The position numbers and the translations under genes are program-made. Below, in pieces: positions 1-64,000 of a stretch of DNA of 64,000 nt. How positions within the stretch are numbered: position 1 is the stretch's first letter; each line of letters starts with the position of its first letter. The stretch is from Planctomycetota bacterium (GTDB taxonomy: Bacteria; Planctomycetota; Brocadiia; Brocadiales; Brocadiaceae), in the NCBI GenBank assembly GCA_016873165.1, contig VGXV01000003.1, positions 1 to 64,000 on the forward strand, written 5' to 3'. The notes beneath the pieces were generated by a model. It did no database searches and was not told where the DNA came from. It was given only the letters and a program-made list of their open reading frames with translations.

Positions 1-54
1 TCTGCCAAGAGCTTCGCGTTCGTCTTTGGCAAGCGTCACGATGTATTTCTTCAT
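1..54 (-). CDS. IS630-family transposase, N-terminal fragment running off the left edge
   Basis: Read on the minus strand from an ATG at 54, the window edge encodes 18 residues starting MKKYIVTLAKDEREALG. This resembles the usual N-terminus of IS630-type transposases, the start of the helix-turn-helix DNA-binding part; that match is from memory of the family. Only the start is in the window, so catalytic residues cannot be checked. The gene points away from hsdS, and its upstream end abuts the point where the hsdS reading begins abruptly. Confidence 0.55.
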   Translation of the reverse strand, partial: MKKYIVTLAKDEREALGR

Positions 55-133
55 ATTCAATCCCCCAATGGTTGTGGTTGAAATGAAGATAATATATCAC
101 ACTATTTACGACATTGCAAGGTTGACGCGACAC
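1..133 (-). mobile_element. IS630-type insertion sequence, one end only
   Basis: The element includes the transposase start (1-54) and about 80 bases of untranslated end. The hsdS frame becomes open and family-like immediately right of a TA at 134-135 (Ser-Arg-Glu-Asp-Phe-Tyr). IS630/Tc1-type elements insert at TA, so I place the end at 133. Read from the minus strand, the end begins GTGTCGCGTCAACC. The other end and the second TA copy are outside the window, so the exact boundary is an inference. Confidence 0.45.
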
Positions 134-316
134 TAGCCGTGAAGATTTTTATAATTTAGAAATCTTATTGCCACCTATTGAAATTCAAAGCTACATAGCA
201 TCTATCCTTTCCACACTTGACGACAAAATCGAACTCAACCGTCAGACGAATCAGACGTTGGAGGCCATTGCCCAAGCGATATACAAGGAGTGGTTTGTCA
301 ATTTCCGCTTCCCCCC

Positions 317-398
317 TTCCCCTCTTGAGGGGTGCCCGAAGGGCGGGGTGGACACTTCCCCTCTTGAGGGGTGGCAGGCAAAGCCTGACGGGGTGGAC
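317..398 (+). repeat. Left GC-rich repeats of the DUF559 cassette
   Basis: Two related units stand in direct orientation. The first (317-353) contains the palindrome CCCCTCTTGAGGGG followed by TGCCCGAAGGGCGGGGTGG. The second (356-398) starts with the same palindrome but continues GTGGCAGGCAAAGCCTGACG before the same GGGGTGGAC ending. Both are translated within hsdS as proline- and glycine-rich stretches (SPLEG...). They are far richer in GC than the surrounding DNA. Confidence 0.85.
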
Positions 399-822
399 TC
401 TTCGCACACACCTCCCCCTTCCCCCGCATCATGGCAAAAAAACTCCCTCTTCCCCTTCTGGACTTTGCCAAAAAACCGCGCATTGCAAGAGCGGGCAAAA
501 GAACTGAGAAAACAAGGAATTTTATCAGAAGTTATATTTTGGAAAACTTTTAAAGACAAAAAAAAGCTGGGTTGGGATATTGATAGGCAGGTTATTATCG
601 GCAATTTTATTGTAGATTTTTTTATCCCGGAACTTGGACTTGTATTTGAAATTGACGGCTCAAGCCATAACGACAAACAGGAATATGATCGGGAACGCGA
701 CGCCTTCTTATCTTCGTTACGGTTAAAAGTTGTGAGAATTTTGGGCAAAGATGTGCTTGGAAATATTGAAGGTGTTTGGGGTTTTGTGACAAGGTTGATT
801 AAAGAGAGGGTTGAGGAGTTGA

Positions 823-859
823 GTCCACCCCGCCCTTCGGGCACCCCTCAAGAGGGGAA
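823..859 (-). repeat. Right inverted copy of the DUF559 cassette repeat
   Basis: This is the exact reverse complement of 317-353 over all 37 bases. It is read through in the hsdS frame as SPPRPSGTPQEGK-like sequence. A perfect match over this length, one unit on each side of a nuclease domain, is hard to explain by chance. Confidence 0.85.
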
Positions 860-1562
860 GAGATGCGAAATGCAGGACAGCGAACTCGGCCCTATTCCGA
901 AGGGGTGGAGGGTAGTTTCCTTAGCAGATTTAATGGAATTTCAGGGTGGTTCTCAACCTCCAGCGGATCAATTTAAAGATGGTTACCATGAGGGATATAT
1001 TCGTTTGATTCAAATCCGAGACTATGAAACAGATTCACATATAACCTATGTGCCTAGGACAGATAAATTGCGGATATGTGAGGATAAAGATATTATGATT
1101 GCGCGGTATGGGGCATCTGTCGGCAGGGTTTTATTTGGTTTGAATGGAGCATATAACGTTGCCTTGGTTAAAGTTATACCTGAAAAAAAGCACTATCGAG
1201 AGTTTCTTCGGTTATATCTCAAATCTTATTCTTTTCAAGAACGACTTTTAGCCATGAGTAGTCGTAGTGCTCAGGCTGGGTTTAATAAGGGAGACTTTAA
1301 AAGTTTTAGAATCGCGTTTCCCCAAGGGGACCAATTACTTATAGAGTTTGAAAAAATCACAGCTTGTTTAATTGAAAAAATTTTAATAAATAATTTGGAA
1401 AGTGAAGCACTTGCAAATACACGAGACAAATTATTACCAAAATTGATGAGTGGCGAGATAGAAGTACGAGTGATGAAATAAAATACGAACAGAAAAAACT
1501 TTTGATCATCTTCATCCCCGCTTTAATGCAGAAAAAGATGAAATTGTAAAATTGGTGGCGCC

Positions 1563-2551
1563 ATGAATTCCGAAAATAGAAACAATGAAATTGTTTTTTA
1601 TACCTCTGAAAAGGGCAATGTCTGTGTTGAAGTCCTTTTTCAGGATGAAAACGTCTGGCTTTCTCAAAAACGTATGGCGGAATTGTTTGCCGTTGAAGTA
1701 AACACGGTTAATTACCATTTGAAAGAGATTTTTAAAAGTGAAGAATTATTGGAGGATTCAGTTATTCGAAAAATTCGAATAACTGCCGATGATGGGAAAA
1801 ACTACCTTACGGCATTTTACAGCCTCGATGCAATTATCGCCGTTGGATACCGTGTCAATAGCTATCAGGCGACTCAATTCCGTATCTGGGCGACCAAAAC
1901 TCTTAAAGAATTTATTATCAAAGGTTTTGTCCTTGACGACGAAAGGCTCAAACAAGGCAAACGTTTTGGGAAAGATTATTTCGATGAACTCCTGGAACGG
2001 ATTCGTGAAATCCGGGCAAGTGAACGCCGGTTCTATCAGAAAATTACCGATATTTACGCACTTTCAATTGATTACGATAAAAATTCCCCTATTACGAAAG
2101 ATTTTTTTGCGACCGTACAGAATAAACTGCATTGGGCGATAACAGGCAAGATTATACAAATGCGGACGCGACAAAATTGTATATGGGATTAACCAACTGG
2201 AAGCAATCTCCTGAAGGAAAGATACTCAAATCAGATGTTAGCGTTGCCAAGAATTATTTAAGCGAACAACATATTAAAGAGATCAACCGGATAGTTTCCG
2301 CATATTTAGATTTGGCGGAGAACCGGGCAGAGCGGCAGATAGTAATGAAGATGACGGACTGGATTCAGTTTTTGCATAATTTTCTGGAATTATCCAATTA
2401 TCCGATCCTGGAAGATAAAGGTAAAATTAGCATGTTGGAAGCTAAGCTGAGAGCAGAACAAGAATATGAAGTTTACCGGAAAGTTCAGGATAAAAATTAC
2501 CTCTCTGATTTTGACCGCGAAATAAAAAGGATTGAAGGGAAAAATGAATAA
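1563..2551 (+). pseudogene. rhuM: RhuM-family protein, frameshifted near 2150
   Basis: RhuM-like proteins are commonly encoded inside type I restriction loci; their role is unclear. The first frame (1563-2192) gives the family N-terminus (KGNVCVEVLFQDENVWLSQK, MAELF, NTVNYHLKEIF, FYSLDAIIAVGYRVNS, SPITKDFFATVQNKLHWAITGK). Family-like sequence then continues in another frame (from about 2150 to 2551: NADATKLYMGLTNWK, SDVSVAKNYLSE, RIVSAYLDLAE, LRAEQEYEVYR). The junction also lacks the few residues that relatives have after ITGK, so this looks like a small deletion with a frameshift rather than a single-base slip. Together the two parts match the usual length of about 330 residues. The end overlaps the hsdR start. 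Confidence 0.8.
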
Positions 2552-5500
2552 TTCATTCTTCGAATCAGATATAGAACAACTTGCCTTAGAGATTCTCAAA
2601 GATGAGCATGGTTATAAGATTCTCTACGGACCCGATATCTCCGAAGGCGTGCAAAAAGAACGCGAATATACGGAAGTTATCTTGCAGGGGCGTTTAAAGA
2701 AAGCGGTTGATACGATTAATGGTTCAATTCCGGAAGACGCCCGGGAAGAAGCGATTAAAAAAGTTTTGCGCACCTTCTCTATTAGCATGATGGAAAACAA
2801 CGAGTCTTTTCACCGCATGCTTACCGAAGGCATAGACGTTAAGTTCCATGTGGGCGAAGGTAAGTCAAGGACAGAGAAGGTATGGCTGGTTGATTTTACG
2901 CATCCTGATAATAATGAGTTCCTGGCAGTTAATCAGTTTACCGTAGTTGAAAACCATAACAATAAGAGGCCGGACATTGTGTTGTTCATTAATGGCCTGC
3001 CGTTTGTTGTGATTGAACTCAAGAATCCGATTGATGAAAATGCTGACGTTAAAGCCGCGTTTCATCAGCTTCAGACCTATAAGCAATTAATTCCTTCACT
3101 TTTTTCCTGCAATGCATTCTTCATTGCCAGCGATGGATGGTTTGCCAAGGTTGGCACGATTACCAGCGATTATGCACGCTTTATGGAATGGAAAACTGCT
3201 GACGGTGAAACTATTGTTGACGCAAAGGTTGAACCTGAACTTGAACCGATGATTAAGGGGCTGTTGAATAAAAAGGTACTGCTCGATATTATCCGCCATT
3301 TCATTGTCTTTGAAAAGAATACCGTAGGGGCGTATTGCAATACGCCCCTGCAAAAGAAAATCGCCGCATACCATCAGTATTACGCGGTTAACAAAGCAAT
3401 TGAATCAACTATTCGCGCTATAGGAGAAGCACTGCCTGTCGTGCAGGACAATCCGGAGAAGTATGGTTTTGCAAGTGTGAGGAACCAATCTCCGGGCAAT
3501 AAGAGGGCAGGTGTTGTCTGGCATACCCAAGGCAGCGGCAAAAGTCTTACGATGGTTTTTTACGTTGGGAAGCTGGTGATTGCCGAAGAAATGAATAACC
3601 CCACGATTGTGGTTTTAACCGATCGCAATGATTTGGACCAGCAGTTATTTGAAACATTTACCAATTGCCAGCAATTGATTCGCCAAAAACCGCAACAGGC
3701 CGCCAATCGGGAGGATTTGAAAAAGCTACTCGCTGTGTCATCAGGCGGTGTGGTGTTTACGACTATTCAGAAGTTCTTGCCAGAAGGTGTTGGGGCACAA
3801 TATCCCCTGTTGAGTGAAAGGCAAAATATTGTGGTTATTGCCGACGAGGCGCATCGTAGCCAGTATGATTTTATTGACGGATTTGCCCGGCATATGCGCG
3901 ACGTCTTGCCGAACGCCTCATTTATCGGTTTTACCGGCACGCCTATAGAGAAGGAAGATAAAAATACCCAGGCGGTGTTTGGCGATTATATAGACGTCTA
4001 TGATATTCAACAGGCCGTAGAAGATGGAGCGACCGTTCGCATCTATTATGAAAGCCGTCTGGCAAAAATTGAACTTTCAGAAACTGAGCGTAAAGAGATT
4101 GATGAGAAAGTTGAAGATATTACCGAAGGTGATGAACTCTCGGAGTGCCAGGTTCGGTTTGCCAAATGGACAAGCAAAGAGGCTGTGGTGGGAAGCGCAC
4201 AGCGGCTTCAACAGGTTGCGGCTGACATGGTAAAACATTTTGAACAGCGCTTGTTAGCAGCAGAAGGGAAAGCCATGTTTGTCTGCATGAGTCGCAGGAT
4301 TTGTGTCGCAATTCATAATGAAATTATCAAATTACGCCCTCAGTGGTATGATCCGGCAGATGATAAGGGCACCATCAAGGTAATCATGACCGGCTCCGCG
4401 AGCGACCCTCTGGAGTGGCAGGAGCACATTCGCAACAAACCTCGTCGAATAACAATTGGCGACCGTTTAAAAGACCCAAAAGATCCACTCAGAATTGTTA
4501 TTGTTAGGGATATGTGGCTTACCGGCTTTGACGCGCCGTGTTTACATACGCTTTATATTGATAAACCTATGAACGGGCATAATCTCATGCAGGCCATTGC
4601 CCGGGTGAACCGTGTGTATGGTGACAAAGAAGGTGGATTGATCGTTGATTATATTGGTATTGCCCATGATTTAAAAAAAGCGCTTGCGGTTTATACCGAA
4701 AGTCATGGACGAGGCAATATTGCCTTCGACCAGGAAGAAGCGGTTGCGAAAATGACGGAATTATACGAAGTAGTAGTGGATATGTTTCATGGGTTTGAGT
4801 ATTGCAAGTACTTTAGTCTTGAACCGCGAGAAAAACTGAATTTTATTTTAGACGCTGCCAATTATATAGCAGATTTGTCTGAAGAAAAGGACGGGGAAAA
4901 AATTTGTAATGGCAAGGAGCGTTTTAAGGAAAATGTTATAAAGTTGCAACAGACCTTCGGCGTCTCTGTTCCTCATCCAAAAGCGCTTGCTATTCGTAAT
5001 GATCTTGCTTTCTTTCAGGCAATCAAGTCACGTTTTGCAAAATTCGATGAACAGGCAAAGAAACGCACTGATGAAGAAATAGAAACTGCTATCAGACAAA
5101 TTATAAATGATGCCATTATCTCTAAAGAAGTTGTCGATGTTTTTGATGCTGCCGGATTAAAGAAACCTGACATTTCTATACTTTCGGATGAATTTCTTGC
5201 TGAAATCAAGGGAATGCCCAGGAAAAACCTTGCCCTTGAATTATTGAAGCGGTTGCTCAATGATGAGATAAGGAACCGGGCAAAAACAAATTTGGTACAA
5301 GGCAAAAAATTCTCCGAGCTATTAATTGAAGCGGTTAAACGATATCAAAATGGACTTTTGGATTCAGCTCAGGTTATTGAAGAACTGATTAAACTGGCAC
5401 AAGAAATTCGCGAGGCAGATAAACGCGGAGAAAGGCTTAACCTGAGAACCGATGAATTGGCGTTTTATGATGCCCTTGCAGATAATCCAAAGGCCGAAGC

Positions 5501-5747
5501 GGTGTTAGGGGATGAAACCCTTAAAATAATCGCACACGAGTTAGTTGAAAGCGTAAAGAAAAACACCAGTATTGACTGGCAGTTCAAGGAAAGCGTGCAA
5601 GCGAAGCTACGCGTGCTTGTAAAGCGCATTTTAAGAAAATACAAATATCCACCCGATGACCCGGCAACTGGTGAGTATACCGTTTCAGTGAAAAAGGTTT
5701 TGGATCAGACGGAATTGCTCGCAGATTTCTGGTCTTCAGAAAAGTAA
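2544..5747 (+). CDS. hsdR: Type I restriction endonuclease subunit R
   Basis: The motor and nuclease subunit of a type I restriction enzyme; it translocates DNA using ATP and cleaves far from the recognition site. I chose the ATG at 2544 (MNNSFFESDIEQLAL), which has a GAAGGGA ribosome-binding site and overlaps the rhuM stop by 8 bases; a TTG at 2532 is also open. Seen in order: the nuclease motif around RPDIVLFINGLP and VIELKNP (about residue 155), Walker A HTQGSGKS (about 330), ADEAH (about 434), TGTPIE (about 463) and later helicase motifs (TGFDAP, QAIARVNRVY). The length of 1067 residues is normal and I see no break. Its partner hsdS is truncated, so restriction activity is doubtful unless another specificity subunit exists. 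Confidence 0.93.
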   Translation: MNNSFFESDIEQLALEILKDEHGYKILYGPDISEGVQKEREYTEVILQGRLKKAVDTINGSIPEDAREEAIKKVLRTFSISMMENNESFHRMLTEGIDVKFHVGEGKSRTEKVWLVDFTHPDNNEFLAVNQFTVVENHNNKRPDIVLFINGLPFVVIELKNPIDENADVKAAFHQLQTYKQLIPSLFSCNAFFIASDGWFAKVGTITSDYARFMEWKTADGETIVDAKVEPELEPMIKGLLNKKVLLDIIRHFIVFEKNTVGAYCNTPLQKKIAAYHQYYAVNKAIESTIRAIGEALPVVQDNPEKYGFASVRNQSPGNKRAGVVWHTQGSGKSLTMVFYVGKLVIAEEMNNPTIVVLTDRNDLDQQLFETFTNCQQLIRQKPQQAANREDLKKLLAVSSGGVVFTTIQKFLPEGVGAQYPLLSERQNIVVIADEAHRSQYDFIDGFARHMRDVLPNASFIGFTGTPIEKEDKNTQAVFGDYIDVYDIQQAVEDGATVRIYYESRLAKIELSETERKEIDEKVEDITEGDELSECQVRFAKWTSKEAVVGSAQRLQQVAADMVKHFEQRLLAAEGKAMFVCMSRRICVAIHNEIIKLRPQWYDPADDKGTIKVIMTGSASDPLEWQEHIRNKPRRITIGDRLKDPKDPLRIVIVRDMWLTGFDAPCLHTLYIDKPMNGHNLMQAIARVNRVYGDKEGGLIVDYIGIAHDLKKALAVYTESHGRGNIAFDQEEAVAKMTELYEVVVDMFHGFEYCKYFSLEPREKLNFILDAANYIADLSEEKDGEKICNGKERFKENVIKLQQTFGVSVPHPKALAIRNDLAFFQAIKSRFAKFDEQAKKRTDEEIETAIRQIINDAIISKEVVDVFDAAGLKKPDISILSDEFLAEIKGMPRKNLALELLKRLLNDEIRNRAKTNLVQGKKFSELLIEAVKRYQNGLLDSAQVIEELIKLAQEIREADKRGERLNLRTDELAFYDALADNPKAEAVLGDETLKIIAHELVESVKKNTSIDWQFKESVQAKLRVLVKRILRKYKYPPDDPATGEYTVSVKKVLDQTELLADFWSSEK

Positions 5748-5951
5748 GGGGAAATATAGGCCATTAGAAATGAACGGGAATTGCAACTACCGGAATCATA
5801 TCTCATTACTGCTATAACAGACATTTTCCCCAATCACTTAAAAATTAATTTTATACCTGACTTTGCCCTGGAAAATGTACAATAATCACTGTTAAATATT
5901 TTGTAACATGTTTATTTGAGTTATTACTTTTTTATGAGGGAATAATTGTAT

Positions 5952-7817
5952 ATGTTTTTCAAAAGAAGCCGATTGGCACCCACTATTATTAGCACACTGC
6001 TGCTATTTCCTTCCGGTTCGCTATTTGCCCTGCCGTCAAAAGATTATAAAGAAAGGCTTGCATGTGAGATTGTCGGGAAAAAAGACGGCGTTGATAAAAA
6101 TAATTCTTCTTCCAATAAAGGAAAGATAGTGGGAAAAATTACCGATACGGCAGGAAAAAATATATCAAATGTTACTATCAGTATTCAGGAAATAACACAT
6201 GGAATGACTTATGGGAATTTGTTTGAAGATATGACAACAACGGACAAAAAAGGAAAGTTTACGATACAGGATATTGCGCCCGGGAACTATATTGTAAGGG
6301 CAACGCCTTCAGACAACACATATCTTCCCAATGACAAAATTGGTGTAAAAGTAAAAAATAAAAAGAAGAAAAATATCAAGATAAAGCTTTCTTCCGCCTC
6401 AGAGGCATCCTCAGGATATGTTGGCAGCGCCATATGCCTTGGCTGCCATCCTGATCAGAAAGATTGGCAGGATACCGCCCATGCAAAAACACTTCAAACG
6501 CCGGATTCTGATACGGTCGTTGCTCCGTTTGATGGCAGCATAATCACCACTGACGATAACAAAGTGACGTTTATGCCTTTTACCGACGGAGATGGCTACA
6601 AAGTAACTCTGTATGATTTAACAAATCCAGACAATTCCGTTACCTACACAATTGCCAGAACACACGGCGGTGTTTCTGTGGCGGGAAAACAGAGATATCA
6701 GGTAAAAATTGGAAACAGCCACTATATTTTGCCCATACAATACAATAACCGAAATGTAGATAAAAATGACCCTGCCGCAGCATGGGTCTCCTATAATCCA
6801 GGCACATGGTACAACGATGACGGGACGTTAATTGCCAGGGACGAAAACACCGCTCCAAATCCGGGGAAGTCATTTGAACAAAACTGTGAAGGATGCCATG
6901 TTACGGGACTTTCTATTACAAAAAATTCTGCAGGTGAGTTTGTCTCTGATTCGAAAGAACTCGGAATTTCCTGCGAAAGTTGCCATGGACCCGGAGAAAA
7001 ACACGTATCGGAAGGAGGCGGTAATTCCGTTTATACGGTAAATCCGGAATATCTTGCCACTGACAGAGGAAACGAAGTTTGCGGCCAATGTCATGCAAGA
7101 GTTAAAAATAAAAACGGTGAAAATGGAGCAGATTTTGAAACAGAATATCCTGCCATTATAAACGGTGGTGTACTTTCTCCATATAGAGCAGGAGAAGATT
7201 TAAATAACTACATTGAGGAAACGGATGGAGACGGTAATCCGACTGCCGGATATTGGAATAACAATGACAGTTCTGTTGTGGGAGAAGATACGTCAGAAAA
7301 TAACCATTCAAAACGCCATCACCAGCAATACCAGGATTTTATCAGAAGCATTCATTATAACAAAGACGGGCAAAAATGTTACACGTGCCATGAAGCTCAT
7401 GGCAAAGGAGAAGAAGGAACACCACAACTGTTAACGAGCAATGACAATAAGGCATGCACGGTTTGTCATGATGATTTTGAAGAAACAACTACAAAAAAAA
7501 GTGAGATATATTATAAACATTCCAGTCACGAGTATAACTCGTCCGACCGGGGCGGAAATCTTTGTACCGGCTGCCACATGCCGAAAACGGCAAAAACCGC
7601 CGTGGACAATGACATATCCTCACATGTGTTTGACATCATTAAACCACAAACAAGCAAAGCAATGGCTGATTACAACAGCACAAACGGTGAGGAAAACAGC
7701 GCTGATACTGTTATCACCAATTCATGCTACGGTTGTCACTCAACCGATGCCGATTATGGCACGGAACGCTGGAACGAATGGGAAAATAATAAAGAAGAAA
7801 ATGATAATGAACAATAA
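5952..7817 (+). CDS. Secreted octaheme c-type cytochrome with an N-terminal carboxypeptidase-regulatory-like domain
   Basis: An exported multiheme electron-transfer or redox protein of about 621 residues. The ATG at 5952 follows GAGGG by about 11 bases and starts a signal peptide (MFFKRSRLAPT to LFALP). Residues of about 35-150 form a CarboxypepD_reg-like beta sandwich (GKIVGKITDTAGKNISNVTI, GKFTIQDIAPGNYIV) followed by a lysine-rich linker. Eight CXXCH heme sites follow: CLGCH, CEGCH, CESCH, CGQCH, CYTCH, CTVCH, CTGCH and CYGCH. The first lies in the YVGSAICLGCHPDQ context typical of c554-like multiheme cytochromes. It is flanked by restriction genes upstream and its own terminator downstream, so it is probably a single-gene unit. 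The substrate is unknown; nothing shows whether it is an enzyme or a carrier. Confidence 0.85.
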   Translation: MFFKRSRLAPTIISTLLLFPSGSLFALPSKDYKERLACEIVGKKDGVDKNNSSSNKGKIVGKITDTAGKNISNVTISIQEITHGMTYGNLFEDMTTTDKKGKFTIQDIAPGNYIVRATPSDNTYLPNDKIGVKVKNKKKKNIKIKLSSASEASSGYVGSAICLGCHPDQKDWQDTAHAKTLQTPDSDTVVAPFDGSIITTDDNKVTFMPFTDGDGYKVTLYDLTNPDNSVTYTIARTHGGVSVAGKQRYQVKIGNSHYILPIQYNNRNVDKNDPAAAWVSYNPGTWYNDDGTLIARDENTAPNPGKSFEQNCEGCHVTGLSITKNSAGEFVSDSKELGISCESCHGPGEKHVSEGGGNSVYTVNPEYLATDRGNEVCGQCHARVKNKNGENGADFETEYPAIINGGVLSPYRAGEDLNNYIEETDGDGNPTAGYWNNNDSSVVGEDTSENNHSKRHHQQYQDFIRSIHYNKDGQKCYTCHEAHGKGEEGTPQLLTSNDNKACTVCHDDFEETTTKKSEIYYKHSSHEYNSSDRGGNLCTGCHMPKTAKTAVDNDISSHVFDIIKPQTSKAMADYNSTNGEENSADTVITNSCYGCHSTDADYGTERWNEWENNKEENDNEQ

Positions 7818-7839
7818 CAATATTGAGGTGCATTTCATT

Positions 7840-7883
7840 AACAGCCCGGTGTGTTGCTTTGCAGCACACCGGGGCTGTTTTTT
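7840..7883 (+). terminator. Rho-independent terminator of the octaheme cytochrome gene
   Basis: A long GC-rich hairpin with arms AACAGCCCGGTGTGTTGC and its near-complement CAGCACACCGGGGCTGTT is followed by a run of T. It begins about 23 bases after the stop codon. The next gene is on the other strand, so it may also protect that gene's 3' end. Confidence 0.9.
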
Positions 7884-7898
7884 CAACAAATAATTTCG

Positions 7899-8513
7899 TT
7901 ATCCTGCCTTAACATTTGAGATGTGAGAAGATGCGTTGGGCACCGGCGGGTAGTTATCCGGAACGAGATACTTTTCCGGCAGTTTTATTTTTTTTGCCAG
8001 TTCTTCAAGATTATTCACGCCGAGTTCGTTGTATGCCCGAAGCACGATTTTTGCGCATGCCACGGCATCTTCTTCTGCATTATGGTGTTTGAACTCGATT
8101 TCCAGATGCCTCGATATCTTATTGAGCGCATAGCCCAGAAGCCCCGGCCATACCCGTTTCGCTATCGCAAGCGTGCAAAAATAATTGAGAGGAGGGTGAG
8201 GTATTTTGTACACATCGAGAATGCTGCACAACACACTCATATCAAAGCTTGCATTATGGGCAACGAGATAACTACCCTGCAGGAACGGGAAAATTTCGCC
8301 CCATAGTTGGTAAAATTCCGGTTTATTTTCCACATCTTTTACCGAAATTCCATGTATATATGTGTTAAACGGATCAAAAAGAAGCTCAGGAGGCCTGATA
8401 AGCCACGAGGTTCTTTTCACAATAGTTTGTCCTTGAATTATTGCCAATCCCAAAGCACAAACACTGGAACGCTTTGCGTTCGCTGTCTCAAAATCAATAG
8501 CGACACATTTCAT
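7899..8513 (-). CDS. DnaQ-family 3'-5' exonuclease
   Basis: A DEDD-type exonuclease like the proofreading or ExoX group, expected to remove nucleotides from 3' ends. I chose the ATG at 8513, giving MKCVAIDFETANA, the usual family start; an upstream in-frame GTG at 8588 would add 25 residues without family match. Motifs seen: Exo I DFETA, Exo II VAHNASFDMSVL, and Exo III HHNAEEDAVACAKI with a histidine-aspartate arrangement. The C-terminal 40 residues (from LGVNNLEELAK) extend beyond the nuclease fold. It is not obviously in an operon with the permease gene, whose stop is about 90 bases upstream. Confidence 0.88.
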   Translation of the reverse strand: MKCVAIDFETANAKRSSVCALGLAIIQGQTIVKRTSWLIRPPELLFDPFNTYIHGISVKDVENKPEFYQLWGEIFPFLQGSYLVAHNASFDMSVLCSILDVYKIPHPPLNYFCTLAIAKRVWPGLLGYALNKISRHLEIEFKHHNAEEDAVACAKIVLRAYNELGVNNLEELAKKIKLPEKYLVPDNYPPVPNASSHISNVKAG

Positions 8514-8606
8514 AGGGTTTCTAAAAGAGGCAAATAGAACGTTGTTTTCTTCTAATTTTTCTGGGCAATGGTGAAAATCATAACACACAACAGATTCAAA
8601 AGTCCA

Positions 8607-9950
8607 TTATGTTCTCAAAAAAACATATCTGGCAATGAATGCCGCAGACGTCAAATAGAGAACCCAGTGAACGTCGCGGCCTTTCCCCGTGATAAGTTTT
8701 AAAAGAGAATAGGAAATAAAACCAAACGAAAGCCCTTCCGTAATGCTCAAAGAAAAAGGCATAACTGCAAGGGTAAGAAAGGAGGGAAGCGCTTCCGTGT
8801 GATCATCCCATTTGATATTTTTCACATTGAAGATCATCATGCTTCCCACAACTATCAACGAGGGAGCAACTATGGGATAAAGGTAATTGCCCTGAGGAGT
8901 CTGATAGCCCCCGCCCACCATTTTTATTAACGGATAAAATAATAAGGATAAAAGCAGCAGGCAAGCAGTTACAATATTGGATAGCCCCGTTCTGCCGCCG
9001 GCCTGAATGCCCGCCGTGCTTTCAATATAGCTGGTGATCGTTGAAGTGCCTAATAATGCGCCGCTTATTGTTCCCAGCGCATCCGCGAGAAATACCTGCT
9101 TTATTCGCGGAATTTTTCCGTTTTTATAAAACCCCCCTTGTTCCCCGACGCCGACTACCGTGCCAATGGTATCAAAGAGATCTAAAAAGAATAAAATAAA
9201 AACGACGGAGATAAGCCCCGGATGTGTCACTATTTTCACCGGATCGCACTTTAATAACGTCGGTTCTATTGAAGGGGGCATACTGACAATGCCCTGATAG
9301 TGTACCAGACCTAGGGGAATTCCTATCAATGCGGTCCCGATAATCCCGTATAGAATTGCCCCCCGAATCCTGAGCGCTACCATCGTTCCTATCGCAACAA
9401 CGCCAAGCAGCGACAACCACATCTCAGGTGATTTAGGATTGCCTAGTCCGACAAGCGCACCCGGTTTGTCAACGATTATTCCGCCATATTCAAACCCTAC
9501 GAGGGCAATCAATAATCCGATCCCGACAGCAATTGCGCTTTTCAACGAATCGGGTATGACGGTTATCACCAACTCGCGCAAACCAAGAAACGACAGAATA
9601 AGAAAAACCGCGCCGGAAATAAGGTTTGCGCCAAGCGCAATCTGCCAGGAGTATCCAAGCCCTCCTGCTATAGCAGGTCCGCAAATGGTAAAGGCAAAAT
9701 AAAAATTATGCCCCATGGCGGGGGCAAGCGCGATGGGATAGTTGGCAAGAAAGGCCATGAATATGCATGCAATTGCGCTGGAAATGCACGTTGCCGACAT
9801 AACCGAGCCAAAATCCATTCCGCAACTGGAAAGCACCGCAGGTTGAACGAAAATGATGTACGACATTGTCAAAAAGGTCGTCGCCCCCGCAACCATTTCG
9901 GTACGGACATTGGTGCCGTTTTGCCGGAGTTTAAAAATTTTTTCTATCAT
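8607..9950 (-). CDS. NCS2-family purine (guanine/hypoxanthine) permease, AzgA type
   Basis: An inner-membrane transporter of 447 residues with about 12-14 hydrophobic segments, expected to import purine bases by proton symport. Typical AzgA-type features are GATTFLTMSYIIFVQP at the N-terminus, APAMGHNFYFAF, and FLDLFDTIGTVVGVGEQ with the acidic residues used in this family. Many relatives read GMGLNA or GMGANA where this protein has AMGHNF, so substrate preference may differ. The start at 9950 lies inside the end of mazG (20-base overlap), so the two are probably cotranscribed from mazG. Confidence 0.88.
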   Translation of the reverse strand: MIEKIFKLRQNGTNVRTEMVAGATTFLTMSYIIFVQPAVLSSCGMDFGSVMSATCISSAIACIFMAFLANYPIALAPAMGHNFYFAFTICGPAIAGGLGYSWQIALGANLISGAVFLILSFLGLRELVITVIPDSLKSAIAVGIGLLIALVGFEYGGIIVDKPGALVGLGNPKSPEMWLSLLGVVAIGTMVALRIRGAILYGIIGTALIGIPLGLVHYQGIVSMPPSIEPTLLKCDPVKIVTHPGLISVVFILFFLDLFDTIGTVVGVGEQGGFYKNGKIPRIKQVFLADALGTISGALLGTSTITSYIESTAGIQAGGRTGLSNIVTACLLLLSLLFYPLIKMVGGGYQTPQGNYLYPIVAPSLIVVGSMMIFNVKNIKWDDHTEALPSFLTLAVMPFSLSITEGLSFGFISYSLLKLITGKGRDVHWVLYLTSAAFIARYVFLRT

Positions 9951-10740
9951 TCTTTTTTACCATATTCCAGATAGCGTCCAGTTCCTCTGTTGAACACTGC
10001 TCAATATCTTTTCCGCGGGCAGCAAGTTCCTTTTCAATCTTTTTAAAACGATCCACAAATTTATAGATGGTTTTGTGCAGTACATTTTCCGTATCAAATT
10101 TTAAAAACCGGGAGAGATTCACTACGGAAAACAGCAGGTCTCCTATTTCTTCCTCGATGTCTTTTGTTTCTTTCTTTGCAATAGCTTCCTTTACCTCTTC
10201 CATTTCTTCTTCCACTTTCGCAATGACATCGTTGATATCCTTCCAGTCAAATCCCACCTTGGCCACCTTTTTTTGCACTTTTTGCGCCTTTTGAAGCGCG
10301 GGAAGATGCTTCGGCAATCCATCGACAACTGATTTTCTTTCTTCGTATCCCTTTTCCTGTTTTTTAATTGCCTCCCACTGCTGAACCACCTCATCGGGGG
10401 TAGCTGCGGTAGCATTGCCAAAAACATGGGGATGACGGCGCGTCATTTTATCAAGGCATAATTTCATTACATCATTTATATCAAATTCGCCTTTTTCCCC
10501 CGCGATTTGACAATGGAAGATAATTTGAAGAAACAGGTCTGCAAGCTCCTCCTTCAGTTTCTCTGGTATGCCGGAATCTATTGCATCGATTACTTCGTAT
10601 GTTTCTTCCACCAGATAGGGTTTTAAGGTTACATGATTTTGTTCTTTATCCCACGGACATCCGTCTTTGCCGCGCAATTTTTCCATCAGTTCCACCATGT
10701 CATGGAATAAAGAAAGAGATTTATCCTTTTTCGTACTCAT
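9931..10740 (-). CDS. mazG: Nucleoside triphosphate pyrophosphohydrolase MazG
   Basis: It hydrolyses nucleoside triphosphates to monophosphates and pyrophosphate in the cytoplasm, cleaning the nucleotide pool. The protein is 269 residues with two MazG domains. The N-terminal one has the signature DGCPWDKEQNHVTLKPYLVEE and the metal-binding EExxE/ExxD pattern (EELADLFLQIIFH). The second has KVEEEMEEVKEAI and EEEIGDLLFSVVNLSRF. It precedes and overlaps the purine permease gene, which fits a shared role in nucleobase and nucleotide economy. Confidence 0.95.
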   Translation of the reverse strand: MSTKKDKSLSLFHDMVELMEKLRGKDGCPWDKEQNHVTLKPYLVEETYEVIDAIDSGIPEKLKEELADLFLQIIFHCQIAGEKGEFDINDVMKLCLDKMTRRHPHVFGNATAATPDEVVQQWEAIKKQEKGYEERKSVVDGLPKHLPALQKAQKVQKKVAKVGFDWKDINDVIAKVEEEMEEVKEAIAKKETKDIEEEIGDLLFSVVNLSRFLKFDTENVLHKTIYKFVDRFKKIEKELAARGKDIEQCSTEELDAIWNMVKKNDRKNF

Positions 10741-10898
10741 TTAACCCCTTCCAAAAAAACGGAATTCTAACAATTATTTTTATTGAAGTCAAATAGGCAT
10801 AAATAGCCAGGACAACGTCAAAGTCAAGGCAAAGGAGCGTAGAGGGGAAAGAGAGCCTTCCCGCGATTGGCTGGGAGTCGTTCCGATTTAGGATGTAT

Positions 10899-12365
10899 TC
10901 AGAAAAATTTGTTCATTTCTGCGCATCTCTTTATCTCCGTTTCAAAAATATCATGTTCGGTTTTGCCGATCGAAGAGATAAAATTTTTTATACGATAGTA
11001 AGGTCTTAAAAGTAATACTCTAATAAGGTTTACCATCCGGAAATTTACTTTAAAAACCGGAGTTGTCTTAAAAAAGGTGGAATATTTGCGTTTATATTTC
11101 CAGCGTAAAAACTGCAAGTCTTCGGAGGATAAATATTTTGTTTTTACATTTGCCCAAAACCCGTTGTACTTGCTGTAATCGAAACTGTTTGTGACCAATC
11201 CCTCATTGATCAGGATATCACGCATGCCGGTCTTCGGGTAAGGAGTGATTATCTGCTCTCCGTAAAAATCGATATTTTCCCTGTCAAAGAACTCAAAATT
11301 CTGGGCAATATCCTCTTCCTTATCTTCTTTGTGCCCAATGATCATGCCGCCTACTATTAAGATATTATTGCTGTGAAGATAATCGATGGCTTTTTTTGTC
11401 TTATCAACCACATTCCCTTTGTTCATTGCGCGCAGATTTCGTTCGGAGACGTTTTCTATCCCGAGAAATACAATTTGAACTCCGGCCATGGCCATTTTTT
11501 CAGCCAATTCAGGGGATGAGGCTATTCCTGAGGTGCTTGCCTGAACAATGTATCGCAAATCATTATGTCCGTACTCAACAATTGCGTCGCACAAGGAGGC
11601 AAATCGTTTTACATTCAAGGTAATATTGTCATCAGCAAAAGCAATGTATTTTGCTCCATATTTTTTTGCATTCGTGAGATCTCGCATTATCCTTTCAATG
11701 CTATATGTCCTGAACGTCCTTCCGTACATCCGGTTCATGCTGCAAAAATTACACGTCATGGTGCAACCGCGGGAAGTTTCTATCATATCAAGCCCTTTTC
11801 CGGAAAACGTATACCCTTTCCATAACCGCACATCGCGCCGGGGGAGTTGTATCGTCTCCAAATCTTCAAGAGGGCGTGGCTGATTGTGAATAAAGGTCCC
11901 TTTGTGGTTATAAGATAATCCCGCGATATCTTCCCATTTTCCGGTTCCCTCAATGGCGCATAATAATTCACTAAACGTTTTGTCTCCTTCTCCCCGCAAA
12001 ATATAATCAAACGGGGCGCTGTCCTGTGTGGAGGCAATTTCTTCATACATAAGAGTAGCATGATAGCCGCCGACAGCGATCTTTATATTGCTGTTGAAAC
12101 TTCGTATAAACAGGGCAATATTATGAGCAGTATTAAACTGAAAAGACATGGCGCTGAGGCCAATAATGTCCGGCTTGAATTCTTCGATGGCATTTTGTAT
12201 TGAAGGCAGGAGGTTCTTCCTTTTCAGGACAAGATCTCCAAGTTTTACCTGATGGTGTTGCGGCATATTGCCGGCTATAGATGAGATTGCCAGATTCGGC
12301 GCCCTCCACGTTTTGGCGGAAAATTGAGGAACGACATCCGGCATTGAAAATAAAAGCACTTTCAT
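10899..12365 (-). CDS. B12-binding-type radical SAM protein
   Basis: A 488-residue radical SAM enzyme. The N-terminal part (to about 150) is a Rossmann-like B12-binding fold (IIGLSAMSFQFNTAHN, IAVGGYHATL, ILRGEGDKTFSELL), although the classic DxHxxG cobalamin-contact motif is not obvious. The [4Fe-4S] motif CTMTCNFC follows ETSRG at about residue 200. A conserved helical C-terminal tail follows. Proteins of this layout do radical methylations or rearrangements on lipids, hopanoids and other natural products, but the substrate here cannot be told. The ATG at 12365 gives MKVLLFSMPDV, a usual family start. It stands alone on the minus strand. Confidence 0.85.
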   Translation of the reverse strand: MKVLLFSMPDVVPQFSAKTWRAPNLAISSIAGNMPQHHQVKLGDLVLKRKNLLPSIQNAIEEFKPDIIGLSAMSFQFNTAHNIALFIRSFNSNIKIAVGGYHATLMYEEIASTQDSAPFDYILRGEGDKTFSELLCAIEGTGKWEDIAGLSYNHKGTFIHNQPRPLEDLETIQLPRRDVRLWKGYTFSGKGLDMIETSRGCTMTCNFCSMNRMYGRTFRTYSIERIMRDLTNAKKYGAKYIAFADDNITLNVKRFASLCDAIVEYGHNDLRYIVQASTSGIASSPELAEKMAMAGVQIVFLGIENVSERNLRAMNKGNVVDKTKKAIDYLHSNNILIVGGMIIGHKEDKEEDIAQNFEFFDRENIDFYGEQIITPYPKTGMRDILINEGLVTNSFDYSKYNGFWANVKTKYLSSEDLQFLRWKYKRKYSTFFKTTPVFKVNFRMVNLIRVLLLRPYYRIKNFISSIGKTEHDIFETEIKRCAEMNKFF

Positions 12366-12566
12366 TGTTTTTTTAACGATTGTAAAAAGTTAAAGATACG
12401 TCTTTGTTTCACAAAATCAAATTTTGTTTTAGATTTTATCAAACATTTCCATCGAACGCTATAATGAATATTAGCTATTGGAATAAGGAGATATTTGGAG
12501 TATATTCAATCCTATTGCCACAGCTTCTATTCCTGATACAAAGATTTTCGGAACGATGAACCTGAA

Positions 12567-13115
12567 ATGAAGAGATCAAAACTATTGCTCTTTACTTTTA
12601 TTACGGAAGGTTTTGCATTGATGCTGGCGTTGTTGCTTGCAAGATACTTACACATACAATTATTTCCTTTGACCGGAAATATAGCACGTGATATCCTCTT
12701 AGGCTCCTTTGGGGCGGCAATACCTTTTTCACTTTTTGTTTTTATCCTATCGGGAAAATCGGGAAAGATTCCTTTTGCAAATTCCCTCAGGCAAACAATA
12801 ACAGGGTATTTGAAGCCCCTGTTTTCTCATTTGACGCTTCTTGATATGTGCATAATTTCTCTTTTAGCAGGATTTGCCGAAGAATTGCTGTTTCGGGGAG
12901 TAGCACAAAATAAGATCGGTATTTTTGCGGCAAGCATAATCTTCGGATTGCTCCACTTTATCTCACCGGCATATTTTGTTATTGCATTTCTCATAAGCAT
13001 TTATCTTGGTTTTTTATATTATTATTTCCAAAGTCTGCTTATTCCTGTTCAGGCACATTTTGTTTATGATGTGTGCGCGTTAATATATCTGAGACAGTTA
13101 AAGAAAATTAAATAA
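12567..13115 (+). CDS. CPBP-family intramembrane glutamic endopeptidase
   Basis: A 182-residue membrane protein with about five hydrophobic segments. It carries the CPBP/Abi signature: EELLFRG (motif 1, with the double glutamate and arginine), FGLLHF (motif 2 histidine) and a final HFVYD. Relatives are Rce1-like membrane proteases; in bacteria some serve in peptide maturation or self-immunity. It ends 11 bases before the RCC1-repeat gene, and cysQ follows that, suggesting one transcript. Confidence 0.85.
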   Translation: MKRSKLLLFTFITEGFALMLALLLARYLHIQLFPLTGNIARDILLGSFGAAIPFSLFVFILSGKSGKIPFANSLRQTITGYLKPLFSHLTLLDMCIISLLAGFAEELLFRGVAQNKIGIFAASIIFGLLHFISPAYFVIAFLISIYLGFLYYYFQSLLIPVQAHFVYDVCALIYLRQLKKIK

Positions 13116-13125
13116 GGGAACGATC

Positions 13126-14289
13126 ATGAGTGACAATTTTTCACATTTTATATCTGGCAGATATAAACTATTTCTGTATCCGGCAATTTTGTTTTTCGTT
13201 TTAATGCTGGCGAGGGGGACTTCCTTTGCTGTTCAGGTTTCGCCTAAAATAGCGGCGGGGGCGTTTCATTCTCTTGCAGTAAAACCGGACGGCAGCGTCT
13301 GGTCGTGGGGAAAAAATGAATACGGACAGCTTGGCGATGGCACCATTAAAGACAAGCATTCCCCTGTACAGGTCAAACATCTTGGCAGTATTGTTGCAAT
13401 CGATGGCGGGGCATGGCATAGTCTCGCCCTAAAATCCGACGGCACAGTATGGGCATGGGGAGGAAATTGGGCGGGTCAATTAGGCGCCGGCTCATACAAA
13501 AGCAGCAATATCCCTGTTCAAATAAACGAATTAAACGGCATTATTGCAATTTCCTGCGGAGGACAACACAATTTAGCGCTCAAATCTGACGGAACGGTAT
13601 GGTCGTGGGGCATTAATGACAAAGGGCAGCTCGGCATCGGCACCACGGTAAATCAGAATACACCCGTTCGGATACCAGATCTGGACAATATTATTGATAT
13701 TAGCGCGGGAGGATACCATAGTCTTGCTTTTAAAGCAGACGGGTCTCTCTGGGCATGGGGTTCAAACAATATGGAACAACTGGGAGACGGCAGCGCCACC
13801 AACAGACATAGCCCTGTTCCGGTAAGCACTCTTCGCAATATAACTGTTGTGAATGGCGGGGGAGATTATAGTCTGGCTCTGAAAGCCGATGGCACCCTTT
13901 GGGCATGGGGATTAAATGGTTTAGGGCAACTGGGAGACGGAACAACTACAAACAGAAATACCCCTGTAAAAGTTTCTGATGTAAAAGATATTATTGAAAT
14001 TGCTGCGAAGGGGAACCACAGCCTTGCGCTTACCATTGAAGGCAAACTTTGGGAATTTGGTGTCATCGGAGCGATTCCTGTGGAAAATGAAGTAGTCTTG
14101 CCTACCCACCGTCCTGTTCTTGTAAGTGAAATGAACAACGTTACTGAGATAGCCTGCGGCGAGTTTCACAATATTGTGCTCAAGAATGACGGCAGTGTGT
14201 GGGGATGGGGGAGAAATGATTTTGGTCAATTGGGAGACGGCACTGTTGCCGGCAAAACGAAGCCTGTTCAAGCCTTTGATTTGTATTAA
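13126..14289 (+). CDS. Secreted RCC1-repeat beta-propeller protein
   Basis: A 387-residue protein with a hydrophobic N-terminus (YPAILFFVLMLARGTSFA) that looks like a signal sequence, followed by seven RCC1 repeats of about 50 residues. Six repeats carry HSLALKxDGTVWxWG-like cores and most end in GQLGDGT. The sixth is degenerate (NHSLALTIEGKLWEFG). Seven units would close a seven-bladed propeller, a binding platform. The partner is unknown. It is preceded by the CPBP protease gene and followed 12 bases later by cysQ. Confidence 0.88.
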   Translation: MSDNFSHFISGRYKLFLYPAILFFVLMLARGTSFAVQVSPKIAAGAFHSLAVKPDGSVWSWGKNEYGQLGDGTIKDKHSPVQVKHLGSIVAIDGGAWHSLALKSDGTVWAWGGNWAGQLGAGSYKSSNIPVQINELNGIIAISCGGQHNLALKSDGTVWSWGINDKGQLGIGTTVNQNTPVRIPDLDNIIDISAGGYHSLAFKADGSLWAWGSNNMEQLGDGSATNRHSPVPVSTLRNITVVNGGGDYSLALKADGTLWAWGLNGLGQLGDGTTTNRNTPVKVSDVKDIIEIAAKGNHSLALTIEGKLWEFGVIGAIPVENEVVLPTHRPVLVSEMNNVTEIACGEFHNIVLKNDGSVWGWGRNDFGQLGDGTVAGKTKPVQAFDLY

Positions 14290-14301
14290 AGGAGTTAAAT
14301 C

Positions 14302-15180
14302 GTGAATAACATAAAATACGCACGGCACCTTTTGGCTGCTGTGATAGCAGCCGGTAAAGCAGGCAAGGGAATTCTGGAAGTATACAACTCTGATTTCGCA
14401 GTCGAACACAAGGACGATAAATCTCCTTTAACAATGGCTGATAAACGTTCGCACGAAATTATCGCAAACGAGTTAAAGGCAGTGAATATCAGCAATAGTC
14501 ATGATAGCGCCCATGCCAATATTCCACTGCCTTTGTTAAGTGAAGAAGGAAAGGAAATACCGTTTACCGAAAGAAAAACATGGGAATATTTCTGGTTAGT
14601 AGACCCCCTTGACGGCACAAAGGAATTTATCAAGAGAAACGGCGAATTTACGGTAAATATTGCCCTTATCCATAAAAACAAACCTGTTTTGGGTTGCATT
14701 TATGTGCCGGTCACGAATATTTTTTACTTTGCCTGTGAAGGATTAGGTGCATATAGATTAACAAACAAACAAGACATGACGGCTGTTTTGTCAATAAATA
14801 AGCTGATTGACAGCTCGGTAAAATTGCCAGAGCATCAGGATAGAGAGCATTTAACGGTTATTGGGAGCCGCTCGCATCCGTCAGAACAATTTGCAAAATT
14901 TGTGGAACAATTGCAGGGACAAGGGGAAAAGGTTGAAATTATTTCCGCAGGAAGTTCTTTGAAATTCTGTCTTGTGGCCGAAGGCCGGGCGGATATTTAT
15001 CCCCGGTTTGGCCCTACCATGGAATGGGACACAGCGGCAGGGCAAGCGATTGTTGAGCAAAGCAACGGGAAAATAATCAACGCAGAAACCAAAGTACCCC
15101 TGCGCTATAATAAGGAAAACATGGTTAATCCGTTTTTTATAGGAACAGGGGAAAATATTGCCATTCCTCCTATTGCATAA
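14302..15180 (+). CDS. cysQ: 3'(2'),5'-bisphosphate nucleotidase CysQ
   Basis: It removes the 3'-phosphate from 3'-phosphoadenosine 5'-phosphate (PAP), a by-product of sulfate activation, and belongs to the inositol monophosphatase fold. Motifs: the KDDKSPLTMADKRSHEII metal-binding start, WLVDPLDGTKEFIKR (the DPLDGT metal site), and MEWDTAAGQAIVE near the C-terminus. The start is a GTG at 14302, 7 bases after a GGAG ribosome-binding site, and length (292) is normal. It is the last gene of the short CPBP-RCC1-cysQ run. Confidence 0.93.
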   Translation: MNNIKYARHLLAAVIAAGKAGKGILEVYNSDFAVEHKDDKSPLTMADKRSHEIIANELKAVNISNSHDSAHANIPLPLLSEEGKEIPFTERKTWEYFWLVDPLDGTKEFIKRNGEFTVNIALIHKNKPVLGCIYVPVTNIFYFACEGLGAYRLTNKQDMTAVLSINKLIDSSVKLPEHQDREHLTVIGSRSHPSEQFAKFVEQLQGQGEKVEIISAGSSLKFCLVAEGRADIYPRFGPTMEWDTAAGQAIVEQSNGKIINAETKVPLRYNKENMVNPFFIGTGENIAIPPIA

Positions 15181-15219
15181 TGATTGCAGTGAGATGTAAG
15201 GGTTCAAAATCCCGAACTC

Positions 15220-16860
15220 CTATTTTTCGGATAGCGGCGACTTGTATTCCGTACGCCGATACAAATCTATTTCTCCGGGAAATGTTTTGAGCAATTTCAA
15301 CTCATCATGATGCGCAGGGGTTTTCAGTTCGGGGATTTTTATGCCGCCAATTGGCGATTTTTCCCGTGTTACAACGAGATATTGAGCGCCGTAAGCATCC
15401 ATGTGCTCTATTAATTTTCCATATTTTGTCGTATTGGGAATAGCTATAGCATCGCCTCCTGCAAAGAAAGCCGGCGCGCTGTCATCTGCTACAATTCTTA
15501 TCCTTTGCTCTCCCTTTAAATCTTTTTTAACATAGTCGCCAACGCCACGATAGCGGAAATGTCTCCAGTTTTCCCCCCGGCCAATATGCCGCGTCATTTT
15601 TATCATCGGCAACAGAATCATAAAAACAACGATTATTATTTTCAATGTGTGCGGTCTAAAGCGAAAAAACGCGAGTCGTTGCTGAACCCATTCGCTTATT
15701 CCCGCCAATCCGATTGCCATCAAAACTGAAAAAACAGGAAGATAAGGAATCAGCAACCGGTCTGTCCCCTCCCGAAACGAAAGGGTGAGCAAAGGGAAAA
15801 ATCCGGCCCATATGCCGTGAAATATCTTTTCCTGCACAATTCCCCGCCCCCGCCGTATGCCAAAGAATAAGAGAATAAATCCAAATCCAAAAAAAAGGAT
15901 TTCTGCCAGGGGTTTAAAATAGGTAATGGTGTTGCACAAATAACGTTTTGTTAATTCAGGCGCATTCAATCTGATGTAACGTCCCGGATTGAAATCCGCC
16001 GGATGGGTAACAGACGGCCACAAAGGATCAAACGACCTTGGCGCCCAGGCGGGATCAAATGATTTGGGCGGTCTTTTATCCGGCGTGCTCTGATACCAGA
16101 TCAGGTTTACACTGTTTCCCCCCAGACTGAAATGGCCGGTCGCTGTTTTTAACATATGCCAGTAGGGAAGACAGGCTACCGTCAATGCAATGGCCGCGGC
16201 AATAACGCACAGAAAACACTTTGCGCGTTCTTTCCACTTGCATACGATCAATATAACAATTCCCGCAGGGAGAAGAAGAAAACTTTCACTCCTGCAAAAA
16301 TACGCAGCGGCGCAAAAGAGTCCAAAGAAAACACTGGAAATCACTGATTTAAAGGTTGTTTGCCTGCAGGATGACAACAAAAAACCTAACGCAATAATGG
16401 AGAATAAAGCATTTGAAGTTTCTGATAATGCTTCAGACCCTGCATGGGCAAAAAATGGATTTACGGCAAGCAGCGCTGCGGAGTATAGCGCATAACGGTT
16501 TGGCAAAAATTGTTTCGCTGTCCAAAATACAGCAGGAATTGAAAGGGCGCCGCAGAATAGCGAGACAATATGCCCTGTCAACTCAGGATCACGAAAAAAG
16601 AATAGAAATCCCGCAATAAGGTACGGATATCCTGGCTGCCGATATACCTCGATCTGTCCGGCACGCGAAAACCCTTCTCCGCGGAAAATATTCCGCGCAA
16701 GGGTAAGATAATCAAAACTGTCCCCGGACAAATGGTAATTGCCCGCTGTCAGAAATGTTGCCAAAAGGCAGTAGAATCCGGTGATAGCGAATACAATTCC
16801 CCATCCAGAGGTTTCATACCGTTCATTCTCTCCGTGCATAGCGGGTTCATTGTGTGCCAT
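15220..16860 (-). CDS. Membrane glycosyltransferase of the GT39/ArnT-like (PMT) type
   Basis: A 546-residue protein with about ten membrane segments. It has the early acidic motif LSGDSFDYLTLARN in the first periplasmic loop, followed by RQPGYPYLIAGFLFF, as in dolichyl/undecaprenyl-phosphate-sugar transferases of the PMT_2/ArnT clan. Such enzymes move a sugar from a lipid carrier to lipid A, protein or another acceptor on the outer face of the membrane. The C-terminal 100 residues form a soluble domain. It is convergent with cysQ and stands alone. Donor and acceptor cannot be deduced. Confidence 0.75.
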   Translation of the reverse strand: MAHNEPAMHGENERYETSGWGIVFAITGFYCLLATFLTAGNYHLSGDSFDYLTLARNIFRGEGFSRAGQIEVYRQPGYPYLIAGFLFFFRDPELTGHIVSLFCGALSIPAVFWTAKQFLPNRYALYSAALLAVNPFFAHAGSEALSETSNALFSIIALGFLLSSCRQTTFKSVISSVFFGLFCAAAYFCRSESFLLLPAGIVILIVCKWKERAKCFLCVIAAAIALTVACLPYWHMLKTATGHFSLGGNSVNLIWYQSTPDKRPPKSFDPAWAPRSFDPLWPSVTHPADFNPGRYIRLNAPELTKRYLCNTITYFKPLAEILFFGFGFILLFFGIRRGRGIVQEKIFHGIWAGFFPLLTLSFREGTDRLLIPYLPVFSVLMAIGLAGISEWVQQRLAFFRFRPHTLKIIIVVFMILLPMIKMTRHIGRGENWRHFRYRGVGDYVKKDLKGEQRIRIVADDSAPAFFAGGDAIAIPNTTKYGKLIEHMDAYGAQYLVVTREKSPIGGIKIPELKTPAHHDELKLLKTFPGEIDLYRRTEYKSPLSEK

Positions 16861-16925
16861 ATCGTATTTTATTGTAAGATCAAATTGTTAGATTTCACAA
16901 AAACACTCTTTGATACAAATAGTCA

Positions 16926-17065
16926 GGGAGCATTCCCAATTTTTTGTAAAATGTGGAGGTATTATGCGGGGGATAAACCACCCGCGCTACGACACATATT
17001 GCATGGTAGCGCCGATCCTTTATGGTCGGCTTTATTTTGATTTACAAAAAATTGGGAATGCTCCC
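16926..17065 (+). mobile_element. 140-bp MITE-like element, copy 1
   Basis: The ends GGGAGCATTCCCAATTTT and their reverse complement form perfect terminal inverted repeats of about 25 bases. An 8-base direct duplication AATAGTCA flanks it at 16918-16925 and 17066-17073. The 90-base interior has no reading frame of note. It is the same sequence as 60179-60318 in reverse orientation, differing only in the last terminal base. No transposase is present, so it must have been moved by a related full-length element elsewhere. Confidence 0.9.
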
Positions 17066-17169
17066 AATAGTCAGATTATATATTTCTGCCATAGAACCTT
17101 CAACGATAATCACACTTATTGCCTTGAAAGACGCTTCTTCCGAATACTCCTGGGCATAATAAATTTTTC

Positions 17170-17449
17170 GTAACACTTTAGCTTTTTGAAAAATTGCCCA
17201 TGTCTTAACCCCATGCTTCAGCATGGGGTTAAGGGGAGAAACAATCATGGGCTTCAGCCCTGAGGTAAAGTTAGCCCAATATCTTTTACTGCACCAGAAG
17301 GTCATGGCTAAAGCCGGTGTATTTATTGTGGATATCTCCGCACTAAAGTGCGGAGTTAATGGAGGTGAAATTTGCTCCATACGTCAATATTAGAGATGCC
17401 TTATAAAATAAAGGGAATCGAAGTCTTTTTCAAAAAGCTAAAGTGTTAC
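17170..17449. mobile_element. 280-bp inverted-repeat element with four internal hairpins
   Basis: Perfect 24-bp inverted repeats (17170-17193 and 17426-17449, core TAACACTTTAGCTTTTTG) bound a non-coding interior. Inside are four short hairpins. Two have TTCA loops: 17204-17233, with 13-bp arms CTTAACCCCATGC, and 17249-17260. Two have TAAA loops: 17306-17315 and 17336-17355, the latter with arms CTCCGCAC. The sequence is unrelated to the neighbouring 140-bp element. I saw no clear target duplication. It could be a MITE or a cluster of REP-like units caught between terminal repeats. Confidence 0.7.
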
Positions 17450-17635
17450 AATTTTTCAGGCAATGTATTGCATTGGAATAGATTGAAAATCTGTATGAAT
17501 TTTATGTGGATAACTTTTTGCAAATACGGTATTTTGTTAGCAAAATTTTCTTTGTACGCATTCTTATTATCATAATAAAGATAAAGATATAGTATGTGTC
17601 CTATAATTCACCAGAAATGAAAGGAGAGAAAAATT

Positions 17636-18220
17636 GTGAAGGATAACTCAAATAGACGTCGTATATATATTATTGATCGCAATTTCCAATACGGATTCAT
17701 TCGCAAAATTTCCTTATTGGCCATATTAATCGTCATCGGTTCGCTTCTTTCCTTTGCCATAGTATATCATTATTACGGGAATATACAGGTAAAGATAACA
17801 CAACCTGTGTTATTCAATATGACAGAAAACACAAAGATTGCAGAAGATTCGGATACATACACCGTTTTTGAAGTTTTATGGCCGGTATTGGCAATTTGCG
17901 TTATTGCAACATTGTTATCCATTTTTTTCTTTGGTGTTATTGTATCTCACAGAATGGCAGGACCCATTTATCGGATGCGAAAAATATTGTCTGAAATGGC
18001 AAACTATAACCTGGAATTTTCTGTCGGACACTTGAGAAAGAAGGACGAATTTAAGTCGCTATTAAGTGAAATACATAATCTAAAAGAACAGTGGAACAAG
18101 CCCATTCATGAATTACAGCAGTTATGCAAAGAACTGGATGACGAAACAAAAAAGAAACACAGTGTGAATCGTATATGTGAAATTGTCTCTGCTTTTAAAA
18201 TAAAGAACAGCGCTCTGTAA
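17636..18220 (+). CDS. HAMP-domain membrane protein without a recognised output domain
   Basis: 194 residues starting at a GTG (17636) with AAGGAG about 9 bases upstream. There are two membrane segments (about 24-45 and 82-105) with a short external loop. A HAMP-like segment (SHRMAGPIYRMRKILSEMANYNLE) and a short coiled region follow. No kinase, cyclase or methyl-accepting domain follows, so it may pass a signal to a partner protein. The small membrane protein gene 80 bases downstream is a candidate partner. Function unknown. Confidence 0.7.
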   Translation: MKDNSNRRRIYIIDRNFQYGFIRKISLLAILIVIGSLLSFAIVYHYYGNIQVKITQPVLFNMTENTKIAEDSDTYTVFEVLWPVLAICVIATLLSIFFFGVIVSHRMAGPIYRMRKILSEMANYNLEFSVGHLRKKDEFKSLLSEIHNLKEQWNKPIHELQQLCKELDDETKKKHSVNRICEIVSAFKIKNSAL

Positions 18221-18300
18221 GCAGTAAAATAAATGACGTTGTGAATTTCTCAATGTATCCTCTCCCTACCAAAAAATATCAAAAACCGGAGGTACTTTAA

Positions 18301-18558
18301 ATGCGATTCAAAATACGTTTGGTATCCATTACCCTGCTATTTCTTCTTCTTTTTGTTTTTTGCATAAACCATGTATACCCGGGACTCAAGCTAAAATTTC
18401 AGGAAATTAAAATTGCCTATATGAACGGATATTATGAGGCATTACGCCTGAATATAGAAACGATCAAGGCATTGCAGGAAAATGAAGACTTAATGAAACA
18501 AGCAGTTAAAAATGCAGGCGAGAAATATATAGAAATGATAGAAGATATGAATAAGTAA
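18301..18558 (+). CDS. Small single-pass membrane or secreted protein
   Basis: 85 residues: a hydrophobic N-terminus (about 6-25, VSITLLFLLLFVFCINHVYP) followed by a charged, probably helical tail. The ATG at 18301 follows GGAGG by about 8 bases, which supports translation. I do not recognise a family. It follows the HAMP protein gene in the same direction. Confidence 0.6.
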   Translation: MRFKIRLVSITLLFLLLFVFCINHVYPGLKLKFQEIKIAYMNGYYEALRLNIETIKALQENEDLMKQAVKNAGEKYIEMIEDMNK

Positions 18559-18795
18559 ATAGTTCCTTCTTCTGATTATTAAAAAAGTGAAGGGATATGA
18601 ATAGAAAACATTGCTTTTATGCTGTCTTAAAAATAAAAATTCTTATTGATATCTTTTTTTAATATGAATAAAATCATATGGACAAGTTTCTTTATGTGCA
18701 ATACATTATGGCAATAAACTCCGTTTCATAGTCCCTCTGCATTCGTAATAGATAATAATTTTTATTACCATTTAGTAACAGGATTATTAAAAAAC

Positions 18796-19215
18796 ATGAG
18801 TATTAAAAAATCGCTTTTTTCAAAAGAAACGCATCGGTTCAAAAAAGATGACATTATATTTAACGAACACGACGAAGGAAATGAAATGTATTTTATTGAT
18901 TCAGGAAGAGTAAAGATAATTAAAAAATTCGGAGATAATGAAGGCATATTGACTATTCTTGATGCCGGTGATTTTTTTGGTGAGATGTCGTTAATTACCG
19001 GAAATAAGCGCACCGCTTCGGCAATAGCACTTACAGACTGTAAACTTCGCGTTATGGACAAAAAAACATTTGAAGAAAACCTTTCGAATGATACACAGTT
19101 TGCAAAAAAATTACTGGAAACCCTTGCCTTGCGTATTGAAGAAACAGATTTAAATCTCAAGCGCCACGTTCAAAGAATTATGCGGCTGTCACAGGTCTTT
19201 AAGGTATACGGCTAG
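18796..19215 (+). CDS. Cyclic nucleotide-binding domain protein (no DNA-binding domain)
   Basis: 139 residues that are almost entirely one cNMP-binding beta barrel: GNEMYFIDSGRVKIIKK, LDAGDFFGEMSLITGNKRTASAIA (the phosphate-binding cassette) and a C-terminal helix. The cassette has GEMSLITGNKRTAS, close to the RxA(S/T) pattern that holds cyclic nucleotide. It stops before the helix-turn-helix of Crp/Fnr regulators, so it is a stand-alone sensor module that would need a partner to act. Confidence 0.85.
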   Translation: MSIKKSLFSKETHRFKKDDIIFNEHDEGNEMYFIDSGRVKIIKKFGDNEGILTILDAGDFFGEMSLITGNKRTASAIALTDCKLRVMDKKTFEENLSNDTQFAKKLLETLALRIEETDLNLKRHVQRIMRLSQVFKVYG

Positions 19216-19298
19216 ATAGCCTGATTAACCTGCCTCAATTTCATTTCAGCAACCTTCCTCTATTTGCTTTTTTGTCACTATCTTGGGAGAAATAACTC

Positions 19299-20939
19299 AT
19301 GGCATATCATTGTAAGAACGCAGAAGAATGCTGGCGGTCTATTGTATCCGATGTAAAAGGAAACGCCGGCTTACTGAACGAAATCAAAAAATTCGCGAAA
19401 GAAAATACCGCGCCGGCAAAGATTGTTTTTGGAACATCCGGGTGGAGAGGAGAAATCGGAACAGACTATACCTTTAATAATGTGCGCATTGTAACTACGG
19501 CAATAATTGAAATGTTTAAAAATGCGGACAGTGAATTACTGAATGCATTGGGAGCAAAGAATTTCGAGGACATAAAAAAACGGGGCGTAATCGTGGGGCA
19601 TGACAACAGATTCCTGGGGCCGGAATTCGCAAATTCTGTTATGGGGTTGTTATCAAGGGAGGGAATAAAGGTCTATTATGCAGGCGAAGCGACTACTCCT
19701 GAATTTTCTGCCTCGATTGAAATGCTCAATGCCGCATGTTCAATAAACTTAACACCTTCTCACAACCCTGCCAATTATGCAGGGTTTAAATTTAATCCTG
19801 CGGACGGAGGCCCGGCAGGCACAGAAATTACCAATGTCATCGAAAAAAATGCAAATCAATTGATGGCAAACAATAAAATTATACCGGAGGTTTTGCCCGA
19901 ATATGTGGAAAGAATAAATACCATGAAACTGTATGAAAACTTTCTTCTCAGGCGCGGCACATTAGACATTGAAAAAATACGACGTTTTATCAAAACCGAG
20001 GATTGTTTTATTTGTATAGACCACGTTCATGGCGCATCGAGAAAAAGACCTCCTTCTATCCTGGGTGAAAGCGCCAAAATATGCTACCTGAGAACAGAAA
20101 ACGACTATTTGTTTGGCGGAATTCCTCCGGAACCGTCCGCCAGGAATATACAATTGGCAATGAATACGCTGAAGGAGAGAAAAAGCAGATTCAAGCTGGG
20201 AGCAATTATTGATCCGGATGGAGATCGAATAAGATTCACTGACGGAAACAGAGACATCACAATGAACCATTTTGGCGCCATGGTGCTTCACTTTTTGCAT
20301 ACATATAAAAATATTTCCGGCGTATTGGTAAAGTCGGTGGCAACAAGCAATTTTGGAAATGCCATTGCCCAAAAACTGGGCATTCCGGTAAAAGAAACCG
20401 CCGTAGGATTTAAAAATTTCAGACCCTATATGTTGCAAAATGCCAGGGAAAGAGCAATTGTTTCCTATGAAGAGAGCGATGGAATCTCCGGATATAATAA
20501 TACCCTTGAGAAAGACGCCTTGTTTGGGCTTTTGGTTGCCCTTGAGATGATGGCGGTTACAGGAAAAAATATTGGTGAATATCTTCGGGGGCTGGAAGAA
20601 GAATTCGGTGCGTATTATCCTGAGAAGGCAGGAATCGAGGTGGAGCGTTCTCTTGCTGGAACAGCGCTCACTAAAAAGCTTTCTCACGTAATCGAAAAAT
20701 TTAAACCAGGCACAGAACTTTCCATTGGAGGAAAAAAGAAAAGGATTGCGTCTGTTATTACTGTGGACGGCACTAAAATAATACTGGAGGATAATTCATG
20801 GTTTTTGATTCGTCCCTCAGGCACAGAACCAAAAGTTCGGTTTTATTTAGAAACACGGGCTCAAAACGAACTGACACCAATGATTGATGCCGTAAAGTCC
20901 TTTACAAAAGAAGCGCTTGAGCAGACAACGTTATTTTAA
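19299..20939 (+). CDS. Phosphoglucomutase/phosphomannomutase (alpha-D-phosphohexomutase)
   Basis: A 546-residue cytoplasmic enzyme interconverting hexose 1- and 6-phosphates. Motifs in order: GTSGWRGEIG near residue 48, the phosphoserine loop LTPSHNPANYAGFKFN (about 152), the metal loop DPDGDRIRF (about 305), the sugar-specificity loop YEESDGISGY (about 390) and the phosphate-binding RPSGTEPKVRFY (about 505). All four active-site regions are intact. It could feed sugar phosphates into the glycan locus elsewhere in the window. The YggS gene follows 12 bases later. Confidence 0.92.
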   Translation: MAYHCKNAEECWRSIVSDVKGNAGLLNEIKKFAKENTAPAKIVFGTSGWRGEIGTDYTFNNVRIVTTAIIEMFKNADSELLNALGAKNFEDIKKRGVIVGHDNRFLGPEFANSVMGLLSREGIKVYYAGEATTPEFSASIEMLNAACSINLTPSHNPANYAGFKFNPADGGPAGTEITNVIEKNANQLMANNKIIPEVLPEYVERINTMKLYENFLLRRGTLDIEKIRRFIKTEDCFICIDHVHGASRKRPPSILGESAKICYLRTENDYLFGGIPPEPSARNIQLAMNTLKERKSRFKLGAIIDPDGDRIRFTDGNRDITMNHFGAMVLHFLHTYKNISGVLVKSVATSNFGNAIAQKLGIPVKETAVGFKNFRPYMLQNARERAIVSYEESDGISGYNNTLEKDALFGLLVALEMMAVTGKNIGEYLRGLEEEFGAYYPEKAGIEVERSLAGTALTKKLSHVIEKFKPGTELSIGGKKKRIASVITVDGTKIILEDNSWFLIRPSGTEPKVRFYLETRAQNELTPMIDAVKSFTKEALEQTTLF

Positions 20940-20951
20940 CATGGAGATAAT

Positions 20952-21683
20952 ATGTCAATTAAGGAAAACCTGGAGAAGGTAAAACAAAACATCGCAAATA
21001 CCGCATTAAAAGTAGGGAAAAAACCGGAAGATATTATTCTTGTTATGGCTACAAAGACGGTGGATGTTGATCGGATACGGGAGGCAATACAGGCGGGAGG
21101 CAATATAATTGGTGAAAATAAAATACAGGAGGCGTTAAAAAAATATCAGGAATTGAAGGATGAAAAGGCAGAATGGCATTTTATCGGGCATTTGCAGACA
21201 AACAAAGCGAAGGATGCCCTGAAATTTGCAAATATGATACATTCCGTAGACAGGCTTCCGCTGGTAGAAAAGCTTGATCAGCGACTCTTACAGGAAGGCC
21301 GTTCCCTTGATATCCTTTTGCAGGTCAATACCTCTCATGAAGAGAGCAAGTACGGCGTTGAGCCTGAAAAAGCAATATCCTTTGCAAAACAGGTTGCGAA
21401 ATACGACACATTAAATATTCGTGGCCTTATGACGATCGGATTGTTCACAAAGGATGAAGTAAAGATCCGTAAATGTTTTAAAGTATTGAAAGAATTGCAT
21501 GATCAAATTTTAAAAGAAAGTATTGATAGAGTACAAATGAACTACCTCTCAATGGGAATGACAAATGATTATCAGATTGCGATTGAGGAAGGCGCAAATA
21601 TGGTGAGAATCGGCACTGCAATTTTCGGGGCCAGAAATACTCCCGACGCATATTACTGGCCTTCAGAAAAAACAGATCGGTAA
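20952..21683 (+). CDS. YggS-family pyridoxal-phosphate homeostasis protein
   Basis: A 243-residue single-domain PLP-binding protein (YggS/PLPBP) that buffers PLP and affects amino acid balance. The lysine that binds PLP lies in LVMATKTV (about residue 34). Other signatures are IGENKIQEA, WHFIGHLQTNKAK, HSVDR, QVNTSHEESKYG, RGLMTIG and LSMGMTNDY...EGANMVRIGTAIFG. It is directly downstream of the phosphohexomutase gene, probably cotranscribed. Confidence 0.94.
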   Translation: MSIKENLEKVKQNIANTALKVGKKPEDIILVMATKTVDVDRIREAIQAGGNIIGENKIQEALKKYQELKDEKAEWHFIGHLQTNKAKDALKFANMIHSVDRLPLVEKLDQRLLQEGRSLDILLQVNTSHEESKYGVEPEKAISFAKQVAKYDTLNIRGLMTIGLFTKDEVKIRKCFKVLKELHDQILKESIDRVQMNYLSMGMTNDYQIAIEEGANMVRIGTAIFGARNTPDAYYWPSEKTDR

Positions 21684-21732
21684 AGAGCAGATCCACAAGC
21701 ACATATTGCAAAGAAGGAAAATAAGATGTGTT

Positions 21733-21981
21733 CTAAGCAATAAAATCGATGTTAGGATTCAGAGTATGCGTTTCGTTAGAATCTTTTGATTTATGCCTGA
21801 CTGCAGGCACTGAATCCTTTTCATCTTTGCCGCTAATAGTAGATTTATTAGACTGATGGGATGTCTGAACCTGAGTCATCTTCCGAACAGCCTCTTTTTT
21901 AGGATTATATTGCGGTACAAGAGCTGCAATATTTGCAACTACATTTGTATTATCCGCAACCCTTGCTATAGCATTTAACAT
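21733..21981 (-). CDS. Small hypothetical protein, low complexity
   Basis: 82 residues from an ATG at 21981, preceded by AAAGGGCAAG. The sequence is rich in N, S, T and K, with no hydrophobic segment (MLNAIARVADNTNVVANI at the start, TLNPNIDFIA at the end). I do not recognise it. The frame and a plausible ribosome-binding site are the only support, so it may be spurious. Confidence 0.35.
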   Translation of the reverse strand: MLNAIARVADNTNVVANIAALVPQYNPKKEAVRKMTQVQTSHQSNKSTISGKDEKDSVPAVRHKSKDSNETHTLNPNIDFIA

Positions 21982-22219
21982 AACTTGCCCTTTATGTCAA
22001 AATGATAGAAATAAGCAAAGTAGCCAGATGAATTAAACCTTCACAACGACCATGATTCTATCATTTTTTATAGTAAGCGCAAGTTTTTTTTAGATATTGA
22101 TATATATTAAAAGATAGCATTGAATACATGGCTATTTAACAATATAATGAACTTTGTTTTAGCAACAAACATTTTTATTTATAATGATGTTGATTTTTTG
22201 AAAAGAGAAGGGGTTTTTT

Positions 22220-23179
22220 GTGAATTTCATAACTATTTCCAGGTTAGTTGTATCGCGCAATCTCATACTATTAATTTTAGCAGGCACTTTACAATGTTCG
22301 ATGGTTTATGCAAGCTCCGGAAAAGACAAAACGTTTTCTCACGTCAACCTTGCCCGTGAATTATATTTACAAGGAGTAGAATATGCAAAATATGGGATGC
22401 ATGATGAAGCGATTGAATTGTTCAAAAAATCGCTCGCTTCAGATCCGGATAATATAGATACATGTATTAGTCTCGGCGATGTGTATATAGAAAAAAGAAT
22501 GGATGCAGAAGCGATAGAAATATTTCAAAAGGTAATAAAAATAAACCCTAACCAGCCGGAAGCTTCCTTTAAGCTCGGCACGGTATATTTTGATATGGAA
22601 GGATATGAATCAGCCATTCAGTATCTTATGAAAACGATTGAAATGAACCCTGATTATAAGGTTGCGTATTCCTTGTTAGGTATTTCATATGCCAAAATTG
22701 GCAAATATGATCAGGCAATCGGGATACTTAAAAAACGCATTGAGCAGGATCCTAATCTGGCTATAGCATATTCTAATTTAGGTTTAGTGTACACAATGAA
22801 AGGTATGAACAAGGAAGCGTTGGCGGAATATAATAAGGCATTGGAAATTAATCCCTATCATGAGGAAACCCTGTTTAATATTGCTGTATTGTATGAAAAT
22901 ATGGGGAAAATAGATGAAGCAACAACATACTATAATAAAACAGTAGAATGCGATTCCAGCAATGCAAATGCTCAATATCGCCTTGGGATAAATTATTTTA
23001 AGAAAGAACAATATGATGAAGCGATCAATGCGTTTGAAATCTCTCTTATGGCAAATCCCGGCAATATAGAAGCATATAATGATCTGGGCAAAGTATACAA
23101 GGCAAAAGGAATGGAAGAAGAGGCAAAAAATTTTTTTTCTTTGTATAATAAGCAGTTAAAATCGCTTCAAAAGAAATAA
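22220..23179 (+). CDS. Secreted TPR-repeat protein
   Basis: 319 residues from a GTG at 22220, preceded by AGAAGGGG. A signal peptide (LILLILAGTLQCSMVYA) is followed by about eight consecutive 34-residue TPR units of the form AxxxLGxxYxxxGxxxEAIxxxxKALEINP. TPR arrays are protein-binding scaffolds. The ligand is unknown. It stands alone, facing the trp genes. Confidence 0.85.
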   Translation: MNFITISRLVVSRNLILLILAGTLQCSMVYASSGKDKTFSHVNLARELYLQGVEYAKYGMHDEAIELFKKSLASDPDNIDTCISLGDVYIEKRMDAEAIEIFQKVIKINPNQPEASFKLGTVYFDMEGYESAIQYLMKTIEMNPDYKVAYSLLGISYAKIGKYDQAIGILKKRIEQDPNLAIAYSNLGLVYTMKGMNKEALAEYNKALEINPYHEETLFNIAVLYENMGKIDEATTYYNKTVECDSSNANAQYRLGINYFKKEQYDEAINAFEISLMANPGNIEAYNDLGKVYKAKGMEEEAKNFFSLYNKQLKSLQKK

Positions 23180-23249
23180 TTTCCAAAAGATTTGCTTTAT
23201 CGGATAGGGAAAGGTATCGATGCGAAATAGAGAGGAATCTTAATTTTAA

Positions 23250-23519
23250 TCAGAATATTTCTTCTAATTTTTTTGAGACGGTTTTCAGATCTTTATTTTT
23301 AATCAAATATTCTACTTCATTTGGGTGTACTTTTAAATCTACCAGCATTTTTTTTATTCTTTTCCAGCCGGATTCTTTTTTCTTTTCATCCGTTATCAGG
23401 TACATATCGGAAAGCAACTCTCCTAATTTCTGTATCAGTCTCAGGTCTTTATTTTCATAAAATCCCTTTATAACTTTCCTCTGATACTGCGTATACCCTT
23501 TTTCCTGTTTCTGATCCAA
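23250..23519 (-). CDS. Small conserved hypothetical protein downstream of trpA, start probably lost to a frameshift
   Basis: 89 residues from a TTG at 23519, with core QYQRKVIKGFYENKDLRLIQ and KLGELLSDMYLITDEKKKESGWKRI. It resembles a small soluble conserved protein I recall from planctomycetes and deltaproteobacteria, function unknown. No good ribosome-binding site precedes the TTG. An ATG at 23559, four bases after the trpA stop, opens MAVKRDYLFQEYT, a family-like start in another frame. The two frames join if one T is removed from the TTTT run near 23518-23521. The real gene may therefore be 23250-23559 with a frameshift or a sequence error. Confidence 0.6.
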   Translation of the reverse strand: MDQKQEKGYTQYQRKVIKGFYENKDLRLIQKLGELLSDMYLITDEKKKESGWKRIKKMLVDLKVHPNEVEYLIKNKDLKTVSKKLEEIF

Positions 23520-23562
23520 AAGTATATTCCTGAAATAAATAGTCTCTTTTTACTGCCATGTA

Positions 23563-24369
23563 TTAACTTTTTGCGCCAATTACTAACTTTTCAACAAAGT
23601 TTCCAACATTTTCTACCAGCTTTTCCTGATGTTCACGTTCGTACCTCTCGATTTCCTTAATAATGGCGCTGCCGACAATAACACCTTCTGCAATTTTTCC
23701 TACCATCCGTGCCTGTTCTGCCGTTGATACCCCAAAACCCACGACAATCGGGATATCGGTAAGTTGTTTAAGTTTGCTGATGTTTTGTACAATGTCTTCG
23801 GGCAATGTGTCCCTCGCTCCCGTAATGCCTACTACGGAAATGTAATACAAAAACCCCTGTGTCTTCCGTGTAATAAGGTTCATGCGCTGGTTTGTTGTCG
23901 TAGGAGCGATAAAACAAACAATCTTTAAATTATTCTTCGATGCTATATCAAAAATTTCTTCATTTTCTTCGATCGGAAGATCAGGTATGGTTAATCCATC
24001 AAGTCCTGCCTTTAAAGCCATTTCTACGAAGGTTTTGTTTCCGAATTTATACACAATGCTATAGGAAATCATTCCTACTATTGGTATTTGAGTTTTTTTG
24101 CGAAGGGTTGAAATCGTATCGAGAATTTGTGTTACTTTGATACCTTTTTCGAGCGCTCTGTGATACGATGCCTGAATAACCGGGCCATCCGCAATAGGAT
24201 CGGAAAATGGTATCCCAAGTTCAATAATGTCAGCGCCGCGTTTTTCAAATGCCAGAATTAAAGCCTTTGTAGTTTCAATATCCGGATCACCGGCAGTTAT
24301 AAAGGGGATAAAAGCGGTTTTTTTCTTTCCTTTTAATTCTTCAAATTTTTTATCAATCCTGTTCATCAT
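23563..24369 (-). CDS. trpA: Tryptophan synthase alpha chain
   Basis: It cleaves indole-3-glycerol phosphate to indole and glyceraldehyde 3-phosphate; the indole is channelled to TrpB. 268 residues, full length. Motifs: AFIPFITAGDPD, the catalytic glutamate in IIELGIPFSDPIADGPVIQ, the catalytic aspartate in GLDGLTIPDLPIEE, loop 6 YYISVVGITGARD, and GFGVSTAEQ phosphate binding. It is 70 bases downstream of trpB on the same strand. Confidence 0.97.
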   Translation of the reverse strand: MMNRIDKKFEELKGKKKTAFIPFITAGDPDIETTKALILAFEKRGADIIELGIPFSDPIADGPVIQASYHRALEKGIKVTQILDTISTLRKKTQIPIVGMISYSIVYKFGNKTFVEMALKAGLDGLTIPDLPIEENEEIFDIASKNNLKIVCFIAPTTTNQRMNLITRKTQGFLYYISVVGITGARDTLPEDIVQNISKLKQLTDIPIVVGFGVSTAEQARMVGKIAEGVIVGSAIIKEIERYEREHQEKLVENVGNFVEKLVIGAKS

Positions 24370-24439
24370 AAATTTCTCAATAAAACTTCAATGATTTCTC
24401 CACTCCGGAAATCGAACAGATGAGTTACATTATTTATTA

Positions 24440-25687
24440 CTAAATGGCATAGCCGAGTTTTTTTGCCACTTCAAATGAATCCTTATCTCCGCTGCCGGAC
24501 AAACAGACAATAATTAATTTGTCTTTACTCAGAGTTGGGGCAAATTTCATAGTATAGGCAATGGCATGAGACGCTTCCAGGGCGGGAATGATGCCTTCTA
24601 ACCGTGTGCATTCCTGAAACGCATTCACCGCTTCTTCGTCAGTTATCGAAACATAACTAGCCCTTCCAATATCTTTCAAATAACTGTGTTCAGGCCCTAC
24701 ACCAGGATAGTCCAAACCGGCAGAAATTGAATGCACCGGCAATGTTTGGCCATCATCATCCTGCAGAACGTAGCTTACACTTCCGTGAAGCACCCCAATT
24801 TTGCCGCTTGTTAGAGTGGATGCATGCTGACCTATTCCTGTACCAATGCCTCCGGCCTCTACACCAATCATTTTTACTTCTTTATCCGCTATAAACGGAT
24901 GAAATAATCCTATTGAATTACTACCACCCCCGACGCAGGCAATAAGATAATCCGGCAGCCTGTTTTCTTTTTCTAATATTTGCTTCCTTGCTTCCTTTCC
25001 TATGACTAACTGAAAATCCCTTACCATTGTCGGATACGGATGTGGTCCCACAACAGAACCGATGATGTAATGTGTATGCTTTACAGATCCCATCCAGTCT
25101 CTTAATGCCTCGTTTGTGGCATCCTTCAATGTTTTCGAACCGCTGGTTACAGGGATTACATTAGCGCCGAGCAATTTCATTCTAAAAACATTCAGCGCCT
25201 GACGTCTCATATCCTCTTCACCCATATATACATCACATTGCACACCAAACATTGCGGCGGCGGTTGCTGTGGCAACCCCATGCTGACCCGCACCCGTTTC
25301 AGCAATAATACGCTTTTTTCCCATCCGCAAGGCAAGTAATATTTGTCCAATGGTATTATTTATTTTGTGTGCGCCGGTATGATTTAAATCCTCTCGTTTA
25401 AGATATATTTTTGCACCAGCAAGTTTTTTCGTTAACCTTTCTGCATAATAAAGAGTTGATGGACGACCAACATATTCTCTCAGGTAATATTCTAGCTCCG
25501 CATTGAATGCGGGATCATTTTTTGCTTTGTTATATGCCTCCTCCAATTGGTCAAGCGCAGGCATAATAGTTTCGGGAACAAATTTTCCACCAAAACGACC
25601 AAAATGTCCCATTCTTGCGGAGAAGTTATCTGTTTCAGATATATTTTTACGCTCAGAAGTTCTTATTTTTGACGTTGTAATACTCAT
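24440..25687 (-). CDS. trpB: Tryptophan synthase beta chain
   Basis: A PLP enzyme that condenses indole with serine to form tryptophan. 415 residues, with about 25 extra N-terminal residues before [21 protein letters not shown]. The PLP lysine is in [10 protein letters not shown], followed by [12 protein letters not shown]. Also seen are [10 protein letters not shown] (phosphate grip), [15 protein letters not shown] and the final CLSGSGDKD. It forms a transcription unit with trpA and the small gene after it. The hao terminator lies just upstream. Confidence 0.97.
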
Positions 25688-25755
25688 GGCTTAAATCACC
25701 TTATATGGTTTTTTAATTAATAATCAAAAATTATACATTTATTTAAGTATAAACA

Positions 25756-25793
25756 CAATGAGGGTAGCAAATTGTTCTCTGCTACCCTCATTG
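25756..25793 (-). terminator. Hairpin terminator between hao and trpB
   Basis: Perfect 14-bp arms (CAATGAGGGTAGCA and its complement) with a 10-base loop lie 44 bases after the hao stop. The run of T after it is weak on the minus strand. It probably ends the strongly expressed hao transcript before trpB, though some read-through is possible. Confidence 0.75.
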
Positions 25794-25836
25794 CTTATTT
25801 CCCGATAAAAACCTGAATTAAATCAGGTATATCACC

Positions 25837-27447
25837 TTAGTGATGTACTTCTACGCCAGCATCTGCGTTAGCACGGTGAGGAATATCAGTTCTCTTGAAC
25901 CATTCAACATCTACGTCTCCCGCTTTCCTCTTCCAGCCTGGGAGCAAATCAAGATATTCACCATGTTGCCAGAATGCTTCAGATTTGTGCTCTAAACCAA
26001 TCTTTTTCTCAATAGCAGCAAACCTTCTCAGTTTAGCAGCTTCGGTTTTGACCTCAATTAACTTCCTGTCCTGTTCAAAAGCACTACCGTTTCCATATGT
26101 CTGGTTATACATGGACATATGAGCATACGCCTTATAAACGTTTCCAGTCAAATAGCAGATCATTTCCAATCCTAAACGTTCTAAGTTAGAAGTAGCATAG
26201 AACCTTGGATCTCCACCTGGTAACAAGCTGAATGTATAATGGCCGTACCAGTCTGGTGCTGATCCCTCAGGCATTGGATCAACAACGCCATCCAAATAGC
26301 AACCAACGATTACGGCAGCTGCTTCTCTCCACTTTGTAAAGCTCAGGTTAACGCCTTTGTCCAATTCGTAGAACTTATCGGCTGCAAACCTTGGAGAATG
26401 ACAGTCCTGACACAATTTAATCCAAGCATCTCTTTTTGCTTTATGTCTTGGAGCTCCACGATCTACCAGGAACATACCCATATCGCTATAGATGGTTCCG
26501 TATCTCTGTGGGTTGTGATCTCCGTTCTGCATATGACAATAAGCACAGGCAGGAACTCTGTAGTTGCCTTTCTTTAACTTCTTGCTCCAGTCCATTGTGG
26601 CTGTTTCAGCTTCATACAATGTACCATGTATGGAAGTGTTGTACATAGCCCATTCATCATGATCGATACCCATGTGGCAAGCCCTGCAAGCGGTTGGCTT
26701 TCTGGCTTCACCCGGATCAAATTTATGCCTTGTATGGCAACCGGAACACCTGTTTTCTGCGATAGCATGACATTCTGCACAACCAGCTACCTCTTCAGCA
26801 GGTTTTCCTACGTGCCATGAAAATTCCAACACGTTAACCGTGAATGCATGGGTGTGGGATCCCAAACCGCCAGCCCTGTGTTCTGATGTTTCTTTTGGAT
26901 GACAATCATTACAGAGCTTGTAGGTTGGCATTTCGAGTTTTTGATGGTTATTGCCATGACAATCCGCGCAACCAACAAGATCTTCCACAGCCTTGCCATC
27001 CTTCTTTATGCCAATTCCCCTTCTCAAATCCTTGTTACCATGCGAACTCTGCTTCCAATCGTTCACAATAGTCGGGGTTTGAACCGTATGACAGAGCACA
27101 CATTCTTCATTCTTAAATTCACCTTCTGTCTGGCTGCCAGGAGTCCAGTAGTGTTCTGGATCATACCAGCGGATTGATGGTAAAAATTTCAAGAAAGACT
27201 TATATGGCCCGCGTCCGTCAACATATTCAGGTTCGGTATATTTAGCGGTCAACCCGAATACATATAAAGTACCGTCATTATCCGGACCGACAGCTTGGCC
27301 GAATACCTGTGAAGCTACATCCTGAAAAGTTGGCCCTTCAGCCATTGCTACATTATTACCCATCGCACATGTTAGCAAGGTCGCGCCTGCAAAAGCGAAC
27401 GTCGCACCTGCAATCTTGGACAATGGCTTCTTAAAAATTTCAAACAT
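25837..27447 (-). CDS. hao: Octaheme hydroxylamine oxidoreductase-type protein (anammox HAO/HOX)
   Basis: 536 residues with a signal peptide (to about AMAEG, residue 38). Eight CXXCH sites: CVLCH, CADCH, CNDCH, CAECH, CSGCH, CRACH, CAYCH and CQDCH. The layout matches HAO, which works in the anammoxosome or periplasmic-side space. In the oxidative type, one heme becomes P460 through a cross-link to a C-terminal tyrosine. This protein keeps a tyrosine-rich segment, KAYAHMSMYNQTYGNG, with Tyr441, Tyr447 and Tyr451. From memory, Tyr451 and the length fit the Kuenenia hydroxylamine oxidase that turns hydroxylamine into NO. That identity is an inference; a hydrazine dehydrogenase paralogue is the alternative. 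It is monocistronic, with a GGAG ribosome-binding site and its own promoter and terminator. Confidence 0.9.
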   Translation of the reverse strand: MFEIFKKPLSKIAGATFAFAGATLLTCAMGNNVAMAEGPTFQDVASQVFGQAVGPDNDGTLYVFGLTAKYTEPEYVDGRGPYKSFLKFLPSIRWYDPEHYWTPGSQTEGEFKNEECVLCHTVQTPTIVNDWKQSSHGNKDLRRGIGIKKDGKAVEDLVGCADCHGNNHQKLEMPTYKLCNDCHPKETSEHRAGGLGSHTHAFTVNVLEFSWHVGKPAEEVAGCAECHAIAENRCSGCHTRHKFDPGEARKPTACRACHMGIDHDEWAMYNTSIHGTLYEAETATMDWSKKLKKGNYRVPACAYCHMQNGDHNPQRYGTIYSDMGMFLVDRGAPRHKAKRDAWIKLCQDCHSPRFAADKFYELDKGVNLSFTKWREAAAVIVGCYLDGVVDPMPEGSAPDWYGHYTFSLLPGGDPRFYATSNLERLGLEMICYLTGNVYKAYAHMSMYNQTYGNGSAFEQDRKLIEVKTEAAKLRRFAAIEKKIGLEHKSEAFWQHGEYLDLLPGWKRKAGDVDVEWFKRTDIPHRANADAGVEVHH

Positions 27448-27641
27448 TACATCTTCTCCTTTCTTTGCTGTATACGCTTTTCAAACTACGGTAATTACCT
27501 AAGTGACACAAGCGGAAAATCACTGGTAAAAGCAGGAACAATCGATGATCTATAGCCTAACCACCCCCCTTCCTAAGTTCTTTATTAGACAACTTTGTAA
27601 AAGATTTTTATGAAAATTTTCGAGAGATAGAAATTTTCAAC

Positions 27642-27669
27642 ATTATACAACTGTGGAACATCTTGTCAA
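27642..27669 (-). promoter_or_regulatory. Near-consensus sigma-70 promoter of hao
   Basis: Reading the minus strand, a perfect TTGACA (27664-27669) is followed after 16 bases by a perfect TATAAT (27642-27647). This predicts a transcript start near 27635 and a leader of roughly 185 bases before the hao ATG at 27447. Both hexamers are exact, rare in AT-rich intergenic DNA, and correctly placed. It suggests very strong housekeeping expression of hao. Confidence 0.75.
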
Positions 27670-28509
27670 GGACATTTTCAGTTCGAATATTGCCGTGCTG
27701 AAAATTTCTAACTTTTTAATTTTATAGTAATTAAGGTGGTATATTTTCTTTGATTTTTCTTCGTTTTGATATGGAGATTGGTGGCAAAACCTTATATTAT
27801 TTGTATTTGAGTTTAAAACATTTTGTGCCTATTACGACTTTTCTATAATAAATATTTATCATAACTTACATTATATCATAGTCAAAAGCATTCGAAAATT
27901 CTACATTATAACATATTAACCTCTCGATGCTTCATCTCCGCTCAGATGACCTCACTGTCATCCCTGAGCGGAGTCGAAGGGTTGCATCTTTAGGTGAAAT
28001 TGAGAATCCGTTCCATATTTTGGAAACTTTATTTGGTCTTACTGAAATGAATTTTAATCCAAACACCTTAACTCCTCAACCCCATTTCTTATAAATTGTA
28101 TCAAGGTATCCATTTTTTTAACATTATGTATATTTTTTATACACTTTTCCTATTAACAATTTCAGTGTAAGAAAAAGGTTTTTCTCTAAGTTCTCTGTGC
28201 TTTGTGATTAAAATCTTTGTAAATTTCGAATTAGCGGGCGCTTTGCATAATTTATGGCTTTTATTTCCCCTGCTGAAATCAGAGTTTTTAGATTTTAAAT
28301 ATCGAGATTTTTATTTCACACGGAAAGTACTGGCATGAGGGACGATAGGCAACAGACATCCTTCGTTTGTCCTTTGTAATCCACTGGTTATCTCCTGCTG
28401 CATCTCGTCCGTCGTCCCTCGTCTATCTCCTATTTTCTGTGTTTTGCCTTTTGCCTTCTTTGGTATTAAAATTGCCAGTATGTCCCTTCGTTCAGAATTT
28501 CAAAGTTGT
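27670..28509. other. Non-coding stretch upstream of hao
   Basis: About 840 bases without a credible gene; the short open frames lack ribosome-binding sites and family features. It is AT-rich. It contains a small hairpin repeat at 27936-27973 and text-like low-complexity pieces (around 28330-28440, CCTCGTC/CGTCCGTCGTCCC-type words). It looks like eroded insertion debris between hao and the dead transposase. Confidence 0.6.
27936..27980. repeat. Dispersed hairpin repeat with core CTGAGCGGAGTCGAAGG
   Basis: The arms CTCCGCTCAG (27936-27945) and CTGAGCGGAG (27964-27973) form a hairpin, followed by TCGAAGG. The same words occur at 62607-62680 inside the 205-bp element. This is a widespread intergenic repeat type. 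No function can be read from the sequence. Confidence 0.6.
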
Positions 28510-29296
28510 AGTTGTGGAACGAATGCCCTGCCCAACCAAGCGGTTCGGTCAAATTCGATCTCGGCTTTCAAGTCAGATTCACCGAGGGTATGTTCTTTGA
28601 TTATCTTATACGAGGCATTATTCCTGAGTCATACCACAAAAGAGCTTTGTTTTTTGATAATCGTATCAAGAAAGCAGTATTTTGCATAAGCGGCATTCAT
28701 GCAGTATAGTTTCTTCCGGGATAATCTGGATTCCAGTTGTATTATTTTGCTTGTGTTCGCATCAGTTACTTGTGCTTGTAGAGGAATACCTTTGAGGATA
28801 TCAAATTCTAAATGCATTTTTGCTGCACGATGATCCTTGTCAAGTCATAGTGCCCAGAGAATCTTTGGCATTGCTTTGATGAGTGTACCATCAACGGCAA
28901 CAAAAAATGTAAGTCCCATTTTTTGAACTGGTGATCACATTTCAAGGCACTGATATTTTCTCCAAGCTCATTAATGGTTGCTATCAGGAAGCGTGGATCA
29001 AATACGTGGCTGGCTTCAGAGAGACTCCCAAGATTAGTACGTTTGATACCGAGCTTTTTTTGTACACTTTCTATGGTACTTGCCTGTTGTATTAATCGCA
29101 GTCCTGTCAGCGCAGGATTGAAGAAACAGAGCAACATCAGACTAATATATTGGTCGTAATATAATTTTTTGTTATGGCAGTCTGCATGAGAATGGAGCCC
29201 TTCAAGGAGAGGTTGAAAAGACTTTAGGAGAGAGAGTCTTTGCAGTGTATTATTATTGAGTTCTTTACTTGCATTATCAGTACATATGTCTCTCAT
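28510..29296 (-). pseudogene. Degenerate IS4-like transposase
   Basis: The N-terminal third (LRLIQQASTIESVQKKLG, RTNLGSLSEASHVFDPRFL) is open from 29296. A frameshift near 28930 leads into the catalytic region (FFVAVDGTLIKAMPKILWAL), then an in-frame stop, DKDHRAAKMHLEFDILKG, YCMNAAYAKY, a TGA where an arginine codon is expected after KKQSSFVV, and LRNNASYKIIKEHTLGESDL to about 28510. At least one frameshift and several stops show that it is dead. No element ends were identified. Confidence 0.75.
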
Positions 29297-29694
29297 ATGT
29301 ACAATTCATAACAGAGACAATGTGAGAAATTAACAGAAAGATGTTATAAATATATAATAAGTCGTAATTTATGAAAATTCAAAATTTATGACATATACAA
29401 TTTTACTTATTTTTATAAAACAATGAGATAAAAAAATATATGCATTGAGAGAAGAATTTTTGATGTGGCGAAAAATAAGTAAGGTGAAACGTTGATGTTT
29501 ATTTCACGACAGAGAAAAAGACAGAATGTGAATTCTTAGGGTTCTGATTAATCAAAATTCGTTCCGAACGGTATTGATCTTGTCCTTTGTTTTTGGTACA
29601 TAAATCCTGCAAACGATTTTCGCATTGCAAAAATCGTTTGCAGAATTTAGGTGTTATATTTAAGTGGTTTTTTTATCTTGCATAAAAACTATTT
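29297..29694. other. AT-rich non-coding leader before the glycan operon
   Basis: About 400 bases with no gene. The left part is very AT-rich and probably belongs to the old IS. The right end carries a strong hairpin (annotated separately) about 50 bases before the first gene. I see no unambiguous promoter. Confidence 0.55.
29607..29643. promoter_or_regulatory. Perfect hairpin upstream of the glycan operon
   Basis: 14-bp arms (CTGCAAACGATTTT and its complement) with a 9-base loop, ending about 51 bases before the ATG at 29695. There is no T-run directly after it on the plus strand, so a simple terminator is not favoured. It may be an operator, an attenuator element or an insertion remnant. 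Its position at the head of a long operon is why it is listed. Confidence 0.5.
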
Positions 29695-30324
29695 ATGAAA
29701 GTTTTGGCAATAGGCGCACATTTTGACGATGTAGAATTAGGTTGCGGTGGAACTCTTTTAAAGCACAGAGACAGGGGTGATGACATTTACATAGTTGTTA
29801 TTACGCATTCTGCCTATGAGAGTCCTGCGAAAGGTTCTAAAAGAAGAAAGGATGTGGCGAGATCAGAAGGGGAAAAAAGCGCTAAATATTTAAATGCAGA
29901 ATTGATTTGTTTTAACAAAGAGCCGATCGTACTTCTTCCAACGGAGAAACTGGTTTTGGAAGTGGAAATGATCGTAAATAAAATCAAACCGGATCGTGTG
30001 TATACACACCAACCCAATGATAGCCACGCTGACCACGCTGCGGTAGGATATGTTTCCATGCGTGCTTGTCGGAAATGTGATGAAGTATTTTTATATCGCA
30101 GTAATTGGTATATTATGGATAACACTCAAGATGATAACTATTATGTTGATATTTCTGATTATATAGATCAAAAAACAGAATTGATAAGTTTTTTTGAATC
30201 AGAATTAAAAATGGTGAATTATTCCTGGCTAGATTTTGTGAAAAAACAAAATAGTGCTGCAGGCACTAAGGTTAACGTTTCTTATGCAGAAACATTTCGT
30301 GTTGTAAAAATGTTCTGGAAATAG
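29695..30324 (+). CDS. PIG-L/LmbE-family deacetylase
   Basis: A zinc-dependent N-deacetylase of 209 residues, usually acting on N-acetylated sugars or sugar conjugates. The zinc ligands are visible: AHFDDVELGCGGT at the N-terminus (His-Asp-Asp motif) and HADHAAVG (about residue 105). It is the first gene of the long glycan locus; the next gene starts 2 bases after its stop, so the pair is translationally coupled. Likely role: freeing an amino group on a sugar precursor. Confidence 0.88.
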   Translation: MKVLAIGAHFDDVELGCGGTLLKHRDRGDDIYIVVITHSAYESPAKGSKRRKDVARSEGEKSAKYLNAELICFNKEPIVLLPTEKLVLEVEMIVNKIKPDRVYTHQPNDSHADHAAVGYVSMRACRKCDEVFLYRSNWYIMDNTQDDNYYVDISDYIDQKTELISFFESELKMVNYSWLDFVKKQNSAAGTKVNVSYAETFRVVKMFWK

Positions 30325-30326
30325 AA

Positions 30327-31040
30327 GTGGAAAAAGTATCTATCGTGAAACTGGCGATTCATCAACCTGAGTTTAGTCCTTGGCTGGGCTTTTTTTATAA
30401 AATGATAAAAGCCGATCTCTATGTAGTATTTGATCACGTACAGTTTAAAAAGAGATATTATGAAAATAGGAATCGTATTGTTTCTCCTAGGGGAGAGGTT
30501 GCTTATATAGGTGTTCCTGTTATAACAAAAAATAAATTTTTTCAATCTATAAAAGATGTAGAGATAGATAATACACAGCGATGGAAAGATAAATTGTTAA
30601 AAAAAGTTCAACACTTTTACAATAAATCACTGTATTTTAGCGATTATTATAATGACTTCAGTGCATTAATTTCTGAAAAAGAATATAACTATTTGATAGA
30701 GTTAAATATGGAACTCATAAATTTTTTTAGAAAACACTTCCATATTTCCACTCCAATAGCTTTTTCATCCAAAATGAATGTCAATGAATACAAAGGTTCC
30801 GATCTCATTTTACAAATATGTCTGTTAAATAAAGCAAGCACTTATTTGTGCGGCGTTTCCGGTAAAGATTATCTCAAAGTAGAAGATTTTAAAATGAGTG
30901 GCATAAACATCGAATGGCTAGATTATAAATCACCCGTTTATAAACAACTATGCCAAAATTTTACACCCAATATGTCAACATTGGATTTACTCTTTAATCA
31001 TGGGAAAAAGGGCTACGAAATTTTGATGAATAAGGGATAA
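30327..31040 (+). CDS. WbqC-family protein
   Basis: 237 residues of the WbqC-like family, found in O-antigen and flagellin-glycan loci and suspected to modify amino sugars; no reaction is firmly assigned. The signature LAIHQPEFSPWLGFFYKMIKAD and later YENRNRIVSPRGEVAYIGVPV are clear. The start is a GTG at 30327; a second GTG at 30345 would give the more usual beginning MKLAIHQP. It sits between PIG-L and carbamoyltransferase genes, which fits sugar decoration. Confidence 0.85.
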   Translation: MEKVSIVKLAIHQPEFSPWLGFFYKMIKADLYVVFDHVQFKKRYYENRNRIVSPRGEVAYIGVPVITKNKFFQSIKDVEIDNTQRWKDKLLKKVQHFYNKSLYFSDYYNDFSALISEKEYNYLIELNMELINFFRKHFHISTPIAFSSKMNVNEYKGSDLILQICLLNKASTYLCGVSGKDYLKVEDFKMSGINIEWLDYKSPVYKQLCQNFTPNMSTLDLLFNHGKKGYEILMNKG

Positions 31041-31056
31041 AGGCAGGAATAATTTT

Positions 31057-32766
31057 ATGCATATATTGGGACTGAATGACTCTAACTCTGCCGCTAGTAT
31101 TATTAAAAATGGTAAACTAATTGCAGCGGTGCGGGAAGAACGGTTTGATCGGATTAAGTTTTCCGATTCGTTTCCTACCAAAGCTGTTAATTACTGCTTG
31201 AAAACGGCCGGAATTGAATTGAAAGATGTAGACCACATTGTTTTTGCCTGGAATCCAGGGCATGAGTTGGAACCGCAAGATTCTGCCGCAGCGATTCGAT
31301 ACCATAAACATTTTCTTCACTATGTACCCAATAATCTTCTTCGTCATATAGGGGGAGATAAGAGTAATAAAAAAATTACGTTTATTGATGAGAATATTCA
31401 GTTTCTGGAGGGTAAATTAAATATCCATTTCGTTCCACATCACCATTCTCACGCTGCTAGTGCTTTTTTTGTATCTCCTTACGACAAGGCGGCTGTTCTT
31501 ACTATAGATGCGTATGGCGACGATATTACCCACCAATTTTTTATTGGTACCGGAAACAAATTACAGTCTATAGGGAAAACTCAGTTTCCTCATTCGATGG
31601 GACAGGTCTACGCTGCTGTTACTCAATACTTAGGGTATCGTGCAAATAGTGACGAGTGGAAAGTAATGGGACTAGCGGCTTACGGTAAACAAGAATACTA
31701 TGATCAGTTTGCAAAAATTGTCGGATTTGATAAAAGTAAGGGAGAATTACGCTTTAACCTCGACTATTTTACTTATTATATATGGAATCCGAGGCGGTAT
31801 TCTGACCAGTTTATCGAAACCTTTGGTCCCGAACGCTATTCACATGAAGATATTACAGAAAGACATATTAATATTGCGGCTAGTTTTCAAAAGCGCGTGG
31901 AAGACGTTGTTTTGGAAATGTGCAATTATCTGGCTGAAAAAACCGGCTTGGATACCCTTTGTTTGGCTGGAGGGGTAGCGATGAACAGCAAAATGAATGG
32001 TCGAATTCTTTTTGAATCACCTTTCACTAAAATATGGGTACAGCCAAGTGCGGATGATGCCGGTTGTTCTTTAGGGGCATGCTTCTATTATTGGAATCAG
32101 GTTCTCGGAAATGAACGTGGTTTTATCATGGAACATGATTATTGGGGACCCGGCTTTTCAGATGATGAGATAAGATGCGCCCTTACTGATTCACTTATTT
32201 CATACGAATATTTAGCATCTCCCGAAAAAGAAGCTGCAAAATCTATTGCGGAAAACAAGGTAATCGGTTGGTTTCAAGATAGAATGGAATTTGGACAAAG
32301 GGCTTTGGGTAACCGTTCAATTTTAGCAGATGCACGGGACCCTGAAATGAAAGATAAAATTAATCGGTTAATAAAGCATCGTGAATGGTATCGCCCTTTT
32401 GCGCCATCTGTTATGGAAGAATTTCAGAAGGATTATTTTGAAACAAACTTTCCAAGCCCTTTTATGCAGCAGGTATATCCCGTGAAAAAAGACAAATATA
32501 AAGTAATTCCGGCAGTTGTTCATAATGACGGCACAGGGAGATTACAAACTGTAACAAAAAGCGTTAATCAGCGGTACTGGAATTTACTGGATGAATTTCG
32601 CAAGATTACCGGTGTTGCTGTGGTTTTAAATACTTCTTTTAATGATAATGATGAACCTGTTGTGTGTACTCCCAAAGATGCAATTCGTACCTTTTTTGGT
32701 ACCGGGATACATGAACTTTACATAGGTAATTATCGTGTTGTGAAACCCCAAAAGTCTGTCAGATAA
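31057..32766 (+). CDS. NodU/CmcH-type carbamoyltransferase
   Basis: 569 residues; these enzymes transfer a carbamoyl group from carbamoyl phosphate (via carbamoyl-AMP) to a hydroxyl of a sugar or antibiotic. The N-terminal Kae1-like domain has HILGLNDSNSAAS, the metal ligands in HHHSHAASAFF, DAYGDD, GLAAYGK and LAGGVAMNSKMNG. The C-terminal YrdC-like part has FQDRMEFGQRALGNRSIL, HREWYRPFAPSV and VVLNTSFNDNDEPVV. Full length. Inferred role: O-carbamoylation of the glycan sugar made by this locus. Confidence 0.93.
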   Translation: MHILGLNDSNSAASIIKNGKLIAAVREERFDRIKFSDSFPTKAVNYCLKTAGIELKDVDHIVFAWNPGHELEPQDSAAAIRYHKHFLHYVPNNLLRHIGGDKSNKKITFIDENIQFLEGKLNIHFVPHHHSHAASAFFVSPYDKAAVLTIDAYGDDITHQFFIGTGNKLQSIGKTQFPHSMGQVYAAVTQYLGYRANSDEWKVMGLAAYGKQEYYDQFAKIVGFDKSKGELRFNLDYFTYYIWNPRRYSDQFIETFGPERYSHEDITERHINIAASFQKRVEDVVLEMCNYLAEKTGLDTLCLAGGVAMNSKMNGRILFESPFTKIWVQPSADDAGCSLGACFYYWNQVLGNERGFIMEHDYWGPGFSDDEIRCALTDSLISYEYLASPEKEAAKSIAENKVIGWFQDRMEFGQRALGNRSILADARDPEMKDKINRLIKHREWYRPFAPSVMEEFQKDYFETNFPSPFMQQVYPVKKDKYKVIPAVVHNDGTGRLQTVTKSVNQRYWNLLDEFRKITGVAVVLNTSFNDNDEPVVCTPKDAIRTFFGTGIHELYIGNYRVVKPQKSVR

Positions 32767-32768
32767 AT

Positions 32769-33773
32769 ATGGGAAGAGGACCGACGGCCGATTATTATCA
32801 AGTTCTCAATGAGGATTATGTTGAAGGCACAATGACTTGTCTTAAGCCTTCAACGATAAAGAGTGTTATTAACACACAATTTCCTAATATCCTGAACATT
32901 GAACCAACGAATAGTTGTAATCTGAAGTGTATATACTGCCCAAGAGAAAGATCAGATAAGGGAGTTGGTTTTATGGATTGGAATCTCTTTACGCGTATTG
33001 TTAATGAAGCGTCTGAATATAGCAAATTGATTATGCTCAACTTTCACAAAGACGGTGAGTCTTTCATACATCCGAAATTTATTGATATGGTGCGTTATGC
33101 CAAGAAAAAGGACGTTGCAAAAACAATTCATATGAATACAAATGCCGTCTGCTGGACTGATAGAATTATTGATGAAATTTTGGACTCAGGGATAGACGAT
33201 ATTACTGTAAGCCTTGATGCGGCTCGATCAGGGACATACAAGAAGCATAAAGGCATTGATTGTCTGGATAAGGTTGAAGACCAAGTGCGCAGGTTTTTTA
33301 AAAGACGTGAAAAATTAGGACTGCAACGTCCTTTTACCCGCGTTAAAATTATGGAATTTGATGATGTTTCAAAAGAGGAAGTAAATGAATTTATTGATAA
33401 ATGGAAAGATGTTGCCGATATGGTTCAAATTACCGGTATACATAATTGGAGTGGAGAAATAAATAATATAAAAGTGACAGATGAGACATCTCAAGTTAGA
33501 TATCCATGTGTAATAATGTGGTATGCACTTGTCGTAAATTGGAACGGAGAGGTTACCGTTTGTTCTGTGGATTGGAACACAGAAATTAAAGTAGGTGATG
33601 TCAAAAGCCAAACACTTCATCAAATATGGAATTCACACAAAATAAAGGAAGCCCGCAAATCGCAGTTAGAAAAGAGATATGATAAATATTCAGTTTGTAA
33701 AGATTGTATAGTCTGGGTTTCTGTTGGAGATATAACAGATTGGCTTATTCAACAAAAGGAGTTTTATCTGTGA
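32769..33773 (+). CDS. Radical SAM/SPASM protein (glycan locus, first copy)
   Basis: 334 residues. The radical SAM motif CNLKCIYC follows NIEPTNS (about residue 50). A SPASM-type C-terminal domain has the cysteines in YPCVIMWYALVVNWNGEVTVC, VDW and CKDC to bind auxiliary iron-sulfur clusters. SPASM proteins modify peptides or act as sugar dehydrogenases or epimerases. It starts 2 bases after the carbamoyltransferase stop and overlaps the aminotransferase start by 4 bases, so all are coupled. Here a radical step on a sugar is inferred, not shown. Confidence 0.88.
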   Translation: MGRGPTADYYQVLNEDYVEGTMTCLKPSTIKSVINTQFPNILNIEPTNSCNLKCIYCPRERSDKGVGFMDWNLFTRIVNEASEYSKLIMLNFHKDGESFIHPKFIDMVRYAKKKDVAKTIHMNTNAVCWTDRIIDEILDSGIDDITVSLDAARSGTYKKHKGIDCLDKVEDQVRRFFKRREKLGLQRPFTRVKIMEFDDVSKEEVNEFIDKWKDVADMVQITGIHNWSGEINNIKVTDETSQVRYPCVIMWYALVVNWNGEVTVCSVDWNTEIKVGDVKSQTLHQIWNSHKIKEARKSQLEKRYDKYSVCKDCIVWVSVGDITDWLIQQKEFYL

Positions 33774-35065
33774 GCTTAAATTCTGGTAGATATACAAAGT
33801 CTTATGAATACCGGGGAAAGGCCGATTCTCTCTTTTTGAATGGTGTTTTAACTCTTTCGAAATCCCCTATACATATAGCCCCGGACGCTTGCCCTGTGTT
33901 TGTTGAGCGAGCTAAAGGCGCATATTTTTGGGATTGTGATGGGAATTGTTATGTTGATTACCCGTTAGCATTGGGGCCTATTATACTTGGCTATGCATAC
34001 GAGGAAGTGGATTCTGTTGTAAGGGAACAGATGTCAAAAGGATTTTTATACAGCCTGTCAAGTAGGCTTGAAATTGAACTTGCCGAGGTGTTGTGTGAAG
34101 TTATTCCTTCCGCGGAGATGGTGAAAATTTTGAAAAGCGGGTCAGACGCCATGTCTGCTGCCGTAAGAGTTGCACGTGCTTATACCGGGAAAGATGTGGT
34201 CGCGGTCTGTGGGTATCATGGATGGCACGATTGGACCGTTGTGAGGACTAGCCGCAATGCCGGTATACCAAGCGGACTAAAAGAACTGGTTTTTGAGTTT
34301 CAATACAACAATCCGGATTCATTACAAAAAGTCTTTGACCTGAATCCTAATAAGGTTGCCGCGGTAATTCTCGAACCTGTAGGCATGTATATGCCTGAAA
34401 ATGATTTTCTCAATAAAGTTGCTATGCTTGCAAAAAGAAATAACGCGCTCCTTATTTTTGATGAAATTATCACGGGTTTTCGTTTAAGTATGGGAGGAGC
34501 CCAATCATACTTTTCAGTAACACCAGATCTTAGCGCTTTCGGGAAAGCAATGGCTAATGGATATCCTATATCAGCGCTTGTCGGGAAAACGGATATTATG
34601 AACGCTGTTGGAGATAAGGTTTTTATCTCGTCCACTTATGGCGGAGATTTGTTATCTATAACAGCGGCTATTAAGACAATAGAAATTTTAAAAGAAAAAA
34701 AGGTTAACAACTATATTTTAAATCTTGGACAACAATTAAAAGACGGTCTAAATAATTCTATAAAAGAGTACAAAATCAATGCGTCATGCGAAGGAATGCC
34801 GCACAAAACATTCTTGGTCTTTAAAGATATGGAAGGTGTTTCGGGGAAGATGATAGAAACGCTGTTTAGGCAGGAATGTTTAGCAAGAGGAATATTTTTG
34901 GGGTATGGCCATTTTATCTGTTTTTCTCATACAAGAGAAGACATCCAAAATGCTATTAAGGTCGCCTCTGAGGTGCTTGGTATTATTAAAGGCGCATTAA
35001 ATCGGGGAAACTTGCCGTCTTTGTTGAAAGGGGCTGTAGCCAAAGATGTCTTCAAACGTTACTAA
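33770..35065 (+). CDS. Class III PLP aminotransferase (glutamate-1-semialdehyde aminomutase-like), sugar-locus type
   Basis: I chose the GTG at 33770, which overlaps the upstream stop as GTGA and has AAGGAG about 10 bases before it; the same frame extends upstream without family match. The 431-residue protein resembles glutamate-1-semialdehyde aminomutase: GNCYVDYPLALGPIILGY, KSGSDAMSAAVRVARAYTG, YHGWHDW, LIFDEIITGFR and the PLP-lysine region LSAFGKAMANGYPISALVG. The position between SPASM and SpsF genes, rather than in a heme locus, suggests it aminates a keto-sugar or related precursor. It overlaps the next gene by 20 bases. Confidence 0.87.
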   Translation: MSLNSGRYTKSYEYRGKADSLFLNGVLTLSKSPIHIAPDACPVFVERAKGAYFWDCDGNCYVDYPLALGPIILGYAYEEVDSVVREQMSKGFLYSLSSRLEIELAEVLCEVIPSAEMVKILKSGSDAMSAAVRVARAYTGKDVVAVCGYHGWHDWTVVRTSRNAGIPSGLKELVFEFQYNNPDSLQKVFDLNPNKVAAVILEPVGMYMPENDFLNKVAMLAKRNNALLIFDEIITGFRLSMGGAQSYFSVTPDLSAFGKAMANGYPISALVGKTDIMNAVGDKVFISSTYGGDLLSITAAIKTIEILKEKKVNNYILNLGQQLKDGLNNSIKEYKINASCEGMPHKTFLVFKDMEGVSGKMIETLFRQECLARGIFLGYGHFICFSHTREDIQNAIKVASEVLGIIKGALNRGNLPSLLKGAVAKDVFKRY

Positions 35066-35777
35066 CCCCCGGGTGGCTATTATTGTTCAGGCGCGAATGG
35101 GGTCAACCCGTTTTCCTGGAAAAATATTAAAGGAGATAGTAGGCGCTGAAACTGTTTTGGGCTATCTTCTTAAACGTTTATCATCGTCCAAACATGCCAA
35201 TAAAATAATAGTCGCTACTACAACAAACCCAAAAGATAATGTGCTGGAAAGTTGGTTAAAGAAGAACGGTTATTTATTTTATCGTGGAAATGAGGATGAC
35301 TGCCTCGACCGTTTCTATCAGATTTGTGCTTATTATAATGTGGACATAGCTGTTCGTATTACTTCTGATTGCCCTTTAGTGGTTCCTGAAGTGGTTGATG
35401 ACATGATTTTTTATTATCTAAATAATTATCATGAAATTGACTACTTAAGCAACAGGCAGTATACCAACTTTCCCGAAGGGATCGATGTGGAAATATTTAG
35501 TACAAAGATTTTGACAGAAGCGGCAGAAAATGCCGTTCTGAAAAAAGAACGTGAGCATATAAACTATTATTTTCTGAATAGAGATACTCAATACAGGGTT
35601 CGTTACTATAATCATAATTTGGGATTTGATTACTCCCGTTTTAAACTTTCTATCGATACTTATGAGGATATTGAGCGAGTTCGTAGTCTTTTTAAAGAAA
35701 AGGGATTGCCGCTTGACTTTTCATTACTCCAATTAATAGGAGTATTGCAAACTGAGGAGCAGAGAGAACAATTATGA
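35046..35777 (+). CDS. SpsF-type cytidylyltransferase (NeuA-like)
   Basis: 243 residues; SpsF-like enzymes activate an acidic or other sugar with CTP to give a CMP-sugar. Signatures: AIIVQARMGSTRFPGKILKEI, VATTTNPKDN, FYRGNEDDCLDRFYQ, VRITSDCPLVVPEVVDD and NFPEGIDVEIF. The N-terminal nucleotide-binding loop is complete. It lies between a class III aminotransferase and a second radical SAM gene (ATGA overlap). Together with the NeuB- and PseG-type genes downstream it points to a nonulosonic-acid-like sugar. Confidence 0.9.
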   Translation: MSSNVTNPRVAIIVQARMGSTRFPGKILKEIVGAETVLGYLLKRLSSSKHANKIIVATTTNPKDNVLESWLKKNGYLFYRGNEDDCLDRFYQICAYYNVDIAVRITSDCPLVVPEVVDDMIFYYLNNYHEIDYLSNRQYTNFPEGIDVEIFSTKILTEAAENAVLKKEREHINYYFLNRDTQYRVRYYNHNLGFDYSRFKLSIDTYEDIERVRSLFKEKGLPLDFSLLQLIGVLQTEEQREQL

Positions 35778-36787
35778 GTACTGCTATTGAAGAACACGAC
35801 ATGAAGATAAACCATCATCAATTTTCTCTTGATTCTAATGAACGTGAACGGCGGTGGGAAGAAAATCGCCGTTATTTTAAAGATTATTGTGTCAATCGTT
35901 ACCAATGGTTTAACTACCCCGCATGGAAATACGTTGCTCCGTTTCCCCTGCATGTAGATTTTGAAGCGAGTTTTCGTTGTAATCTAAACTGTCCCATGTG
36001 TTTTAGGCCTTATATAGACAAGAAAAATTATGGAGATATGGATTTTGGGTTATATAAAAAAGGTATAGACGAATGTGTCGAGAACGGGTTGTATTCAATA
36101 CGGTTAAGCTGGCGCGGAGAGTCTACGCTTAATCCGCATGTAATTAAAATGGTAGAATATGCAAAAGAAAAGGGGATTAAGGAAGTATCTTTTATAACAA
36201 ATGGCCTCCTTCTGGAAGGTTATCTTGCAGAGGGGCTGATTAAGGCCGGTTTAGATTATATTACGGTGTCAGTTGATGGACTGGAGAAACATTACAATAG
36301 GCTTCGAAAACCAAATACCTTTGAGGAAATTACCGAAAAACTTAGAAACTTTTATCATCTTAAGAACCGTATTGGCGAAGGATTTCCACTTTTAAAGATA
36401 CAGGCGATTTGGACATATATAAATGAAAATCCCATTAAATATTATAATCATTTTAAAGATATTACAGACAAAATTAATTTTGATCCGGAGAACGACTATT
36501 CTTTACGGGAAGTACCACAAGATAATGGTTTTATATGCCAATATCCATGGCAGAGGATTACGATAACATGGGATGGAGAGATTCCTCTCTGTATTTCCGA
36601 TTGGAACCAGTATACAAAGATCGGAGACTTAAAGGATCAAACCATTAAAGAAGTCTGGTTAGGGAAAAAGATGGAGGCATACCGGAATATTCAACTGAAG
36701 AGACAAAGGCTTTCCATTCCCTGCTGTAAAAGATGCCACAGACCTTCTGTTGAGCAACTTGGTAACAAGCCGGAGGGAAAAGAATAA
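35774..36787 (+). CDS. Radical SAM/SPASM protein (glycan locus, second copy)
   Basis: 337 residues. The cluster motif CNLNCPMC is in FEASFRCNLNCPMCFRP (about residue 72). The SPASM part has GFICQYPWQRITITWDGEIP, LCISDW and CCKRC. It is related to the first SPASM protein of this locus (both have an NWNGEV/TWDGEI step and a xxDW cysteine site) but is not a close duplicate. The ATG at 35774 overlaps the SpsF stop by 4 bases. Substrate unknown; the context implies a sugar intermediate. Confidence 0.87.
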   Translation: MSTAIEEHDMKINHHQFSLDSNERERRWEENRRYFKDYCVNRYQWFNYPAWKYVAPFPLHVDFEASFRCNLNCPMCFRPYIDKKNYGDMDFGLYKKGIDECVENGLYSIRLSWRGESTLNPHVIKMVEYAKEKGIKEVSFITNGLLLEGYLAEGLIKAGLDYITVSVDGLEKHYNRLRKPNTFEEITEKLRNFYHLKNRIGEGFPLLKIQAIWTYINENPIKYYNHFKDITDKINFDPENDYSLREVPQDNGFICQYPWQRITITWDGEIPLCISDWNQYTKIGDLKDQTIKEVWLGKKMEAYRNIQLKRQRLSIPCCKRCHRPSVEQLGNKPEGKE

Positions 36788-36835
36788 CGACATATTTTTG
36801 GAAATTTTACGCTGGAGTTATTAGCGAAGAGAGGG

Positions 36836-37543
36836 ATGGAGATGTCATTAATGGGTATATCTGAATTAAACAGCAAAATATTTGAAAGAGAAGAAGCTAC
36901 TAATTATTACATTCGTAACCAAGGCCATAAGAATAGGTTTATTGCCGAACAGATACTTGCTCTGTTTCCTAAAAAGGTTCTTGAAAGGTTTGCTGTGGCT
37001 GAATTCGGAATCGGTACCGGTACCAATCTCATGTTACTTAGTAACTATGTTCGTTGTGTCCATGGTTATGATATTGCGGAAGAGGCTGTAGCAAATTTTC
37101 AGAAAATGTCAGATTGCCTTGGCCATGATCGCGCCTTTGCGCGATGTATAAACGTCTGTGAAGATTTTTGTTCTCCTATACGTTACGACTTGGTTCTTTA
37201 TGGATGGTTTGCCTATTATGTCTCAGAGATTGAGTTGCAAATGGTTAAAAAGAACCTTCTGAATAATCTCAATGCTGGCGGCTATGTTTTTGTTCATGAT
37301 TTTCTCGTTCGTGAAAACCGAGTCAAACCTGATCGGCATAATCAAAAGCTTTCGGTATACAAGCGCAATTTGCGATTCTGGATCGACCATTTTTGCGAAT
37401 TCGATTTGATAGATTTCAGGTTGTTTCAATGTGAAAGATATTTTGAATATCAAAAATGCGATAACCTGCAGACCATTGACGTTGAATTGACTGACAACGA
37501 TGATCTGTGGATTTTTAATGGTCTTTTCCGTCACCGTATTTAA
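36836..37543 (+). CDS. Class I SAM-dependent methyltransferase
   Basis: 235 residues with a Rossmann methyltransferase core: VAEFGIGTGTNLMLLSNYV (motif I, about residue 55), then VHGYDIAEEAV and YDLVLYGWFAYYV. The ATG at 36836 follows GAGAGGG; nearby in-frame ATGs at 36842 and 36851 are alternatives. It is probably a sugar O- or N-methyltransferase, given the neighbours. The acceptor is unknown. Confidence 0.8.
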   Translation: MEMSLMGISELNSKIFEREEATNYYIRNQGHKNRFIAEQILALFPKKVLERFAVAEFGIGTGTNLMLLSNYVRCVHGYDIAEEAVANFQKMSDCLGHDRAFARCINVCEDFCSPIRYDLVLYGWFAYYVSEIELQMVKKNLLNNLNAGGYVFVHDFLVRENRVKPDRHNQKLSVYKRNLRFWIDHFCEFDLIDFRLFQCERYFEYQKCDNLQTIDVELTDNDDLWIFNGLFRHRI

Positions 37544-37566
37544 TTACTAATTAAGGAGAAACGACA

Positions 37567-38049
37567 ATGAAAATTGCGATAATATTTTTAGTATTTTCAT
37601 TAATCATGACATTGGTACTGCCATGTACGGCAATTGCTGGTAGCAGCGGTAAAGTAATAGTTCCTTATTGGCAAAAGGCATCAAATATGAAATCCGTTGT
37701 AAGCGTGTCTAACATAAGCAATTCGAGTGTAGATGTGACAATATCGTTATTTGATGAAAATGGTAATATATATAACGAATCCTCAGAGTCAGGGACAAAT
37801 CTATGGGTTTTCTGGGGGCTTAGTTCATCACCGCTAGACACTCCAGTTGCTTTAGCCTCTCACAAAACGGGACAATTGATTATTGATAAAGTTGGTTCAA
37901 GCAAGGGTGGATACGCTATTGTACAATGGTCTTCTACATCTAATGAAGCAGTTGCTTTGATAACTACTATACAATATTATGCATATAATAGCGCATCTGA
38001 TTTCGGATCAATCGTTATTATACCCTTAAATAATGGGATGCCATTCTAA
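37567..38049 (+). CDS. Small secreted beta-rich protein within the glycan locus
   Basis: 160 residues. A clear signal peptide (MKIAIIFLVFSLIMTLVLPCTAIAG) is followed by a serine- and valine-rich beta domain (KVIVPYWQKASNMKSVVSVSNI, VDVTISLFDENG). There is AAGGAG 8 bases before the ATG. I do not recognise a named family. It is the only exported non-enzyme in the locus and has many Ser/Thr, so it may be a surface protein that carries the glycan. That role is speculation. Confidence 0.7.
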   Translation: MKIAIIFLVFSLIMTLVLPCTAIAGSSGKVIVPYWQKASNMKSVVSVSNISNSSVDVTISLFDENGNIYNESSESGTNLWVFWGLSSSPLDTPVALASHKTGQLIIDKVGSSKGGYAIVQWSSTSNEAVALITTIQYYAYNSASDFGSIVIIPLNNGMPF

Positions 38050-38134
38050 ATTCAGGCATCCTGACCTGTGGGATTAACCTTCTTATTAAACGGACTGAAA
38101 TGGTCAGTAACGCAGTGAGTGTAAAAAATTATAA

Positions 38135-39223
38135 ATGATTGAAGAATTAAAACTAGCTTTCGATTTCCTGAAAATGAGTAATTATCGGACCGTCAATCGT
38201 TTTCCTCTCAGAAAATATCCTCTTTTGTCTATTCCTTTATGGATAAACGAGATCGATGTGTTTCGCAAATTTTTATTTCGTGGGAACAACCTATTTTCTA
38301 TTTCGCTCAACCCTTCCATCTATCTATCTATTTATTATAATAAACATCTACTTATTCTCAGAGATTTGTTTTTTTTGAATAAATCTTTCCCTCTTGAAAT
38401 ATGGGGATCTCTTTTCCCGAAAGATTGGATAGGTCGCTGGCAAGAAAACAATTTATTAAGAGAAGAAGAGGATAAAAACCTGCGTTTTATCTACCGCGTA
38501 GTTCCATATGACGGACATTTTTTCGTAACATCAAGGTTTGAACGCACCGAACCTCATTTTACATTTCTTAGCTACGATTCGTTTTACTTTGCATCTTTTT
38601 TAAACAAAAGACTAAAATCTCTATCTTTTGGAGGTGAACAAGCCTTGGATATGTGTTGCGGAGTTGGCATTCAGGCCTTTGCAATTTCCCAATTTTCTGA
38701 GGAAGTTATAGGAGTAGATATTAATCCAAATGCGGTATATTTGGCATGCATTAATGCCTCAATTAACCAATTCCGGAATTGTGAATTTAAAAATAGTAGT
38801 TTCTTCGATGGCTTAAATAACAGTTTTGATTTAATTGTCTCAAACCCACCTTTTATCTTTTCTGAAAACACTGATTCTAAAAAATTTGATTCTCATGGTG
38901 GAGAGCCGTTTGGCCTGAATATAACCCTTGCCCTTATCAAAACTATTCCCGATTTTTTAAAGGATAATGGAAGGGCATTTATAATTACTCGTGTGCCTGT
39001 ATTTGCAGAAGGAGACTATCTTTTTAATAATTTAGCAAACTTTTTGCACAAAAGTTTTGGATTTTATTATCACTATGTTTCCGATTCCATTGTACCATTA
39101 GAATCGTTTGAAATGAATGTGGGTATTAAAAGATACAGGCACATTATTTTAGAGATTTTTAAAGGCAATCAACGAAAAATGATGCGTTATTCATACTGGC
39201 ATCGCAGGACATCTCTTTTTTAA
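38135..39223 (+). CDS. Class I SAM methyltransferase with an NPPF motif
   Basis: 362 residues. The N-terminal 140 residues are unassigned. The C-terminal half has motif I ALDMCCGVGIQAFAISQF (about residue 170), VIGVDINPNAV, and LIVSNPPFIF, the (N/D)PPF motif of amino- or amide-N-methyltransferases of the PrmC/HemK-like group. It could methylate an amino group on a sugar or protein. It lies between the secreted protein and NeuB genes. Confidence 0.8.
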   Translation: MIEELKLAFDFLKMSNYRTVNRFPLRKYPLLSIPLWINEIDVFRKFLFRGNNLFSISLNPSIYLSIYYNKHLLILRDLFFLNKSFPLEIWGSLFPKDWIGRWQENNLLREEEDKNLRFIYRVVPYDGHFFVTSRFERTEPHFTFLSYDSFYFASFLNKRLKSLSFGGEQALDMCCGVGIQAFAISQFSEEVIGVDINPNAVYLACINASINQFRNCEFKNSSFFDGLNNSFDLIVSNPPFIFSENTDSKKFDSHGGEPFGLNITLALIKTIPDFLKDNGRAFIITRVPVFAEGDYLFNNLANFLHKSFGFYYHYVSDSIVPLESFEMNVGIKRYRHIILEIFKGNQRKMMRYSYWHRRTSLF

Positions 39224-39241
39224 TTCCTCTTTGAGGTAACT

Positions 39242-40252
39242 ATGAAAATAGTACAAATAGGCAACAAGACGGTTGGTGACGGTCATCCAACCTACATCAT
39301 TGCCGAGATTGGTATAAATCATAACGGTGATGTGGGGCTTGCAAAAGAAATGGTTGCTGCGGCATGGGAGTCTGGTGCCGATGCAGTTAAAATTCAGACA
39401 TTTATAACAAGAAAATTTCTCCATCCAAGCCACCCTGGGTTTCAATACGATATTGACGCTGAAATTCCTCATGAAAAGGAGCAAGAAATCTGGGATTTTG
39501 CAAGGCAACGAAACATCAATCTGTTTTCAACCCCTGAAGAATTTTGCAGTCTCGAATTTATAAAAAAACAATCTCCTCGCCTTATTAAGATTGCCGCCAT
39601 GGATTTTAACTATAAAGAGTTGGTACAAAAATCCGCTTATCTCCAAAAACCGATTCTTCTCTCTTCCGGGATGAGTACCATGGAAGAAGTATTGCGTACA
39701 ATAGGATGGGTGGAAGAAACAGGAAATGATAATTATCTCATGCTACATTGCGTATCATGTTACCCAGCCCCGCCAGAAGCATGTAATCTCTCTGCAATTC
39801 GGACAATGAAGATGGTGTTAAATTGTCCTGTGGGTTTTTCCGACCATACAATTGGTATTCATATCCCTTTGGCATCTGTAGCTTTTGGAGCGAATATTAT
39901 TGAAAAACATTTTACCACAGATAAATCTCTTCCTGGTCCTGATCAAAAGTGCTCCATGGACCCAACTGATTTAAAAACCTTGGTAAATAATATTCGTGAT
40001 TTGGAAAAAGCAATAGGACATGGACGTAAAGAACCGGCAACAGAAGAAATTAAACCGCGCCATTTCAAGCGACGAGGGATTTATGCTGCCAAAAAACTTA
40101 AGAGAGGGAGCATACTGAATCCTGACGATGTTTTATTTTATGCGCCTTCTGCAGAACGAAGTAAGGTAACAGACTGGCCTTATATGGTTAAACGAGAGAT
40201 AAAACGAGATATTGAAGAAATGGGCAGAATTACTCTGGATGATATTTATTAA
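39242..40252 (+). CDS. neuB: NeuB-family nonulosonic acid synthase
   Basis: It condenses phosphoenolpyruvate with a 6-carbon amino sugar to make a 9-carbon nonulosonic acid (sialic, legionaminic or pseudaminic type). 336 residues: the TIM barrel has YIIAEIGINHNGDVGLAKEMV, DAVKIQTF, SPRLIKIAAMDF, ILLSSGMSTMEEV, HCVSCYPAPPE, VGFSDHTIG, IIEKHFTTDKSLPGPDQKCSMDP. A C-terminal SAF-type antifreeze-like region follows (RRGIYAAKKLKRGSILNPDDVLF). The PseG-type gene starts 3 bases after its stop. Which sugar is made cannot be read from the sequence. Confidence 0.93.
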   Translation: MKIVQIGNKTVGDGHPTYIIAEIGINHNGDVGLAKEMVAAAWESGADAVKIQTFITRKFLHPSHPGFQYDIDAEIPHEKEQEIWDFARQRNINLFSTPEEFCSLEFIKKQSPRLIKIAAMDFNYKELVQKSAYLQKPILLSSGMSTMEEVLRTIGWVEETGNDNYLMLHCVSCYPAPPEACNLSAIRTMKMVLNCPVGFSDHTIGIHIPLASVAFGANIIEKHFTTDKSLPGPDQKCSMDPTDLKTLVNNIRDLEKAIGHGRKEPATEEIKPRHFKRRGIYAAKKLKRGSILNPDDVLFYAPSAERSKVTDWPYMVKREIKRDIEEMGRITLDDIY

Positions 40253-40254
40253 AT

Positions 40255-41259
40255 ATGCAAAAACGTTTATTATTTAGGGTGGATGGCGGGAAAGTGTGGG
40301 GAGTCTCAATGGGGCACATTAAACGCTCTCTGCTGTTGGCTGACAAATTATCCCATACATACAAGATTGTTTTCATCATGAAAAAATATTCAGATGGTGT
40401 TAAATTCGTTACGCAAAAAGGTTTTGAGGTTGAAACTATTGATATTGACGACAATAACGATGCGTCTTTAATAAAGTTCTCTGATAAATATTCTCCTGCA
40501 AAAGTAATTTTTGATCTTTATTCAAACCCCTATACAACTTTCTTTGACTATGCGCGAAAAAAACAAATCCAAACCATTGTATTTGATATTTTAGGAAAAT
40601 GTTGTGGATCGCCTGATATTTTAATTAATGATTCCTTTATAAAAGAATTTACTAATTATTCTCAATTGTCTGATAAAACGAAGATGTATTTGGGACCGAG
40701 CTATTTTATCATGGATAACCCCCCCTCAATTATCCCTCTAAAAGATTCCGTTCGGAATGTAATGATAACAATGGGAGGGTCAGACCCTGCCGGCTTAACC
40801 GTAAAAATACTTAAAGTAATGATGAATACAGTAAATTACCACACACACGTTGTATTGGGACCGGCATTTACAGAGCATAAGAGTATTTACAATATTGCAA
40901 AGAATAGAGAATTCATAAAAATTTATGAAAACCCGTTAAATTTTCTCGAATTATTAAGCAGCCAGGATGTTGTCATTAGCGCAGCAGGCCGCACCTTATG
41001 TGAGTGTGCGTACTTAGGACGGCCTGTAATTGTAGTGCCTTCTATTGAACACGAAGCCAAAATATCTTTGGAGTATGCACGCCTTACAGGAAGTTTTGAT
41101 ATTGGTTTATGGAATGAAGAGGTAAGTCCCAATAAAGTAATCAGCGCCCTAAACAAGTATGCAAACAGCTACACTCTTCGGGAGTATGTTTTTAATTATA
41201 GCATGGGTCTCATTGATGGTCTTGCATTAGAAAGAATCATGACACTACTCGGAACATAA
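40255..41259 (+). CDS. pseG: PseG-like UDP-sugar hydrolase/glycosyltransferase
   Basis: 334 residues of the PseG (SpsG) GT-B-like family, which removes UDP from a modified amino sugar before NeuB/PseI acts. The N-terminus has the family loop with GVSMGHIKRSLLLADKL (the GxGHxxR position). The C-terminal domain has NVMITMGGSDPAGLT and VVISAAGRTLCECAYLGRPVIVV. It is coupled to the neuB-like gene. PseB, PseC and PseH partners are not in the window, so the precursor may be made elsewhere or by the class III aminotransferase route. Confidence 0.87.
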   Translation: MQKRLLFRVDGGKVWGVSMGHIKRSLLLADKLSHTYKIVFIMKKYSDGVKFVTQKGFEVETIDIDDNNDASLIKFSDKYSPAKVIFDLYSNPYTTFFDYARKKQIQTIVFDILGKCCGSPDILINDSFIKEFTNYSQLSDKTKMYLGPSYFIMDNPPSIIPLKDSVRNVMITMGGSDPAGLTVKILKVMMNTVNYHTHVVLGPAFTEHKSIYNIAKNREFIKIYENPLNFLELLSSQDVVISAAGRTLCECAYLGRPVIVVPSIEHEAKISLEYARLTGSFDIGLWNEEVSPNKVISALNKYANSYTLREYVFNYSMGLIDGLALERIMTLLGT

Positions 41260-41267
41260 ATTTTAAT

Positions 41268-44183
41268 ATGAAACATAATAAATTATTTGCCTTCTTTGGA
41301 TATGATCTTGCTAATAATGATTTAACGATCTTGCAGAATGCTGCGAAAAGCGGGTATACACTATTCGCACTCGATGCAAAAGCGATTAGCTTTGCCATAG
41401 AAGCCAATCTTCCATACATGTTAATTGATAATTGGATAGATGCAAAAACCATGCGTCACATAGCAAACGAGGCTCTAAGAACCGAACGCCGTTGGTTTGA
41501 ACCAGCGAAAGAACTGTTTACCCGTGCTGGAATATGTTGGCCTTTATTTGATCATGCTGCCATGTTTTGGTTCTGGAGAGATGTTACATTGGCAAGTTTC
41601 TTTATCCAAAGATTTATTGATGGCGGTGGGGATGAAATTAAATTCTTAAAACCTTGTAGTTTTAAACCAACGGTTTATTACGATAAATCAGAATCATGGA
41701 AAACAATATTTGATTCTTATTTTCATTCTCCCGATAAACATCTTTACAACGGCAACAACACATCAGGGTTGTTGCAGTATTTAAATGCCAATAAGATACA
41801 GTCGGTAATAAATACCAAATGCAGATTTAGTCAGGAAGAACGAAGTACAATAAATCTTTCCCTAAGCCGGTCAAATCATAGTATAAAGTCTATTCCCCTC
41901 AAGGAGCGGTCCGGCAAGATTGTTTTTGCATTAAATCAAGGAGAATCACACCGGTTTACCCATGTTATAAAACAACTTTCAGAACAATATTCAGGTAAAG
42001 TAGAGGCAATCATTTTATTTTATGATCCACACATGGCAAAAGTTCTGAGTGAGGCGTGGTCTATTCCTGTTTACTGCTGTCCTTCCGAACATAAAGTGGA
42101 TGTTTCTTTGCGAGACAGGTTTGTCGAAGGATACCGCGTCTCTTTAAATAATGCGTCGGGAAAACCCTGGTATTTCCCCATGAAACATATGCAATATCAC
42201 TTCGAGTATTATTGCAGACATCGTTGGCCAATGTTGGCTGCTTCACTTAGTACATGGATGGAAATCTGGAAATTAGTAAAACCAAACGTTGTTTTAACCA
42301 GTCAGCTTATAGATGCGGAATCCCAACTTCCGGCAGAGGCGGCAAATCGGCTTGGAATCGAAACCTTTGCCATGCCGCACGGGGGTTTTTACCTGGGAGA
42401 CGAAGCTCAGGTTAGTAAGAACAATTTATATAGTTTTAAAACACATAAGTATCATCTTAAAAAAGGCGGGATTCCGGAAGAAAATATCGTTGCTTGTAAA
42501 GGTATTGTTGCTGACAACGAATACCAAATGAAAGGTATCAATCTTGAAATGCTGACAAGTGAAAAACCGACCTGGAAAATTCTCGTTCTTTCAACTATGG
42601 CGACATTGGACGGTGTTTTCTTGCCGATTGTTAGTTTGCAAGGACAAATCAATGCTTTTAAAATCTTAAATAATCCGCCACAGAACATCGCAGATAAATT
42701 ATTTATAAAATTTAAGGTTCATCCTGGCTGGCCAGACCTGGAAAGCCTGTCGGTAGCAGGAATAAACATAGAAAGGGACGTTTTTCCGCCTAATTCTGAT
42801 TTACACTCAATACTTCACCACTTTGACTTAATCATAGATTTGAATCTTAGCGGCACAGCCATCATTCATACCATACGTGCAATCAAGCCTATACTGTTTT
42901 TTTGGCCATGTCGGGTCAATTTCAGCCACTGGTACGAGGAAATCTTTTTGCAGGCGGGAAAATTAGCCGACAATCCGGAGAAACTATGGAAACACATAAC
43001 ACGATTTTTTACGGAGGATAAATTTGCCCAACTTCTTCGGAACAAGGTTGAAATATTTGCGAATAACTACTTGGATGATGGTAATTTTCCAACATTGGGG
43101 GATTTGATTCAAGACAAAGTATTTCTCAAAAAAGCATATAACCGTCCTTTAGAGAAGTCTGCAGGATATTTCAAACCCGATGCAAATGAAAGCCTTTGTG
43201 GAATAAATAATTTAGATATGAGAATAGTTAACATAGACGCAAATCCTGAGTTTTTCTATGGTGAAATCTCTAAAGAACACATGATTTGGATATTGGAAAG
43301 GAATAAACAGGGTAATAGCATTGAGGCGGTTACTCATGAGTATTGTAATCATACCAAAAATGAATATTTTCGTGAATATGCCCTTGATCGTAGAAGATCG
43401 CTTTGCCTTTATCTCCTGGGAAATTTAAAAGGAAAGAATATATTAGATTACGGTTGTGGATTAGGTTCGATTGGTGTGGTTGCCGCCCAATTTGGCGCTT
43501 ATGTAAGTTTTACAGATAACTGTCTTGTGCGTCTTGAGTATGCACTGGCACGTTGTAAAGAATTGGAACTCACAAACACATCATTTTATGGATGTCACTC
43601 TTGGAAATCTCTACCTTTTAACCCCGAAACATATGAAATCATTTTATTAAATGGGATTATGGAATGGATTCCACAGACTTTAGGAGTAAATTTTGAAAAT
43701 GTGTTTGAATCTCAGTTAGAGTTCTTGCAAGGTATGGCGCGTTTTTTGAAAAAAGAGGGTTGTATTTTTCTTGCAATTGAGAACAGATTTGCCCTTCAGT
43801 ATTTTATGGGATATCCTGAAGACCATACAAATATTCCATATCTTTCTATACTATCTCGCAGGGAAGCAAATGAGTTGCATCTCAAAACAAAGGGTACCGA
43901 GTTTGTTACCTGGACATGGTCGTTAAATGATTACATTCAACATTTACCTAAAATAGGCCTCTATGTAGCTGATTCTTATGCGATGTTTCCAGACTACCGC
44001 TTTCCTCGAATGCTTGCCTGCTTAAATGATACTAATGCGTTAAAGAAAGGTATGATGATGGAAAAATACGATTCTCCGATTTCTGAAATGAATAGAGAAA
44101 AACACATTAATTATTTTGCTGAAATGGGACTGCTGCGTCATTTTGTTTACAGTTACGGACTTATTATTAAAAAATGCCCATGA
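41268..44183 (+). CDS. Large two-domain protein: polysaccharide-type N-terminal region fused to a methyltransferase
   Basis: 971 residues. The first 650 residues have no firm family. Part of it (around 230-620: IVFALNQGESHRFTHVIKQL, VLTSQLIDAESQLPAEAANR, IETFAMPHGG, KFKVHPGWPDLES) resembles GT-B-type capsule or teichoic-acid polymerase folds. Residues of about 700-880 are a class I methyltransferase (KNILDYGCGLGSIGVVAAQFGA, ILLNGIMEWIP). The end overlaps the next gene by 10 bases. Likely a glycan-assembly enzyme with built-in methylation; the roles of both parts are inferred. Confidence 0.7.
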   Translation: MKHNKLFAFFGYDLANNDLTILQNAAKSGYTLFALDAKAISFAIEANLPYMLIDNWIDAKTMRHIANEALRTERRWFEPAKELFTRAGICWPLFDHAAMFWFWRDVTLASFFIQRFIDGGGDEIKFLKPCSFKPTVYYDKSESWKTIFDSYFHSPDKHLYNGNNTSGLLQYLNANKIQSVINTKCRFSQEERSTINLSLSRSNHSIKSIPLKERSGKIVFALNQGESHRFTHVIKQLSEQYSGKVEAIILFYDPHMAKVLSEAWSIPVYCCPSEHKVDVSLRDRFVEGYRVSLNNASGKPWYFPMKHMQYHFEYYCRHRWPMLAASLSTWMEIWKLVKPNVVLTSQLIDAESQLPAEAANRLGIETFAMPHGGFYLGDEAQVSKNNLYSFKTHKYHLKKGGIPEENIVACKGIVADNEYQMKGINLEMLTSEKPTWKILVLSTMATLDGVFLPIVSLQGQINAFKILNNPPQNIADKLFIKFKVHPGWPDLESLSVAGINIERDVFPPNSDLHSILHHFDLIIDLNLSGTAIIHTIRAIKPILFFWPCRVNFSHWYEEIFLQAGKLADNPEKLWKHITRFFTEDKFAQLLRNKVEIFANNYLDDGNFPTLGDLIQDKVFLKKAYNRPLEKSAGYFKPDANESLCGINNLDMRIVNIDANPEFFYGEISKEHMIWILERNKQGNSIEAVTHEYCNHTKNEYFREYALDRRRSLCLYLLGNLKGKNILDYGCGLGSIGVVAAQFGAYVSFTDNCLVRLEYALARCKELELTNTSFYGCHSWKSLPFNPETYEIILLNGIMEWIPQTLGVNFENVFESQLEFLQGMARFLKKEGCIFLAIENRFALQYFMGYPEDHTNIPYLSILSRREANELHLKTKGTEFVTWTWSLNDYIQHLPKIGLYVADSYAMFPDYRFPRMLACLNDTNALKKGMMMEKYDSPISEMNREKHINYFAEMGLLRHFVYSYGLIIKKCP

Positions 44184-45583
44184 ATTATATTCAATCATTT
44201 ATAGATGCAAAACGAAAATTATTTGCTTTGCCGGAAAATATTCCGATTTTTGTTGAAACACATGCCCCGGAAAGACTTTCACGGCTTAGTCGTTGCTCAT
44301 ACAAGATAAGGACAGGTGAGGAAAAGGTTTACAGGCTTATTATCCAGGATAGCAGAACGATGGATGGACACATTTGCCTTCAAAATCCATTTGTGCCTGA
44401 ATTCTATAAAGACATTGAATATTTATTGCCTCAAAGTAGAGGTTGTTTTTATATTGAAAATACGAAATTTTATTGGTCTGAATACCTTCATGAAAAATCT
44501 TTGTATGAATGCCTTTATAATAACACTAAAAATCAAAAAGCATGGGACCTTTTGTTGCAATGCGGCATTGAAGTTAATAATTACCAGGAGAAGCACATTT
44601 CTACTGAGACAAATTATTTTAATCAGTTAATTGAAATAATTCTTGTAAAAACAGACGATAAGAAGCTTGCTTCAGAATTTATAAAATCTACTGAATATTT
44701 AAGAAAATGGTTACCTGATAATATCAAAATAACATGCTCATGGAGTCATGGCGATATTTGGCCCAAAGATATTTTTAGTGGAAACAAAATAAAAATAATT
44801 GACTGGGAATGGGCATTACGTGAGGCTCCATTAGGTGTCGACATAATCGACCTTTATTTGACTACTGCCCAGCATATTCTAAATTTTTCCATGTTTGATT
44901 CGTGGATATCATTTATTAACAATAGTATTATCGTGTTGCAGCCATTATATCAAGTGCTTTTAAAAACGTGGCATACACATAATTTTGATGATATTATAAT
45001 TCGTAATATTCTTCTCTATGTATTATTCAGAGCGTGGGGGCGCGAAATAGCCCAGGATGGATATAGGGGCTTTAGCAACAAATCAGCCTATTTATCATTA
45101 GCAGAAAAAATTGTAAAAGAAAAGGTTTTCGGAACTAAAGGAGCCGGTTTAGTTGTATATTCACGGGAGAGGGAAGAAAATAGTGAAGAATACAACCTGG
45201 AAGATTCTATATCACTATACGGAGAAAATGAATTAGCGCAAATGGCCAGAAAACTTCTAGATGAAAAAAATATAGAGCATGCCAATATTGTTATTACTAA
45301 ATCACTTGAAAGATTTCCTAATTCAATTAACTTACTTAGCTTGATGGCCGAAATAAGAATAAAGTCCGGGGATATACAAGGTGGCAAGCGCCTACTTTTA
45401 GAACTTCTAAAACAATCTCCAGATAAGATTGATTCATTAGTCAATTTAGGAGTCGCAGATATGTATGAAGGAAATAGAGAATCGGTTGTAGAAATATTAA
45501 AGTATGTATTAGTACTTGACCCTGGTAACAAAACGTCTTTGGAAAATCTTGCTATTATTTCAAGGCGAATTTCCGGTGCGTGA
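44174..45583 (+). CDS. Aminoglycoside-phosphotransferase-like kinase with TPR tail
   Basis: 469 residues. The first 320 resemble the APH/choline-kinase fold: the catalytic loop WSHGDIWPKDIF and the metal motif IKIIDWEWALREAPLGVDIIDLY are intact. Residues from about 355 form TPR-like helical repeats (ANIVITKSLERFPNSINLL, LVNLGVADMYEGN). It could phosphorylate a sugar or choline-like group, or use the fold for binding. It closes the first half of the glycan locus; a 210-base gap follows. Confidence 0.78.
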   Translation: MPMNYIQSFIDAKRKLFALPENIPIFVETHAPERLSRLSRCSYKIRTGEEKVYRLIIQDSRTMDGHICLQNPFVPEFYKDIEYLLPQSRGCFYIENTKFYWSEYLHEKSLYECLYNNTKNQKAWDLLLQCGIEVNNYQEKHISTETNYFNQLIEIILVKTDDKKLASEFIKSTEYLRKWLPDNIKITCSWSHGDIWPKDIFSGNKIKIIDWEWALREAPLGVDIIDLYLTTAQHILNFSMFDSWISFINNSIIVLQPLYQVLLKTWHTHNFDDIIIRNILLYVLFRAWGREIAQDGYRGFSNKSAYLSLAEKIVKEKVFGTKGAGLVVYSREREENSEEYNLEDSISLYGENELAQMARKLLDEKNIEHANIVITKSLERFPNSINLLSLMAEIRIKSGDIQGGKRLLLELLKQSPDKIDSLVNLGVADMYEGNRESVVEILKYVLVLDPGNKTSLENLAIISRRISGA

Positions 45584-45793
45584 TAATTTATCCACAAATC
45601 GTTTGATAATGTACTTAAATTTCTACTAAATTATCAACTGTTTTGCGTTATAGTATTCCCCTGTAAAAACTTCTTTTGTAAGTTTTTATAGGTCCCGCAT
45701 TTTTTTCTGTGTAATCTGTGAAATCTGTGGTTTCCAGTGTTGCTTGGCAATCGTAATGGTTTATGAAATAATTTCTACTTCAATTACCAAAAA

Positions 45794-47200
45794 ATGGAAA
45801 AATTAGTTAATGCCTCAATAATAATCCCGACACGCAATCGTTCAAAGTGGATAACCTCCGCAATTAAATCTTTCGTAGAACAAGACTTTCCAGCATCTCA
45901 ATACGAAATAATTGTAGTGGATAACGGCTCAACAGATAACACAAGAGAAATAGCAGAACAAGCGGCATCATTAAATAAAACCGATATCAAATATATCTAT
46001 GAGCCGGAACCGGGACTCCTGTCCGGCAGGCATCGGGGGATGTCGGAAGCAATGGGAAAGATTCTCATCTTTGTCGACGACGACATTGAAGCGGCCAGCG
46101 GATGGCTGACGGCAATAATGACCGAATTTGAGGACACATCGGTTCACATAGTGGGAGGTACTAGTCTCCCCAGGTATGAAGTTGATCCGCCCCAATGGAT
46201 TGAAAAATACTGCTCATGGGAAGGAAACCAACTGACATGCGGCTCGCTAAGCCTTATAAACAAAGGAAATCAAAGGGTGGAGATAGACCCTATTTATGTG
46301 TGGGGGTTAAATTTTGCTATTCGAAAACAAACACTTTTTGAACTGGGAGGTTTTCATCCTGATAACATATCAAAACACTTGCAGCACTTTCAGGGCGATG
46401 GGGAAATCGGCCTGACCCTGAAAATGAAAGAAAAAGGACTGAAAGCAATCTATGCCCCGGATGCAAAAGTTTATCACTGCATTCCACGGGAAAGGCTTAC
46501 CGTAATTTCATTCGAAGAAAGATTTTACTATCAGGGCGTGTGTGACTCATATACACAAATAAGAAAAAATAAAAGCATATCAAATATAAAAATTCCTGAA
46601 TACCAGATATTTGAACCATTCTCACCGGATGTCCCTGCTTATGATCAATATAAACAAATTATTTATAAGCGGATCCACAATGCTTACGTTGACGGGTTTC
46701 TTTTCCATCAGGATGCTGTGCGAAAAAGTAAGACGCTTTTAAAGTGGGTATTGAAAGAAGACTATTTTGATTACCGACTCCCTCAGTTAGACCCGCAAGA
46801 ACAACAACAAATTCAAGAGGTGCGTGACCGCATCCAAAAACGCTCCATACACCCACAATGGCCACAGATGACGGCTCAGGATATGTTTAAGGACGCCTTT
46901 AATCTTATTGCATCTGGCGATATGGTTACTGCCTTGTCGAGACTGGATATGGTTGCAAACTTATGCCCAAGCATGCCAAGAGTGCATCTAGCCCGTGCTT
47001 TGTGCCTGTCTGCGCTTGGTCGCCCGCATGAAGCGGTACGGGCTGCTATTAGTGAATTAGCTATTCAGCCGGATAATAAACAGGCGGTAGATATGTTATT
47101 GAAAAATCAACTGGTTTTATTAGAAGAACTAAAAAGAGCGCCACAAACAACAGTTCAGTTTGTCGAGCGTATACTAAAATCCAGACTTAACAAGGTTTGA
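45794..47200 (+). CDS. Family 2 glycosyltransferase with C-terminal TPR-like tail
   Basis: 468 residues. The GT2 core (residues 5-260) shows SIIIPTRNRSKWITSAI, IIVVDNGSTDNTREIAEQ, PGLLSGRHRGMSEA, ILIFVDDDIEAASGWL (the DXD-type metal site) and GGFHPDNI...GEIGLTLKMKEKGLK. From about 370 two TPR-like helices follow (FNLIASGDMVTALSRLD, ALGRPHEAVRAAISELAIQP). It is cytoplasmic, and no membrane segment is evident. It probably adds one sugar of the surface glycan. Confidence 0.88.
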   Translation: MEKLVNASIIIPTRNRSKWITSAIKSFVEQDFPASQYEIIVVDNGSTDNTREIAEQAASLNKTDIKYIYEPEPGLLSGRHRGMSEAMGKILIFVDDDIEAASGWLTAIMTEFEDTSVHIVGGTSLPRYEVDPPQWIEKYCSWEGNQLTCGSLSLINKGNQRVEIDPIYVWGLNFAIRKQTLFELGGFHPDNISKHLQHFQGDGEIGLTLKMKEKGLKAIYAPDAKVYHCIPRERLTVISFEERFYYQGVCDSYTQIRKNKSISNIKIPEYQIFEPFSPDVPAYDQYKQIIYKRIHNAYVDGFLFHQDAVRKSKTLLKWVLKEDYFDYRLPQLDPQEQQQIQEVRDRIQKRSIHPQWPQMTAQDMFKDAFNLIASGDMVTALSRLDMVANLCPSMPRVHLARALCLSALGRPHEAVRAAISELAIQPDNKQAVDMLLKNQLVLLEELKRAPQTTVQFVERILKSRLNKV

Positions 47201-47425
47201 TTAAACGTATTAAATAATAAGTCAATAATGTATAATAAATTAAGTATATTTTGTGCCCCTATCTTCTGAAGAGTTTTGCCATTCAATGGGAATTTCAGAG
47301 GATGGAGGTAAATTTAGTATGACGATAGCTGTAAAATTAATTGAAAACGGTTATATTTGAAAAAAAGTACGGATTTGAAAAGGAATTTATCCTGGCAGGT
47401 AATACCTGCCTTACCCGACTGAATT

Positions 47426-47839
47426 GTGAATATGGGTATGAATAAAATAGAACAAATATTCGACGATTATCGTATGATAGCAATTATTATTTATGCTGAA
47501 TATGAAAAAGAGGGTATTGAATTCTTAACGCCTGACAATTTTTCTCAGCAACTGGCATACATGAAAAGACCTGCCGGCTATAAGATTCAGGCACATCTTC
47601 ACAAACCCGTCCCAAGAAACGTGAAATACACGCAGGAAACGCTTTTCATTAAAAAGGGTAAAGTAAAGATACATTTTTATAGTGAAGAAAAACATTATTT
47701 GGATTCCAGAATATTAAAGACAGGTGATGTTATCTTGCTTGTTTCCGGCGGTCATGATTTTTTAATGCTCGAAGATACAGAAATGGTTGAAGTCAAACAG
47801 GGACCCTATGCTGGAGAAGAAGATAAGGAGCGGTTTTAA
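47426..47839 (+). CDS. Cupin-like sugar-locus protein
   Basis: About 135 residues. A cupin-like beta barrel is suggested by GYKIQAHLHKPVPRNV (histidine motif), QETLFIKKGKVKIHFY and GDVILLVSGGHDF. Similar small proteins occur beside DegT aminotransferases and methyltransferases in polysaccharide loci; the exact role is unknown. The start is uncertain among GTG 47426, ATG 47432 and ATG 47438, and none has a strong ribosome-binding site. Confidence 0.75.
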   Translation: MNMGMNKIEQIFDDYRMIAIIIYAEYEKEGIEFLTPDNFSQQLAYMKRPAGYKIQAHLHKPVPRNVKYTQETLFIKKGKVKIHFYSEEKHYLDSRILKTGDVILLVSGGHDFLMLEDTEMVEVKQGPYAGEEDKERF

Positions 47840-47846
47840 TAGATTA

Positions 47847-48228
47847 AGATTGAGGTTGAGGGATGTATAAAAGTTTCAGGGAAATGCCTATATGGGGTGA
47901 AGCAATGGAGATAGCAGAATTGGTTTTCCGGTTAACGGAATCTCTTCCGAAGAAAGAGGATTATGGTCTGACTTCTCAAATACGACGAGCAGCTTTAAGT
48001 ATCTCTGCCAATATTGCAGAGGCATTTGGTAGATATCATATAAACGACAAAATTAATTTCTATTATTTTTCCAGAGGTTCTGTAGCAGAAACTCAAAACC
48101 ATCTGGAATATGTCTCAAGAGTTGGGTATTTTCACCAGGCAGGCGTAAGTACAATTGACTCGAAGCTAAACAAATTATATGAATATATCAATCGGCTTAT
48201 TAAGTTCCTAAAACCTCAACCTCAATCT
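47847..48228 (+). mobile_element. Four-helix-bundle gene bounded by 15-bp inverted repeats
   Basis: AGATTGAGGTTGAGG at 47847-47861 and its exact reverse complement at 48214-48228 bracket one gene. The left repeat also supplies the gene's ribosome-binding site, one base before the ATG. The right repeat is translated as the PQPQSQ tail. The unit sits between two sugar genes that would otherwise be neighbours. Mobility is inferred, since no target duplication was found. Confidence 0.5.
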
Positions 48229-48267
48229 CAACCTAAACCTGGATATACTAACCATGATACCTGTTAA
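47863..48267 (+). CDS. Four-helix-bundle protein (S23/IVP-like, avd-like)
   Basis: 134 residues of the family known from 23S rRNA intervening sequences and from avd proteins of diversity-generating retroelements. The signature is complete: FREMPIWGEAMEIAELVFRL, LTSQIRRAALSISANIAEAFGR, FYYFSRGSVAETQNHL and a C-terminal proline-glutamine tail made by the flanking repeat. Family members bind nucleic acid in some cases. The protein has no evident link to glycan synthesis, and no reverse transcriptase is nearby. Its 3' end overlaps the DegT gene by 14 bases. Confidence 0.88.
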   Translation: MYKSFREMPIWGEAMEIAELVFRLTESLPKKEDYGLTSQIRRAALSISANIAEAFGRYHINDKINFYYFSRGSVAETQNHLEYVSRVGYFHQAGVSTIDSKLNKLYEYINRLIKFLKPQPQSQPKPGYTNHDTC

Positions 48268-49363
48268 TGAGCCGTTACTTAATGGCAATGAGAAGAAATA
48301 TTTGGCAGAATGTATTGATACCGGTTGGATATCTTCGGAAGGGCCTTTTGTCAGCCAGTTTGAACGGAATATTGCTAAACGTGTAACGAGAAAACATGGA
48401 ATCGCCGTAAGCAACGGCTCTGTGGCTATTGATGTGGTGGTTGCATCTCTAGGCATTGGCAAGGGTGATGAGGTTATTATGCCCGCATTCACCATAATAT
48501 CCTGCGTTGCTGCTGTTGTCCGCGCTGGCGCAAAGCCTGTTTTAGTAGACGCCGACCCCCTCACCTGGAATATGGATACCAAACAGATTGAAGCAAAAAT
48601 CACATCAAAAACAAGGGCGATTATGGTCGTTCATATTTATGGCCTTCCCGTGGATATGGAAGCTATATTAGAACTGGCAGGAAAATACCATCTTATGATT
48701 ATTGAAGATGCCGCAGAGATGCTAGGGCAGAATTACAAGGGGTGTGCCTGCGGCAGCTTTGGTGATATAAGCACCATGAGTTTTTACCCTAACAAGCATG
48801 TGACTACCGGTGAGGGGGGAATGGTACTGACCAATAATGACGTACTAGCGGAGAAATGCCGCTCTCTAAGAAACCTCTGTTTTCAGGCTAAGAAAAGGTT
48901 TGTCCATGAAGAACTTGGCTGGAATTTCCGAATGACGAATCTTCAGGCAGCGCTTGGGGTTGCACAGCTCGAACGACTGGAGGAGTTTATCTCTAAAAAA
49001 CGCCTCATGGGACAAAGATATACCGAAATTCTGTCAGATATCAAATCAATTTACCTCCCAATACAAAAAACCGATTATGCTGAAAACGTCTATTGGGTCT
49101 ATGGCATTGTGTTAAAAGATGAATTTCCGTTTGATGCGGAAGAAGTGATGAAACGGCTGGGAGAGAAAGGTATTGGTACCCGCCCATTTTTCTGGCCGAT
49201 GCATGAGCAGCCGGTCTTCAGGAAGATGGGGCTGTTTGAGGGAGAGTCTTATCCCGTCGCGGAAAGGATTTCTCGCCGCGGATTTTATATCCCCAGTGGG
49301 CTGGCCTTAACGGAAAACCAAATTGACGCCGTTTCCAGGGCGCTCCACGAGGTGCTGGTATGA
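48254..49363 (+). CDS. DegT/DnrJ/EryC1-family sugar aminotransferase (perosamine-synthase-like)
   Basis: 369 residues; PLP-dependent transamination of a nucleotide-linked 4-keto (or 3-keto) sugar. Motifs: IPVNEPLLNGNEKKYLAECI, WISSEGPFVSQFE, HGIAVSNGSVAIDV, DEVIMPAFTIISC, IIEDAAEMLGQ, and the PLP lysine in SFYPNKHVTTGEGGM. It resembles GDP-perosamine synthases most, although specificity cannot be fixed by eye. It overlaps the methyltransferase gene after it (ATGA). Confidence 0.92.
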   Translation: MIPVNEPLLNGNEKKYLAECIDTGWISSEGPFVSQFERNIAKRVTRKHGIAVSNGSVAIDVVVASLGIGKGDEVIMPAFTIISCVAAVVRAGAKPVLVDADPLTWNMDTKQIEAKITSKTRAIMVVHIYGLPVDMEAILELAGKYHLMIIEDAAEMLGQNYKGCACGSFGDISTMSFYPNKHVTTGEGGMVLTNNDVLAEKCRSLRNLCFQAKKRFVHEELGWNFRMTNLQAALGVAQLERLEEFISKKRLMGQRYTEILSDIKSIYLPIQKTDYAENVYWVYGIVLKDEFPFDAEEVMKRLGEKGIGTRPFFWPMHEQPVFRKMGLFEGESYPVAERISRRGFYIPSGLALTENQIDAVSRALHEVLV

Positions 49364-50133
49364 AGGTTTTTGATGAATACTCCGACTATTATGATCTGCT
49401 CTATAAAGATAAAGATTATGCCTCTGAGGCAAGTTTTATTGATACTATTATTAAAAAATATCGACCAACTGCAAAATCTGTTCTAAATCTCGGGTGCGGC
49501 ACGGGAAACCATGATTTTCTCTTAGCACAAAAAGGATACGACATTACCGGTATTGACAGTTCCGAATCTAACATTAAAAAAGCCATTTCCAAACTTTCAG
49601 ACCTCGATGAACCTGGAAACCATTTGGGCTTTCACTATGGTGATATTCGCACCTACAGGGCAAACAAAACCTATGACATTGTTATTTCGCTGTTTCATGT
49701 GATTAGTTACCAAATTACTAATGCGGACTTGAAATCTGTTTTTGAAACGGTAAAGGTACATCTGAATGAAAATGGACTTTTTATTTTTGATTGTTGGTAT
49801 GGGCCGGCGGTTTTAACTGAACGGCCTGAAATAAGGATTAAGAAGGTGGAGAATGAAGATACGGGGATTATGAGGATTGCAGAGCCGGAGATATTTCCGA
49901 ACGAGAACAAGGTCCATGTAAAGTACCACATACTTGTTATTGACAAACGTACAAATAACGTTAAAGAAATCAGAGAAACCCACCCTATGCGATATTTGTT
50001 TAAACCGGAAATAGATGAATATCTGTCTGCCTTAGGGCTTGAGGTGGTCGAATGTGCAGAGTGGATGACCGGCAAGCCGCCCGGTTTTAAATCCTGGGGA
50101 GTTGTTTTTGTTGTTAAAAATCAGGTTGCTTAG
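49360..50133 (+). CDS. Class I SAM-dependent methyltransferase
   Basis: 257 residues. EYSDYYDLLYKDKDYASEA at the start and motif I SVLNLGCGTGNHDFLLAQKG (about residue 45), then YDITGIDSSESNI and YDIVISLFHVISY, are typical of small-molecule methyltransferases in sugar loci. It is coupled to the DegT gene by a 4-base overlap, so it probably methylates the aminated sugar (for example the amino group). Confidence 0.87.
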   Translation: MKVFDEYSDYYDLLYKDKDYASEASFIDTIIKKYRPTAKSVLNLGCGTGNHDFLLAQKGYDITGIDSSESNIKKAISKLSDLDEPGNHLGFHYGDIRTYRANKTYDIVISLFHVISYQITNADLKSVFETVKVHLNENGLFIFDCWYGPAVLTERPEIRIKKVENEDTGIMRIAEPEIFPNENKVHVKYHILVIDKRTNNVKEIRETHPMRYLFKPEIDEYLSALGLEVVECAEWMTGKPPGFKSWGVVFVVKNQVA

Positions 50134-50225
50134 AATTATGCAGAAAATGTTTCGTTGTCGAAACAACGAAAGAATAACTTATGGTTGTTGCTTATTTCTT
50201 CCGATGTGTTTGGGTTAGGACATAA

Positions 50226-53200
50226 ATGAACAAAATAGCCTTGTTTATTGCACATTATACATTAGGAAACAGCCCCTCTATAATAAACTTTATTGAATTG
50301 CTTTCAGATTATTATAGCGTTCATTTGTTTTTGAAATGTGTGACGTTGAAGCATATCAACGTATTAAAAAAAGCGAATGTAAAGATTGTTGACCTTGATA
50401 GTAGTCGTAGTCCTCTAAATTATTTTTTAGAAAGGTTAAAAAAAGAACCTCTTTCTTATAAACACTATATTTCTTTTGACCCGCATGGTTTTGTTCTTTG
50501 TAAACTATTATTTCCTGATAGTAGACCGTTTTATTACAGTCTCGAGCTTTATCTGAAGAATGACCATTTTGGTTTATACTATCCAAAAGAGATTATGGAA
50601 AAAGAAAGGGCGGAAATCCATAGTATTTCCGGGTTAATAATTCAATCTCAGGAAAAAGAATCATTGTTCAGGAATGACTATAACTTGCAATCATCCATCC
50701 CTTCATTTCTATTGCCCATAACATACAAAGGTCCCTCGAACAGGCAAAAAAATAACACATACTTAAGAAATAAATATGCCATTGGCATTGATAGGAAAAT
50801 AGCGCTCCATCTGGGAGGAATTGCTGCGTGGTTTTCATGTATAGAATTGGCAATGACATTCTCACATATCCAGAACTGGATATTATTCTTTCATGGATAT
50901 GGCGATAAAAAGTATTTGCCGGATTTACAGCAAGCCTTGCGTAAGCATAATATAAATAACGTTATTATATCGGATGATACGTTTGAAAATATTGAGGATG
51001 TTGACAAAATTGTTATGTCATGTGATTTGGGGTTGGCTTGGTACAACGATATTTCCACAGGGTTTAGAACAGCGGGTAAATCTTCTGGTAAAATTCCTTC
51101 GTATATGAAATTTGGTTTACCGGTTATTGCGAAAAAATATCCTAGTACAATACAGGCGATAGAAAATACCGGAAGTGGGTTATGTGTCGATAATTTCAAT
51201 GAAATACCGAATGCTATATCGAAAATTGAAGATAATTATACTATATATTCCCAAAATGCGTGTGCTGAGTATGATAAGACATACAGGTTTGAGAATTATG
51301 TGCGTCAAATATTAGATTTTATTGAATGTGCAAGGATGTCGCAGGCGACAAGTACAAAGGATTTTGATGCAAATACAGGCAGTTATCGTAAAGAGCCTGA
51401 CACAAAAATATATGCGGATAAATCAACGAGGCATTTCAATTGGGATAAACTTCTTGAAAACAAAAGGGTGGAAGATTTTCTTGTTACAGATGAATTATGG
51501 GGAGAAAACCAGGGTGCGGAAAATATCGGGCGGGTATTATGGAGAAAATATTTAAAAGACGCTATTTCTTGCAAGAATATTCGTGTGCTGGAAATCGGCT
51601 TTGGTTCCGGAATAGATTATAGGGCATTAGAAAATGAAGGCGTGTTTGACAAGGGCAGAGTCAAATACTATGGCGCTGATGTAACATATAAGTTTGCAAA
51701 GCATGCGTCAATGCATTTTAAAAATATGAAGCCTGTTTTGATGGATGGCTACCATCTTCCATTCAAAGACCGCAGTTTTGATATAGTATACTTGAGGCAT
51801 GTTTTAGAGCATCAAAGCCATTATGAGGAGTTATTATCCGAAGTCTTTCGTGTATGTGGCACAGATGTTTTCATAAATTTTTTTATTGAGCTTTCTGATA
51901 GCGATATTGACAAAATAAATTACGATGGCACGTGGTATCACAATACTTATTCTAAAAAAAAGTTTGATTTATTTGTAAAAAGATATGGTTTTGGCATACA
52001 TAAAACGGAAACACACCGTAAAGAGGAGAAAGTTGACTCGATAGTTATTTTAAAGAGAAACGATGTTCAATGTATAAAGTTGGAAACAACAAATGAAAAG
52101 AATAATGTTGTTTGTGATTATGGTGGTGTTACTGATTCTGCGACACAGAAAATTACAAAGACAAATCAAAATAATAGAAAATATCCGGAAGCTGATAAAT
52201 GGGCATTATCCGATTTTATAGTAAATAAAATAATTCCAATTGTTGGTGTTAGGCCATATCCATTAGACGAATTGCTAATGATGTGTTCTGTCGTTAGCTA
52301 TTTTGAACCTGATATTATAATTGAATGGGGGACTCATGCGGGTAAAAGCGCGCGTGTTTTTTATGAGATATCCAATCATTTGGGGATAAAAACGGATATC
52401 TATTCAATAGACTCGCCTGCCGACGCGAACCATATTGAGAATTTGAAGGATCAGGGGGAAAGGGCCAGATATATTAAAGGATTGCCGGTAAACCGGTATT
52501 TAGGTGATGGTATAACTGTTGCGAAGGAAATACTCAGCAGCAATTCTCATCGTTTCCCCTTATTTTTTGTTGATGGGGATTATTCTTATGATGCTGTTTG
52601 GCGAGATCTGAGTGAGATAAAAAAATCTGTGAATGCGGCGGCTATACTATTGCATGATTCATTTTTACAGGACGACCAATCGAAGTATAATTGTGAACCC
52701 AACTTCGCTATTAAGCAGTTTTCAGAAGAAAACAATTTGGATGTTTGGCATACCGCCATGGGTCTTCCCGGCATGAGCCTGGTTTGGTTGAGACCGCATG
52801 CGTCTGATAAGAACTTAACGAAATCAACGGAGGTCTTTCGCCGTAAGAAGCCATTTCCTATTCTCCATACCGTAGAATTTTATTATCCGCACACCGGTGG
52901 TGCGGAGTTTGTAGTCCAGCAGTTATCCGAGAGGCTTGTAAAGCGGGGGTATGACGTAACTGTTGCGACATCGAGATTGGAGAACCGTAAGGCAATGGAA
53001 CACAATGGTGTAAAAATAGAAGAGTTCTCCGTGAAAGGTTCTATTGGAAATGGTATATACGGTAGTGATGTTGAATTGTATAAACACTTTTTACTCACGC
53101 ATCCTGCGGGGGTGGTGTTGAACTATGCCGCGCAGCAATGGGCCACCGATTTGGCTTTTAGTGTTATCGGGGCTACAGCGAGCAGACGTGTTAATGTAAT

Positions 53201-55274
53201 TGCGCCATGTGGTTATTCTGCACTGGCCGATAGCCGTACCCTTCGATGGCCACAGTTTGCGGCATATTTCAGCAATATCCTTCCTAAAGTGCTGCCGCTT
53301 TATGCTGCTGCCGTATATCACTCTTCAATTTACAAGGATTACGAATTTGCTCAGCGGTGTGGACTAAATAATAGTGTAATCATTCCGAACGGAGTTTCAG
53401 AGGAAGAATTTTCTATTAAACCAAAAATACATTTTCGGGAAAAATATCATATAGCAACCAAATACTTTGGTCTGTGTGTTGCAAATTATTATGAAGGCAA
53501 GGGACAAGAAAGAGTTATTGAGTGTGTAAAACAGATGAATAGGCAGGATTTTACTATGGTTTTTGTTGGAAAAGAAGGGGATCAACTATCATATTTGAAA
53601 GCAATGTCTGTAGATTTAAACGTAAAATATTTAGCGGATATTCCGCGTGAAGACACCCTTGCTGCCTTTCATGAAGCAGATATATTTTTGTTTGGCTCAT
53701 ATATCGAGGCCTCACCATTGGTAATTATTGAGGCCAAGGCATCAAAAACACCTTTTGTTTCCACTGACTGCGGGAATGTCCGCGAGTGGAAAGGCGGGGT
53801 TGTCTGCGCGCCGAATGAAATGGCAATTCATGCAAACAGGATTTTGAACGACGAAGGACTTCGGAAACGACTTGCTGATGAAGGGTGGAAGGAGTGGAAA
53901 GATAAACTTACCTGGGAGTCTGTCGTTGATAAATATGAGGAACTGTATGTAAGGCTTTTTTCAGAAAAGCAAAAGAGCGCTTCCGAATGTTCACAGGCTC
54001 ATTATTTGCAAGGAGCCTTGGATAGTAATGGGTTGCCGGGTAGTGACAGTATAATAATGACGGCAACTGAATTGCCTGAACTCCTCAAAAAAGCGGAGGA
54101 TATGTTCCTGAGGGGGGAATACAACGAGGCAATTGATAAATATAAGACTATTATTGAAATTGACCCTGCTTTGTCCGATGCTTACACGGGTCTTGCCATT
54201 GCTTATACGAAAATAAACCGGATAGATAATGCCATTTCCACCCTGGAAAAATCAATTTGCTTATGTGCCAGTGAAGCTTCGATATACAACAATCTTGGTG
54301 TATTATATTTTAAAAAAGATATGCCTCTGGATGCCAAGACATACTTTGAAATAGCGTTGCTGCTAAATCCTGATTATAAAGAGGCACGGCAGAATTTGGA
54401 AAAAGTTGATGCGGTGTTGAGTGAAACCTCCAAAACAAGAAAAACGAACCATATCGTCGGACTCATATTTAGTAAAGACAGGGCAATGCAATTAGACGCG
54501 ACATTAAGGTCTTTTTATTTGCATTGCGGTGATGCCGATACGCTGGATTTGAAGGTAGTTTACAAAACCTCCAATGCGGTCTATGAAAAACAATACGAAG
54601 ACTTAAAAAAAGATTATACGGATGTTATGTTTATTAAAGAAGTTGACTTCAAAGAACAGGTGCTATCAACTGTCAGGAAGTATGCTTATGTGTTGTTCAT
54701 GGTAGATGATAATGTTTTTGTAAGGAAATTTTACATTTCCAATTTAACCAATAGCTTGAGTGAGAACAAGAATGCCATTGGGTTCTCCTTGCGATTGGGT
54801 GAAAATACTGTTTACTGCTATGCGCTACATTCTTCACAAAATCCCCCCAAATTTATCAATGTTACAAATGATATACGAAAGTATGACTGGACTACCGCAG
54901 AACTGGATTTTGGTTATCCATTAGAAGTTTCAAGTTCTTTGTACAGAGTGAAAGAGCTTTATCCTTTGCTCGTTCAAGTTAATTTCAAAAACCCAAATAC
55001 CTTGGAAGACCAATTGGCAACCAACAAACATATTTATGCGAAGACAAGGCCTATCATTCTTTGCAGCAAATTATCTCTGACTTTTTGCGCGCCATTGAAT
55101 ATGGTACAGGATGTGTGCGACAATCGGGCTGGAAATGAAAATTGCTATTCCAGCGAAATGCTTGCGAATAAATTCGGAGAAGGGTATAGAATAGATGTTG
55201 AAAAATACACGGATTTTATCCCAAATGCATGTCATCAGGAAGTTCCACTTGATTTTATAAATTCAAAACAATGA
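50226..55274 (+). CDS. 1682-residue multi-domain glycosyltransferase/methyltransferase with TPRs
   Basis: One open frame holds at least six parts. Residues 1-370: a GT-B-type glycosyltransferase-like region. About 395-600: a class I methyltransferase (VLEIGFGSGIDYRAL, FDIVYLRHVLEH). About 655-857: a cephalosporin-hydroxylase-like/SAM fold (IIEWGTHAGKSARVFYEI, LFFVDGDYSYDAVWRDL). About 876-1245: a GT4 domain (HTVEFYYPHTGGAEFVVQQL, NVIAPCGYS, VIIPNGVSEEEF, FGSYIEASPLVIIEAKAS). About 1280-1397: TPRs. About 1405-1682: a GT2-like C-terminal domain (VGLIFSKDRAMQLDATLRSF, MVDDN). It is probably an assembly-line enzyme for the surface glycan. It overlaps the next gene by 4 bases. Confidence 0.85.
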   Translation: MNKIALFIAHYTLGNSPSIINFIELLSDYYSVHLFLKCVTLKHINVLKKANVKIVDLDSSRSPLNYFLERLKKEPLSYKHYISFDPHGFVLCKLLFPDSRPFYYSLELYLKNDHFGLYYPKEIMEKERAEIHSISGLIIQSQEKESLFRNDYNLQSSIPSFLLPITYKGPSNRQKNNTYLRNKYAIGIDRKIALHLGGIAAWFSCIELAMTFSHIQNWILFFHGYGDKKYLPDLQQALRKHNINNVIISDDTFENIEDVDKIVMSCDLGLAWYNDISTGFRTAGKSSGKIPSYMKFGLPVIAKKYPSTIQAIENTGSGLCVDNFNEIPNAISKIEDNYTIYSQNACAEYDKTYRFENYVRQILDFIECARMSQATSTKDFDANTGSYRKEPDTKIYADKSTRHFNWDKLLENKRVEDFLVTDELWGENQGAENIGRVLWRKYLKDAISCKNIRVLEIGFGSGIDYRALENEGVFDKGRVKYYGADVTYKFAKHASMHFKNMKPVLMDGYHLPFKDRSFDIVYLRHVLEHQSHYEELLSEVFRVCGTDVFINFFIELSDSDIDKINYDGTWYHNTYSKKKFDLFVKRYGFGIHKTETHRKEEKVDSIVILKRNDVQCIKLETTNEKNNVVCDYGGVTDSATQKITKTNQNNRKYPEADKWALSDFIVNKIIPIVGVRPYPLDELLMMCSVVSYFEPDIIIEWGTHAGKSARVFYEISNHLGIKTDIYSIDSPADANHIENLKDQGERARYIKGLPVNRYLGDGITVAKEILSSNSHRFPLFFVDGDYSYDAVWRDLSEIKKSVNAAAILLHDSFLQDDQSKYNCEPNFAIKQFSEENNLDVWHTAMGLPGMSLVWLRPHASDKNLTKSTEVFRRKKPFPILHTVEFYYPHTGGAEFVVQQLSERLVKRGYDVTVATSRLENRKAMEHNGVKIEEFSVKGSIGNGIYGSDVELYKHFLLTHPAGVVLNYAAQQWATDLAFSVIGATASRRVNVIAPCGYSALADSRTLRWPQFAAYFSNILPKVLPLYAAAVYHSSIYKDYEFAQRCGLNNSVIIPNGVSEEEFSIKPKIHFREKYHIATKYFGLCVANYYEGKGQERVIECVKQMNRQDFTMVFVGKEGDQLSYLKAMSVDLNVKYLADIPREDTLAAFHEADIFLFGSYIEASPLVIIEAKASKTPFVSTDCGNVREWKGGVVCAPNEMAIHANRILNDEGLRKRLADEGWKEWKDKLTWESVVDKYEELYVRLFSEKQKSASECSQAHYLQGALDSNGLPGSDSIIMTATELPELLKKAEDMFLRGEYNEAIDKYKTIIEIDPALSDAYTGLAIAYTKINRIDNAISTLEKSICLCASEASIYNNLGVLYFKKDMPLDAKTYFEIALLLNPDYKEARQNLEKVDAVLSETSKTRKTNHIVGLIFSKDRAMQLDATLRSFYLHCGDADTLDLKVVYKTSNAVYEKQYEDLKKDYTDVMFIKEVDFKEQVLSTVRKYAYVLFMVDDNVFVRKFYISNLTNSLSENKNAIGFSLRLGENTVYCYALHSSQNPPKFINVTNDIRKYDWTTAELDFGYPLEVSSSLYRVKELYPLLVQVNFKNPNTLEDQLATNKHIYAKTRPIILCSKLSLTFCAPLNMVQDVCDNRAGNENCYSSEMLANKFGEGYRIDVEKYTDFIPNACHQEVPLDFINSKQ

Positions 55275-58200
55275 AATCTACCGTTTCAGTAATAATACCA
55301 TGTTATAACCAAGCGTGTTTTTTGTCTGAGGCTGTTGAATCCGTAGTTAATCAAACATTTGCTGACTGGGAATGCATAATCGTTAATGACGGAAGCAGCG
55401 ACAACACATACCAGGTTGCCCATACTTTAATCAGCAAATATCCCGGCAATAAAATTCGGCTTATAAACCAGGAAAATAAAGGTTTGGCAGAGGCACGAAA
55501 TGCCGGCATAAGGATTTCGGACGGAAAATATATACTGCCCCTGGATGCAGATGATTTGTTGCATACGGAGATGTTGCAAAAAACAGTTTTTTTGTTAGAA
55601 AGGCAGCCAAAGATCGCTATTGCCTACACCGATGTGAGGCATTTTGGGAGTATTGATCGAATTGTTCATGCCGGGGAGTATGATTTTCAAAGGCTATGCC
55701 GCGAGAACCATCTTAACTACTGTGCTCTCTATCGCCGGAAGGCATGGGACGCAGTTGGTGGATACAACCGCAACATGGTGTGGGGTTATGAGGACTGGGA
55801 CTTCTGGATTGGATGTGGCGAAAAAGGATTCTATGGCAAGCGAATTCCGGAACCATTATTCGTCTACCGTGTGAAGGACAGTAGTATGTATACGAATGCC
55901 CTCAGACATCACAGTAAATTGGTGGCACAAATTATTTTAAACCACCAAAGTCTTTATAATTCAAGCACCGTTGCAGAAGCAAAACAGATAGTAGAAAAGT
56001 GTTTGTATAGGAGAATACAGAACTATCCCCTTGTTTCAATAATTGTTCCCACATATAATAGGCCGGGTACTTTAAAGGTAACTCTCGATAGTATTGCCTC
56101 CCAGACCTATAAGAATATTGAAACTATTGTAATCAATGATGCAGGAGAAGATGTTTCAGATATTGTAAAATCCTACCAGGGCAGATTAGCAGTTCATTAT
56201 CTCCTTCACACCTCGAATAAAGGCCTTGCCGCCTCCAGAAACACAGGAATCAATGCGGCAACCGGCAAATACATTGCGTATTTGGACGACGACGACGTCT
56301 TTTACCAGGAGCATGTGGAAACGCTCGTTACATTTTTGGAAAACAGTGATTATAAAGTAGCGTACACCGACGCATACCGTGCCCACCAGAAAAAGGTAAA
56401 CGGAAAGTACGTAACAACCAGAAGAGAAGTTTCCTATTCCTATGATTTTGAATATGATTATATATTGGTCAGCAACTTTATCCCCGTCCTTTGCATAATG
56501 CACGAGAAAGATTGTTTACGAGAAACGGGCCTTTTTGACGAATCTTTAAGAGCCCTTGAAGACATGGATTGCTGGATAAGAATGTCAAGAAAGTATAAGT
56601 TTGCCCATATAAAAAGAATTACCTGTGAATTTACCTGGCGGGAGGATGGCACGAGTATTACCAGCGGGCAAAGGCCTGAATTTTTAAAGGCCATCCAAAT
56701 TATTTACCGGAAATACGGAGAATACACGAGAAACAAACCGCATGTTGTAAAAGCGCAGGAGGAATTGTTAAGAGACTTTAAGCATGTAATAACGTCAAGA
56801 AATAATTCACTTAAGCACAACCAAACGTTTCGCGAAAAACAGCAAATATGCACTATTATTATTCCCGTCTTTAATAGGGTTGAGTTTACAAGGAAATGTA
56901 TTGAATCCATAATAAATAATACTCCTCAAAATCTGTACGAGATCATAATAATTGATAACGCATCAACGGATGGCACCATGGATTTTCTTAAGTGTTTAGA
57001 AGGGGATGTCAAAACTATTACCAATGATAAAAACCTTGGTTTTGCCATGGCTTGTAATCAGGGGGCACGGATGGCTTCTACCGATTATCTCCTTTTTTTA
57101 AACAACGATACAGAACCCAAGAAAGGCTGGTTGGAACCGCTTCTCAATATACTCACACAAGATAATTCAGCGGGAGCAGCGGGGAGCAAACTCTTGTTTC
57201 CGGACGGAACAATTCAGCACGCCGGAGTCGTCATTTTCGATGATCAAAAATTACCTGATCCGCTGGTTGGCCGACATATTTACTATGGAGAATCGTCCAA
57301 TCTGCCAGAGGCAAACCAATTAAGAACTTATCAGGCGCTTACTGCCGCCTGTCTGCTTATACGCAAATCTGCCTTCAACGAGGTTGGAGGATTTGATGAA
57401 GGCGATTGGAATGGTTATGAGGATGTTGATCTTTGCTTCAGGTTACAGGAGAAAGGATGGAAACTTGTTTATCAGCCTGAAAGTGTTGTGATTCACCATG
57501 AATCCAAAAGCGGCCCTGAACGGTTTATGAAGGTAAAGGAAAATATTCAACGACTGCATGATAAATGGCTTGGCAAAATCACACCGGATATCATTATCAA
57601 AGAAGACGGTTCTGCTATATTTACGGGAAATAACAAAATACAGCAGTATTCTCTGCCAAATGTATTCCCGGCAGAAGTATCAAACACCACACCACAAAAG
57701 CCTGTTTCCATCATTATCCTTACCTGGAATGCCCTGGAATATACCCAAAAATGCATCCGCTCAATCCAGGATTATACGCACTATCCTCATGAGATTATTT
57801 TCGTGGACAATGCCTCAACGGACGGTACCGTTGAATACCTTCGCAAACTGGTGAATGAACGTCCAAATTACAAACTTATTGAAAACCGGGAAAATAAAGG
57901 GTTTGCGGCAGGCAATAATCAGGGGGTAAAAATGGCCGGCGGAGAATATATAATGCTGATTAACAATGATGTCCTTGTGTCTGAAGGATGGCTTGAAGGT
58001 TTAGTAGAAAGTTTGGAGTCAGATGGAAAAGTAGGAATGGTGGGGCCTATTACCAATTCTATTAGCGGCAGGCAGCAGGTAAAGGATATCCCATACGCAG
58101 ATGAAACGCCGAAACCACAAAAAGACGCAAAGTATAAGGAGAATATTCGCCTCAATGAAAACAATTCAAGCATTTTCTCTGCGTCCTCTATGCACTCTGC

Positions 58201-59056
58201 GGGGAAAGATGGTTTTTTTGATGAAAACGGATTTCACCGTTTTGCACAAAGCATACGAAGAAATTTTAAAGGAAGGCTGACTCCCCGATACCGTATCGCC
58301 GGGTTTGCGGTTCTCATGAAAAAATCGTTATATGAAGAAGTTGGCGGATTGGATGAATCATTCGGCACAGGGAATTATGAGGACGATGATTTATGTTTGA
58401 AGGTGCGGCAAAAGGGGTATGCAATAATGGTAGATGAGAGTGTATATATCCATCATTATCGCAGCCAAACCTTTATTGAAAATAAAATTGATTATAAAAA
58501 TAGTATTGCTATGAATGATACCCTGTTTAGAAAAAAATGGCCGAAGGTTGATTATGAGGAACTTTTGGAACTCCACAAAACCCTTGTGGATATAAATGCA
58601 GAATTTGTTGAAAAAGGACAACAGGCATTGCAGTCGGGCAAAACAGAAGAGGCATTCGGATTGTATGCAAAAGTACTCAATACAAATCCTATCGATGAAG
58701 CGGCTGTTTACGGCACAGCGCTTGTATATCAAATGAAAAACAAGATAGATGAAGCCATCAGGGCGTATAAAAAATTAATAAAGATTCATCCTGTTTTTTA
58801 TGATGCGTATTATAACCTCGGCATCTCGTATGTGGCCATTGGTGATATTGATAATGCAATTACCGCATTGAGCAAAGCAATTGAATTGCAGAGCAATGAT
58901 GCTTCTGTTTACAACAATTTAGGGGTGTTGTACTTTAAAAAGAAGCAATATAGAAATGCGCAGCCTTGCTTTGAAAAAGCACTAGCTATCGATCCTAACT
59001 ACCGGGAAGCAAAACAAAATCTCGAAAAGGTATTTTTGGCGCAAAATTCATCCTAA
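55271..59056 (+). CDS. 1261-residue protein with four GT2 domains and a TPR tail
   Basis: Four family 2 glycosyltransferase domains in tandem: residues 1-250 (SVIIPCYNQACFLSEAVESV, IVNDGSSDN), 252-510 (SIIVPTYNRPGTLKVTLDSI, YLDDDDVFY), 526-800 (TIIIPVFNRVEFTRKCIESI, IIDNASTDGT, LFLNNDTEP) and 810-1085 (SIIILTWNALEYTQKCIRSI, FVDNASTDGT, LINNDV). TPRs follow from 1110 to the end. The last two GT domains are rhamnosyltransferase-like and resemble each other, suggesting internal duplication. It is coupled to the 1682-residue gene and ends the glycan locus. Confidence 0.9.
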   Translation: MKSTVSVIIPCYNQACFLSEAVESVVNQTFADWECIIVNDGSSDNTYQVAHTLISKYPGNKIRLINQENKGLAEARNAGIRISDGKYILPLDADDLLHTEMLQKTVFLLERQPKIAIAYTDVRHFGSIDRIVHAGEYDFQRLCRENHLNYCALYRRKAWDAVGGYNRNMVWGYEDWDFWIGCGEKGFYGKRIPEPLFVYRVKDSSMYTNALRHHSKLVAQIILNHQSLYNSSTVAEAKQIVEKCLYRRIQNYPLVSIIVPTYNRPGTLKVTLDSIASQTYKNIETIVINDAGEDVSDIVKSYQGRLAVHYLLHTSNKGLAASRNTGINAATGKYIAYLDDDDVFYQEHVETLVTFLENSDYKVAYTDAYRAHQKKVNGKYVTTRREVSYSYDFEYDYILVSNFIPVLCIMHEKDCLRETGLFDESLRALEDMDCWIRMSRKYKFAHIKRITCEFTWREDGTSITSGQRPEFLKAIQIIYRKYGEYTRNKPHVVKAQEELLRDFKHVITSRNNSLKHNQTFREKQQICTIIIPVFNRVEFTRKCIESIINNTPQNLYEIIIIDNASTDGTMDFLKCLEGDVKTITNDKNLGFAMACNQGARMASTDYLLFLNNDTEPKKGWLEPLLNILTQDNSAGAAGSKLLFPDGTIQHAGVVIFDDQKLPDPLVGRHIYYGESSNLPEANQLRTYQALTAACLLIRKSAFNEVGGFDEGDWNGYEDVDLCFRLQEKGWKLVYQPESVVIHHESKSGPERFMKVKENIQRLHDKWLGKITPDIIIKEDGSAIFTGNNKIQQYSLPNVFPAEVSNTTPQKPVSIIILTWNALEYTQKCIRSIQDYTHYPHEIIFVDNASTDGTVEYLRKLVNERPNYKLIENRENKGFAAGNNQGVKMAGGEYIMLINNDVLVSEGWLEGLVESLESDGKVGMVGPITNSISGRQQVKDIPYADETPKPQKDAKYKENIRLNENNSSIFSASSMHSAGKDGFFDENGFHRFAQSIRRNFKGRLTPRYRIAGFAVLMKKSLYEEVGGLDESFGTGNYEDDDLCLKVRQKGYAIMVDESVYIHHYRSQTFIENKIDYKNSIAMNDTLFRKKWPKVDYEELLELHKTLVDINAEFVEKGQQALQSGKTEEAFGLYAKVLNTNPIDEAAVYGTALVYQMKNKIDEAIRAYKKLIKIHPVFYDAYYNLGISYVAIGDIDNAITALSKAIELQSNDASVYNNLGVLYFKKKQYRNAQPCFEKALAIDPNYREAKQNLEKVFLAQNSS

Positions 59057-59288
59057 AACAAATATTCCCCCCTCTCTTTTCCTTGCCCGGGGAACTCTTC
59101 TCTATACTTTGACGATGTCGTGGCATAAGAAGCTTTTAGCTTGCATTCGCTAACAGGTTATGATATACCATTGAGAACTTTTCCATTAAGTATTTTAAAT
59201 ATCGGCAGTTTGATAAAAAGGAAGTATTGCTATCCAGAAAAATATACTGGATGTTTCTAATCCGTACTTTTATTTTTTATTTTTTGTT

Positions 59289-60122
59289 GTGGGTTTGATG
59301 GTTGGGAGTTTTCTCAACGTCTGTATCTATCGGATCCCTAAAAATAAATCCTTAATATGGCCCCATTCGTTTTGCCCGCATTGTAAGGAATCAATAAAGT
59401 GGTTTCATAATATTCCTGTCATAAGTTACATACTTTTGTTGGGACGTTGCCGCACATGCAAAAACAAGTTGTCCGTCCGTTATCCGATAGTAGAAGTATT
59501 GACAGGTTGTATTTTTTTACAACTATATTATATTTTTATTGTATATCGAAGTGAATCTTTCCTTGTTTTTCTGGGGTATCTCGTTCTTTGTTGTGCGTTG
59601 ATAATATCGGCCTTTGTTGATCTTGAGCTGCGCATAATTCCCAATGAAATTACCTTTGTTGGCATTCCGCTCTTTATTGTTTTCAGCATCGTGTGTCCGG
59701 AGCTGCACCATGCTCAGGGCACATTGAGAAGTTTTGTATTAATTGACGCGCATCGTCTGAATGCATTCATTGCTTCGCTTGCCGGAACTTTTGCCGGAGG
59801 CGGACTCATTTTCCTGTGCGGTGTAATGGGAAAATTGCTCTTTAAAAAAGACGCCATGGGTTTTGGTGATGTAAAACTTATGGGCATGATTGGCGCCATT
59901 GTTGGCTGGAAACTTGCCATTGCGATATTTTTCGTCGCGCCGTTCTTTGGACTTCTGATGGCAATTCCCGTATTGGTATTAAAAAAAAGCCATCTGATTC
60001 CTTACGGGCCGTTTTTATCTGTAGCTGCTTTGTTATGCATCAGTTTACAGGATTATTTTATAGGCCAGATCAATTTATATGTTCTTGTGTTCAGCGTATT
60101 TTTTAAAGGGTTTCCCTCTTAA
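59289..60122 (+). CDS. pilD: A24-type prepilin peptidase/N-methyltransferase
   Basis: An inner-membrane aspartic protease that cuts and methylates type IV pilin-like precursors. Seen: GLMVGSFLNVCIYRIPKNKS, the zinc-type cysteine pairs CPHC and CRTC, the first active-site aspartate in AFVDLELRIIPNEIT, and the second in GFGDVKLMGMIGA. At 277 residues it is near normal, but the listed GTG at 59289 cuts the first membrane helix in half. The same frame is open upstream to 59217 and encodes YFYFLFFVV before it, with no ATG, GTG or TTG. ATT (59226), ATA (59244) or CTG (59247) may be the true start. Confidence 0.87.
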   Translation: MGLMVGSFLNVCIYRIPKNKSLIWPHSFCPHCKESIKWFHNIPVISYILLLGRCRTCKNKLSVRYPIVEVLTGCIFLQLYYIFIVYRSESFLVFLGYLVLCCALIISAFVDLELRIIPNEITFVGIPLFIVFSIVCPELHHAQGTLRSFVLIDAHRLNAFIASLAGTFAGGGLIFLCGVMGKLLFKKDAMGFGDVKLMGMIGAIVGWKLAIAIFFVAPFFGLLMAIPVLVLKKSHLIPYGPFLSVAALLCISLQDYFIGQINLYVLVFSVFFKGFPS

Positions 60123-60178
60123 AGTGTTTTATTTATTCTGTCAGTCTTAAATATTCGTCACAAAAAAAATTTGAAAAC

Positions 60179-60318
60179 AGGAGCATTCCCAATTTTTTGT
60201 AAATCAAAATAAAGCCGACCATAAAGGATCGGCGCTACCATGCAATATGTGTCGTAGCGCGGGTGGTTTATCCCCCGCATAATACCTCCACATTTTACAA
60301 AAAATTGGGAATGCTCCC
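60179..60318 (-). mobile_element. 140-bp MITE-like element, copy 2
   Basis: The reverse complement of copy 1 (16926-17065), identical except for one terminal base. It has the same terminal inverted repeats of about 25 bases. The flanks TTGAAAAC (60171-60178) and ATGAAAAC (60319-60326) are an imperfect 8-base duplication. It lies between the prepilin peptidase and OmpA-type lipoprotein genes, about 70 bases before the latter's start, so it could affect that gene's expression. Confidence 0.9.
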
Positions 60319-60387
60319 ATGAAAACCGCATTACGGTTTTCCGTATCCCTTAATTTCTAATGGCATTGCTCGTGAAAGGAGAAAAAG

Positions 60388-61035
60388 ATGGTAAAAAAAA
60401 TTGGTGTAGTGCGGGGTATTTGTCTTTTTGGAATGATGGGAATGTTGGCTGTGGGAACAGGGTGCGCAGAACTTAAACGATTACGCGTCGAAAATAAGCA
60501 GTTAAGTGATAATCTTGCAAGCCTGCAACAGGAGAATTCCAACCTTTCAGCAACGGCAAGCAGGTATGAAGGTGAGCTTAGCCGGCTTGAAAATGCAAGA
60601 AAAGATCTTGAATCGAAACTGGCGGGCACAGGGGCTACAACACGAATAAAGGACGGTTCGGTTTCTATTATATTGCCGGATTCGATACTTTTTGACCCGG
60701 GACAGGCAAAATTACGCACTCAATCAAAATCAACACTGAAGAAAATTGCCGGGATATTACAAACCGATATTGCAAATGAAATGGTGAGAATCGAAGGGCA
60801 CACGGATAGTGACCCTATTCAAAAGCAGAAAGATAAATACCCTTCAAACTGGGAGCTTTCAACGGCAAGGGCGAGTTCCGTTCTTCATTATATGGTTGAT
60901 GAATGCGGCATTTCCCCCACAAGAATTTATATTGCCGGGTTTGGACAGTATCAGCCTGTTGCAGAGAATAAGACAAAAGCAGGCAAGACGCAGAACCGTC
61001 GTGTAGAAATTGTTATTATTTCCGGAGGGGGATAA
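60388..61035 (+). CDS. OmpA-family peptidoglycan-associated lipoprotein with coiled coil
   Basis: 215 residues. The signal peptide ends in a lipobox (LAVGTGC), so it is a lipoprotein. Residues 27-80 are a coiled coil (LKRLRVENKQLSDNLASLQQ). The C-terminal OmpA/MotB domain has SILFDPGQAKLRTQSKSTL, VRIEGHTDSDPI, NWELSTARASSVLHYMVD, GFGQYQPVAENKTKAGKTQN and RRVEI, the peptidoglycan-binding core. AAAGGAG precedes the ATG. The MITE upstream sits in its leader. Confidence 0.92.
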   Translation: MVKKIGVVRGICLFGMMGMLAVGTGCAELKRLRVENKQLSDNLASLQQENSNLSATASRYEGELSRLENARKDLESKLAGTGATTRIKDGSVSIILPDSILFDPGQAKLRTQSKSTLKKIAGILQTDIANEMVRIEGHTDSDPIQKQKDKYPSNWELSTARASSVLHYMVDECGISPTRIYIAGFGQYQPVAENKTKAGKTQNRRVEIVIISGGG

Positions 61036-61046
61036 TAACGCACTGC

Positions 61047-61670
61047 ATGATTACTGTCGTCGATTATGGAATGGGAAACCTTCGCAGCGTAGAGAAAGGT
61101 TTTGAACGGTTTGGTTTTGAAGTCAAAATAAGCGACAATCCAAACGACATTAAACATACCGATAAATTGGTGCTGCCGGGAGTAGGCGCCTTTAAGGATG
61201 CAATGGTTGGTTTACGCCAGAGGGGATTAAAAGAATCCATTGTTGATTTTATTCACTCGGGAAAACCATTTCTGGGTATTTGCCTTGGCCTCCAGTTGTT
61301 GTTTTCGAAAAGTTATGAAGATGGCGAACATGCGGGGTTGGACATTATTCCAGGAAAGGTGATTCGATTTGATTTTTCCGGAAAACAAGAAAATGAAAAA
61401 TTAAAAATACCCCACATGGGATGGAATCAGATTGATATTGTCAGGCAAGATAATCCTCTCCTGAAAAACGTTCCCCGCCATGCGTATATGTATTTTGTGC
61501 ATTCATACTACGTCTGCCCGGAAGACGTAGATGTCGTTGCCACGGAAACAGAATACGGTGTGCGCTTTACTTCAATGGTATGGCACAGGAATATCTTTGC
61601 CACTCAATTCCATCCGGAAAAAAGCCAGCAACATGGCCTTGCTATACTTGAAAACTTTGGGAATTTGTAG
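61047..61670 (+). CDS. hisH: Imidazole glycerol phosphate synthase glutaminase subunit
   Basis: It supplies ammonia from glutamine to HisF in histidine synthesis. 207 residues. Class I glutamine amidotransferase triad: the cysteine in FLGICLGLQLLF, and the histidine and glutamate in ATQFHPEKS. The N-terminus TVVDYGMGNLRSV and VLPGVGAFKDAM are HisH-specific. It starts 11 bases after the OmpA-type gene and precedes hisA; hisF is not in the window. Confidence 0.96.
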   Translation: MITVVDYGMGNLRSVEKGFERFGFEVKISDNPNDIKHTDKLVLPGVGAFKDAMVGLRQRGLKESIVDFIHSGKPFLGICLGLQLLFSKSYEDGEHAGLDIIPGKVIRFDFSGKQENEKLKIPHMGWNQIDIVRQDNPLLKNVPRHAYMYFVHSYYVCPEDVDVVATETEYGVRFTSMVWHRNIFATQFHPEKSQQHGLAILENFGNL

Positions 61671-61807
61671 TTTTTCAAAAACTCACTTATTACCCAACCT
61701 CTCTTAAAAGAAAGCAATTGCGTGGATTTCCTCTATTAAGAGAGGTCTGTCTGTTGTTTGACTATACTTACTTTTTCTAAAAATTTTAAATTTATGAATC
61801 TGACACT

Positions 61808-62539
61808 ATGATTATTTTTCCAGCAATCGATTTGAAAGGTGGAAAATGTGTGCGATTAACCCAGGGGAAAAAGGATGAAGAAACCGTCTTTTCCGACGAC
61901 CCCCTGGATATGGCAAAGTCATGGGAAGATCAGGGTGCGCAGTATCTGCATGTAGTTGATCTTGATGGGGCGTTTGAAGGACTTCCCGGAAATCTTTCCA
62001 TTGTAGAACAAATTGTCAACAACATAAAAATTCCCATCGAATTTGGCGGTGGTTTAAGGACTACCGAAGCAGTGAAAACCGTGCTCGATCTGGGCGCGAA
62101 GAGGGTAATAATCGGAACAAAGGCAATCGATTCCCCATCATGGGTAAGTGAACTTTGCATAACATTTCCCGGCCGTATTGCAGTGGGCATTGATGCGAAA
62201 AACGGTAAAGTTGCCGTGCAGGGATGGACGACTCTCAGTGAGCAAACTGCCATAGATTTTGCGCGGGAGATGGAGAAGTCATCGCCATGCGCCATCATTT
62301 TCACCGATATATCAAGGGATGGAATGCTTCAGGGGCCAAATATTCAAAGCCTGCGGGAACTTTTATCTGCGGTAAAAACCCCCGTAATCGCGTCAGGCGG
62401 AATTTCCTCGCTTACGGACATTGAAAATCTGAGCAAAATGCCTCTGGAGGGAATGATAGTGGGAAAGGCGCTTTACACGGGACACATCAGGTTTTCAGAA
62501 GCGAAGCAGCTATGTGATTCGATTTGCATGAGGAAATAA
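61808..62539 (+). CDS. hisA: ProFAR isomerase HisA
   Basis: It isomerises N'-(5'-phosphoribosyl)-formimino-AICAR ribonucleotide in histidine synthesis. 243 residues, a TIM barrel: IIFPAIDLKGGKCVRLTQGK with the catalytic aspartate, LHVVDLDGAFEG, PIEFGGGLRTTE, RVIIGTKAI, FTDISRDGMLQGPN with the second aspartate, and VIASGGISS. Full length. It is separated from hisH by a 137-base gap with a weak inverted repeat. Confidence 0.96.
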   Translation: MIIFPAIDLKGGKCVRLTQGKKDEETVFSDDPLDMAKSWEDQGAQYLHVVDLDGAFEGLPGNLSIVEQIVNNIKIPIEFGGGLRTTEAVKTVLDLGAKRVIIGTKAIDSPSWVSELCITFPGRIAVGIDAKNGKVAVQGWTTLSEQTAIDFAREMEKSSPCAIIFTDISRDGMLQGPNIQSLRELLSAVKTPVIASGGISSLTDIENLSKMPLEGMIVGKALYTGHIRFSEAKQLCDSICMRK

Positions 62540-62564
62540 TGCATTGTTGCATTTCAGTTTATTG

Positions 62565-62769
62565 GGGAGCATTCCAGATTTTTTGCAAAACTCATCATTT
62601 ATTATGCTTCGGCTCCGCTCAGCATGACGCTTATTGTCATCTATGAAAAAGCATGTCACCCTGAGCGGAGTCGAAGGGTTGAGTTTCTCAGTGAGATGAG
62701 GAACTTTTCATATTTGGCAGAATATACGCTAATTGTTTTATTTATTTACAAAAAATCGGGATTGCTCCT
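62565..62769. mobile_element. 205-bp relative of the MITE-like element
   Basis: The ends (GGGAGCATTCCAGATTTT at the left; the reverse complement of the right end begins AGGAGCAATCCCGATTTT) are diverged versions of the 140-bp element ends. A perfect 8-base duplication GTTTATTG flanks it at 62557-62564 and 62770-62777. The interior is different and contains the CTGAGCGGAGTCGAAGGG hairpin repeat (22-base imperfect arms around 62608-62675). It lies between hisA and the TerC-type gene. Confidence 0.85.
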
Positions 62770-62843
62770 GTTTATTGTGCTATTTCGTTAAAAGATCAAC
62801 AAGAACAGCTTAAGAAAATTTCCCCTGCCGCGGTTTTTTCTCT

Positions 62844-63560
62844 CTATTCTGTTGCGGTGGTTATACCCGTCTTCTTTTTCCGGTTATGTTCATACCGCAA
62901 TTGTAATATCTCCACAAACAGCGCGAAACCCATAGGAAGATAAATATATGCCTTGGGAACATGCTTATGGAATCCCTCCATAAATATAGTTATTCCAATG
63001 GTAATGAGAAAGGACAGCGCCAGTATTTTAAGCGTAGGGCGCTGCACAATGAACTCTCCGACCGGTTTTGCAAATGCAAGAATGGCAAGGAAGGATACTA
63101 TTACCGAGGTAATAATGATCCATATCTTGTGCGTTAAACCAATGGCAGTTATGACCGAATCTATGGAAAATACAATATCCAGAAGTACGATCTGCGTGAT
63201 AACAATAAGAAATCCTTTGTGTACTGCCGCAGTTGTCTGCTGTCCGTCAGTTTTAAATTCGATAGTATGGTGTATTTCCGTAACGGCCTTCCATAAGAGA
63301 AAAAGCCCTCCCGCAAGCAGTATTATGTCCCGTACGGAAAAATGAAATATTACATTGTTGGTAAGATTGGAAAGTGTGAGCAGGAGAAACAGCACAATTA
63401 TTCTTGCCAGTAAGGCAATGCCCAGACCGAGGAGCCTTGCCCTGTTCCTGCGTTCTTCGGGAAGTTTACCGGCAATAATAGAGATAACAAGAATATTATC
63501 CACGCCAAGGATTAATTCCAGGCCGACTAACAATGACAATAATGCAAGGGAATCTGCCAT
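62844..63560 (-). CDS. TerC-family integral membrane protein
   Basis: 238 residues with about seven membrane segments. TerC-type signatures: LVGLELILGVDNILVISIIAG with the acidic VDN site, and the paired repeat VLLDIVFSIDSVITAIGL. Family members move or handle metal ions (for example manganese) during export; the substrate here is unknown. The C-terminus is short and charged (YEHNRKKKTG). It is a single gene on the minus strand. Confidence 0.9.
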   Translation of the reverse strand: MADSLALLSLLVGLELILGVDNILVISIIAGKLPEERRNRARLLGLGIALLARIIVLFLLLTLSNLTNNVIFHFSVRDIILLAGGLFLLWKAVTEIHHTIEFKTDGQQTTAAVHKGFLIVITQIVLLDIVFSIDSVITAIGLTHKIWIIITSVIVSFLAILAFAKPVGEFIVQRPTLKILALSFLITIGITIFMEGFHKHVPKAYIYLPMGFALFVEILQLRYEHNRKKKTGITTATE

Positions 63561-64000
63561 AATAAATACCTGATACGGTTATGTAATTGAGGTTTTTAAA
63601 GAGTTTAGTTTATGCAATGGTCAGGGATGTATACAGCCCTGAGAATAAGGTTTCATATTAATGTATTTTTCTTCTTAACTCAATAAGATATAGTCATGTC
63701 CGCAAAAGGAAAAAACATTGTGTCGTGAAAATAATCTGGTAAGATTATTCGTTAACGTTTTAGAAGCAATGTTTTGGCGCTTCAGCAAGAATATTTTTTA
63801 TAAATAAAATGATGGGGTCGCAAAGAGCAAAAAGAGATGCATTGTATGGTATTTTGCATTGGATTATACTTTTGTTCAGACCAATATTTTGTGACGGTGG
63901 ACGCTATTTTATGAGGTGCTTTTTATCTGAATTTCTGATTGTTGGGGTATTGTGCAGGGTTCAATGATAAGGATTATTTTTAGCTGGCGGATGCTGGTTA
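63561..64000. other. Right-end stretch, possible small genes
   Basis: There is no confident gene. A 52-codon frame from the ATG at 63809 (MMGSQRAKRDALYGILHW start) ends in a TGA that overlaps an ATG at 63964. This second frame (MIRIIFSWRMLV) continues past the window edge. The ATGA overlap hints at two coupled genes, but there is no clear ribosome-binding site and no family match. The first 250 bases after the TerC-type start hold no open frame of note. Confidence 0.3.

Follow-up and report, generated by a model that had tools for sequence, protein, structure and literature searches.

The window analysed here, a stretch of 64,000 nucleotides, belongs to the genome of a Kuenenia species, an anammox (ammonium-oxidising) bacterium, assembled as 4.05 Mb in 191 contigs. 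It contains two copies of a 140-bp MITE and a 205-bp MITE with related ends, arranged as follows.

16918–16925, no strand: left copy of the target duplication AATAGTCA, 8 bp
16926–17065, + strand: 140-bp MITE copy 1, belonging to the 16 genome copies identical over 140 bp
16926–16950, + strand: left terminal inverted repeat GGGAGCATTCCCAATTTTTTGTAAA, 25 bp
16951–17040, + strand: interior, 90 bp, without coding capacity, with two hairpins that correspond to halves, in swapped order, of a palindromic repeat widespread in Brocadiales
17011–17030, + strand: terminator-like hairpin, then TTTATTTT, within the element (consensus match only)
17041–17065, − strand: right terminal inverted repeat, 25 bp
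17066–17073, no strand: right copy of the target duplication AATAGTCA
60179–60318, − strand: 140-bp MITE copy 2, with one terminal base different and a duplication matching at 7/8 bases
62565–62769, + strand: 205-bp MITE with related ends, another interior and the exact 8-bp duplication GTTTATTG

The arms of copy 1 (16926–16950 and 17041–17065) are 25 nt long and 100% complementary, and thus the perfect terminal inverted repeats described in an earlier note on this DNA are borne out. The element is short and has no transposase gene; the longest uninterrupted frame that overlaps copy 1 (16732–17040, 102 aa) lies mostly outside it. The second copy, which the same note had matched at 139 of 140 bases, has the opposite orientation and differs from copy 1 by the single terminal base. 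The claim of an exact 8-base duplication holds for copy 1 but not for copy 2, where the duplication is not exact because TTGAAAAC and ATGAAAAC agree at only 7 of 8 bases, and in the family as a whole duplications of 8 or 9 bp occur. The 12-bp end motif is found five times in the window (at most one mismatch) versus 0.2 occurrences expected, and none of 100 shuffles attained five. The interior of the 205-bp MITE contains an imperfect hairpin around CACCCTGAGCGGAGTCGAAGGGT.

The genome-wide search for the 140-bp unit that the earlier note had proposed raised the number of full-length copies from 2 to 26, and six partial copies were found in addition. Sixteen of the full-length copies are identical over all 140 bp, while one is 143 bp long at 94% identity. 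Exact target duplications flank 21 of the 26 (8 bp in 14 cases and 9 bp in 7); one of the remaining copies lies at a contig edge, where the duplication cannot be judged, and four, including copy 2 of the window, have imperfect ones. The identification as a MITE therefore stands: an element without a gene inside, with terminal inverted repeats and exact target duplications, is dispersed in many near-identical copies. The target preference, analysed over 71 insertions, is weak and symmetric, favouring G as the first and C as the last base of the duplication and an AT-rich inner part. Promoter-directed insertion has been reported for some ISKra4 elements (PMC3942029). It was rejected here, as a simple hexamer scan revealed no enrichment in 142 flanks, and the 71 insertions keep no fixed distance to promoter-like hexamers. 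One 140-bp copy (L008, near position 1500; G000:C19:42817) is inserted shortly after the beginning of a frame reading MARPLRIDYPGAYYHITARG, which resembles a REP-associated transposase; because of this location, the frame is probably broken by the insertion.

The ends of the element are much more widespread than its interior. With up to three mismatches, the end motif occurs 164–178 times in the host genome, depending on the pattern used, and it was detected in 29 of 59 Brocadiales genomes (the host included), while a reversed control pattern gave zero occurrences. When the ends in the fetched loci were paired, 72 pairs proved to be flanked by an exact duplication of either 8 or 9 bp, delimiting elements of 122 to 761 bp, except for ISKra4 elements of 2.1–2.2 kb; an ISKra4 pair at L097, which joins a non-terminal site, was excluded from later counts. 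Related ends thus enclose several MITE families with different interiors, among them the element at 62565–62769 of the window.

A scan of the 59 genomes of the order with the ISKra4 model revealed complete transposase genes in the genome G041. The ISKra4-family element found there is 2206 bp long, has the ends GGGAGTATTCCCATTATTTTGTAAA and GGGAGTATTCCCATTTTTTTGTAAA, and three copies of it each have a duplication of their own (ACACCGTT, ATGCCGGT and AGCTACAAG). A degenerate copy of 2195 bp in G031, flanked by the duplication CTTTCGTAC, has the left end GGGAGCATTCCCAGTTTTTTGTAAA, which is one mismatch away from the MITE end, and G003 and G057 contain incomplete elements with ends of this kind. 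Altogether, the MITE ends differ from those of the ISKra4-family elements by 1–3 mismatches in 25, and the transposase of the G041 and G031 elements scores 251.8 bits against NF033572 (cut-off 205). These relatives partly answer the earlier note's call for a full-length IS with matching ends and duplication: such elements exist within the same order, but none was found in the genome of the host itself. The likeness extends to the published features of the ISKra4 family (p-MULT 4; Guerillot et al. 2014, PMC3942029), namely the terminal G and the duplications of 8 or 9 bp, and the 25-bp inverted ends fall within the 18–39 bp described for p-MULT elements, which generate duplications of these same two sizes. 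Unlike the family members, the 140-bp unit lacks a transposase, and the ends are all that it shares with them. Since it has nothing in common with the 2.2-kb element beyond these ends, simple deletion within the ISKra4 copies seen does not account for it.

Judging from these sequence comparisons, we consider it likely (probability of roughly 0.83) that the 140-bp unit is a non-autonomous transposon moved in trans by an ISKra4-family transposase. A DDE transposase of this family of prokaryotic Mutator-like elements would recognise the 25-bp ends beginning with GGGAGCATTCCC, move the unit in trans and insert it through a staggered cut of 8 or 9 bp. The interior would be cargo, apparently a junction of two tandem host palindromes caught between two such ends. 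By analogy with IS256 and TnGBS, a plausible pathway would involve a circular intermediate (PMC3942029).

Mobilisation by ISKra4 in the host species is what we infer from the match of ends and duplications. The action in trans, already suggested by the earlier note, would fit an element without genes; searches of the host assembly (191 contigs) for ISKra4, UPF0236 and related transposases gave no match. One of the ISKra4/UPF0236 searches carries little weight alone, as the control genomes also gave no match. Moreover, an IS present in many copies readily drops out of an assembly as fragmented as this one, so that the missing transposase is not proof of absence. The closed genome of a sister species (G001) has only one broken, distant ISKra4 relative with other ends. 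End pairing was also used to look for an autonomous copy in G001; among the matches listed (100 of 135 termini) the fetched pairs were MITEs, and a 3.9-kb end pair turned out to belong to two separate MITEs. Neither the element nor its ends matched anything in plasmid, phage and viral collections, and viral contigs contained no relative of the ISKra4-family transposase.

The same gap in the host assembly is what favours a driver from another family (IS256, ISH6, ISL3 or IS1595) whose ends would be alike by chance, the more so as several families, ISL3 included, give 8- or 9-bp duplications (PMC11448079). We regard this as improbable, since complete ISKra4-family ends come within 1–3 mismatches in 25, and IS256 was rejected as a candidate because its domain PF00872 has no match in the host genome. 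A case for comparison is the 187-nt Microcystis MITE driven by ISL3, which is likewise short and hairpin-forming, has 8-nt duplications and about 30 identical copies, and whose driver was named by its matching ends (PMC11448079). It differs in its ends (GGCTCTTCG) and in the transposase family, and in our case the host genome yielded no complete driver.

Much less probable still is that the element is retained as a functional RNA or a transcription terminator, its mobility being secondary. Terminator-like hairpins are indeed present within it on both strands, and it folds very strongly (z = −9.2 versus shuffles when folded as single-stranded DNA). Inverted ends alone suffice for a strong fold; moreover, the element has no Rfam match, its flanks show no fixed distance to promoters, and two sister species (G001 and G002) lack the interior as a unit.

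Comparison with these sister species bears on the age of the burst. Flank alignments crossing the junction without an insert, that is, empty sites in relatives, were obtained in G001 and/or G002 for the sites of five copies (L018, L016, L019, L021 and L002). At the site of window copy 2 the element is missing in both sisters and the spacer has diverged, while at the site of copy 1 a short, weak alignment to G002 crosses the junction without an insert. Segmental duplication or recombination of a repeat, in place of transposition, has a negligible probability as the source of the copies: many copies are identical and palindromic repeats can recombine, but the two window sites have no flanking sequence in common (27–28% identity over 200 bp, i.e., unrelated), the exact target duplications differ between copies, and the orthologous sites are empty in the sisters. 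Shared flanks were the observation that, according to the earlier note, would have spoken for segmental duplication; the unrelated flanks at the two window copies indicate instead that transposition spread them.

As sixteen copies are identical, the spread of the family appears to be recent, and the exact duplications and empty orthologous sites agree with the recent movement that had been proposed from the window. The sisters are only about 73–91% identical in the element flanks, so the burst is dated only to after the species split. A degenerate relative, 94% identical in the interior, occurs in G013, a member of another genus, which means that either the family predates the burst or there was exchange. 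A further copy is on G021:C9 (L078), a contig binned with another genus; this copy was dropped as evidence of spread to that genus, because over 3 kb the contig shows 100% identity with the window's genome, pointing to a binning error or to one and the same strain. The analysis confirms that the 140-bp element represents a real, new MITE family of a known, ordinary kind that was recently amplified. It provides a clear example of such amplification in an anammox lineage and does not overturn known transposon biology. No publication on Kuenenia MITEs was found in the open-access literature.

A possible route to a MITE interior is suggested by the palindromic repeats of the order. Bases 12–41 and 55–82 of the 90-bp interior match single palindromic repeats (GTAGCGC...GCGCTAC; for example, G020:C1:327039-327094), their order being swapped. 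This repeat has many occurrences in Brocadiales and recurs across many genomes, the number of matches in a single genome reaching 20 or more; as an intergenic palindrome of about 56 bp it was also seen in L189 (about 445–500) and L190 (about 325–385). Given the order and spacing of the repeat halves, the interior looks like a junction of two tandem copies of the palindrome that was enclosed between the ends.

In the ISKra4-family relatives, a gene for a methyltransferase of the D12/Dam class is located upstream of the transposase (L080, 722–2826, in G041; also L092, L094 and L095); the G041 transposase itself occupies L080:1411–2826. The methyltransferase resembles orphan methylases encoded by conjugative plasmids, e.g., Upf31.0, with about 53% identity. 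Four ISKra4 elements have been described to carry other genes of unknown function (PMC3942029); a Dam-like methyltransferase such as that of the 2.2-kb relatives is not mentioned in the main text of that paper, and no open-access publication on ISKra4 elements with methyltransferase passengers was found. We put forward, as a tentative and rather doubtful extension, that an ISKra4 subgroup with an orphan adenine methyltransferase of the IncP-plasmid kind might be the driver across anammox bacteria, that its ends might repeatedly enclose host palindromes and so create new MITE families, amplifying where the driver is rare or lost, and that the methyltransferase may control transposition. A likely driver family can be named for MITEs whose ends occur in about half of the Brocadiales genomes analysed, and the autonomous relative that carries the methyltransferase offers a testable lead.

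Beside copy 1, at 17170–17449, lies an unrelated MITE-like element of 280 bp. It is bounded by perfect inverted repeats of 24 bp (GTAACACTTTAGCTTTTTGAAAAA), has an exact 8-bp duplication (AATTTTTC) and contains two strong hairpins. Its ends also adjoin the palindromic repeat in L190.
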